DNA from: a virus
Strand: one strand, 5' to 3'
Virus record (IMG/VR): IMGVR_UViG_3300046167_000189
Span: 1 to 34,442 of that record
DNA: 34,442 nucleotides
Below are positions 1 to 34,442 of the stretch, one piece after another; the first letter of the stretch is position 1; the number at the start of each line of letters is the position of its first letter. Below the pieces are notes generated by a model that worked only from the letters and a program-made list of their open reading frames with translations, was not told where the DNA came from and made no database searches. Position numbers and translations under genes: made by a program.

Positions 1-526
1 CTACTAAGTAGTCTATAGAATCCCTCATAGACTCTGAGGCTATCTTAGTGTCGTAGTCCTTTTCCTTAGTCTCACGAGCGTCAGCCCTCATGCCAAAGTG
101 TGCGTCACCAATTACAACTGTAGGTAACAGGTCAGGGTCAAACTTTTTAATCTTAGGCTTAGCTTGCTTCTTAGCCTTTGGTAAGTCTTTAGTTAAACCT
201 TCCACGAAAGCCTGTAGAGCTTTGTCTCGCTCGGCCTCTTTCATTGTCCTGCGAGTCTTTAGCCAAGCCTTCTCGCCATCATCGTTGGTAGTGTAGATAG
301 ACCGACCAACAACATACTCGCCTTCAGGAACGTGCCTTCGCGCATCCCAATTCTCTGAGTAGCCTGCCGCCGATGCAGCTGCTCTAACCATACATACATG
401 ATCGCGAACACTGCCCGGATTTATTCCAAGCTGTGTCGCAGCTCTAGCAGAGTTTTTACCTGCCAACTCCCAAGTCTCAATTATCTCGCGTTGGCGTTCG
501 GTCTTGGCAAAATCGACTAGGCTCAA
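1..526 (-). CDS. HTH plus metallophosphoesterase, N-terminal part (cut by window start)
   Basis: This is the first 175 codons of a calcineurin-like phosphoesterase. The start is TTG at 526-524, overlapping the TGA of the upstream gene (525-523), with AGGAG seven bases before it. Residues about 13-50 look like a helix-turn-helix or terminase-like DNA-binding segment (GKNSARAATQLGINPGSVRD). Near residue 140 comes the first metal motif, VVIGDAHFG (D-x-H). The remaining metal motifs are in the fragment at 33791-34442, read on the same strand, so both pieces belong to one gene interrupted by the window ends. Known family role: metal-dependent phosphate-ester or nucleic-acid hydrolysis. The substrate here is unknown. 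Confidence is high for the family and moderate for the exact start. Confidence 0.8.
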   Translation of the reverse strand, partial: MSLVDFAKTERQREIIETWELAGKNSARAATQLGINPGSVRDHVCMVRAAASAAGYSENWDARRHVPEGEYVVGRSIYTTNDDGEKAWLKTRRTMKEAERDKALQAFVEGLTKDLPKAKKQAKPKIKKFDPDLLPTVVIGDAHFGMRADARETKEKDYDTKIASESMRDSIDYLV

Positions 527-987
527 ACTACTGCTCCTACTATGGCAAAGATACACACAAGGAAAATCCCGCCAATAAATACAAACCCTATAGTGTCAAT
601 TATCATCCGCTTCCTAGCTGCCTTTGCTTTAGCTGCATCTAATCTTTGCTTACGGATGACCTGACGTTGACGCATCATCTCAATGTAAAAGTCCTGACCT
701 ACCGTTAAGACAATTAACTCACGGAGTTTCTTTTCCATCTCCTGAGTCTTATGCTTCGCCATTGTGATTTGTAGAGCCGTGGACTCTACAGACCCTTTTG
801 CAAATATCTTAGACACCGTAGAGGCATTGTTTATCTCAGCCTCCGCTTCGAGTATCTTGTCCTTGCTATCAAAGAACGCGCCAAACTTATGCGCTAAGTC
901 TTGTATTTCGTGTCCTTTGTTGACAGCTTGGTTGATGTAATTAAAAGCCTTGCCCGCTGCGTTTACTGCTGCAATAATCTCTATCAT
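523..987 (-). CDS. 154-aa protein with C-terminal membrane segment
   Basis: Starts at ATG 987, which shares bases with the TAA of the upstream gene (TAATG), with GAGGG about eight bases upstream. A longer reading to 1032 would run deep into the neighbour and is less likely. The protein has a helical, charged middle part and a single hydrophobic segment at the extreme C-terminus (about residues 130-154, TIGFVFIGGIFLVCIFAIVG). That is tail-anchored topology, preceded by a K/R-rich patch (RKQRLDAAKAKAARKR). Similar helical proteins with a final membrane helix are common unknowns in marine phages. It sits in a run of membrane and secreted proteins between the tail and lipase genes, so a lysis or virion-membrane role is possible but unproven. 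Confidence 0.8.
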   Translation of the reverse strand: MIEIIAAVNAAGKAFNYINQAVNKGHEIQDLAHKFGAFFDSKDKILEAEAEINNASTVSKIFAKGSVESTALQITMAKHKTQEMEKKLRELIVLTVGQDFYIEMMRQRQVIRKQRLDAAKAKAARKRMIIDTIGFVFIGGIFLVCIFAIVGAVV

Positions 988-1199
988 TAATAAGCCCTCA
1001 CGCTTACAGGGTCTGCGACTCTTGGCAAACAATACGCCGCGAGGGTTATCTGTCTTGGCTCTGCCTTAATCGTCCTCTCTACCTTGCCCTTGACGATTGC
1101 ATTGGCAAAGTAGTTACACCTGTTGATGTCGTAAAAGTACATGTCCGAGGACTGCACCTGCCCATTAACCAAGATCATTAGCAAGAACAAATGTGTCAT
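987..1199 (-). CDS. Small secreted cysteine-containing protein
   Basis: 70 aa. The first 13 or so residues (MTHLFLLMILVNG) look like a short signal peptide. The mature part carries two cysteines (in NRCNYFANAI and AAYCLPR) that could form a disulfide in the periplasm. The ATG overlaps the TGA of the upstream gene (ATGA at 1199-1196), and its stop overlaps the next start, so translation is probably coupled along the cluster. Small proteins with a D-x-N-x-C-x-Y-F pattern and a later cysteine recur in marine phages without known function. No function is assigned; an envelope or lysis-related role is an inference from context. Confidence 0.75.
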   Translation of the reverse strand: MTHLFLLMILVNGQVQSSDMYFYDINRCNYFANAIVKGKVERTIKAEPRQITLAAYCLPRVADPVSVRAY

Positions 1200-1471
1200 T
1201 GATGATCTTCTTTATGGAATCTTAAATCTGTTTGCAGAATCAATACTTCCTTCTGCAATTGTATAACCTGCTCTTCTAGCTTTCGTATGTCAGGGAAGAC
1301 GTAGTTGTTCTGATTGCCTCTCAGGTTTCTAGTCTCTTGAGAGTTTTCATCTATCCTTTCGCTGACTCTAGCGTACCCCCAAGTAGTAAATGCCACTATT
1401 GATATGATCTGTAATAACCAAACTACACTGATCGTTATCTCAGACTTATCATTTAACTTGGGGGTCGCCAC
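1196..1471 (-). CDS. N-terminal membrane anchor with coiled coil; possible inner-membrane spanin
   Basis: 91 aa, starting at GTG 1471 immediately after the TAA of the upstream gene. One membrane helix spans about residues 13-34 (ISVVWLLQIISIVAFTTWGY). A hydrophilic heptad-like region follows to the end (RKLEEQVIQLQKEVLILQTD). This type II anchor plus periplasmic coiled coil is the topology of the inner-membrane subunit (i-spanin, Rz-like) of two-component spanins, though holin-like or virion roles are not excluded. Lipoproteins that could serve as the outer-membrane partner lie further along the same leftward block at 33353 and 32525. The topology is visible; the spanin role is inferred. Confidence 0.78.
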   Translation of the reverse strand: MATPKLNDKSEITISVVWLLQIISIVAFTTWGYARVSERIDENSQETRNLRGNQNNYVFPDIRKLEEQVIQLQKEVLILQTDLRFHKEDHQ

Positions 1472-2308
1472 TTACTTTCCAAACATTTTGCTCAGAAGCG
1501 ACAAGTAGCCTGTGCCATCTAGCGAGTTTAGGTAGTTCTTAATATTTGAAAGCTGAATGCTTTCTAGCTCAGGAGCAAAATACTTTGAGGTAGTTGAGTA
1601 CATGTTAATTGGTTGGCTTGGTTGAGAAAGCTGACTCATCATGCCTCGTGGCTGTGCTGACCTTAACTGTGTTGCTAGTTGATTTGTATAGTCGATTTGA
1701 TTAGGAGTGCCGTACTGACTAATCCAATTAAATTTCTGTTTTTCTTCTTGCGTTGGAAGCCCGCCTCTACCTCCGGTTTCGTAGAACTTTGTGCCTTTAA
1801 GTTCTTCTTGGTCAGCCAACTTTCTATAAAAGTTTATTTCTTCGGGAGTACCAAGTTGACCGGCTAAGTTTGCTAACCTGTCAGCTAGAACAAAATTTAA
1901 ATTAGGCTTTCTATCACCAGAAATTATGGCAGCGCCTCTGTACGCTCCAGTCTCGAAGTTTTGATGGGGTCTATTAGGATCGGCTAGATAGCTGCTGCGA
2001 GCCGCTGCTCGCTTCATACTTTCTTTAGCAGATGTAGGGTCAATGCCATCCGAGCCAATGCCTCCTAATGCCATCATTGCTTCAAGCGTATTCCTGCCTC
2101 CTAGATCATCAGAAAGCTGTTGAGATAGCTCGCCATAACGGCGCAACACTTGAGCAGCTTCTCCTTCAGCCGGTCTGTAATTCCCACGAGCATAAGCGCC
2201 TTGCGTGTTTGATGGATGTTTGTCCCATAAATCACGCAGCTCTGCGTATTTAGAAAAATCTATGTTTTTTGCGCGTTCATATTCTTTCTTCAGTTGATCG
2301 TTAGACAT
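1472..2308 (-). CDS. Unknown 278-aa protein downstream of tail fibre
   Basis: Starts at ATG 2308 with GGATAG upstream and ends directly against the GTG of the next gene. The protein is soluble, with no signal or membrane segment. It has an acidic, helical N-terminus (QLKKEYERAKNIDFSKY), a Gly/Asn/Arg-rich middle, and polar Q/S-rich stretches near residues 210-240. No catalytic motif is recognised. Its place after the tail fibre and assembly genes suggests a virion or tail-associated protein. The length and repeat of T-P-E-E/T-P-N-Q motifs around residues 150-205 suggest two related short helical units (LGTPEEINFYRKLA and YGTPNQIDYTNQLA), probably a small internal duplication. Confidence 0.78.
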   Translation of the reverse strand: MSNDQLKKEYERAKNIDFSKYAELRDLWDKHPSNTQGAYARGNYRPAEGEAAQVLRRYGELSQQLSDDLGGRNTLEAMMALGGIGSDGIDPTSAKESMKRAAARSSYLADPNRPHQNFETGAYRGAAIISGDRKPNLNFVLADRLANLAGQLGTPEEINFYRKLADQEELKGTKFYETGGRGGLPTQEEKQKFNWISQYGTPNQIDYTNQLATQLRSAQPRGMMSQLSQPSQPINMYSTTSKYFAPELESIQLSNIKNYLNSLDGTGYLSLLSKMFGK

Positions 2309-2312
2309 AAGG

Positions 2313-2711
2313 CTATCCTAAATCAGATATAGCTTTTTGTTTCTTGCCCAACGCAGCACCAAAGACCTGAGCGTACTGTGTTGCGTTAGTAGCAATGCGT
2401 AGGACTAGCTCGTCTTTAGATCCACCGCGTTGAGACACCATTGCATCTAGCAAAGGCGTAGCCGCTGTGTTGTCAGCCTGATACGCTTCTGCTTCAGCAA
2501 CCTGCTGCGGCCAAGACTTAATTTCGTCTTCGGTGTAGCCTTCCTTGACCGCTGCAATCTCTTCTTCAAAGGTTGCGTTGATTTCTGCAATAGCCGCTAA
2601 CCTAATTCTTTCAGGTTCTTTAGCTAAGTAAGCCTCTTCTTTTGCAGCGCGTTCAGCTTCTTCTTCCGCAGTTAATGGGATAACCACGCCATCTACTATT
2701 TTGTTTGCCAT
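2313..2711 (-). CDS. Probable tail fibre assembly or chaperone-like protein
   Basis: 132 aa, directly downstream of the tail fibre gene, with AAAGG before its ATG. The first 15 residues (ANKIVDGVVIPLTAEEE) resemble the start of many small fibre-associated proteins, in which a short strand region is followed by a charged Glu/Ala helix. The middle is a long acidic helix, and the C-terminal half contains ATPLLDAMVSQRG and AQVFGAALGKKQ. Proteins of this size and design next to fibres (DUF4376-like or tail fibre assembly families) often assist fibre folding. The gene order supports this, but no diagnostic motif was seen, so the assignment is tentative. Confidence 0.6.
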   Translation of the reverse strand: MANKIVDGVVIPLTAEEEAERAAKEEAYLAKEPERIRLAAIAEINATFEEEIAAVKEGYTEDEIKSWPQQVAEAEAYQADNTAATPLLDAMVSQRGGSKDELVLRIATNATQYAQVFGAALGKKQKAISDLG

Positions 2712-2724
2712 AATTTTTTAACCT

Positions 2725-4845
2725 TTAAGATTTTTTAAGACCATAAACTTTAATAGTACCGGCTTGAAAATCTCCTGAGCCTATGTTCAAGGTAATGCCA
2801 TCTATAGCCCCTGAGTCACCTTGGTTGCCTATCAAAAATTTAAGCCAAGGCGTTCCTGATGAATTTACAGGAAAAGACATTTGAGACTGAAAAAGCTGAC
2901 TTCTTCCTTGTGAAGATGTTGTATTTGCGCTGTTAATTTCTACAAAACCTGAACAGTACATTCCTGTTTGAGTAACACTTCCAATTCTTCCAATAACAAA
3001 TCCCTGAGTGTTTGTAGTATCGTTAATTGTAGTGTCAGCAGTTTCAAAAGAAGTAGTTTTATAGTTGGTTGTTTTATTAGCGCCGCCTTTTCGTAGCCAA
3101 AACTCAAAATCAACAGGGCTAAAATTAGTAGAATCTAATCCGTCAAAATGTATTCGATAATTATCATAGGTCGAAGAAAAAGGACTTGTGATGACAATAA
3201 AAGAAGACTGTGACGTAATTGTTGTAGTATGCAATAACTCCCAAGCACCGCCACCCGCAGGAGCAGCTGAAGTCCAAGCAGAGCCGTTAGAAGTTAATAC
3301 ATTTCCTGATGTTGATGGAGCTACGTAACCCAAAACGCTTGAGCCAATATCACTATCTACGACTACATTGCTTCCTCCATTTTGGAGAGTGCCTGTAAAG
3401 TTAGCAGTTGTGTCGTCATACTTTGCTGTGTCGGCATCGTAAGCCTGAACAGTTACGCCAATGTCAGCATCTTTTAGGATAGTGGCATCGGCGGGCTCTT
3501 TGTTGTCTAACTGAGTCTGAATCGCGCTAGTCACGCCGTCCGTGTAGTTTAGCTCGGTAGCCGTGGCAGTAAGGTCGGAGATTTGACTGACAGTCACACT
3601 TGTCGCGACAGGAGCTACATCTACCCAAGCAGAGCCTGAGTACACCTTCATTGAATTAGACGCTGTGTTAAAGTACAAAGCACCTGTAAGTAGTGCGTCA
3701 CCGTCATTGTCTACTGAGGGGTCAGAGGCTTTCTGTCCCAAGTAGCGGTCATCAAAGTTATCGTAGCTTGTTGCTGCTTCGCTTGCCGAACTTGCAGAAG
3801 CAGAGGCAGAGGCAGAAGCGTTAGTTTCTGAAGTAGACGCTGCACTTGCAGAGCTTGCCGCTGCTGTAGCACTGTTAGCCGCTGCTGTAGCCGATGCAGC
3901 AGCACTTGTAGCCGAGCCTAAGATAGAGTCTGTGTAGGCTTTAGTCGCTACATCCTGAGCCGCTGTGGGGTCGCCTGCTCCTGTTATCTTGTTAGTCCCC
4001 ATTGCAATAGCACCGGACATTGTACCGCCTGTAGTGCTTAGCTTAGTCGCGTCTTGGGTGTCTACATAGGTCTTAGTTGCTGCGTCCTGTGCAGAAGTAG
4101 GATCGCCAAGACCTGTAATCTTAGCCGTACCCATTGCTATTGCGCCCGTCATCGTACCACCGGACAGGTTTAACTTACCCGCGAGGGAGTTAGTCATAGT
4201 GGTAGAGAAGTTGGCATCGTCACCTAGCGCAGCAGCTAACTCATTCAGAGTGTCTAGCGCGGCAGGAGCAGCAGCAATAACATTGGAAACTGAGGTGTCT
4301 ACATAAGCCTTATTAGCCGCGTCAGAGTCTGCGGTAGGCGTAGAGATGTTGGTTAGCTTGGTGTCTGTAAAGTCTACAGTGCCATTAACCACGAGGTTGT
4401 TAACTGTAGTCGTACCCGTGGAAGCTGTAAGGTTACCTGTAACATCGCCTGTCAGATCGCCTGTGACGTTGCCTGTGACGTTTCCTGTAAGGTTGCCTGT
4501 GACATCACCCGTTAACCCACCAACAAAGCCTGTGTTAGCTGTGACTGTAGTACCTGTGATAGCTAAAGGTGTAGAGCCGCCAATGACGACACCGTTAACA
4601 GTGCCGCCTGTCAGAACTGCGTTGCTAGATGCAAAAGTACCGTTAGCGGTTAGAGTTCCGGTAACGGTAGCTGTGGCTGTAGTGATGGTAGAAGGGTTAG
4701 TACCCAACTCTACAATCTGTGTAGACGCATTCTCTGTGAAGATGCGTTTGTCTGCTACGTTGACAGCGAGTTCGCCCTGAACCAAGTCACTCGTAGTTGG
4801 GACGGCTGAGGCGGTAGAGCTGTTCTTGGTTACTATCGTTGCCAT
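2725..4845 (-). CDS. Tail fibre protein
   Basis: 706 aa, starting at ATG 4845 with AGGAA upstream. The N-terminus (about 1-60) is the conserved phage fibre head. Residues about 111-140 are a run of GDVTGNLTGN-type repeats. At about 175-300 come two or three copies of the fibre repeat (AAxKxYVD, LSGGTMTGAIAMGTxKITG, GDPTxAQDxATK). An Ala/Ser-rich predicted coiled stem (about 310-350) carries segments such as SATAAANSATAAASSASAAS. The C-terminal 170 residues form a beta-rich domain beginning GGGAWELLHTTT, with a likely receptor-binding tip. This is the host recognition protein. The repeats make the gene prone to recombination. The antisense open frame at 4346-4780 is a shadow of the repeats. 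Confidence 0.93.
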   Translation of the reverse strand: MATIVTKNSSTASAVPTTSDLVQGELAVNVADKRIFTENASTQIVELGTNPSTITTATATVTGTLTANGTFASSNAVLTGGTVNGVVIGGSTPLAITGTTVTANTGFVGGLTGDVTGNLTGNVTGNVTGDLTGDVTGNLTASTGTTTVNNLVVNGTVDFTDTKLTNISTPTADSDAANKAYVDTSVSNVIAAAPAALDTLNELAAALGDDANFSTTMTNSLAGKLNLSGGTMTGAIAMGTAKITGLGDPTSAQDAATKTYVDTQDATKLSTTGGTMSGAIAMGTNKITGAGDPTAAQDVATKAYTDSILGSATSAAASATAAANSATAAASSASAASTSETNASASASASASSASEAATSYDNFDDRYLGQKASDPSVDNDGDALLTGALYFNTASNSMKVYSGSAWVDVAPVATSVTVSQISDLTATATELNYTDGVTSAIQTQLDNKEPADATILKDADIGVTVQAYDADTAKYDDTTANFTGTLQNGGSNVVVDSDIGSSVLGYVAPSTSGNVLTSNGSAWTSAAPAGGGAWELLHTTTITSQSSFIVITSPFSSTYDNYRIHFDGLDSTNFSPVDFEFWLRKGGANKTTNYKTTSFETADTTINDTTNTQGFVIGRIGSVTQTGMYCSGFVEINSANTTSSQGRSQLFQSQMSFPVNSSGTPWLKFLIGNQGDSGAIDGITLNIGSGDFQAGTIKVYGLKKS

Positions 4846-4861
4846 TTTGAATTCCTGTTAG

Positions 4862-5146
4862 TTACCACTTCGTTTTGTGCGACCAATATCTCGCTGACAG
4901 TTTAGAAGGGTTAGAGTCCTGCGCGTTATGTCGCGCGTAGTATGACTTCTTTCGGGCTTTGTCTTTGGCGGTGGTTGGATTCTTACCCGCTCCTTTTACG
5001 CCCTGTTGACCAAACCGTATGGTCTTAACTTCATCACCCACCTTCGCGACAACAACGTGGCTCTTAGTAGGATGGTTAGGTGTACGTTTGGGCTTGTTAT
5101 ACCCACTAACGCCAATCCTAGATAATTTTGGGTCTTTTTTACGCAT
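4862..5146 (-). CDS. Conserved basic phage protein, function unknown
   Basis: 94 aa, strongly basic, rich in Lys, Arg and His. Features include an opening KDPKLSRIGVSGYNKPKRTP, the central patch VKTIRFGQQGV, and a C-terminal aromatic patch ARYWSHKTKW. Proteins with this layout accompany capsid genes in many podoviruses and have no known role. It lies between the major capsid and tail fibre genes. Its ATG has no clear Shine-Dalgarno sequence. Instead, a strong hairpin (5154-5175) ends only seven bases before the start, so expression may be controlled by that structure or by coupling to capsid translation. Nucleic-acid binding is an inference from charge. Confidence 0.82.
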   Translation of the reverse strand: MRKKDPKLSRIGVSGYNKPKRTPNHPTKSHVVVAKVGDEVKTIRFGQQGVKGAGKNPTTAKDKARKKSYYARHNAQDSNPSKLSARYWSHKTKW

Positions 5147-5153
5147 AAGATAA

Positions 5154-5175
5154 GGGGGCAGGTTTCCCTACCCCC
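5154..5175 (-). promoter_or_regulatory. GC hairpin with GAAA tetraloop after the capsid gene
   Basis: On the minus strand the sequence folds as GGGGGTAGG - GAAA - CCTGCCCCC, a nine-pair stem with one G-U wobble and a GNRA tetraloop. It begins ten bases after the capsid stop codon and ends seven bases before the next ATG. Only a weak pyrimidine run follows, so it is not a classic terminator. It may stop part of the late transcription, protect the capsid mRNA 3' end, or mask the next start. Confidence 0.7.
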
Positions 5176-5184
5176 ATCTCCGTC

Positions 5185-6138
5185 TTAGCCGTTTACAGCA
5201 AGAACGAAACCGCTGTCAGGGCGGTAAGCCTTAACACCGTACAGAGTGTCAGCAGTGTACAGAGTACCGAGGAACTCTTGCTTGTACTGAGTCTGCGAAC
5301 GAACACCTACTTGCTCCGCGAGGATCATAGTGTCCTGATGGATAAGCATTGCTGCCTTAACATCGCCACCCGCTGAGTTATCAGCAGCAGCCTCGATGAC
5401 AGGGCAGTTAGAAGTAACGAATACGTCAATGCCGTACAGGCTACCGATCTTACCGTTAGCAACAGGCTGACCGCTTACGAAGTCAGAAGATACATAACGG
5501 TCAATGCCCATGATGGCATTACGCAGTGAAGGAGGAATAACAAAACAACGGTTATCCATAGGAACGTCCGCGTCATCCTGCTTCTGAATCAACTCACGGA
5601 ATGCAGCGTCAGTGAATACGTCAGCAGCAGCAACAGTGTCAGCAGCGTAAGCAGTCAGACCTGTAGATGCGTCATTGTAGAAGACAGCAGAGTTAGTCCA
5701 ATCAGAACCATCGCCGTCACCAAGTGACTTACCGAGGTCAAACAGATCAGTATCAATCTGCTTAGCAAGCGCGTAACCCGCGTCACCTGTGTAGAAGTTA
5801 CGGAGTGAAGCAAGAGCCTGCACTTCAGTAATATCTTCGATGATGCGTGAGTACTCGTAGTGCTTGTCAATAACAACCTGTACTTCTGACTCAGTGTCGT
5901 TCTGTACAGTTACCGCAGTGTTTTCTGCTTTAGCGTAAGCAGCGCCACGGATAGGAGCAGGAATGTGAATCGTGTCACCTTTCTTGCCGCTCATTGTCAT
6001 TTTCTTTACTAGGTTCGCGAGGATGAGGTTCTTCTCATACGCGGCGCGAATCTCGTCACTCCAAATTTCGGGTACAAAAGTAGCCGCTGAAGTGTTATCT
6101 ACAAAACCGCCAGTAGCGGGAAAAGTTGATGTAGCCAT
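5185..6138 (-). CDS. Major capsid protein
   Basis: 317 aa, starting at ATG 6138 with AGGT upstream. The N-terminal TSAATFVPEIWSDEIRAAYEKN is typical of HK97-fold coat proteins of podoviruses. It is followed by the KGDTIHIPAP segment (N-arm and E-loop region), the KHYEYSRIIEDITEVQAL spine helix region, the P-domain TDAAFRELIQKQDDADVP with CFVIPPSLRNAIM, and a C-terminal GVKAYRPDSGFVLAVNG end. The gene lies just downstream of the scaffold gene, the usual order. It forms the icosahedral shell. The strong hairpin that follows (5154-5175) may raise coat mRNA relative to downstream genes. The HK97 fold is inferred from pattern, not computed. Confidence 0.9.
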   Translation of the reverse strand: MATSTFPATGGFVDNTSAATFVPEIWSDEIRAAYEKNLILANLVKKMTMSGKKGDTIHIPAPIRGAAYAKAENTAVTVQNDTESEVQVVIDKHYEYSRIIEDITEVQALASLRNFYTGDAGYALAKQIDTDLFDLGKSLGDGDGSDWTNSAVFYNDASTGLTAYAADTVAAADVFTDAAFRELIQKQDDADVPMDNRCFVIPPSLRNAIMGIDRYVSSDFVSGQPVANGKIGSLYGIDVFVTSNCPVIEAAADNSAGGDVKAAMLIHQDTMILAEQVGVRSQTQYKQEFLGTLYTADTLYGVKAYRPDSGFVLAVNG

Positions 6139-6151
6139 GATCTAATACCTA

Positions 6152-6922
6152 TTAGTTACGAACGCGGCCTTCCTGATACGCCTTCATTATCTCACCGGAT
6201 AATGATTGATAACGCTTCGGGTCGTTCCGCATTAAGTCAATAATGTCGCTTCGGCGATATATCTTCTTGCTTGGAGCTTCGGTACTGCCTGATGCTCCAC
6301 CCGTTGATGCTGCGTTCAATGCTTGCTTACGCTCTTTGCGTTCAACTTCTACAGTCTGAGTCGCGACATTACGAATCTCTTTCCATGTGGAAAACAATTC
6401 ATCCGCTGCGTCATAGTTGTATTGGTTGTTCGCTTGCTCGTATAGCTGCGATCTTACTTTGCTTCCTGTCACCCACTTTTGGAATTCAGGACTCGAAGCA
6501 ATCTCTTTTAAGTCAGGGTGCTTCTGCTGTAACGCAGAGAGAGTCTGACTTTGTTGCATCTGAACACCTAACTGCTCCAACTGTTTAATAGTTGGATGGT
6601 TTGCAATCTTGTGTTCTACAGCTTTGTCGGGGTCAGCGAAGTAGTCTATCTCCTCGGCCTCTTCCGGTTCAGTTGATTTTGTCTGCTTAAGAATGAAATC
6701 ATCAACAACGCTTCTTAGCTTGCCAACTTCTTCGCCTTGCTGACCGATGCGAGACTCAGCCTCTTGGTGCATCTTGACCAACTCAGCAGCAGTTTTACCA
6801 CGGTACTGCTCGGGTAAATCTTCTGTTGGCTGCGCGGCTACCTCGGGAGTTTCCTCTAAGACCGCTTCTTCGTTCTGTGTTTCATCTACCTCTTGCGTAA
6901 CTTCATCAATTAATTGTGCCAC
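6152..6922 (-). CDS. Capsid scaffold protein
   Basis: 256 aa, starting at GTG 6922 with GGAG seven bases before it. The composition is that of a phage scaffold: a Glu-rich disordered N-terminus (about 1-40), then DLPEQYRGKTAAELVKMHQE, a long Gln/Glu-rich helical middle with little aromatic content, and a basic C-terminus (KKIYRRSDIIDLMRNDPKRY). Basic C-terminal helices of scaffolds bind the coat protein inner face, and that is the likely job here. It sits directly upstream of the major capsid gene, 13 bases apart. No protease motif is present. Confidence 0.87.
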   Translation of the reverse strand: MAQLIDEVTQEVDETQNEEAVLEETPEVAAQPTEDLPEQYRGKTAAELVKMHQEAESRIGQQGEEVGKLRSVVDDFILKQTKSTEPEEAEEIDYFADPDKAVEHKIANHPTIKQLEQLGVQMQQSQTLSALQQKHPDLKEIASSPEFQKWVTGSKVRSQLYEQANNQYNYDAADELFSTWKEIRNVATQTVEVERKERKQALNAASTGGASGSTEAPSKKIYRRSDIIDLMRNDPKRYQSLSGEIMKAYQEGRVRN

Positions 6923-6972
6923 TATTTAACTCCATAACTAACAAGACCGATTCTAGCTACCCCGAAGTGGGA

Positions 6973-7200
6973 CTATTGCTCGGCTACCTTGCGTTCTTTT
7001 TTTATCTTCTGCTGCCTGTCTTTTGCCCACTTCATCGTAGCGCCCGGAAACGCACCGGATATTGGGTCAAGGACTACACGAGGTGCAGAGATAACCTTAC
7101 TACTGTTTCCACCACAGTCAGGACAAGGACGGTCTTCGTCAGTCTTTACAAAAGCCTCATGTATGTGGCCTTCTTCACACTGAAAATCAAACACCTTCAT
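6973..7200 (-). CDS. FmdB-like small zinc ribbon protein
   Basis: 75 aa. Start chosen at ATG 7200 (MKVFDFQC), which has AGAGGA six bases upstream; a longer frame to 7227 lacks support. The metal site is C-x2-G-H near residue 8 (FQCEEGHIHE) and C-P-D-C-G-G at 26-31, the pattern of phage FmdB/regulatory zinc ribbons in which the first knuckle keeps one Cys and a His. A Lys-rich tail (KDRQQKIKKERK) follows. It overlaps the upstream gene by 14 bases. Such genes often sit between portal and scaffold in podoviruses. The role is unknown; nucleic-acid or protein binding is likely. Confidence 0.82.
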   Translation of the reverse strand: MKVFDFQCEEGHIHEAFVKTDEDRPCPDCGGNSSKVISAPRVVLDPISGAFPGATMKWAKDRQQKIKKERKVAEQ

Positions 7201-7426
7201 TGCTATCCTCTTTCTGTAAATGGTCAACCGTAGATTCTAAGTTGAGTATAAAAGAGAGAATGTTTAACTGTCCTTTACGGAAGTACAAATCCTCGTTGTC
7301 TTTTGTTGCCTCAACTGAATTTATCTGAAGAGCATTGGCACTTAGCTCTTTCATCAATTCTTTCCAACCGTCAGTCATAAACATGCCCTGAAGGTCGTCA
7401 TAATATTTTTCTGTGGCTTTATCCAT
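7187..7426 (-). CDS. Conserved small phage protein in head module
   Basis: 79 aa, acidic and helical. It opens KATEKYYDDLQGMFMTDGW and contains FRKGQLNILSFILNL. This kind of short alpha-helical protein next to the portal and zinc ribbon is widespread in podoviruses and unassigned. Its ATG (7426) lies within the stop region of the 53-aa gene (which ends at 7419), so the two are probably translationally coupled; the ribosome binding site is weak. No enzyme motif is visible. A minor structural or assembly role is a guess from context only. Confidence 0.78.
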   Translation of the reverse strand: MDKATEKYYDDLQGMFMTDGWKELMKELSANALQINSVEATKDNEDLYFRKGQLNILSFILNLESTVDHLQKEDSNEGV

Positions 7427-7580
7427 TCTTAGGTCGTCCCCTCTTCTTGGTTTGAGTTTCTTTCAAATCGTGAAGCAAGGAGTTCTGAACTGCCTCTATC
7501 GCCGTGACTCTTTTGTCTAGGCGCTCTAGGATGACGTTGATCTGTTCTACGACCGTTTGTAATTCTCTTTGACTTACCAC
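7419..7580 (-). CDS. 53-aa coiled-coil protein with AT-hook-like tail
   Basis: A short gene starting at GTG 7580, which overlaps the portal stop (TAGTG), and ending inside the next gene's first codons. It reads as a heptad-patterned helix (LQTVVEQINVILERLDKRV, then AIEAVQNSLL) followed by KKRGRPKNG, an AT-hook-like RGRP core. The frame fills an otherwise empty gap between two real genes with overlaps at both ends, which supports it as real. The only upstream SD-like sequence (AAAGG) is far away, so coupling to portal translation is likely. The function is unknown. The small terminase carries the same type of RGRP motif, so DNA contact during packaging is a possible link. Confidence 0.68.
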   Translation of the reverse strand: MVSQRELQTVVEQINVILERLDKRVTAIEAVQNSLLHDLKETQTKKRGRPKNG

Positions 7581-9511
7581 TAGGATATAGCCTTTGCTGC
7601 GTCAAGATTTAGCCTCTTCTCTTTCAGAGCTGTATCTGCGACCTTGAGTCGTCTTTCAAACTCACGATCATCTGCATCGCCCACCTTGAGGTTAGAGGTG
7701 ATGGCTTTGATCTGATCTGTCTCAAGCTCCACAGGGATAGCCTTAGTCTCTGCTGCAATCTTCTGCGCTCTAGCCTGAGACTCGGAAGCCTGACCATTGA
7801 GCGCATTAGTCTGAGACTGTTGGAACGCCATCTGTGCTTGCTGTGCAGCCTGTTGCGCTTGTTGCTGTTCAGGTGAAGGCTGTGAGGCTTGAGCGAGTGC
7901 TTGGATAAGTTCTTCTCTGTTCGAGAGATTCATGTTGTCTATGATGGACTGAATCAATGTCGGATACAGAGGTGAGTCCTGACCCATAGTCTGTAGCAGT
8001 TGTACCAACTGTGTAACCTCGTACTCCCTCGCAATAATCCCGAGAGAAGAGGAGACTTCAAACTGATAGTCCGCGACAGGGTAGAGTTCAGGCTCGAACT
8101 GCATGTAACGGTAAGCAGCCTTCTGTACGAACGGAATCAAGAAAGACTCTTGGAAGTTAATCAGTGTACGTTTGTGACGCTTAATGATTGCGCCAAGAGA
8201 CATTGAGATGCCTGCGGCTGTGGATTCACCATTGATAGACCCCGGAATACCCGCAGAGTCTATAGCGCCTGTGGCAGTCTGAACCATCTTCTGCAACTCA
8301 CCCGCTTGTGCGAAGGTGATTTGGTTGACTTGTCCGAAGTTAAACGGCTGTAGAACCTCGGCAGGGTTACCGTTAGTGAGGATAATCTTACCTGCTTTAA
8401 CTTCCGGTCTTGCCCCTCGGGGTAGACGAGTAGCGTCCATAGCCATCATCGGATGAACTGTGAGTGCTAGAGCGTCAATCCTTGCGCGGAGTTCTGCGTC
8501 CAAGGCTTTCTGTGAGTTATAACCCTTCTCACACACACCCCTTCCCCAAAAACGATTAGGGACTACATCCCACGGGAATGCAATGACGGGTCGGTCATTC
8601 ATCATGTACGGGTTCTTCTCCGCTTTCAGGAGAGTACCACCGTTCGCTATGACCACGATTGCCTCAACATAAAAGGTCTTATCTTCGTCACTTGGTACTA
8701 GCTCTTCAACCTCTTCATACAGGTCGTCATTCTCAAGTAGATGGCGGGGGACTAGACCATAATACTTGGTGAGACGAACCTTATCAGTAGGCTGCGTGGT
8801 AAGTTCGTGGTCTGCATCTAGGTCGATGTCAGGGTAAGCGTAGTTGAACGGTACATCCTTGTAGACTCCCTTTTCTTGCAGGAGTTCTACTTGGTGAGAA
8901 GATACGAATTCGTCAATAGCTACACCGATGGCTTCATCTACACTTGTAGCCACGGGGTCAATTAGGAAGTTCTGTGGTTGGATGCTGCGGAGTTTACACA
9001 CAGTGCGGTCGAACATCTCTACGCCGACCTCCTGTAGCTGTCCGTCCATTGTAGGACGCGAGGCAGGACGCATGTCCTTTTTCTCCTCAAGGACTAGCTC
9101 AGCAATACCAGTACCGTAGACAGCAGAGTTAATCAAACACTCACCCACTGCTTTGCGGACTTTGTTCTTCTTGAAGTCTTTAGTCAGTTGGTCGCGAAGG
9201 TAAGCGACATCTGCTGTTTCTTGGTCGTCATCCTTAATATCAAAGAACTTGCCACGACCAAAGGTCGCTTCCTCAATCTCTGCGACAGAAGATTCTACAG
9301 CTTGTTGAAGGGCGGGGGATATGATCTGCGAGCGTTCTGAATCCCTATTGCGATCCTCAGAAGAGAAGATGCCACGCCATAGACGGTAGTATTCATCGAA
9401 CTTAGTTTCATAGTTCGACTCGTAATGGTCGCGCCACTCGCGGCACTTCTCCATAACCCAAGACTCTAAAGTCTCTTCTATGCCGAATGTATCTTCATTG
9501 CTATCTAGCAT
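7580..9511 (-). CDS. Portal protein
   Basis: 643 aa, directly downstream of the large terminase (one base gap). It has the layout of large podoviral portals: an N-terminal SWVMEKCREWRDHYESNY region, NRDSERSQIISPALQQAVES, the wing and stem domains with IDPVATSVDEA and NRFWGRGVCEKGYNSQKALD, and a crown or barrel region rich in Gln (about 540-590, QQQAQQAAQQAQMAFQQ). Twelve copies form the ring at the capsid vertex through which DNA is packaged and leaves. The gene order terminase-portal-scaffold-capsid agrees. Start ATG 9511 with GGGATA upstream. The Q-rich C-terminal helix is typical of portals with a long barrel. Confidence 0.92.
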   Translation of the reverse strand: MLDSNEDTFGIEETLESWVMEKCREWRDHYESNYETKFDEYYRLWRGIFSSEDRNRDSERSQIISPALQQAVESSVAEIEEATFGRGKFFDIKDDDQETADVAYLRDQLTKDFKKNKVRKAVGECLINSAVYGTGIAELVLEEKKDMRPASRPTMDGQLQEVGVEMFDRTVCKLRSIQPQNFLIDPVATSVDEAIGVAIDEFVSSHQVELLQEKGVYKDVPFNYAYPDIDLDADHELTTQPTDKVRLTKYYGLVPRHLLENDDLYEEVEELVPSDEDKTFYVEAIVVIANGGTLLKAEKNPYMMNDRPVIAFPWDVVPNRFWGRGVCEKGYNSQKALDAELRARIDALALTVHPMMAMDATRLPRGARPEVKAGKIILTNGNPAEVLQPFNFGQVNQITFAQAGELQKMVQTATGAIDSAGIPGSINGESTAAGISMSLGAIIKRHKRTLINFQESFLIPFVQKAAYRYMQFEPELYPVADYQFEVSSSLGIIAREYEVTQLVQLLQTMGQDSPLYPTLIQSIIDNMNLSNREELIQALAQASQPSPEQQQAQQAAQQAQMAFQQSQTNALNGQASESQARAQKIAAETKAIPVELETDQIKAITSNLKVGDADDREFERRLKVADTALKEKRLNLDAAKAIS

Positions 9512-9512
9512 A

Positions 9513-10760
9513 TTAGTATCCCGAAACAGAATCTATGACTTCGTAGTCATCAATTTCAAAGTCATAAGCGTAGGACACAGTAGCCAACTGATCTATGTAG
9601 GCTAGTGCGTCCACCATGTCATCGTGTGTTAGAGCATCAGGGAATTGAAATATCTCGTCTAAGAATTGGACATTCCACTCGCCTTTGTTTAAGGTACAGA
9701 TGCCATTCTCAAACCTGCCCTGTAACGCCCACATTACACGGTCTGTCTTCTTCTTGTTTCCGTGGGTCAACTCTTCTACACGGAAGAAACGCTGATATTT
9801 CCTCATAAGATCGGTAAGCGGAGACATCACAGCCTGACGGGCTATGCCTTTCTCTATACCGACTGAGACGGGTTCGTAGTCCCTAACAACCTGAAATATC
9901 TTCTGGGCAGTCTCGTTCAACTCCCAACGTCCGGCTATTATATCACAAACCCACCATCCATATTCGCCGACTTTTACTACAGCTATGGCAGTGTTGTCAA
10001 GTTTCTTGTTTTTGGTCTTTTTCCCGACCTCCTCAAAGCCCGCGAGGTCAATGGCGACATAGTAGTCACCTGTAGTCGGCTCTTCCTCGTCAAACTTAAT
10101 CCAATCCTCTTTGAACATCTCAGAGCCTCTAGCCTCGAAGGAGGCCATGAATTCCTGACGGAAGGCATAGGAGGACATCCCTGCTTTCGCAGCGTTAATC
10201 TCTGCTTCGTCTAGTAAGTCATTGTCGTAACTTGTAAAGTGCCATGCCTTAAACGTGGGGTCTGTGCCTAAACTGGCTTGTTTGTAGAGTTCATAGAAAT
10301 GATTTCTACCCATTGGTGTCCCGATAAATAAGGCTTCTCCTTTCAGGTCTGTCAACGCAGGTCTTAAAATCAACTCCCATACATCGGGCTTCATGTCTGC
10401 GTATTCATCCAAGACAAGAAACTTAAGACTTACACCGCGCATAGTCTCAGGTCTGTCCGCACCTTTCAAGCTAATGGTAGTTCCGTTGACTAGCTTGACC
10501 TGCATGTTGTTGACATGAGAGGAGTCTATAACGGGTTGACCTATCTCCAAGAGGAGATTCCACATAATGTCCCTAGCCTGACCCTGAGTAGGGGCGACAT
10601 AGAACACCTGCCCTCTATCAGACTTCAAAGCGTTGACGATCAAAAGGTAAGCCGCCAGACGAGACTTGCCCGTCCGACGACCCGCAGCAACCACCTTGAA
10701 ACGTGTGGGGTCGTTCCAAACTTTCTTCTGCCACTCTAGGAGACTTATGTTTAGGTTCAT
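9513..10760 (-). CDS. terL: Terminase large subunit
   Basis: 415 aa. This is the packaging motor ATPase and nuclease. Visible motifs: adenine-binding Q and WQKKVW near 9-15; Walker A AAGRRTGKS at 25-33; Walker B LKFLVLDE with Asp118-Glu119; coupling motif GTPMGRNHFYEL at 147-158; RNase H-like nuclease residues Asp238 in YYVAIDLAG, Glu303 in VGIEKG, and the DALTHDDMVDALAY cluster at 375-388. It works with the portal and small terminase to fill the prohead and cut the DNA. The length is slightly short for the family but all motifs are present. It overlaps the DUF5872 gene upstream by four bases (10757-10760). Confidence 0.95.
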   Translation of the reverse strand: MNLNISLLEWQKKVWNDPTRFKVVAAGRRTGKSRLAAYLLIVNALKSDRGQVFYVAPTQGQARDIMWNLLLEIGQPVIDSSHVNNMQVKLVNGTTISLKGADRPETMRGVSLKFLVLDEYADMKPDVWELILRPALTDLKGEALFIGTPMGRNHFYELYKQASLGTDPTFKAWHFTSYDNDLLDEAEINAAKAGMSSYAFRQEFMASFEARGSEMFKEDWIKFDEEEPTTGDYYVAIDLAGFEEVGKKTKNKKLDNTAIAVVKVGEYGWWVCDIIAGRWELNETAQKIFQVVRDYEPVSVGIEKGIARQAVMSPLTDLMRKYQRFFRVEELTHGNKKKTDRVMWALQGRFENGICTLNKGEWNVQFLDEIFQFPDALTHDDMVDALAYIDQLATVSYAYDFEIDDYEVIDSVSGY

Positions 10761-11152
10761 CTACTTCTCGAAGTCTTCTTCGCTATAGCCTTGGGCTGTT
10801 TGGAAAACTGCTTACCCTTGGCTGTATCCTGACGTTTCTTCCGCGAGGTAGCGGCGTATTCCTTAGAAGACAGAGACTCTCTAGCCTTCTTCGGTAAATA
10901 CCTTTCGCCCGTGGCTTTCTTGCCTTGGGTTGATGGCTTGCCTGACTTAGTACCCCAGTCCTCTTTAGTCCACTTGGATAAAGACTTTTGAGATTTGGTC
11001 TTACCACCTGAGTAGCCGCCACCTTTCTCCTTGTACTCTTGAGCTACAAGCTGAGCTTTACGGGCTGACCACTGACCTGCTTTACCGCCTTTAGACCCTG
11101 CCATTACGCGCTTCTTAATACTCTCGCGTAATCCGGGTTTCGTGTAGGCCAT
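10757..11152 (-). CDS. DUF5872-family basic protein
   Basis: 131 aa, very basic and low in hydrophobic residues. It contains the hallmark run of the DUF5872 family: MAGSKGGKAGQWSARKAQL near the start, KWTKEDWGTKSGKPSTQ in the middle, and TGERYLPKKARESLS further on, with a Lys/Arg tail. The family occurs in phages and giant viruses, with no proven function. Its charge suggests DNA binding or condensation. Its ATG overlaps the stop of the 41-aa basic gene (TAATG), and its own end overlaps terL. Two very basic proteins in tandem before the terminase are noteworthy. Confidence 0.85.
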   Translation of the reverse strand: MAYTKPGLRESIKKRVMAGSKGGKAGQWSARKAQLVAQEYKEKGGGYSGGKTKSQKSLSKWTKEDWGTKSGKPSTQGKKATGERYLPKKARESLSSKEYAATSRKKRQDTAKGKQFSKQPKAIAKKTSRSR

Positions 11153-11277
11153 TACTTCTTACGAGTTGTACGCATGGTGCGTGAAGGAGCTTTAGAGGCC
11201 ATCTTCTTCTTGGCCTTCTTAGCTGCTGCCATTCCCGCAGTAGTGTAGGGGTACTTCTTGCCGCCGACATTAGGCAT
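11152..11277 (-). CDS. 41-aa extremely basic histone-tail-like protein
   Basis: Short gene starting at ATG 11277 with GGAG seven bases upstream and ending TAATG into the DUF5872 gene. The protein has ten Lys and three Arg in 41 residues and no acidic residue. The core AAAKKAKKKMASKAPSRTM resembles a histone H1 or bacterial histone-like tail. Good ribosome binding site, overlaps of eight bases with the lysozyme gene and one base with DUF5872, and the lack of space for anything else support it as real. It may neutralise packaged DNA or bind RNA; this is inferred from charge only. Confidence 0.75.
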   Translation of the reverse strand: MPNVGGKKYPYTTAGMAAAKKAKKKMASKAPSRTMRTTRKK

Positions 11278-11686
11278 AGTATTCTCCATATCTAATCATG
11301 TAGGTTATCTCTACGGCACGTTGACCAACCTGAGTAGCCCACAAAGAGTCCAAGAACTCGTCCGCAGCTTCCTTAAAGTCGTCAGTCTCCATAGCCTTAA
11401 GAGCTAGTTTGAACTTTCTCAACCTCGTAATACCTAGATTGAAACATAATGATACCATGGCATCCTTACGCACTTGGTCTAGGTACTTGTACCACCGGAA
11501 GGCGTTATCCAGTTCTTCCTCACACCTTCTGATGTCGTTCTTGAGCATATAGTAGATTTCATCGTGAGATAACCCTAAAGAGTCAAGGTTTCTCCCTACG
11601 CCTATGCTCAGGTGTCCCGTAGTGTCTTCGTAGGGCTTAGTCCGTAGACCCTCATGCTTAACTAGCAGATCAATCAACGTCTTCAT
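11270..11686 (-). CDS. Phage lysozyme (GH24 endolysin)
   Basis: 138 aa, T4 lysozyme type. The catalytic glutamate is Glu12 in KHEGLRTKPYEDTTG, the aspartate Asp21, and the third position is Ser27 in LSIGVGRNL, where the T4 enzyme has Thr26. The C-terminal helical part keeps RKDAMVSLCFNLGITRLRKF. It cleaves the glycan beta-1,4 bond between MurNAc and GlcNAc at the end of infection. There is no signal peptide or membrane helix, so export needs a holin, not identified with confidence. The gene sits among terminase genes and overlaps the small terminase by 17 bases. The start is internal to that gene but in a consistent tandem array. Confidence 0.93.
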   Translation of the reverse strand: MKTLIDLLVKHEGLRTKPYEDTTGHLSIGVGRNLDSLGLSHDEIYYMLKNDIRRCEEELDNAFRWYKYLDQVRKDAMVSLCFNLGITRLRKFKLALKAMETDDFKEAADEFLDSLWATQVGQRAVEITYMIRYGEYYA

Positions 11687-12047
11687 GGTCTATGACCTCC
11701 CCGACTATAGGCGCGTCTGTTACGCCAGATATAGTAATGTTGACTGTCGGCTTGCCGCCCATTTTGTCTTTATCAAACGCACTGACAGGTAATACGCGAT
11801 CTATGATGAGCTTCCATGCCGCAGCTTGGTTCTTGTGGTCATCATCCATAGCCGCCTTGTAAATAGAGTTGATTACCGCAGGCGTATCTCTTCTAGCTAA
11901 GAACCTTTGCTTCATCTCCTGCATGGCTGAGTGGTCGCCCTTGGGTCTGCCCCTGCCACGCTTCTCAGGAACTAGCTCTGACTTCCTTGGCCTACCCCGC
12001 TTTCGCTTTGGAGGCTCTACAGTGTCGTCTGTTATGTTGTCTTTCAT
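11670..12047 (-). CDS. Probable terminase small subunit with AT-hook motifs
   Basis: 125 aa, first gene of the leftward late block. Two AT-hook-like cores (KRKRGRPRKS at 14-23 and KRGRGRPKGD at 29-38) sit in a basic N-terminus. A helical region follows (MKQRFLARRDTPAVINSIYKAAM and KNQAAAWKLIIDRVLP), then a beta-prone acidic tail (TVNITISGVTDAPIVGEVID). Such proteins near terL are annotated as small terminases in marine podoviruses. The AT-hooks would help DNA recognition at the packaging site. Its ribosome binding site is weak (GAAG). It lies next to the AT-rich palindrome at 12067-12116. Confidence 0.72.
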   Translation of the reverse strand: MKDNITDDTVEPPKRKRGRPRKSELVPEKRGRGRPKGDHSAMQEMKQRFLARRDTPAVINSIYKAAMDDDHKNQAAAWKLIIDRVLPVSAFDKDKMGGKPTVNITISGVTDAPIVGEVIDHEDVD

Positions 12048-12066
12048 TACAGCTTCGTATGTCTCG

Positions 12067-12116
12067 GTTAGTTAACAGTTAATAAATTAAACCATGATTT
12101 ATTAATATTTGCTAAC
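12067..12116. repeat. AT-rich imperfect palindrome before the late block
   Basis: Outer arms GTTAG (12067-12071) and CTAAC (12112-12116) flank inner arms TTAATAAAT (12079-12087) and ATTTATTAA (12097-12105), with a nine-base centre and non-matching bases between outer and inner arms. It begins 20 bases upstream of the small terminase start. It could be an operator, a late promoter element or an unwinding site. Confidence 0.6.
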
Positions 12117-12232
12117 AATTGGCGAAAACCACTACTCATACGGGATTGGGGGCAGGTTGTTGTCTTTCTTTTTTTTTAATTTGGCCTGCTGCAAATTTGG
12201 GGGGCAACTAACAAACTTGCTGTCTAGCATCG

Positions 12233-12260
12233 CCCCTCCCCGCCCCTCCGATTGACCCCC
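12233..12260 (-). other. G-quadruplex motif A (minus strand)
   Basis: The plus strand has CCCC-T-CCCC-G-CCCC-nine bases-CCCCC. On the minus strand this is four runs of four or more G with loops of nine, one and one bases, a strong pattern for a parallel G-quadruplex. It would be present in any leftward transcript that starts upstream of 12260. Confidence 0.6.
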
Positions 12261-12409
12261 GTTGGTTGGATTGCCCAGCCGACAGCCCTTCCCTACCCTG
12301 CTCAGCCTAGCCTATGACCCCCTGCCCTGCCCTGCTGGATGCGATTAGAGGTACAGGGGTGAGGGTCAGGACAGCAGCCAATAGCCTCCCCCCTTCCCAT
12401 CACCAGCAA

Positions 12410-12457
12410 CCCAAACCCAACCCCCCTAAACCCAGACCCTGACCTAAACCCTGACCC
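12410..12457 (-). repeat. Telomere-like C-rich repeat and G-quadruplex motif B
   Basis: Seven runs of three to six C within 48 bases on the plus strand, spaced by AAA, AA, TAAA, AGA, TGACCTAAA and TGA. The minus strand reads as GGGTTTGGG, GGGTTTAGG and GGGTCAGGG style repeats, like degenerate telomere repeats. It can form a G-quadruplex on the minus strand or an i-motif on the plus strand. Confidence 0.6.
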
Positions 12458-12718
12458 TGACTATATATCAGACCCCTATCACCGACCCCTGAATATATTA
12501 AATAAACCTATATCCCCCTGAGAGGCTCAGAGAGGCCGTTTAAGCGATTCTAGCCTTGCCCCTTGCCGTGGTATTGGTTGGGGGTCGATCGTTCAATAGG
12601 CAGAAATCGCTGTATATCCATCCAGTAGTTTCCCCCTCTGAAGTGTTCCTTCTATATAGGCGCAGTTCAGCTTCAATACGGCCTACCAAAATTGATACAA
12701 AATGATTCCAATTCGTTG

Positions 12719-12746
12719 TTGTAATTAATAACAAGGCAGATATACT
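12719..12746 (+). promoter_or_regulatory. Candidate sigma-70 promoter toward early genes
   Basis: TTGTAA at 12719-12724 and TATACT at 12741-12746 are separated by 16 bases. The -10 box matches five of six consensus bases and the -35 four of six. It would give a leader of about 310 bases before the first early gene, containing an inverted repeat and hairpins. This is a weak prediction; no promoter is visible closer to 13066. Confidence 0.35.
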
Positions 12747-12960
12747 GGTCACCAAGTTGTTAAGGATGACAACGGATAGACACCTAATCGGATAGGGCCA
12801 CGGTTGAAGCCAACAGCGCCTCTCACCAGTGACAGCAGCAACGTCTATCGAAGCGAACGGCACGCTATATTGTCGGCCATCCGGCGGGAGTCCTTGGTAG
12901 GGGCGACACTCTTTTGTGAGTAGATCAATGGGAAGCGGGACTAGCAACCCCGTGGTGAGG

Positions 12961-12981
12961 GTAGGCAGGGCATCGGCCTAC
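12961..12981 (+). other. Leader hairpin
   Basis: GTAGGC (12961-12966) pairs perfectly with GCCTAC (12976-12981) around a nine-base loop. It lies about 85 bases before the first early gene, within the presumed leader. Role unknown. Confidence 0.45.
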
Positions 12982-13013
12982 TGGTCAATACAAATTGACG
13001 CTAGTTGTATCAA

Positions 13014-13040
13014 CTGAGCGCGTTCTGCTGAGCGCGTTCT
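13014..13040. repeat. 13-bp tandem direct repeat upstream of the early genes
   Basis: CTGAGCGCGTTCT occurs at 13014-13026 and again at 13028-13040, one base apart, followed by a partial ACTGAAC. It directly follows the small palindrome AGTTG-TAT-CAACT (13003-13015). It ends 25 bases before the first early ATG. This could be an operator or a replication iteron; two copies only. Confidence 0.55.
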
Positions 13041-13065
13041 ACTGAACCAACTGGAGGATAAAACA

Positions 13066-13260
13066 ATGCAAAACTTGAGAATAGTATTTGAAGACAGCGG
13101 GTATTTCTTTACTGGCCTAATGATAGCGAGCGACCTGAATGACGACACTCGCGCATTGATGCAAGTCGATCCCGAATATGCCGACCCTGACGGGGCTGAC
13201 TTGTTCTGGGTCAATACCGAGTACACCTATCCAGAGAGCGAACTAGAGGAGGAGTTTTAG
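13066..13260 (+). CDS. Highly acidic 64-aa early protein
   Basis: The first rightward gene, with a strong GGAGG nine bases before ATG. The protein has 16 Asp or Glu and only two Arg, no Lys, and ends SELEEEF. It is too short for recognised domains. Being the first expressed gene and lying next to ArdC, a DNA-mimic anti-restriction or host-takeover role is plausible, since such proteins (for example Ocr, ArdA) are small and very acidic, but no homology is claimed. Its stop is two bases from the next ATG. Confidence 0.8.
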   Translation: MQNLRIVFEDSGYFFTGLMIASDLNDDTRALMQVDPEYADPDGADLFWVNTEYTYPESELEEEF

Positions 13261-13262
13261 AA

Positions 13263-13469
13263 ATGAAATATTTCGAGCTAGAAATGCAAGGCGAGCATCT
13301 GCGAGTCGAGTGGAACGAAAAGGCAACCTTTAACATTCAATGCCCAGTGGGAGGGGACTGGGTAGACTTTAATTGTTTCACTTGCTACGGGATAGACAGC
13401 GAGTACGAAGCACTAGAGACCGCGTACGAATGGATAAACCAGAATATATTTGAATTTTCGGAGGCATGA
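13263..13469 (+). CDS. Acidic 68-aa early protein
   Basis: 68 aa, 14 acidic against three basic residues, with aromatic residues (Trp, Tyr, Phe) and three Cys (in NIQCPVG and FNCFTCYG). The ribosome binding site GAGGAG lies about ten bases before ATG, inside the end of the upstream gene. It sits between another acidic protein and ArdC. The C-terminal part (SEYEALETAYEWINQNIF) looks like an amphipathic helix. Function unknown; membership of the anti-defence group is inferred from position and charge. Confidence 0.8.
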   Translation: MKYFELEMQGEHLRVEWNEKATFNIQCPVGGDWVDFNCFTCYGIDSEYEALETAYEWINQNIFEFSEA

Positions 13470-13472
13470 GCA

Positions 13473-14357
13473 ATGGCTAAAGTAGACGTATATCAAGAAG
13501 TTACGGACAAAATTATTGAACTGATGGAAACCCATGGTACGAACTGGTGCAAGCCATGGGCAGGGGGAGGACTAGCGAGCGGCATGCCGTTCTCTGTGAC
13601 CAGCAAGGCAGCGTATAGCGGAATCAATGTAGTGCTGCTGTGGGCTGCTGGGTACAGCTCAAGCGAATGGGGAACTTTCAAGGCATGGCAAGCCAAAGGC
13701 GCGAAGGTTAAGAAAGGCGAGAAAGGAACGCCGATTATATTTTTCAAGCAGTTACGAGTGAAGGACGAGGATACCAAGGAAGTAAAAAATATCCCGATGA
13801 TAAAACAGTTCTATGTATTCAACGCGCAGCAAGTGGAAGGATACGAACCCCCTGAAGTGGAGGAGCTAGAACCCCTCACCCTGCTGGATAACGTGGAGGA
13901 TTTCGTGACCAATACAGGGGCGAAGGTTCATCAAGTAGCAGGCGACCAAGCATTCTACCGACCATCAACGGACGACATAACTGTCCCCCTGCCCGCTCAG
14001 TTCAAAGGAGAGACCGAAACCGAGCGGCTGCATGGATACTACGGGACTCTGCTGCACGAGCTGACTCACTGGACTGGCTCAAAGAAGAGACTGGACAGGT
14101 TCGCCCCCAAGAATGGCGAGTCACTCAAGGAAGCCTACGCGAAGGAGGAGCTAGTCGCAGAACTAGGCGCAGCGTTCCTGTGCGCTGAGCTGGGAGTCTC
14201 AAGCGAACCCCGAGAGGATCACGCCAAGTACCTCAACGGCTGGCTCAAGGCTCTTAAGGATGACAAGAAGCTGATCGTGAAGGCAGCGAGCAATGCGCGC
14301 AAGGCTTGCGAGTTTGTCAAGGAACTACAACCCAAGGCTGTCGAAGAGGCAGCGTAA
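13473..14357 (+). CDS. ardC: ArdC-like anti-restriction protein
   Basis: 294 aa. The N-terminal domain (about 1-125) is the ArdC/DUF1738 single-stranded DNA-binding domain, with NWCKPWAGGG, PFSVTSKAAYSGINVVLLW, WGTFKAWQAKGAKVKKGEKG and a central FKQLRV strand. The C-terminal half is a zinc metallopeptidase-like domain with HELTH at 195-199, followed by TGSKKRLDRF, and the third ligand region EELVAELGAAF at 225-235. The family protects incoming DNA from type I and some type II restriction. The gene follows two acidic small genes and has GGAGG-C-ATGAGCA before its ATG. The early, leading position fits a role immediately after injection. Family assignment is firm; whether the peptidase site is active is unknown. 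Confidence 0.93.
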   Translation: MAKVDVYQEVTDKIIELMETHGTNWCKPWAGGGLASGMPFSVTSKAAYSGINVVLLWAAGYSSSEWGTFKAWQAKGAKVKKGEKGTPIIFFKQLRVKDEDTKEVKNIPMIKQFYVFNAQQVEGYEPPEVEELEPLTLLDNVEDFVTNTGAKVHQVAGDQAFYRPSTDDITVPLPAQFKGETETERLHGYYGTLLHELTHWTGSKKRLDRFAPKNGESLKEAYAKEELVAELGAAFLCAELGVSSEPREDHAKYLNGWLKALKDDKKLIVKAASNARKACEFVKELQPKAVEEAA

Positions 14358-14364
14358 ACTAAAC

Positions 14365-14380
14365 GCCCCCGAAAGGGGGC
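14365..14380 (+). promoter_or_regulatory. GC hairpin with GAAA tetraloop after ardC
   Basis: GCCCCC (14365-14370), GAAA, GGGGGC (14375-14380): a perfect six-pair stem with a GNRA loop. No U-tract follows, so it is not a standard terminator. It separates ardC from the next gene and may stabilise or process the early mRNA. Confidence 0.7.
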
Positions 14381-14399
14381 ATACCAAGAGGAAAACCAA

Positions 14400-14570
14400 A
14401 TGCAATTTACTAACAACGAAACCTATATTTTGCTGGAGCTACTTCACACCGCAATAACCGGATTGATGGAAGACCTAAATCACGAAGGGCTAAGCGAGCA
14501 AGGCGCAGCTGTACTAAGCGAAAGGCATCACGACCTACAACGAATCAAGCGAATCATAAAGGAGAAATAA
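14400..14570 (+). CDS. 56-aa small helical protein
   Basis: Starts at ATG 14400 with AGAGG about nine bases before it and ends TAA at 14568-14570, two bases before the next ATG. It reads as a helical protein with LLELLHTAITGLMEDLN and HHDLQRIKRIIKEK. It lies in the gap between ardC and the 118-aa gene, in register with the operon. The frame is short but the ribosome binding site, spacing and amphipathic helices support it. Function unknown. Confidence 0.7.
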   Translation: MQFTNNETYILLELLHTAITGLMEDLNHEGLSEQGAAVLSERHHDLQRIKRIIKEK

Positions 14571-14572
14571 TC

Positions 14573-14929
14573 ATGCAATCAAAACTAACTAACGCTACAT
14601 TGAAGAGCATCAAAGAAGCACGAGCAGCAGTAATGGAATCAGTAAGAAGCAGCGGTCGAGGAGGCTATGTAACAGACGGAGGCTACTGGTATATCAAGAC
14701 CCTTGATCGCAAGGACGGAGACCATGAGCTGCTGTTAGACGGATACGGCAGCATCCGAAGCAAAGATATTCAAAAGGCTCTGGCTCTCAGGGGTGACCAA
14801 GATGTTTGGATTGAGGGGCAGGTAGACTGGCATGCCAACCTCAGAGACTACATCGAAGGCAATACGGACTGGAGTGCAGGTGACCTTACTGAATACTGGA
14901 CTGTAGTTTTAGCAGAGGAGGTGCAGTAA
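14573..14929 (+). CDS. Unknown 118-aa early protein
   Basis: Follows the 56-aa gene by two bases; GGAG lies upstream of the ATG. The protein begins with a helical basic part (LKSIKEARAAVMESVRSSGR) and continues with an aromatic, acidic part (GGYWYIKTLDRKDGDHELLL, VWIEGQVDWHANLRDYIEG). No membrane or signal segment. No recognised motif. Its stop overlaps the next start by one base, so the two are coupled. Function unknown. Confidence 0.75.
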   Translation: MQSKLTNATLKSIKEARAAVMESVRSSGRGGYVTDGGYWYIKTLDRKDGDHELLLDGYGSIRSKDIQKALALRGDQDVWIEGQVDWHANLRDYIEGNTDWSAGDLTEYWTVVLAEEVQ

Positions 14930-15162
14930 TGCGACACAACAATCGAGCAATGCAAACAGAAAACTTTGTACTGAAATCTATACTTGTAGCCTGCGCTTTG
15001 ATAGGCTCATTCACCCTCGGCTCAATGCTGGACATGTCAGAGCTAGAGTTACAGCAGCAGGAGGACAAGTTCTATCACGAGATGGTATGCCTGTTCCAAG
15101 AGACCGAGGGAGAGTTCGGCTGGCCTAACTACCGCAGGCAGGAGGTGACATGTATCAATTAA
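14929..15162 (+). CDS. Small single-pass membrane protein
   Basis: 77 aa. One hydrophobic segment at about residues 16-34 (LKSILVACALIGSFTLGSML) followed by an acidic helical region and a Trp-Pro-Asn-Tyr segment, with two Cys in the C-terminal part. Topology is a short basic N-terminus, a membrane helix, then a mainly periplasmic or cytoplasmic tail. It overlaps the 118-aa gene by one base and the next gene by 13 bases. Early membrane proteins can act in superinfection exclusion or host takeover, but nothing specific is visible. Confidence 0.72.
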   Translation: MRHNNRAMQTENFVLKSILVACALIGSFTLGSMLDMSELELQQQEDKFYHEMVCLFQETEGEFGWPNYRRQEVTCIN

Positions 15163-15374
15163 GCAAGGGGGGCAACACGTTTGGAATCAAGTGGCGAACC
15201 CAAGACCAAGCCCAAGAAGCCAAGGCTAAGTATATCGAAGAGCATGTCCACGAATACGCTGGCTTAGTACAGCGTGAGTTTGTAGACAGCGGCATGACGA
15301 TACTCGAACCTGAAGCAAGGGACATAGCTTACATAAGGCTAGAGCATGACGTTCAAATCATAGTGAGGGGATAG
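15150..15374 (+). CDS. Unknown 74-aa early protein
   Basis: Starts inside the previous gene (13-base overlap), with AGGAGG upstream of ATG. Begins YQLSKGGNTFGIKWRTQDQA, a beta-like start, then a helical part (AQEAKAKYIEEHVHEYAGL) and a C-terminal DVQIIVRG strand. No domain recognised. Its stop is one base before the next ATG. Confidence 0.72.
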   Translation: MYQLSKGGNTFGIKWRTQDQAQEAKAKYIEEHVHEYAGLVQREFVDSGMTILEPEARDIAYIRLEHDVQIIVRG

Positions 15375-15375
15375 T

Positions 15376-15618
15376 ATGAACTGGGAGGACTATAAGGTAG
15401 AACCGAAGACAGGCAAGAGGCCAGACCGAAACCTCAAGCCAGACAGTAAACGCTCGATGTGTGTCAGGTGCTGGGAGGTGTTCTCTACTGAGCGCAACTT
15501 CGACAAGCACCTCAAGGGTACGGCAGAGGATAGGTTCTGTGTAAAGCCTGCTGCTATCGGCCTGAAGCAGAGAGAGAATGGAGACTGGGTAAGCGCAGAC
15601 TCTAAATCGTGGGAATAA
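15376..15618 (+). CDS. FDXHR-type small zinc-binding protein
   Basis: 80 aa. Metal ligands are C29 and C32 (MCVRCWEVF), H45 in the NFDKHLKG signature, and C55 in RFCVKPAAIGL. This Cys-x2-Cys, F-D-x-H, then Cys pattern is that of FDXHR putative zinc-binding phage proteins. The N-terminus is basic (KTGKRPDRNLKPDSKR). Likely a DNA- or protein-binding accessory. Immediately followed by a perfect hairpin (15621-15640). Confidence 0.82.
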   Translation: MNWEDYKVEPKTGKRPDRNLKPDSKRSMCVRCWEVFSTERNFDKHLKGTAEDRFCVKPAAIGLKQRENGDWVSADSKSWE

Positions 15619-15620
15619 AA

Positions 15621-15640
15621 AGCCCCCTCGGAAGGGGGCT
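15621..15640 (+). promoter_or_regulatory. Eight-pair GC hairpin after zinc-finger gene
   Basis: AGCCCCCT (15621-15628), CGGA, AGGGGGCT (15633-15640): a perfect eight-pair stem. It begins two bases after the upstream stop codon. No U-tract follows, so it is not a classical terminator. It shares the C5/G5 core with the hairpins at 14365 and 19872. Confidence 0.7.
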
Positions 15641-15664
15641 GAATACATACACAAGGGGAGGAGG

Positions 15665-15724
15665 ATGAGCAGTATTCAAGCACAGCATACTGTGTTATCC
15701 AATATAAATCAATGGCAGATATAG
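15665..15724 (+). CDS. Possible 19-aa leader peptide overlapping the zinc-finger gene
   Basis: ATG at 15665 lies within a GGAGG-ATGAGCA module that also precedes the genes at 13473 and 17736. It reads SSIQAQHTVLSNINQWQI and stops at 15722-15724, ten bases inside the next gene, whose own ATG (15712) has no ribosome binding site. It may allow translation coupling by re-initiation. It is too short to be certain. Confidence 0.4.
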   Translation: MSSIQAQHTVLSNINQWQI

Positions 15725-16125
15725 ACCTACTTCTGGCTTCGTTGTCGGGTGTTAAGCAAACATCATCTAAGCAGGGGCATCGCCGATGGATGGCGCTGTG
15801 TCCTAGCCATGCCGACAAAGGCGCATCCCTATCTATTCGCGAGACTAATGACCGCATCCTCATACACTGTTTCGCTCAGTGTGGAGCAGCACAAATCCTA
15901 GACAGTCTCGGCTTAGATTTTGGGGTAATCCAACCTGTCACCGAAAACTATAAGCCTTTGTTTCGCAAGTCAAAAGATGATGAGTACGCTATCGCAGTAT
16001 CCATGTTGGAACTGTTACCTCACACCATAGCTAACGGGGTGAGGCTCAGTGACAAAGACAAGAAGGAGATCATTAAAGCTCAAGCACTAATCGCGAGGAG
16101 GAATAAGGTATGGGAGGATGGATAA
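15712..16125 (+). CDS. Stand-alone CHC2 primase-type zinc finger protein
   Basis: 137 aa. The CHC2 zinc-binding module of DnaG-like primases is visible: Cys30 and His33 (ALCPSHADKG), a strand ASLSIRE, then Cys53 and Cys57 in ILIHCFAQCGAAQILDSLGL. A Lys/Asp-rich helical tail follows. No TOPRIM or other polymerase domain is in this protein or next to it. It probably recognises a template site and helps the helicase loader and helicase that follow, with host DnaG doing synthesis; that is inferred. The start is ATG 15712 without an SD, likely coupled to the leader at 15665. It overlaps the next gene by 16 bases. Confidence 0.85.
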   Translation: MADIDLLLASLSGVKQTSSKQGHRRWMALCPSHADKGASLSIRETNDRILIHCFAQCGAAQILDSLGLDFGVIQPVTENYKPLFRKSKDDEYAIAVSMLELLPHTIANGVRLSDKDKKEIIKAQALIARRNKVWEDG

Positions 16126-16730
16126 AGCTAGACCGCTCTATGCTAGATCACTGGGTATGGCAGGACGCAGACGCTCAACGCATCTGGCTGGACATGCTGA
16201 TGAGAGCCAACTTTGAGGACAAGACAAGGCTCTTTAATGGGCAGTTGATACACCTCAAGAGAGGCCAGCTAGTGTTCGGTCGCAAGGTATATGCCGACCG
16301 CTTAGGCATCAACGAAAACAAAATCAGAAAGGTTCTAAAGCTGCTCAAAAGTGACCGCATGATAGACCAGCAAACAACCAATAAATATTCAATCATTACA
16401 ATAACTTGCTACGATAAGTACCAAGAGAATACCAGCAAAGCACCGGCTACTCACCGGCAACCTACCGGCAAAGCACCACACCTTAAGAAGGTAAGAAAGG
16501 AAGAAGGTAAGAATGGTAGGTTTATACCGCCAACACCTGAGCAGGTTGAAGAGTATTGTAAGGCGCGAGGTAACAATATAAACGGTGAGAGGTTTGTGGA
16601 CTGGTACGCTACTCGCGGATGGAAGGTGGGTAACGCCGACATGAAAGACTGGAAGGCAGCAGTCAGAACGTGGGAGAGAAACAACAACAACAAAACACAA
16701 TCGGATGACAACTGGGAGGTGGTCTTATGA
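16110..16730 (+). CDS. Winged-helix replication protein, probable helicase loader
   Basis: 206 aa. The N-terminal half is a winged-helix like phage replisome organiser domains: GWIKLDRSMLDHWVWQDADA, WLDMLMRAN, LKRGQLVFGRKVYADRLGI, IRKVLKLLKSDRMIDQQTTN. A basic linker (KAPHLKKVRKEEGKNGR) joins a C-terminal FVDWYATRGWKVGNADMKDW and AAVRTWERN segment, as in DnaT/DnaD-like or gpP-type loaders. It likely binds the origin and brings the helicase. The direct downstream gene is a helicase, overlapping by four bases, which supports this. The exact family is uncertain. Confidence 0.8.
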   Translation: MGGWIKLDRSMLDHWVWQDADAQRIWLDMLMRANFEDKTRLFNGQLIHLKRGQLVFGRKVYADRLGINENKIRKVLKLLKSDRMIDQQTTNKYSIITITCYDKYQENTSKAPATHRQPTGKAPHLKKVRKEEGKNGRFIPPTPEQVEEYCKARGNNINGERFVDWYATRGWKVGNADMKDWKAAVRTWERNNNNKTQSDDNWEVVL

Positions 16731-17695
16731 TTAATATACCTGACGGGCTGGACTATGAATCCTATGTGGATTTGCTAGGCAACCTTGAGGCTCAAGACTT
16801 AAGGTCTAGCGCACACTGGCGGCAGGAACTCCTTGAGTATAACAACTCTGACGAACTGATACACGGTGATACATTACCCTTCCCGAAGGCACACAGTCTC
16901 TTCAGATATAGACCCAGCGAGATGACGTTGGTTACTGGATATAATGGATCGAAGAAGAGTATGGTGTTAGGCCAGCTAATGCTACACCTCGCGAAGACTA
17001 AGAAGGTTTGCATCTGTAGTCTTGAGATGCAGCCGACCGTCACGCTGCACCGGATGTTAATGCAGGCAGCAGGAGCATCGGATGGGAGGCCAGCGGACAG
17101 GTTTGTAGAGCAGTTCATGGACTGGGCAGACAACCGCATCTATATCTTTGACGCGCTGGATACCCTGCCCCCTGAGAGAATCATAGGCTTCATTCACTAC
17201 GCCACAAAAGAGTTAGGCTGCGAGCATATAGTGCTGGACAGTCTCAGTAAGGTGGCGCTGAAGTATGACGACTACAACCAGCAGAACGAATTCATTAACA
17301 AGATGCAGTACATAGTGAAGCGCAACAAAGCACACCTGCATATTGTTACCCACGTTAAGAAGCCACAGAATGATGACGAGTCCATCGCTCCCTCGCGATA
17401 CAGTATTAGAGGGGCAGGGTCTCTGTCAGACATGGCTGACAACGTAATGATTATCCAGCCCAACCGTAAGCGTGAGGCTCTTAAAGAGATAGCGAAGACG
17501 CGAGAGCTAGATGAAAAGCAGCAGGACTACCTGCAAAAAACGAAAGACCACGCGATCATCATAGCTAAGCAGCGGCATGGCGCATGGGAAGGTTCGCTTA
17601 ACTTTTACTTTCATTCCAATAGTCTACAGCTAACAGAGAGGGAGGGTGTGCCGCACAAATTTTCTTTTGACACAGTTGTTGACACCGACAATTAA
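16727..17695 (+). CDS. RecA-fold replicative helicase (DnaB/T7 gp4-like) without primase domain
   Basis: 322 aa. Walker A at 71-78 reads GYNGSKKS where the family has G-x-x-G-x-G-K-S/T: the third glycine is Lys. The rest of the motor is intact: CSLEM with catalytic Glu100, Walker B HIVLDSL with Asp171, the HIVTHVKKP sensor near 205-212, and SIRGAGSLSDMADNV carrying the Arg finger region. Ring helicases of this group unwind the phage DNA in front of host polymerase. Length is that of the motor domain only; the zinc-finger protein two genes upstream may replace the missing primase part. TTGACA boxes lie near the 3' end (17667, 17679). Confidence 0.88.
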   Translation: MINIPDGLDYESYVDLLGNLEAQDLRSSAHWRQELLEYNNSDELIHGDTLPFPKAHSLFRYRPSEMTLVTGYNGSKKSMVLGQLMLHLAKTKKVCICSLEMQPTVTLHRMLMQAAGASDGRPADRFVEQFMDWADNRIYIFDALDTLPPERIIGFIHYATKELGCEHIVLDSLSKVALKYDDYNQQNEFINKMQYIVKRNKAHLHIVTHVKKPQNDDESIAPSRYSIRGAGSLSDMADNVMIIQPNRKREALKEIAKTRELDEKQQDYLQKTKDHAIIIAKQRHGAWEGSLNFYFHSNSLQLTEREGVPHKFSFDTVVDTDN

Positions 17696-17708
17696 CTTGC
17701 ACTAAGAT
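17667..17708 (+). promoter_or_regulatory. Candidate internal promoter before the recombination genes
   Basis: Two exact TTGACA boxes occur at 17667-17672 and 17679-17684, twelve bases apart, inside the end of the helicase gene. TAAGAT at 17703-17708 lies 18 bases after the second box and matches four of six -10 bases. It would drive the 17736 gene onward. Prediction by eye only. Confidence 0.4.
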
Positions 17709-17735
17709 TGCATTACATCTTGAGGAGGATGAGCA

Positions 17736-18128
17736 ATGAAAATACAAACTATAGAAACATTTCTATCTCGCGAAGACGTATTCACTTGGAATCACGAGGG
17801 TCAGTTAGACCTACCTGATTCGTTAGTAGACGAGTTCGTGTCAATCGTAATCAAAGAGTCAGGGTTCGACTTCCTGCTCCAAGCATTACACTCTCAGGCT
17901 TACTGTGAAACTTTCGCAGTTGATCTAGTCAAAGCATTACTCTCCGGCAACATCTCCGACATAGCCATGTTCCAAGAGCAGGCTATAGATACATTGCGTA
18001 GCTATGTGCGGTACGTCTTAGACCAACACGCTGAGATAGCTATAGCTGCGCTCAAGAAGTTTGAAAAGAACTACGCGGAGGACGCACAGATTATTAACCT
18101 ATGGGAAATACAAGGGGCAACAGTATGA
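17736..18128 (+). CDS. Unknown 130-aa helical protein before erf
   Basis: Starts after GGAGG-ATGAGCA, seven bases before ATG 17736. The protein is helical and acidic (SLVDEFVSIVIKESGFDFLL, SYVRYVLDQHAEIAIAALKKF). No known motif, signal or membrane segment. Its TGA overlaps the ERF start (ATGA), so the products are likely made together. It may be an accessory of the ERF-exonuclease system; this is from position only. Confidence 0.78.
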   Translation: MKIQTIETFLSREDVFTWNHEGQLDLPDSLVDEFVSIVIKESGFDFLLQALHSQAYCETFAVDLVKALLSGNISDIAMFQEQAIDTLRSYVRYVLDQHAEIAIAALKKFEKNYAEDAQIINLWEIQGATV

Positions 18129-18691
18129 AGCAGTCAGAATCAATTAAGAACCTAGCCGCAGCAATGGCGGCAGCACAAGGCTCTATGGGCGCGGCGATTA
18201 AAGGCGCGTCCAATCCATTCTTTAAGTCAAAGTACGCAGACCTTGGCTCTGTAATACAGGCTATCAAACCTCACTTCGCGGAGCAGGGTCTTAGCTTTGT
18301 GCAGTTCCCTGTTAGTGGAGAGAACTCAGCAGGGGTTACTACCCGACTCATGCATTCATCAGGCGAGTGGCTAGAGCAGGAATACTTCATACCCTTGGGG
18401 AAGATGGATGCACATTCTGTCGGCTCATGCCTGAGCTACGCAAGGCGCTATAGTTTGCAATCCATAGCAGGAATTCCTGCCGAGGACGATGATAGCAATG
18501 CAGCATCACAAGCAGCGCCAAAGGTAATAACCAAGACGCAAGCCAAGGTTATTGCTGACCTCATAGAGAAAACAGAATCGAACGCTGACAAGTTTTGTCA
18601 GGCTTTTAAGTGTGAGTCTATCTCTAAGCTAGATGCCAGCCAGTTCAACCGAGCAAAAGATATTCTCGAAAAGAAACTGGCGGCAGCGTGA
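18125..18691 (+). CDS. erf: ERF-family single-strand annealing recombinase
   Basis: 188 aa from ATG 18125, which overlaps the upstream stop (ATGA) with AAGGGG before it; a start at 18101 is less likely. ERF signatures: ASNPFFKSKYADLGSVIQAI at 28-47, a strand LSFVQFPV, and the conserved GSCLSYARRYSLQSIAGIPAEDDDS at 100-124. The tail (VITKTQAKVIADLIEKTESN) is a helical region seen in several phage ERFs. It anneals complementary single strands during recombination or genome circularisation, together with the YqaJ exonuclease just downstream. Confidence 0.92.
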   Translation: MKQSESIKNLAAAMAAAQGSMGAAIKGASNPFFKSKYADLGSVIQAIKPHFAEQGLSFVQFPVSGENSAGVTTRLMHSSGEWLEQEYFIPLGKMDAHSVGSCLSYARRYSLQSIAGIPAEDDDSNAASQAAPKVITKTQAKVIADLIEKTESNADKFCQAFKCESISKLDASQFNRAKDILEKKLAAA

Positions 18692-18915
18692 TTAAGCGAG
18701 GCGTAGACAAGAACGGCATACAGTGTGGAGGATGCGAGAAAAGAATCTCAACACGCTACATGCTATGCGAAGATTGTAAAAATCATTATGACAAACTCAA
18801 TAAATTGTGGAGGACGCATGGACGATCCTGTAATCGTGGACTTAAACAGGTACTTGCTAGAGCAGGAAGAAGCATTAGACGAAGAGGAGGAGCTACTGGC
18901 ACAGCAGTATCGTGA
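18688..18915 (+). CDS. Small zinc ribbon protein, paralogue of 21200 gene
   Basis: 75 aa from GTG 18688, overlapping the ERF stop (GTGA). Zinc ligands: C13, C16 (QCGGCEK) and C27, C30 (MLCEDCKNHY), followed by DKLNKLWR at 35-42. The codons for Leu-Trp-Arg (TTG TGG AGG, 18805-18813) form the Shine-Dalgarno of the next gene, four bases before its ATG. The last 33 residues are a basic out-of-frame stretch inside that gene and may be incidental. A second gene at 21200 has the same architecture. Function unknown, probably a small regulator. Confidence 0.65.
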   Translation: MIKRGVDKNGIQCGGCEKRISTRYMLCEDCKNHYDKLNKLWRTHGRSCNRGLKQVLARAGRSIRRRGGATGTAVS

Positions 18916-19033
18916 CCGTTACGTTGCTGCTCAAAACATCTTGAAGGCTGACATCTCTGAAGACATGAAGATCAGACGCTTGATCTCATGGGTAGAGGAT
19001 GAAGTTGAGGAGGGTCAGGGTGCGTATTTCTAA
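18818..19033 (+). CDS. Acidic 71-aa helical protein
   Basis: Start at ATG 18818 (MDDPVIVDLNRYLLEQEEAL) chosen because GGAGG lies four bases before it; the upstream extension to 18725 is a shadow of the zinc ribbon gene. The protein is a charged helix with a heavy Glu/Asp run (EQEEALDEEEELLAQQY) and ISWVEDEVEEGQG near the end. It overlaps the upstream gene by 98 bases and the exonuclease gene by 14. The function is unknown; a binding partner of the exonuclease or ERF is a possibility only. Confidence 0.75.
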   Translation: MDDPVIVDLNRYLLEQEEALDEEEELLAQQYRDRYVAAQNILKADISEDMKIRRLISWVEDEVEEGQGAYF

Positions 19034-19619
19034 GCACGAACAAGGCACACCTGAATGGCATGAGGCGCGGCTAGGAATTCCTAGCGCGTCCATGTTCTCA
19101 AAGATCGTAACTACTAAAGGCGTTTGGTCTACACAAGCTGACAGCTACATCAATCAGCTAGTAGCCGAACGTCTTACAGGGGTGAGGGAGGAGACGTTCC
19201 AATCTCACCATATGATAAGAGGTACTGAGCTAGAGCCAGAAGCCCGTGACCTCTACTGCCTAATGAATGACGTTGAAGTTCAAGAGGTAGGGTTCTGTCT
19301 GCATGACACCTTGGAAGCAGGGTGTTCGCCAGACGCATTGGTAGGAACAGACGGCGGTTTAGAAATAAAAGCCCCTGCTCCTGCTACGCATGTTGAGTAT
19401 CTAAGAGGGGGTGTATTACCTTCGCGATACAAACAGCAAGTGATGGGTTGCCTATGGGTAACTCAGAGGGAATGGTGGGACTTCATGTCTTATCACCCCA
19501 GCATGAAGCCTTTGATTGTTAGAGTCGAACGCGATGAAGAATATATCAAAGAGCTAGAGGACTGTGTAATACGAGCAGTCAATACCATTCAAGAAAATGT
19601 AGATAAGTTTTTTAACTAG
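19020..19619 (+). CDS. YqaJ-type recombination exonuclease
   Basis: 199 aa from GTG 19020 with GAGGAGG seven bases upstream; the earlier ATG at 18999 lies before this SD. The motifs of lambda-exonuclease-like nucleases are present: QGTPEWHEARLGIPSAS (9-24), RGTELEPEARDLY (67-79), the catalytic EAGCSPDALVG with Asp105, GLEIKAP with Glu115 and Lys117, and YKQQVMGCLWVT with QQ at 139-140. It degrades one strand of duplex ends to make single strands for ERF, as in Red-like systems. Position directly after erf and before an SSB-tail protein fits a recombination cassette. Confidence 0.93.
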   Translation: MRISKHEQGTPEWHEARLGIPSASMFSKIVTTKGVWSTQADSYINQLVAERLTGVREETFQSHHMIRGTELEPEARDLYCLMNDVEVQEVGFCLHDTLEAGCSPDALVGTDGGLEIKAPAPATHVEYLRGGVLPSRYKQQVMGCLWVTQREWWDFMSYHPSMKPLIVRVERDEEYIKELEDCVIRAVNTIQENVDKFFN

Positions 19620-19628
19620 GAGCTAGTC

Positions 19629-19865
19629 ATGGAATACGATAACACTAATCGCGGTGCGCTATTTAAGAACGAGCGTAAGGAAAAAGAAACTCACTCCGAT
19701 TACAACGGAACGATTGATGTAAACGGGGAAGAGTTCTACCTCAACGCATGGGTTAAAGAATCTAAAGCAGGCAAGAAGTTCTTTAGCCTGTCAGTAAAAC
19801 CCAAAGGCGAAGCTAAGCCTGCGATCCCAGCAACAGACATATCAACAGATGATATACCATTTTAA
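19629..19865 (+). CDS. Single-strand-binding-like protein with SSB-type acidic tip
   Basis: 78 aa. The body (RGALFKNERKEKETHSDYNG, GEEFYLNAWVKESKAGKKFF) resembles the small OB-like DUF736-type proteins found in phages. The C-terminus STDDIPF matches the acidic tip of bacterial SSB (DDDIPF), which recruits repair and replication enzymes. There is no other SSB gene, so this may do that job; the OB fold is inferred. Start ATG 19629 with AGGAG upstream, nine bases after the exonuclease stop. Confidence 0.78.
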   Translation: MEYDNTNRGALFKNERKEKETHSDYNGTIDVNGEEFYLNAWVKESKAGKKFFSLSVKPKGEAKPAIPATDISTDDIPF

Positions 19866-19871
19866 TTTAAC

Positions 19872-19887
19872 GGGGGCGCAAGCCCCC
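19872..19887 (+). promoter_or_regulatory. GC hairpin with GCAA tetraloop
   Basis: GGGGGC (19872-19877), GCAA, GCCCCC (19882-19887): perfect six-pair stem, GNRA loop, six bases after the upstream stop. A ribosome binding site (GGAGG) for the next gene follows. No U-tract. Same core as the other hairpins, with G-rich arm first. Confidence 0.7.
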
Positions 19888-19902
19888 ATCTTGGAGGATG
19901 AT

Positions 19903-20400
19903 ATGAAAAAGAAAGCATACAGCAGTAAGTCTAACTTCCCGCCCGTAGGTTACACAAAGTTCACAGCCAACCTTTCAGACGCTTCTTTTAAGCGATTAAA
20001 AATGTTGAGTCTATCTAAAGGAAAGAGTGCTGGCAAAATAGTTGAAGAGTTAATCGTTAGCGGAGGAAAAGATATTATGCCTGAACCAAAACCTCATAGC
20101 ACAAAAGATGGGATTGTACTTACTATCTCTGATGACCTGCCTGTCCCTCCGATATTAGCAAAGCCTTTAGATATTGAGGACGGCATTGAAATTCCGGAAA
20201 AGGATAAGCCTATTACCTTTGCTCAGATCATCGCTAACACAGTAAAGAGCATGAAGGTGGGCAACTCTATTGTTGTTGAAAACGATAGCCAGAGAAACGC
20301 AGCACACAAGGCTGCTCGTAAGCTCGGCTTCAAGATGCTGGCTCGCAAGGTTAAAGAGACAGAAGATGACAAGCGCCTTCGTGTATGGAGAGTTGAGTAG
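19903..20400 (+). CDS. Two-part protein: ribbon-helix-helix-like start, basic DNA-binding-like end
   Basis: 165 aa from ATG 19903 with GGAGG upstream; the longer frame from 19849 runs through the hairpin and is rejected. The N-terminal part (YTKFTANLSDASFKRLKMLS, GKSAGKIVEELIVSGG) looks like a ribbon-helix-helix segment. A Pro-rich linker (LPVPPILAKP) leads to a C-terminal domain FAQIIANTVKSMKVGNSIVV, QRNAAHKAARKLGFKMLARK and a final RVWRVE, a pattern common in small phage proteins of unknown role. A transcription or DNA-modulating role is possible. Confidence 0.75.
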   Translation: MKKKAYSSKSNFPPVGYTKFTANLSDASFKRLKMLSLSKGKSAGKIVEELIVSGGKDIMPEPKPHSTKDGIVLTISDDLPVPPILAKPLDIEDGIEIPEKDKPITFAQIIANTVKSMKVGNSIVVENDSQRNAAHKAARKLGFKMLARKVKETEDDKRLRVWRVE

Positions 20401-20408
20401 GAGTAACC

Positions 20409-20618
20409 ATGATTCATATTGGGTCAGCAATTAGGAGGGCGCATAAGAAGCAGGGGATTCTGTTTAAGTCTGTAGCTGAAGACATAAACTGTACCCCTGC
20501 TAACTACGCTCATACTTTAATGCAGCAGAACATTACTGTTCGCAGGTACAAAGCTATATGCGACAGCCTTAACCTAACAATGGACGAGGTTTATAAACTA
20601 GGAGGAGAAGATGAGTGA
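20409..20618 (+). CDS. Small HTH (Cro/C1-like) protein
   Basis: 69 aa. A helix-turn-helix of the XRE type: IRRAHKKQGILFKSVAEDIN, CTPANYAHTLMQQNITVRRY, then KAICDSLNLTMDEVYKLG. The last part is the typical end of such domains. It is a candidate regulator of early-to-late switching, since no RNA polymerase is encoded; target sites could be the small palindromes near 12750-13015. Start ATG 20409 with AGGAG before it; ends eight bases inside the next gene. Confidence 0.8.
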   Translation: MIHIGSAIRRAHKKQGILFKSVAEDINCTPANYAHTLMQQNITVRRYKAICDSLNLTMDEVYKLGGEDE

Positions 20619-21027
20619 CTTTGCCCAAGGAGAATTCTGGGTTGTCAACAGCGATCACTCCCTTGAGATGTTTATCAAGGGGGTGAAGGAGATGTACGAA
20701 CAAGACAGGTACGTCACCTTCAAGTGGCGCAAGGGTAAGACTAGGACTAGCGCACAGAACAACGCGCTTCATGTTTATTGTCGGCTGCTATCAGAGAAAC
20801 TTAATGAGTCATCTCTTGATATGAAGAAGACTCTCAAGCATGACGCAGAGATTCCGTGGACAACTGACTTAGTTAAACAGTATTTGTGGAAGCCAATTCA
20901 GAAAGCTGTGACTGGCGAGAAGTCTAGCGCCGATGTCTCAGCAGCAGACTATGATGAGATACACAAACATCTAAGCAAGCTGCTGTCAGAGAAGTTTAAT
21001 GTCTATGTCCCGTTCCCTTCCAAATGA
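20611..21027 (+). CDS. ninB: NinB-like recombination mediator
   Basis: 138 aa. Matches the NinB/Orf layout: FWVVNSDHSLEMFIKGVKEM, KWRKGKTRTSAQNNALHVYC, the DMKKTLKHDAEIPWTTDLVK stretch, and VYVPFPSK at the end. In lambda, NinB (Orf) is a recombination mediator that can replace RecFOR functions. Here it is close to ERF, YqaJ exonuclease and NinG, giving a lambda-like recombination kit. It overlaps the HTH gene by eight bases and the next gene by four. Confidence 0.88.
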   Translation: MSDFAQGEFWVVNSDHSLEMFIKGVKEMYEQDRYVTFKWRKGKTRTSAQNNALHVYCRLLSEKLNESSLDMKKTLKHDAEIPWTTDLVKQYLWKPIQKAVTGEKSSADVSAADYDEIHKHLSKLLSEKFNVYVPFPSK

Positions 21028-21212
21028 CTACCTTTGATAAGTTTCAGGATGCTCTTGAGGAGGCAGAGTTCTTGGCTACTGAAGAGAAGAAGGTGTACGC
21101 CATTGACGTAGTAGGCGAGCAGTATCGGGTTCGTCTAGCGGGACGCAGAGGAACGCATAACAAGCTAGAGATGTCAGGCCGCAGGTCGGGGAGGAAGACA
21201 TGGCGCAAGTAA
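21024..21212 (+). CDS. Unknown 62-aa basic-tailed protein
   Basis: Starts at ATG 21024, overlapping the NinB stop (ATGA). An acidic N-terminal helix (DKFQDALEEAEFLATEEKK) is followed by a strand (VYAIDVVGEQYRVRLA) and an Arg/Lys-rich C-terminus (GRRSGRKTWRK). No motif is recognised. It overlaps the next gene by 13 bases. Possibly DNA-binding by its tail. Confidence 0.72.
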   Translation: MTTFDKFQDALEEAEFLATEEKKVYAIDVVGEQYRVRLAGRRGTHNKLEMSGRRSGRKTWRK

Positions 21213-21382
21213 AGAATAAAACCAAACGCTGCGAGCTGTGTGTGCAGTTTATGGAGCGAGAGTTAAAGAGCGAGAGTATCTGCGACAAGTGTTTGTCTCT
21301 TATAGAAAAATACGATTCATTGTGGAGGTTTAGTGGTGATAGAGATAGCGTGCATCGCAATGGCGATCTACTTCGAGGCTAG
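21200..21382 (+). CDS. Second small zinc ribbon protein (paralogue of 18688)
   Basis: 60 aa, ATG 21200 with GAGGAA upstream. Zinc ligands C11, C14 (RCELCVQF) and C28, C31 (SICDKCLS), followed by IEKYDSLWR. As in the 18688 gene, the Leu-Trp-Arg codons (TTG TGG AGG) provide the Shine-Dalgarno for the next gene, again four bases before its start codon. The last 17 residues overlap the hydrolase gene. The matching layout indicates a duplication and supports both genes as real. Confidence 0.72.
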   Translation: MAQVKNKTKRCELCVQFMERELKSESICDKCLSLIEKYDSLWRFSGDRDSVHRNGDLLRG

Positions 21383-21731
21383 ATCAGAACCCCTCGAAGG
21401 GCAGGTGGCAGTGGCTAATACGATTATGAATAGAGTAGAAAGCCCCTACTTCCCCGACACTCCTTGCGAGGTCGTCAAGCAGGGTAGGTACTGGGCAGGT
21501 CATCCGCTAAGGAATCAGTGTCACTTTAGTTACTGGTGTGACGGGAAGCCTGAGAATATTAGAGACGAACAGGCTTACATCAAGGCATTATCTATAGCTG
21601 TCAATGCTGAGAAATTGTTTGATGTTACTTACGGGTCAACGTACTATCACCGTGATGACGTAAATCCCTATTGGTCAGACGGCTTAAGGCTAGTCAGGCA
21701 GATAGGAAGACACTTGTACTATCAGGGGTAG
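21333..21731 (+). CDS. SleB-type cell wall hydrolase
   Basis: 132 aa from GTG 21333 (a second GTG follows at 21336). The hydrolase_2 (SleB/CwlJ) core is complete: AIYFEARSEPLEGQVAVANT with catalytic Glu15, IMNRVESPYFP, CHFSYWCDGKP at 63-73, and STYYHRDDVNPYW at 102-114. The family cleaves peptidoglycan glycan strands. There is no signal peptide. It is the second murein enzyme of the phage, in the early block rather than with lysozyme. It may serve early lysis, virion entry or cell takeover. Start supported by TGGAGG, shared with the upstream zinc ribbon gene. Confidence 0.88.
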   Translation: MVIEIACIAMAIYFEARSEPLEGQVAVANTIMNRVESPYFPDTPCEVVKQGRYWAGHPLRNQCHFSYWCDGKPENIRDEQAYIKALSIAVNAEKLFDVTYGSTYYHRDDVNPYWSDGLRLVRQIGRHLYYQG

Positions 21732-21737
21732 AGCTGT

Positions 21738-21929
21738 ATGGGCAAAAAGACGCAAGATGATTATGTAGTACCCCTCGATGTTAGAAGGGCATTGAAGACG
21801 TACCCTGTCACTTCTCCGAGGTTCAGTCAGTTACTGCTTAAGATGCGGCATGACAACATGAGCCGCGAGGACAGTCTCAGGGCAGAAAAAACTTTACTCA
21901 GCCTCAAGTATGGATACCCATTCAAATGA
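21738..21929 (+). CDS. Unknown 63-aa protein
   Basis: Start ATG 21738, with a weak SD. Reads DYVVPLDVRRALKTYPVTSP and SREDSLRAEKTLLSLKYGYP. A basic, helical small protein with no motif. It overlaps NinG by four bases (ATGA). Function unknown; position suggests an accessory of the recombination genes. Confidence 0.65.
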   Translation: MGKKTQDDYVVPLDVRRALKTYPVTSPRFSQLLLKMRHDNMSREDSLRAEKTLLSLKYGYPFK

Positions 21930-22384
21930 AGCGAGGCACAGTGAGGCGTGAGAAGCGCAAGTCAAAGCCTAAGACCAAGACCTCGGCTCAGCTCAAGCAG
22001 GAATGCTACAAAGCTGTACAAAAATTAGCCAGACTCGCGGCAAGTGATGACAATGGCTACTGCTCTTGTGTGTCTTGTGGTGTGACTAAGCACTACAAAG
22101 ACATGCAGGGTGGACACTTCATCCCCAAAGGCAACTCATCCTACTGGTCTTTAGAGATAGAGAATGTTCATCCTCAGTGTCCTGCTTGTAATATGTGGGG
22201 CATGAAGCATGGCTCAGCAGCGCAGGAGTACACGCTGTTCATGGAGGATATGTACGGCAGGGACTTTGTTGAAGAGATGATCGCCATGAAAGCTACGCCG
22301 ATCAAAAGATACAAGGCAGACTACGAAGAGATACTGGCTGAGTTTAACAAGCTCATTGAGTACCACGAGAAGAGGGTCTGCTAA
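21926..22384 (+). CDS. ninG: NinG-like zinc HNH recombination protein
   Basis: 152 aa. Basic N-terminus (MKRGTVRREKRKSKPKTK), then the NinG core: CSCVSCG with Cys48 and Cys51, QGGHFIPKGNSSYWSLEIEN with His64, VHPQCPACN with His82, Cys85 and Cys88. The C-terminus is a long helix. In lambda, NinG (Rap) is a Holliday-junction endonuclease that helps recombination. Overlaps the upstream gene by four bases and the next by one. With NinB, ERF and YqaJ it completes the recombination set. Confidence 0.9.
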   Translation: MKRGTVRREKRKSKPKTKTSAQLKQECYKAVQKLARLAASDDNGYCSCVSCGVTKHYKDMQGGHFIPKGNSSYWSLEIENVHPQCPACNMWGMKHGSAAQEYTLFMEDMYGRDFVEEMIAMKATPIKRYKADYEEILAEFNKLIEYHEKRVC

Positions 22385-22611
22385 TGGATGACGAGCTAGT
22401 ATTTGTCTTTCAGATGATGAGTCTTGACGAGCTAGACGACTGGGTTAATGAGTTCGTCACTGAGTCAGAAGGCAGGGACAGGGATGCTATCTGTACCATG
22501 ACCTTCGCTATGGAGTCTATGTACTCCTTCATCGCAGACAGCGAAGAGAGAATGAACCAGTACAAGATATTTAAGTCACAGTTTAACCCCGAGCAGGAGT
22601 TGTTACATTGA
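22384..22611 (+). CDS. Acidic 75-aa protein
   Basis: Its ATG overlaps the NinG stop (TAATG). Very acidic, rich in Asp, Glu, Met and Phe (MDDELVFVFQMMSLDELDDW, EGRDRDAICTMTFAMESMYS). No motif. It sits before the DUF3310 gene, overlapping by four bases. Function unknown; the charge could mean a protein-binding inhibitor, but nothing supports this further. Confidence 0.75.
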   Translation: MDDELVFVFQMMSLDELDDWVNEFVTESEGRDRDAICTMTFAMESMYSFIADSEERMNQYKIFKSQFNPEQELLH

Positions 22612-22859
22612 AGTCAACCGACTACCAAGTGGCAGGCGACCACTACCAGAAGTTAAAGATACAGCCTGTGGAATACATCCTTGCTAATCAGCTAGGGTTC
22701 TGCGAGGGGGCTATCGTGAAGTACATCTCTCGATGGAGAGACAAAGGGGGAGTCGAGGACTTAAGAAAAATCAAACAGTTCTGCGAGTTCTTGATAGAAG
22801 AGGAGCTAAAGAATAAGCCCCTCCCCACTATGGAGGAGAGGCGTTTGCCGAGGAGTTAG
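22608..22859 (+). CDS. DUF3310 protein (putative nucleotide kinase-like family)
   Basis: 83 aa from TTG 22608 (overlapping TGA of the upstream gene; AGGAG about nine bases before). The DUF3310 pattern is clear: YQVAGDHYQKLKIQPVEYIL, NQLGFCEGAIVKYISRWRDK, GGVEDLRKIKQFCEFLIEEE. The family is very common in phages, often annotated as nucleotide kinase-like, with the role unproven. Last gene of the early block; its TAG overlaps the TAA of the late block's last gene. Confidence 0.9.
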   Translation: MKSTDYQVAGDHYQKLKIQPVEYILANQLGFCEGAIVKYISRWRDKGGVEDLRKIKQFCEFLIEEELKNKPLPTMEERRLPRS

Positions 22860-25666
22860 TCCCCCCTTCTTAGGTCTTCTATTCTTCGCTCTTCTCTAGC
22901 TCCGAGCATCCAGCTTTGGAACAAGTTTCCGAACACAGGAATAGTTCTAAATAGCTTGGAGTCTTCTGCGGATAAGTCTCCCTCTGCTGCATTGCTTAAG
23001 TCCTTAATCGCAGCATCTAATAAAGAAACTGGGGGCAGAAATATCTCTCCTAGCGCTGGAGTTATTGTTCGCTGTTTAGCAGACTTCTCCATAATGTATT
23101 GAGATGTACCAAAAATCTTAAATATGTTTGCTATAAACTGGTCGTCTACATCTTCAAGTTTTATTTCATCGCCTCTGCTTATCCAATCTTTCAGCTCCTG
23201 AACAGAGCCGCCAGCCAAAGGAATGATAGTAGAGAAGGCAATTAAATTTTTTGTGCCTTGCTTCATGTTCCCTTTTGCAAACTCTTGCAGTATCTCCCTT
23301 CGCATTACATCAAGCTGCTTCACAGTAAAAGACTTTAGTGCGTAGAAGACTCGACCGTTAGGGTGCTGAAGATATTTCAAAGGCATTTGCGACAAGGATA
23401 TAGGCTGAAAGTTTGCCAGCTCAGCAAACATTAGCATGTCTACATTCTCTGTTCTGTTGCCAGCTCTAAGATCATCTATCAGCGCAGGGAATTCATTGTC
23501 AAACGTGTCTCCGAATCTCTTGCGTAGATATTTAACTCCTGCTTCTGTCTGCGCCATCTTAGAAAACTTTCGGTAAGCGGCGTTCATTAAGGTTTCTTTA
23601 CCAAACCTATCAACCGCTTTGAATCCGCTAGCCCTAAATGTTCGGTCTAGCATGCGAGCCATTCTTCCGACAGTTCCCATTTCAGCAGACACAATGTTTT
23701 CTAGGTTTACATTCTTTAGCTTAAAAGTTTTTGTTCCTAGTGCAGAGCGCAAAGTATTTTCTAAACCAAACGCAAACACTGACATGCCAAGGTCTGCAAT
23801 CTGAGTAAGTGCAGACAAGGGGTTAGCGATAGTCATTTGATAGATTAAATTCTTTACTGCATTGGAGCTTCTTCCAGCTACCTTCTCTCCCATACCAAAG
23901 CGAGCATCAAGCAGCTCTCTTACCTTGTCTACATCTTCGGGCTTGAGCCTGCCAGAGGCAACCTCTTCAGCAACTATCTTGTCCGCAGAGTTATAGCTAT
24001 CAATGTGGGCAAAGCCTTTTTTGACAGCGTTCTTCTTGCCAAAGAAATTCATTCTCTCAGCACTACTCACTGCGCTTTCAATGTACTCGCGAATAGCTGC
24101 GTCTGACTTCTTGTAGTAAGGCATCATCTCGTCATCTACTGCGATGATCTTACGAGCCTTGGTAGTCTTAGATGTGAGAGAGTTTCCCTTCGGTCTTTCT
24201 CTCATGTACCTGCCGATTACATCTTCCATCTCTTCTACAGGAAGCTCGTCTATCGTTGTCAGCTTTAGCTTTCTCGCTCTTGCCTCTAGTCTTCGGGTAA
24301 CAGGCGCTTTGTCCTCTTTGCCCATGGCTGCTAGTAGCTGTTTGTAGTCAGCAACTTTTCGCGGAAAGAAGTTTTCAATCTTCTTGATCTTGATTCCAGC
24401 AGCTTCCATGTCTTTTTTAATTCGGCTTAAGGTGTCTACTGTCGCGTCAACAATCTCTGCTGCGTTGGCATCAAAGTCCAAAAGTATAGACTTAGCATCA
24501 TCAAACTGCCCATTGACTAAATGCTTGTTAACTTGGGCTTCTGTTTTGGCTGGAAGCGTTTCGATCAGCTTTGTAAAAGGCTGCACTTCCTCTTGGTATC
24601 TAGCAATCTTGACGGCAACTTTTGCGTCATGCTTTGCTAACCTACCTCCAAGTCTAGGCGATAGTCGTGATAGATCAGTTCCAACAATGCCAGCGAAGTC
24701 GCGAACCCCATCAAGCATAAACCCAAGCACCCCGCCTATAGCTGGGTTCATAGCGTTTCTCTGCTCTAGTTCTACCGCTGCTGCTTCAGCTCTAGTTGCT
24801 GGAATCTTTACGTTAAGAGTTGACTTGCCAACACTCTCTTCTACCTCTTCCGCAGTTAAGCCTGTGGCTTGTTTGATTGCAGGGAGTAGGTCTTTGAAGG
24901 TTTTAGCTTCACCTGCTGTTTCTGCCACAGCATCATTAACCGCAACCTGTATCTCGCGAACATTATCATCCGCTTTAGTTATTGCGGCAGGGCTTTGCTT
25001 GCCGACAAGGATTCGCTGAGCGCCTTTACCAAGTGTAGAAAAGGCTTTAACTGTAAGCGGAGCAGCTACAGCTCCGACCCCTGTAGCCAGAGCAGCCTGC
25101 TTCGGGTCTACCTTTGCGGTAGAGGCTAACTGATCCAGTACGTTGTACTCTAAGCCAAACGCTCCACCCAGCAAAGCGAGTCCTTTTGTTCCTAGCTTTG
25201 CAAGACCGCCGCCAAGAAGAGTTGTCGGGCTGAACATAGAGCCAGCTAGAGTTCCACCTAAGCCAGCAGCTCCGGTGCTTTGCTGTGAAGCAACAGGAAA
25301 CTGCTGCTCCAACTGCATCTCATCAATTCGCGAAAGGATTGCTGCCTTGTCTTCTTCGCTTGCGTTTACAAACTCTGAGCCATAAGCCTCTTCGGCTGGG
25401 ATGTATTCAAAACTTCCACCCACGCCAAAACCAAAAGTTCCTAGCCCAGCTTTAACCTGAAGTGTACGAGCAAGTAGGCCGACATCAGACTTTGATTTAG
25501 TAAACTCATAGCCAAATCTTGTCGCCGCACTAACTTCCTGCTCAGGTGCAGCTTCTTGAGGGGCTTCTCCGAGGGCAATACTTCTACCCTCGGGTGACAT
25601 TGCGTCTAAGTTCTTTTCAGACAGAGCTAAAAGGTCTTCGTTACTTAGCTTATCAAGATCAGACAT
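22856..25666 (-). CDS. Large internal virion (ejection) protein candidate
   Basis: 936 aa, the last and longest late gene. N-terminus polar (MSDLDKLSNEDLLALSEKNL). A Gly/Ala-rich hydrophobic part at about 132-172 (GLGGTLAGSMFSPTTLLGGG, LALLGGAFG) and another at about 190-205 could insert into membranes. The middle is helical and charged (IKKIENFFPRKVADYKQLLA); the C-terminal part has IAFSTIIPLAGGSVQELKDW and TIPVFGNLFQSWMLGAREER. This is the design of podoviral ejection proteins that leave the capsid with DNA. No lytic transglycosylase motif was seen. Function is inferred from position and composition. Confidence 0.8.
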   Translation of the reverse strand: MSDLDKLSNEDLLALSEKNLDAMSPEGRSIALGEAPQEAAPEQEVSAATRFGYEFTKSKSDVGLLARTLQVKAGLGTFGFGVGGSFEYIPAEEAYGSEFVNASEEDKAAILSRIDEMQLEQQFPVASQQSTGAAGLGGTLAGSMFSPTTLLGGGLAKLGTKGLALLGGAFGLEYNVLDQLASTAKVDPKQAALATGVGAVAAPLTVKAFSTLGKGAQRILVGKQSPAAITKADDNVREIQVAVNDAVAETAGEAKTFKDLLPAIKQATGLTAEEVEESVGKSTLNVKIPATRAEAAAVELEQRNAMNPAIGGVLGFMLDGVRDFAGIVGTDLSRLSPRLGGRLAKHDAKVAVKIARYQEEVQPFTKLIETLPAKTEAQVNKHLVNGQFDDAKSILLDFDANAAEIVDATVDTLSRIKKDMEAAGIKIKKIENFFPRKVADYKQLLAAMGKEDKAPVTRRLEARARKLKLTTIDELPVEEMEDVIGRYMRERPKGNSLTSKTTKARKIIAVDDEMMPYYKKSDAAIREYIESAVSSAERMNFFGKKNAVKKGFAHIDSYNSADKIVAEEVASGRLKPEDVDKVRELLDARFGMGEKVAGRSSNAVKNLIYQMTIANPLSALTQIADLGMSVFAFGLENTLRSALGTKTFKLKNVNLENIVSAEMGTVGRMARMLDRTFRASGFKAVDRFGKETLMNAAYRKFSKMAQTEAGVKYLRKRFGDTFDNEFPALIDDLRAGNRTENVDMLMFAELANFQPISLSQMPLKYLQHPNGRVFYALKSFTVKQLDVMRREILQEFAKGNMKQGTKNLIAFSTIIPLAGGSVQELKDWISRGDEIKLEDVDDQFIANIFKIFGTSQYIMEKSAKQRTITPALGEIFLPPVSLLDAAIKDLSNAAEGDLSAEDSKLFRTIPVFGNLFQSWMLGAREERRIEDLRRGD

Positions 25667-25674
25667 ACTAGCCT

Positions 25675-27510
25675 CTATCGTGGTGTTGGTAGGTTGTAGC
25701 GTTTCTTGTACTCAATAACCAAGTCAAGCAAAGCATTAGATGCCGAGTTAATATCCTTGCGAATAGCAGGAGGAACTTTCCCCAACTGCGCGTTCATCTC
25801 TCTAATATTTGCTTCGGCAGACTCAACCAATTGTAAGACATTCTCTCCGTCTTCTCGCGTGTTTGATTGCGCTTCAACTAAAGCGCCAACAATACCCGCT
25901 GTTGTGTCTAATACATTTTCAAAGCCAGCATCAACTGCTTCTTTCATTCTCTCGCTAGAGTTTAAGGTTCTAGTAATACCCTCAAAAGTTTTGACCATTG
26001 CAGAGGCTATGGCTGGAACACTCTTTAGCTTCTTCGCTAACTGAGGAAGAACAGGAAAGTCTAGCTTTTCCACAGCCTCAATGTAGTTATTAAAAGTAGC
26101 GGCATCTCTTTTTTCTGTAGGGCTTGCGTCTTGCGGAACTTCTGTAGTAGAGATTCTCCTAGCCGTTGTTACTATCCTGTCTAGTCCAGAGATTCCTTGT
26201 GTAACAGGCATAACTTTGTCTTTATCTACCATCATTGAGTCAACGACTTCCTTGAAAGGATAGTCGCTAAATGCGTTGCTACTAGCCTGATCAAAAGAAG
26301 TTCGATCTGCTTGTGGCTGCCCTTTAAACATATTGCCAAATCGCTCAAAGGCGTTAGACAGGTATGCTGAGTTAGACATAGGCATACTTGGGTCTGTAGC
26401 GTTTAAGTTTGCAGAAGACTCAGAAGAAGGTGATTGGTTTAATCTTCGCTGCAATGTTTCAAAAGCACTTGCCGCTCTTTCCTCAAGATCAATTTCAGAG
26501 CCAACGGTAGGCGTTTCTGTTTCAGTCCCAGCATTTGTTCTGCCAAGGTTAACCTCACCCATACCTCCTTCTTCGGGAGCATAGCCAAGCCTGCTATTAA
26601 TCTGCCTAAATTGAGAGTCGTTTATCGGAACAAGGCTTCTGAACCCGCCTTTCGGTAATGTTTGTACAGCTATATCAATAGCTTCGTCATAAAGCATCTC
26701 ATTATTGTGATAGGCACGAATAACCGCAGCTTCGTCTTTAATCATTTGTTCTGTATATTTATCTTCACCAAACCAGTCTGTGCCAAAGTACCCTGTGCCT
26801 TCTATTTTTTCTCTCAAAAGATTTTGAACAGCCTCATCTTCTTCCATGTACTCATTGACAATACCTTCTGTTGCGCCAGTAAATGGAGAGATAGCAGCAA
26901 TCTTTAATTTAGAGGCTTTTGCGGATGTATATTTTTCATTCAACTGAGCCATTTCCAGAGGCGTAATTGCTCCTGTAATGTATGCTTCTATGTCAGCGTC
27001 AGGCATTCCTGCTGCTTTGTATCTAAGCGCGTTAGCTTGGCGCGCTGCTACTTGAGCCTCTCTATCTTTACCAGATTGCTCTGCCTCTGCAAGCTGTAGC
27101 TCTTGTATTCTAATTGTTCTGTCTCGGTCTTCATTTTTCTGACGCAACTCTACAGCAGCTTGCCTTAACGCACTTGCTCTAATAGGGTCAATAGACTCAA
27201 CGGCGCGAGCCGCCTCAAGCAATCCTTGTGGAGTAGTTGTGTCTATATTTGCTAGTGACTCTTGCAGCTTCTCCCCTGTAGTCCGAGGGTCAATGCCGAT
27301 CATAGGCTGCACTGCCCTGCGGAGATTCTCTTGACGCTGTACGCCAAGCTGACCTGCTACCTGAGCAAGAGGTGCTGCTGCTCGGGTAAGACCTGTAAGC
27401 CCTGAAGACAGAAGCTGACCCTGAGCCATACCTTGTTGCAGTAGTTTTTGCTCGCGCTGCTCAGGAGTATCAATGATGTCCGCGAACAGGCTTTGAATGT
27501 TTATAGCCAT
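25675..27510 (-). CDS. Internal virion protein candidate, helical
   Basis: 611 aa, highly helical and Gln/Glu/Ala-rich (EQREQKLLQQGMAQGQLLSS, DRTIRIQELQLAEAEQSGKD). A Ser/Asn-rich disordered stretch occurs near residues 350-400. The C-terminal third is a helical bundle (AATFNNYIEAVEKLDFPVLP, ANIREMNAQLGKVPPAIRKD). It lies between two other late virion genes; the start ATG 27510 shares one base with the stop of the upstream gene (TAATG). Probably an inner core or ejection protein. No enzyme motif. Confidence 0.8.
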   Translation of the reverse strand: MAINIQSLFADIIDTPEQREQKLLQQGMAQGQLLSSGLTGLTRAAAPLAQVAGQLGVQRQENLRRAVQPMIGIDPRTTGEKLQESLANIDTTTPQGLLEAARAVESIDPIRASALRQAAVELRQKNEDRDRTIRIQELQLAEAEQSGKDREAQVAARQANALRYKAAGMPDADIEAYITGAITPLEMAQLNEKYTSAKASKLKIAAISPFTGATEGIVNEYMEEDEAVQNLLREKIEGTGYFGTDWFGEDKYTEQMIKDEAAVIRAYHNNEMLYDEAIDIAVQTLPKGGFRSLVPINDSQFRQINSRLGYAPEEGGMGEVNLGRTNAGTETETPTVGSEIDLEERAASAFETLQRRLNQSPSSESSANLNATDPSMPMSNSAYLSNAFERFGNMFKGQPQADRTSFDQASSNAFSDYPFKEVVDSMMVDKDKVMPVTQGISGLDRIVTTARRISTTEVPQDASPTEKRDAATFNNYIEAVEKLDFPVLPQLAKKLKSVPAIASAMVKTFEGITRTLNSSERMKEAVDAGFENVLDTTAGIVGALVEAQSNTREDGENVLQLVESAEANIREMNAQLGKVPPAIRKDINSASNALLDLVIEYKKRYNLPTPR

Positions 27511-28637
27511 TAGCTAGAGCCTCCACCTGTGTTAACCCAATTGAAAAAGTCATTCCATGTAGTTACATCACCGGAAGGACTAGCGTTTTGTGCTGCTGTT
27601 CGATTAATTAAAGGAGTTGCCGCTGTCGCAGCGTCAGTAATAAAGGACAAAGGATTACTGTTTCCTGAAGAATTTTGCTGTCCTGCTTGCTCGCCCTTCA
27701 ACAAATCAAACAGCCCTTGGAACTGCTGCTGACGGATAGCGTTAGCTAGTGCTTCGTAGCCAAGCTGAGCCTCTAGTCCTGATTCCGCGAGTTGCGAGCC
27801 AAGACCAAGAGCTGTGGCCTGCAATGCAGACTGTGTACGCTGTGCTTCTAACTGCGGCTGTAGTGAGGCAAGCAACTGATTCTGTGGCGCGTAACCTGTA
27901 GGTATAGACTGTAGACCTAGCTCGCCAAGGAGTCCTAGCCTAGCTCGTGTCTCACCTAAACCCGCGAGAGTCTGCTGTGATTGCAGCGCCTGTTCCTGAC
28001 GAGCCTGCTCCATCGCACTAACACCAAGACCTGCCTGCTGTTCTGCAATAGCCTTTTCTAGTGCCAACTGCTCAGGCGTACCGCCAAACATAGCAGTCCT
28101 AACACCTAGCCTACCCTGACCTGCTAAACGCTCTTCTAGCCCCAGCCTTGCACGTTCCTGCTCGGGTGTTATGGTAGCTTGTAGGCGATTAAAGATGTCC
28201 TGCTCGCGAGCCGCTCTTTGAGAGGGGTCTTGCGTCAGCATACCTATAACATTAGCCTGCTCTTGCGCTCGGGCTTCAGGGCTACCCAATGTTTCAAAGG
28301 CTCGTGTGCCAAAGCCTAATAGGTTTTCCTGTAGCTTCTGCTCAGTAGGGCTTAGAGCTGTGCCTAAACCCTGCTCAGTAATAGTAGCCCTAGCGCCTGT
28401 AGGAGTAGTCACAGTGAAAGGCTTGAACTCAGCCTGACGACCTATCTCTCCTAGCAAGCCACCTTCAGGAACTTGATAGTTCTGACCATAGATAGCAGTC
28501 GTCGCGTCTTTGCCTAACGCACTGATATCCTTAGCAATTTGACCTTGAGCTAATGCGCCGCCAATGCCTGACAGAAGATTACCTGTCTGACTTCCGGGCA
28601 AATTTTGAAAGAAATTTGAGATGTCATCGAATCCCAT
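27510..28637 (-). CDS. Internal virion or tail protein, Gln/Gly/Ala-rich
   Basis: 375 aa. N-terminus amphipathic (MGFDDISNFFQNLPGSQTGN), then long low-complexity helical parts with Gln, Ala, Gly and Leu (AIAEQQAGLGVSAMEQARQE). A Ser/Asn/Thr-rich tail ends VTTWNDFFNWVNTGGGSS. It resembles small ejection proteins of podoviruses. Overlaps neighbours by one base at each side. Function inferred from order. Confidence 0.78.
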   Translation of the reverse strand: MGFDDISNFFQNLPGSQTGNLLSGIGGALAQGQIAKDISALGKDATTAIYGQNYQVPEGGLLGEIGRQAEFKPFTVTTPTGARATITEQGLGTALSPTEQKLQENLLGFGTRAFETLGSPEARAQEQANVIGMLTQDPSQRAAREQDIFNRLQATITPEQERARLGLEERLAGQGRLGVRTAMFGGTPEQLALEKAIAEQQAGLGVSAMEQARQEQALQSQQTLAGLGETRARLGLLGELGLQSIPTGYAPQNQLLASLQPQLEAQRTQSALQATALGLGSQLAESGLEAQLGYEALANAIRQQQFQGLFDLLKGEQAGQQNSSGNSNPLSFITDAATAATPLINRTAAQNASPSGDVTTWNDFFNWVNTGGGSS

Positions 28638-28870
28638 TAGTAAGTACCTCCATCAATCGTGCCAACTGTGAAAGTACCACTCACTGTTAGGTCTGCCATT
28701 GTAGTTGAGCCTGTGAAAGTAGGACTCGCAGCGTCAGACTTCGTGGCTACGGCTACCTGAATCGCATCAAATTCAGCCCCAACCTCTGAGCCTTTGATTA
28801 CTTTGGCAGGGTTACCGCTAACCAAAGCGTCCTTGGCTGCGAAGTTAGTTAGTTTAGTATAGTTCGACAT
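28637..28870 (-). CDS. Short fibre-like tail protein
   Basis: 77 aa: NYTKLTNFAAKDALVSGNPA, KVIKGSEVGAEFDAIQVAVA, then the fibre repeat motif ASPTFTGSTTMADLTVSGTF with VGTIDGG. It is a common small podoviral protein whose second half looks like the fibre repeat. It may be a tail spike adaptor. It overlaps both neighbours by one base. It lies between the nozzle and the internal proteins. Confidence good for a fibre-related role. Confidence 0.8.
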   Translation of the reverse strand: MSNYTKLTNFAAKDALVSGNPAKVIKGSEVGAEFDAIQVAVATKSDAASPTFTGSTTMADLTVSGTFTVGTIDGGTY

Positions 28871-30393
28871 TACACTATCCTTCCCATAAGGGCTTGAATA
28901 TTGATTTCTTGTAAGGCGATGGACTTGCCATCAACCGTTGTTTCTACACCCACAGCCACGACTGTACCCTGACCGGAGGCATTGATCTTCTTGCGTTTAA
29001 TCAAAGCGATAGAGGATGAATACTCAGCCTCAGTGTTGAACTCTGATATGTTGTATTGTCCCACATTTGACTGCGGTAAGGTGTAGGCTTGCTTCCTGTA
29101 GTTACCTGAATAGTCATACGCCCAGTTCAATACGACCGTAGCCTCAGCCCCGTCAAAGGTAGTGAGGTTAATCTTCTTGAGGAACTTGAGGTTTGAGGTG
29201 TTACCAAAACTCAAGGGGTGACTGAAGTAGCTCAAGAGGTATCCGGTATCGTTGTCTGAATACCCTGTGTACTCTGCTATCCCATCCTGAACGCCAATGT
29301 ACAGCTCCTCAGAAGATGTCTCCGCGAAGCACAAGGGATTCATATGACTCCAAGTAGTCGCCCTGAAACTCCCGTCCTGTAGCGGGAAGCGTGTGTCAAA
29401 GGCATAAACTACCCCCAACTGCGGGAAGTTTAGTAACACAAACGCCTGTCGTGGCGAGTAGTGCATACTAATATTCCCTGTCTCTGCCGCGAAGAGAGAC
29501 TTAATATCGTTGTTGACGTTCTTGGATATATCTCCAATAGGAGCTGACTTCTCTTGGATAGTCCTTGAGAGACTACGCACACCTGAGTCATCGAGGAATA
29601 TTAGATCTTTACCTGTGGAGACTACTGCGTCCCTACCTACACAGCCCACGTTGGAGATAGTATCGGATAGGGTCATACTTGCAGGAGAAGACGCACCTTC
29701 GTACACAAGCATGGAGTTGCGACCGAAGATGATCAGAAAGCCATTGTGTGCCGCAAGAGCCGTAATAGTGTCATACCCTGTAGGCCACACGTTAGTTACG
29801 TCTATAGAACCTGACGAACCGCCTGACCACGCTGCTCCGTCTAACAGGTCAGACCAATAGATCGTAGACTTGTCATCATCAAAGTCTGCTACCCACATGC
29901 GACCAAACGCAGCGATAGCAACATGACCCTCGGGAGGAGTGCCTGTTGCGTGTGAGTGTGATGACATGGCTTCTACAGACCCAACATGATCTGCATATAA
30001 CAAAGGCTCATGCCCACGTTGGAAGAAGTACATATGGTCGTTGAAGTTGACCATCTTCCAATTGTTTTCTGTAATGGTGTAGCCTGAAGGAGTCTCGTCT
30101 ACCATCGTGGTAGTGCCTGAGAATATCTTGTTGTTGCCTGCGGAGAAGAACGTAATGTCTCCATCTTCAGCAACAAACTCACCCATAGACTCTATGCCGT
30201 CAGACGATCCAAGAAGGTCGTTGCCATTCAGGATTTCATAACCCTTCCTTGCGGCAATCCTGCCTTCCTTATCAATGACACAGTTGTCCGCGACCGCAGA
30301 GAAACTTGCGTCCTGCGCCAAGGGTGCGTCTTGGGTGTTTATACCCGCGAATCCCGGTGCAGTAATGGTAATGCTTTGTAGCTGTTGAGCCAT
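28870..30393 (-). CDS. Tail nozzle-like protein (beta-propeller)
   Basis: 507 aa. The N-terminus (SITITAPGFAGINTQDAPLA, DNCVIDKEGRIAARKGYEIL) is that of phage tail nozzle or tail-tube B-like proteins. Repeated beta blades follow, with STIYWSDLLDGAAWSGG, NGFLIIFGRNSMLVYEG and DLIFLDDSGVRSLSR. This propeller caps the tail tube below the adaptor. It works with the adjacent adaptor gene (30394). P22 gp10-like DNA stabilisation proteins have a similar propeller; either name fits. Confidence 0.85.
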   Translation of the reverse strand: MAQQLQSITITAPGFAGINTQDAPLAQDASFSAVADNCVIDKEGRIAARKGYEILNGNDLLGSSDGIESMGEFVAEDGDITFFSAGNNKIFSGTTTMVDETPSGYTITENNWKMVNFNDHMYFFQRGHEPLLYADHVGSVEAMSSHSHATGTPPEGHVAIAAFGRMWVADFDDDKSTIYWSDLLDGAAWSGGSSGSIDVTNVWPTGYDTITALAAHNGFLIIFGRNSMLVYEGASSPASMTLSDTISNVGCVGRDAVVSTGKDLIFLDDSGVRSLSRTIQEKSAPIGDISKNVNNDIKSLFAAETGNISMHYSPRQAFVLLNFPQLGVVYAFDTRFPLQDGSFRATTWSHMNPLCFAETSSEELYIGVQDGIAEYTGYSDNDTGYLLSYFSHPLSFGNTSNLKFLKKINLTTFDGAEATVVLNWAYDYSGNYRKQAYTLPQSNVGQYNISEFNTEAEYSSSIALIKRKKINASGQGTVVAVGVETTVDGKSIALQEINIQALMGRIV

Positions 30394-31041
30394 CTAAACC
30401 ACCATAAATGTTGTTTCGTCAGGGTAACGGTTAGCGTCAATAGCTATCGCGTCAGATAAGGCCGTAGAAGCAATAGCGAACTGCTCTGCTGCTGACTGAC
30501 CTCCTGTCTCTCCTCTCTCCCTCAGAGCCATAGCGAAGGCCATTTGGACTACAGGGTTGTGAGGTACGTTGATCTTTGTAGCGTCTGCCGTAATCAAGCC
30601 TTGAGGTTTAGCCATGTCAAACCGCAGGTTGTATATACCGTCAGGCTGTGGGTATAGCTTAACCTTAAGATCGTCACTCGCATCTACTCCTGTGATGGTG
30701 TAGGTAGACGGCGAACCCGAGGTAACGTCTTGATTGAAGTATACATTATTAAAGAATGACTTGGTTTCTAGCTTCATCATCCTGTTGGCTGAGTCATTGA
30801 TTACGTCCTTGAGGACAGCTTCTTGACCCGAGCCTGTTAGTGAATACTCCGCTGTACCGCTAACGGTGTTAACCAATACAGTGTCGCGAAGGGCAGACCA
30901 ATTCCAAGAATTCTCTACAATCCTCTTTGCGTCATTCACAAAGTCTCCGACCAATGCGGAGTAGTCAGACTCAAGGGCTGTGTCTACTTGATCTTCTCGT
31001 AATCGCCGAAGGACACTGTTGATCGCTTCTAGGTATGTCAT
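30394..31041 (-). CDS. Head-tail adaptor (tail tubular A-like)
   Basis: 215 aa. Helical N-terminus (TYLEAINSVLRRLREDQVDT), DAKRIVENSWNWSALRDTVL, then beta-rich YTITGVDASDDLKVKLYPQP and IYNLRFDMAKPQGLI, and a C-terminal helix AMALRERGETGGQSAAEQFA. This is the order of the T7 gp11-like adaptor that connects portal to nozzle. It is directly upstream of the nozzle gene. Its stop is one base from that ATG; its start overlaps the collagen-like gene by four bases (ATGA). Confidence 0.87.
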   Translation of the reverse strand: MTYLEAINSVLRRLREDQVDTALESDYSALVGDFVNDAKRIVENSWNWSALRDTVLVNTVSGTAEYSLTGSGQEAVLKDVINDSANRMMKLETKSFFNNVYFNQDVTSGSPSTYTITGVDASDDLKVKLYPQPDGIYNLRFDMAKPQGLITADATKINVPHNPVVQMAFAMALRERGETGGQSAAEQFAIASTALSDAIAIDANRYPDETTFMVV

Positions 31042-32348
31042 TGATTGCCTCCTGCGGCACGAAGGAATTGTTCAAACATCCCTTGTTGTACGTTTTCTAA
31101 TTTTGTAAATTTTGGCTCAAATAATATCGAATCTGTTATAGGAGTTTGATTAACAATTGAAGTTATCATTCCAATAGCGCCGTCACGACCATCACGACCA
31201 TCACGACCATCACGACCATCACGACCATCACGACCATCAGTACCATCAGCACCATCATCGCCGTCTTGACCGTCTTGACCATCTTGACCGTCCGTGCCGT
31301 TAGTAGCGCCTGTAACACTCGCGCCATTTGTATCACCTAAATCATCACCATTACCGTCATCACCTGCGCCGTTATCACCGTTACCGTTTGTAGTAATAGT
31401 GCTACCTGTGTTCGCGGCATTAGCAGTGGCCGCAGCATCTGCCTCGGCTTGTGTTTGGAATGGGCCATAGATTATTGAGTTGATTGCATCGTCAGCTAGA
31501 CCTGCTCCGGTGATGGTGATGTTTAAGCCCGAGCCTGTAGCGCCTGTGTCTTCGGTGTCATCAGTAACAGTGCTTGCATCACCTACTTGCTCAATGCTTG
31601 CTTGCCCCGTTTCCCAATCAAACATAATAGATTTGGTTGCACCTGTGTCTTCCGAGCTTGGATCAAAACCTTCTACGGTAGATGCGTCTAATGTTTCGCC
31701 CGTGTATATGCGATTACCATTTTCATCAAAAGGCGTGTAGTGAAATACATTGGCATCTGCATCGTAGACAAACGGATAGTCGCCAACAATCCTGTCGTCA
31801 GTGACTACATCTCCTGCTGCATATCCACCTGATGATTCTGCTGCTGCCTCTGCCTCTAACTCTGCCGCAGTTTGCTCTGCGCTTCCTGTAAGGTCTGTGT
31901 CTGCCTCGACAGTGCTATCAAGGGATTCTGCTGCGTCTTGTGCTGCTGCTTGTGAAGAACTTGCTGAGCTGTCAGAAGAATCGTCAGTAGTATTGTTAAA
32001 GAAAGGAATAAATGGCGCAAAGCCACCTGAGTTTATAATACCGTCATAAATTTGACGTTCGCCTGCTGTCATTTCTTCTACAGGCTTGTTCATTAGGTTT
32101 TCTAATGTATTAAAACCTTCTTCAACTCTTTGAGTTAAACCTGCTTGACCCCCTGCGGCAGCATCAGCAGCAGTAGGAAGACCCTGTAACCCTTGTTGAA
32201 TTGCAGAGTTGATAGCTCCTGTTAAGGCTTCTCGGTTAAATGCGTCAGCACTGCCTCCCCCAAGTGACGCCAAGCCTCCTTGATAAAAACTCTCAAGTCC
32301 AAGAAGAGGACTTCTTCCATATATATCAGCCATTGGATCTTGTGACAT
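31038..32348 (-). CDS. Collagen-like repeat virion protein candidate
   Basis: 436 aa. Polar N-terminus (MSQDPMADIYGRSPLLGLES), Ser/Ala/Glu-rich acidic low-complexity (about 125-175), a small beta region (VGDYPFVYDADANVFHYTPF), then an Asp/Asn/Gly-rich linker, and at about 350-390 thirteen Gly-X-Asp triplets including six exact GRD copies, ending GAIG. C-terminus has ITDSILFEPKFTKLENVQQG. A triple-helix spacer is likely, so it may be a trimeric fibre or host-binding appendage on the virion. Encoded by a 9-base tandem DNA repeat. Confidence 0.8.
   Translation of the reverse strand: MSQDPMADIYGRSPLLGLESFYQGGLASLGGGSADAFNREALTGAINSAIQQGLQGLPTAADAAAGGQAGLTQRVEEGFNTLENLMNKPVEEMTAGERQIYDGIINSGGFAPFIPFFNNTTDDSSDSSASSSQAAAQDAAESLDSTVEADTDLTGSAEQTAAELEAEAAAESSGGYAAGDVVTDDRIVGDYPFVYDADANVFHYTPFDENGNRIYTGETLDASTVEGFDPSSEDTGATKSIMFDWETGQASIEQVGDASTVTDDTEDTGATGSGLNITITGAGLADDAINSIIYGPFQTQAEADAAATANAANTGSTITTNGNGDNGAGDDGNGDDLGDTNGASVTGATNGTDGQDGQDGQDGDDGADGTDGRDGRDGRDGRDGRDGRDGAIGMITSIVNQTPITDSILFEPKFTKLENVQQGMFEQFLRAAGGNQ
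31183..31236. repeat. Six perfect copies of a 9-bp coding repeat
   Basis: TCACGACCA on the plus strand repeated six times without change (31183-31236), continuing to degenerate copies until about 31290. It encodes the Gly-Arg-Asp triplets of the collagen-like protein. Its identity at third positions indicates recent slippage expansion. Confidence 0.9.
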
Positions 32349-32534
32349 TTACTCGTCCTCATCTACTAACAGGTTGTTCGTGAGGGCAGACTTATAAGTC
32401 TCCATCAAACCTATTAGGATTATAGGGCTAACGCCCTTTTCAATTTCTGACTCAACCCAAGTACCAAGGGCTTCCATCGAGTCTTCTATTACCTTGTCTG
32501 TCTTGTCGTGTGGAAACTCTACAATCATGGGCAT
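32349..32534 (-). CDS. Acidic 61-aa protein
   Basis: 61 aa, ends directly at the collagen-like start. Reads IVEFPHDKTDKVIEDSMEAL, VESEIEKGVSPIILIGLMET, ending VDEDE. A helical small protein; no motif. Its start (ATG 32534, or 32528) overlaps the end of the lipoprotein gene by ten bases. Function unknown. Confidence 0.7.
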   Translation of the reverse strand: MPMIVEFPHDKTDKVIEDSMEALGTWVESEIEKGVSPIILIGLMETYKSALTNNLLVDEDE

Positions 32535-32737
32535 ACGTCCGGTAAAAGTATTCCTGTTGTGGTTAACACTATTACCCGCCCTGCCTTTCTAATGTACGTT
32601 ACAGGAGCGGTACAATAAATCTTAAAGTCTTCAACCAACCCCTTAGTGATGTCACCACGATCATACCCGTCTGAGAGGTTGTCGGTTATGGCGCAGCTCG
32701 GCAATGCTAAGGTGCATATCATTAACCATCTTTTCAT
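32525..32737 (-). CDS. Small lipoprotein overlapping the lipase gene end
   Basis: 70 aa from ATG 32737. Signal and lipobox: MKRWLMICTLALPSC with Cys15 as the lipidated residue. The mature part has SDGYDRGDITKGLVEDFKIY, CTAPVTYIRKAGR and a C-terminal Cys (LLPDVCP), a layout seen in small marine phage lipoproteins. It overlaps the lipase gene by 77 bases in another frame. A candidate outer-membrane spanin or lipid-envelope partner. Start position is uncertain (a longer frame begins at 32767). Confidence 0.72.
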   Translation of the reverse strand: MKRWLMICTLALPSCAITDNLSDGYDRGDITKGLVEDFKIYCTAPVTYIRKAGRVIVLTTTGILLPDVCP

Positions 32738-33353
32738 ACCCGCCCATTGAATGATCTGAGATTGCATCGCCTAGTCCAAAGTCATTGCTGACGTAACCCT
32801 TGGGGGGATTGAAGAACACCTGCCCCCAATTATCAAAGTACACAAGGTCTTGGTTTGCGTCAGGCTTGTATCCGATCTTAGGTATTCTACTCACAACGTC
32901 ACTGCCTGAGACGTAAGACACTTGTACCTCGTGGTTCATCTGCTTCTTAGAGCCTCGAAGGAAGACCCTTGGCTTACCAAAGGTAATCATCGTTAGGTCT
33001 GTAAAGTCTCTACAAGCCCACGCTGACAGCTCAGCTAACGCACCGCCAAGAGAGTGTCCCGTAATGACAGTCTTCTTGTGAGGGGTTAATAAACGCCTGA
33101 TTCGTTTCCACACTGACTTGTGTGCCATAGCAAACCCACCGTGAGTCCACCGTCTGTTGTAGTACGCAGGGAAAGCTGACAAGTTAAATAGCCAATCCCC
33201 TAAAGAGTTAGTGCCGCGAAAGACAACGTAGTCGCACTCAGGCGTACACTTAACGTATGCCACAGTAGAGGTTAGCTTATTCTCTATCTTGATAGCGCCA
33301 ACCATGTCGTCCTTGTAAGCGTCTAGTGACAGCTTTGCGGCGACCTTTTGCAT
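32661..33353 (-). CDS. Class 3 lipase-like alpha/beta hydrolase
   Basis: 230 aa from ATG 33353, overlapping the upstream stop (TAATG); a GTG at 33365 is an alternative. Signatures of class 3 lipases: YVVFRGTNSLGDWLFNLSAF (oxyanion region), VITGHSLGGALAELSAWACR with nucleophile Ser101, then MITFGKPRV, VSYVSGSDVVSRIPKIGY with Asp152, and ISDHSMGGYEKMV with His201. The triad is complete. No signal peptide is visible. It may degrade host phospholipids during lysis or entry. It sits between two lipoprotein genes, which suggests an envelope function. Confidence 0.9.
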   Translation of the reverse strand: MQKVAAKLSLDAYKDDMVGAIKIENKLTSTVAYVKCTPECDYVVFRGTNSLGDWLFNLSAFPAYYNRRWTHGGFAMAHKSVWKRIRRLLTPHKKTVITGHSLGGALAELSAWACRDFTDLTMITFGKPRVFLRGSKKQMNHEVQVSYVSGSDVVSRIPKIGYKPDANQDLVYFDNWGQVFFNPPKGYVSNDFGLGDAISDHSMGGYEKMVNDMHLSIAELRHNRQPLRRV

Positions 33354-33529
33354 TACTCTACACACTCGATCTGAATAGTGTTAGGTGCGACTACATCTGC
33401 AATGGCTTCGCGGTTAGCTAGTCTCTGAGTAGGAGACAGCTCGCAGTATTTCTCTACTGCACCGCCAACCATATCTAGTGAGGTGCAAGACGCGAGGAAC
33501 ATAACGGGGACGATCAGTAGTTTTTTCAT
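33353..33529 (-). CDS. Small lipoprotein upstream of the lipase
   Basis: 58 aa from ATG 33529 with GGAG upstream; the frame to 33583 runs into the neighbour. Signal and lipobox MKKLLIVPVMFLASC, Cys15. Mature part TSLDMVGGAVEKYCELSPTQ and ANREAIADVVAPNTIQIECVE contains two further Cys. The size is that of an Rz1-like outer-membrane spanin. Stop overlaps the lipase start. Confidence 0.78.
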   Translation of the reverse strand: MKKLLIVPVMFLASCTSLDMVGGAVEKYCELSPTQRLANREAIADVVAPNTIQIECVE

Positions 33530-33531
33530 AG

Positions 33532-33783
33532 TTACTCCATAAATCCAAAGAAAGCCGCAATACCTGCGGAAAGTAATATCCAAACAATTCTCTCGGTAGC
33601 CATTGAGGTAGCAATGTTTTCTGCCATAGAGTCCATCTTCTGCTCCATGCTGTCTACCTGTGCCTCGATCTTAGACTGACGGTTGAAGACCGTAACCAAC
33701 CTTTCTTCTACTCGCGCTAAAGAGATAATGGCCTCCTGTAGAGAGTCTATCTTCTTTTCTACTCTTGAGAGTCGGTCTTCCAT
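33532..33783 (-). CDS. Coiled coil with C-terminal membrane anchor
   Basis: 83 aa from ATG 33783 (AGGTG upstream); the frame to 33855 is an extension into the phosphoesterase gene. Residues 1-58 are a heptad-patterned coiled coil (EDRLSRVEKKIDSLQEAIIS, ARVEERLVTVFNRQSKIEAQ). The C-terminal 20 residues are hydrophobic (IVWILLSAGIAAFFGFME). Tail-anchored with the coil on one side of the membrane. Possible lysis protein (holin or spanin type); not proven. Ends two bases before the lipoprotein ATG. Confidence 0.75.
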   Translation of the reverse strand: MEDRLSRVEKKIDSLQEAIISLARVEERLVTVFNRQSKIEAQVDSMEQKMDSMAENIATSMATERIVWILLSAGIAAFFGFME

Positions 33784-33790
33784 ACTGCAC

Positions 33791-34442
33791 CTATAGCGTA
33801 AGATCAGCAGTTTTGCGGCTGCTTCTAAGTTGATAGATATGGCGTAATGCTTCACCGCCTTCTCGATGGAAGACTATTTGGTGCATCGCTGAGGCTGCAC
33901 CGTAACCTGCCCCTGCATGCCACGAGTCAGGAGGAGCTAATGTCGCAAAGGACTCTACGAATACTCCGTTGTCTGTCTCTAACAAAGTCTGATGGTGTAT
34001 ATGTCCTACTAGCCACTTGCGGTAGTTAGTAGACGACCACTGCTCAGGAAGCATCTTAGGCAACAGGGATGCGAGCTTAGGCGCTTTAACCCTGTCCCCG
34101 TGGTGTACTGCTATTAAGTTCTTGCCAAACTGTAGAGTGTGAAAGAACCCGTGAGGGTCTAGTATTGTCACTCGCGGTTCGTTGGCGTAGTAATACTTTA
34201 GTATTAATGCAAGAGCTATGGCAGTGTCAGAGTCGTGGTTACCACGAGCCATAATGACCGCTACCTTCTTGTGCTTCTCTAGCATCTTTGAGATAGAGTA
34301 CACAAAGGTCTGTGCTGCTACGTCTAGTACGACTTCAATTCGGGTATCTACGTCTAGCTTTGTTCCTCCAAAGGTCGTACCACCTGAGCCGTTAGCGTGG
34401 ATAAAATCTCCCACGTTAACTAACAAGGCATTCTCAGAAGGA
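33791..34442 (-). CDS. HTH plus metallophosphoesterase, C-terminal part (cut by window end)
   Basis: The coding frame runs to the window edge; the first in-frame codon inside it begins at 34441. The metallophosphoesterase motifs continue those of the fragment at 1-526: LLVNVGDFIHANG (D-x-x-H type), AVIMARGNHDSDTA (GNHD), AVHHGDRVKAP (H-G-D) and WLVGHIHHQTLL (G-H-x-H). Residues after that are a beta/alpha C-terminus ending SSRKTADLTL. The full enzyme would be about 390 residues. A frame analysis of the two ends shows one base (or 1 plus a multiple of 3) missing between them. Substrate unknown. Confidence 0.85.
   Translation of the reverse strand, partial: PSENALLVNVGDFIHANGSGGTTFGGTKLDVDTRIEVVLDVAAQTFVYSISKMLEKHKKVAVIMARGNHDSDTAIALALILKYYYANEPRVTILDPHGFFHTLQFGKNLIAVHHGDRVKAPKLASLLPKMLPEQWSSTNYRKWLVGHIHHQTLLETDNGVFVESFATLAPPDSWHAGAGYGAASAMHQIVFHREGGEALRHIYQLRSSRKTADLTL

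Follow-up and report, generated by a model that had tools for sequence, protein, structure and literature searches.

Are the two small acidic genes that precede an ArdC gene at the head of a phage early operon DNA mimics that belong with ArdC to one anti-defence set, as an earlier note on this DNA had proposed, or are they accessory genes that reach this place independently? The sequence analysed is the IMG/VR virus record IMGVR_UViG_3300046167_000189 (34,442 bases, from an aquatic phage; hereafter the window), and the locus in question occupies positions 13066–14357. From its comparison with related phages we think it rather probable that it serves as a modular site for early cargo, in which ArdC would provide anti-restriction while the two small proteins would be independent binders of host proteins and not a fixed set of DNA mimics.

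Position and leader of the locus

ORF1 (13066..13260), ORF2 (13263..13469) and the ArdC gene (13473..14357) follow a strand switch and are the first + strand genes of the window's rightward block. Shine-Dalgarno-like sequences stand before all three, and the intergenic gaps are 2–3 nt. The leftward block upstream carries terL (9513–10760) and the genes for the portal (7580–9511) and the major head protein (5185–6138); primase-like, DnaB-like, Erf, exonuclease, NinB and NinG/Rap genes come after ArdC on the + strand. We therefore hold with moderate confidence that a tailed phage's early operon begins with 13066–14357, early expression being what the gene order leads us to expect. The earlier description of the three as the first early genes fits this layout, with its strand switch and a promoter-like site kept in relatives, and the coordinates, lengths and acidic and basic residue counts given there for ORF1 and ORF2 were exact. 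No contig terminal repeats were found in the window, so that a physical ‘leading end’ is not demonstrable for it.

A candidate sigma-70-type early promoter, TTGTAA-N16-TATACT, lies at 12719..12746 on the + strand. It was picked out by a consensus scan, weak alone at a chance level of 2.2 per region, together with recurrence in relatives: both hexamers are present with equal spacing in two close relatives (L004 and L023) and degenerate in a third (L002), the spacer sequence being variable. About 310 bases 3′ of this site a tandem CTGAGCGCGTTCTR pair within AGTTG/CAACT arms makes a predicted leader hairpin (13001..13054, + strand), which ends on the Shine-Dalgarno sequence and overlaps part of it. 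The hairpin of the window has a folding energy of −28.3 kcal/mol (z −4.7), and across the window, L002, L004 and L023 the values are −26 to −28 kcal/mol (z −3.9 to −4.8). An Rfam search of the leader gave no match. The hairpin may stabilise the RNA, or it may act as a control element or operator. An Frpo-like single-strand promoter is not favoured, given that the stem contains G-U pairs and that the DNA injected by tailed phages is double-stranded.

Sister phages have another constant leader, in which the palindrome CTGTATNNATACNCAG is followed 57 bases on by TTGGCA-N8-GCATTGTA and then by varying first genes. The latter element reads GG-N10-GC, resembling a sigma-54 −24/−12 promoter, and the palindrome can also be read as a LexA-type CTG-N10-CAG box. 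This leader, which may be an unusual early promoter, was seen at about 20 loci, some of them on the same contig (they include L006 4880–4958, L027 5693–5771, L029, L030, L031, L036, L041, L060, L065 and L066).

The ArdC homologue

The third gene (+ strand) encodes a protein of 294 aa in which an ArdC-N ssDNA-binding domain and an MPTase-PolyVal gluzincin domain (HELTH ... EELVAE) were recognised from Pfam, PHROG and the structures of the R388 protein. Residues 5–116 match Pfam PF08401 (ArdC-N) with an E-value of 4.9e-34, the C-terminal domain matches PF18818 (MPTase-PolyVal; E 9.8e-43) and the protein is assigned to PHROG 7245, anti-restriction. The R388 ArdC structures 6i89 and 6sna match it over 283 residues (E 2.5e-59), and the zinc ligands are retained, HELTH and EELVAE aligning with HEATH and EELIAE of R388. 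The earlier call of a full ArdC with an HELTH zinc site was right on each count (both domains, R388 homology, and the HExxH and glutamate-helix ligands), and by sequence homology the protein is a true relative of the plasmid anti-restriction protein.

The ArdC of R388 binds ssDNA irrespective of its sequence and counteracts HsdRMS, its protease activity being dispensable for anti-restriction (PMC7213743). By homology, the N-terminal domain of the window's protein would bind single-stranded or otherwise exposed phage DNA, and ArdC would in this way shield the phage DNA from host restriction soon after entry. The resemblance to ArdC of plasmids R388/pSa (PDB 6i89, 6sna) extends over the full length, both domains and the zinc ligands, and includes placement in an operon that should act as the DNA enters; unlike the plasmid protein, the present one sits in a phage injecting dsDNA, and its function here is assigned by homology. 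ArdC probably protects DNA in this phage, by extrapolation from R388, where it acts on conjugating ssDNA.

Among 50 non-redundant loci, phage ArdC lies at most one gene from a strand switch in 35, versus 43% of the other 200–450 aa genes of the same loci (positions counted with a simple ORF caller); there is thus a tendency for phage ArdC to lie in early operons. In the T7-like Roseobacter phage CRP-804 it comes first (gene 1), and in pelagiphage Hodr, which has the same divergent layout as the window, it is the fifth gene. Public records label such phage homologues ‘MarR family transcriptional regulator’ (CRP-804 gene 1) or ‘DNA primase’, probably misannotations (OR420734.1 1–909; ON529858.1 45906–46772; PP438431.1 5896–6780).

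Two small gene families and their charge

Homologues of both retain the protein sequence even as synonymous sites approach saturation. Where synonymous sites are unsaturated, dN/dS is 0.065–0.16 among homologues of ORF1 and 0.03–0.14 among those of ORF2, and such low values indicate that both are coding and under purifying selection. In a profile search of 150 sequences both families were found only in the window's group of uncultivated phages. By tblastn, ORF1 had no match in named phages or plasmids; ORF2 had chance-level matches only in named phages and none in plasmids, and its single match in bacterial genomes (L044, in one scan) proved to be an antisense chance match. Searches of Pfam, NCBIfam, PHROG and PADLOC yielded no fitting family for either protein, which bears out the earlier remark that none was recognised for the pair. 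Two hits were too weak for a family claim: ORF2 matched PHROG 3197 (E 0.0024 over 21 residues), and the ORF1 of L004 matched Agenet (E 0.034), although the latter agrees with the predicted fold.

ORF1 (+ strand; 64 aa) has 16 D/E and 2 K/R residues and a net charge of −14; ORF2 (+ strand; 68 aa) has 14 D/E and 3 K/R, net −11. We compared them with 192 clusters of 45–100 aa proteins from related and other ArdC-bearing phages. With a charge of −0.219 per residue ORF1 is the second most acidic of these clusters (about 1%), and ORF2, at −0.162, falls in the lowest 7%. The charge of ORF1 is unusual among small phage proteins and that of ORF2 is ordinary; since 7% of small phage proteins are equally acidic, ORF2 is ruled out as a charge outlier. 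Known mimics have −0.239 (T7 Ocr) and −0.154 (T7 gp5.9) per residue. A negative charge beyond what is usual for small phage proteins, as looked for in a DNA mimic, is thus present in ORF1 and not in ORF2.

The window has further very acidic small early genes at 18725–19033 (a 71-aa reading from 18818, net −13) and 22384–22611 (75 aa, net −13), with per-residue acidity at least that of ORF2. The neighbours of phage ArdC genes have a mean charge of zero on both sides (29 upstream, 33 downstream), and the idea that small acidic genes generally accompany phage ArdC is thereby rejected.

Predicted folds and conserved residues

The AlphaFold2 model of ORF1 (pLDDT 87.6) is a five-stranded barrel, predicted to be SH3/Tudor-like, and aligns structurally with Tudor, Agenet and SH3-like domains, with a probability of 0.99–1.0 and a TM of 0.63–0.73 for the PHF1 Tudor domain (8h43, 4hcz). 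The best E-value in the list of fold matches is 0.066 and no significant sequence match supports the Tudor/SH3 resemblance, which is one of shape only; moreover, the PHF1 domains, unlike ORF1, are eukaryotic histone readers. By sequence position, 14 of the 16 acidic residues lie outside the modelled strands. In alignment A3, which includes the distant short form of ORF1, residues F15, D26, D27, R29, E37, W48, N50 and Y53 are invariant, as are M1 and A21. Together they make a site of both acidic and aromatic character, which resembles a binding pocket more than a spread of diffuse charge.

For ORF2 the model (pLDDT 89.8) has four strands and a C-terminal helix, a predicted bbbb-alpha fold. It found no convincing match in the PDB; its viral matches are all uncharacterised, halovirus ORF10 being the best (E 0.0087). 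The conserved part of ORF2 is the beta core, GxHLRVxWNxKATFNIQ...GGxWVDFxCFTCYGI, rather than the acidic helix. Structure prediction, run for both proteins, placed no known DNA mimic among the 50 best PDB fold matches of either model and so did not favour the earlier suggestion that they are mimics.

Gene-by-gene exchange among relatives

Among the close relatives ORF1 exists as two alleles, A (the window and L002; 81% identical) and B (L004 and L023; 88%), with 55–61% identity between A and B. ArdC likewise has two, 1 (the window and L004; 98% identical) and 2 (L002 and L023; 99%), which are 56% identical to each other. All four combinations are present: A1 in the window, A2 in L002, B1 in L004 and B2 in L023. 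These combinations, together with loci that have ORF1 and ORF2 without ArdC, rule out a fixed three-gene set; the genes that had been grouped as one ‘set’ reassort among relatives.

The comparison of the window with L004 is the closest, the flanking DNA being 94–98% identical on both sides. Relative to the window, L004 is without ORF2, carries the other ORF1 allele and has an unrelated 84-aa gene in place of the 118-aa gene 3′ of ArdC (14573..14929, + strand), which marks a second swap site. A tandem 18-base repeat, CCTAAACCCWGACCCTGA, lies in the intergenic stretch 12425–12460 of the window, where similarity to L004 ends.

ORF2 is mobile within the early region of the relatives: it stands before ArdC in the window, after ArdC in L006 and without ArdC in L027–L031, and most ORF2 loci have no ArdC. 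A short form of ORF1 directly precedes ORF2, again without ArdC, in L031 and L040, and occurs with neither ORF2 nor ArdC in L036, L038 and L041–L043. The long form is followed by ArdC in all five intact loci, 2 nt away unless ORF2 intervenes. The same region in relatives holds a C5 cytosine methylase gene (L060), GP88/DUF7227 or a TreK gene, and in L002 the first early gene, ahead of ORF1 and ArdC, is an extra one (3839–4078) encoding an acidic DUF6926-like protein of 79 aa (net −13; E 0.0057). In the examined stretch ArdC is the only recognised anti-defence gene, with no second one beside it, and in the loci read no methylase, a gene found in one relative, occurred together with ArdC.

Although the first gene varies, the leader is near-invariant in the window, L002, L004 and L023, and an unchanging leader followed by interchangeable genes is the appearance to be expected of a cargo site. 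We propose that the start of the early operon would be such a site, where genes are swapped downstream of a promoter and leader hairpin that stay the same, and that ORF1 and ORF2 would be small early proteins independent of each other, which phages exchange one gene at a time. Their swapping among phages that are nearly identical suggests that the role of ORF1 and ORF2 is optional and host-dependent. Since any accessory gene at an early phage locus may be expected to reassort, reassortment is no proof of an anti-defence role.

Alternative explanations

If ORF1 and ORF2 were DNA-mimic inhibitors of restriction, RecBCD or CRISPR nucleases, in the manner of Ocr, ArdA or gp5.9 and acting beside ArdC, then one would point to the charge density of ORF1, near that of Ocr, and of ORF2, near that of gp5.9, to the acidity retained in diverged homologues, to their early position and to the polyvalent proteins in which ArdA domains are joined to ArdC-N (PMC5512222). 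The commonness of ORF2's acidity among small phage proteins, the neutral company that phage ArdC generally keeps and the lack of any mimic in the top 50 fold matches all weigh against this, as do the conserved residues, which describe a defined site in ORF1 and a beta core in ORF2. We consider mimicry by the pair improbable; it is possible for ORF1, the case for ORF2 is weak, and mimicry is not our favoured explanation. Still less probable is that one or both proteins are partners of ArdC, which might for instance, as an acidic plug or chaperone, occupy the DNA-binding face of ArdC until needed: the constant succession of long-form ORF1 and ArdC speaks for it, but the short form occurs without ArdC at seven loci (L031, L036, L038, L040 and L041–L043), ORF2 does without ArdC in most of its loci, and ORF1 and ArdC alleles are freely exchanged.

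A somewhat better, though still doubtful, prospect is that the two are early regulators or modifiers of host RNA polymerase or translation, with no connection to defence. Regulators and modifiers of RNA polymerase or translation commonly contain SH3-like barrels, many phage early proteins are small binders of host proteins, and the barrel model of ORF1 and the early position of both genes agree with such a role. Against it, neither ORF1 nor ORF2 has a sequence match to a known regulator, and the swaps between near-identical phages speak for a role that depends on the host. Our preferred explanation is the modular cargo site, in which ORF1, as an acidic SH3/Tudor-like barrel, and ORF2, with its bbbb-alpha fold, would bind host proteins in takeover or counter-defence; early takeover or anti-defence cargo of this kind is what they probably are.

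Relation to known loci and implications

The two small protein families are new, and the kind of locus is already known from the T7 gene 0.3 region and from plasmid leading-region islands. As in the T7 gene 0.3 (Ocr) region, the first early genes comprise one anti-restriction gene and uncharacterised small accessory genes; unlike there, the anti-restriction gene is ArdC and not Ocr. ORF1 is close to Ocr in charge density, but, at 64 aa against 117 aa, it is roughly half as long and is modelled as an SH3-like barrel, and no sequence or fold relation between the two was found. In the leading regions of conjugative plasmids an anti-restriction gene, methylases and uncharacterised small genes are clustered at the entry end (PMC11541004). 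The present locus resembles these islands in having anti-restriction and small genes at the early end, with a methylase in relatives, and differs from them in being a phage early operon on dsDNA, in which a recognised anti-restriction function belongs only to ArdC and to the relatives' methylase.

Phages put counter-defence genes at sites that are the first to be read, and exchange of single genes behind a constant leader provides a natural list of candidates: the ORF1 alleles, ORF2, the DUF6926-like gene and the methylase. A more daring and rather unlikely extension is that ORF1 represents a new counter-defence family, an acidic SH3/Tudor-like barrel with alleles matched to host defences, which would travel with ArdC in a modular ‘first-in’ cassette whose constant hairpin leader would allow immediate expression of any inserted first gene. 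If ORF1 blocks no defence, the locus would be ordinary early cargo with ArdC. If it does block one, it would be an anti-defence protein with the SH3-like barrel fold, which our searches did not link to known inhibitors.
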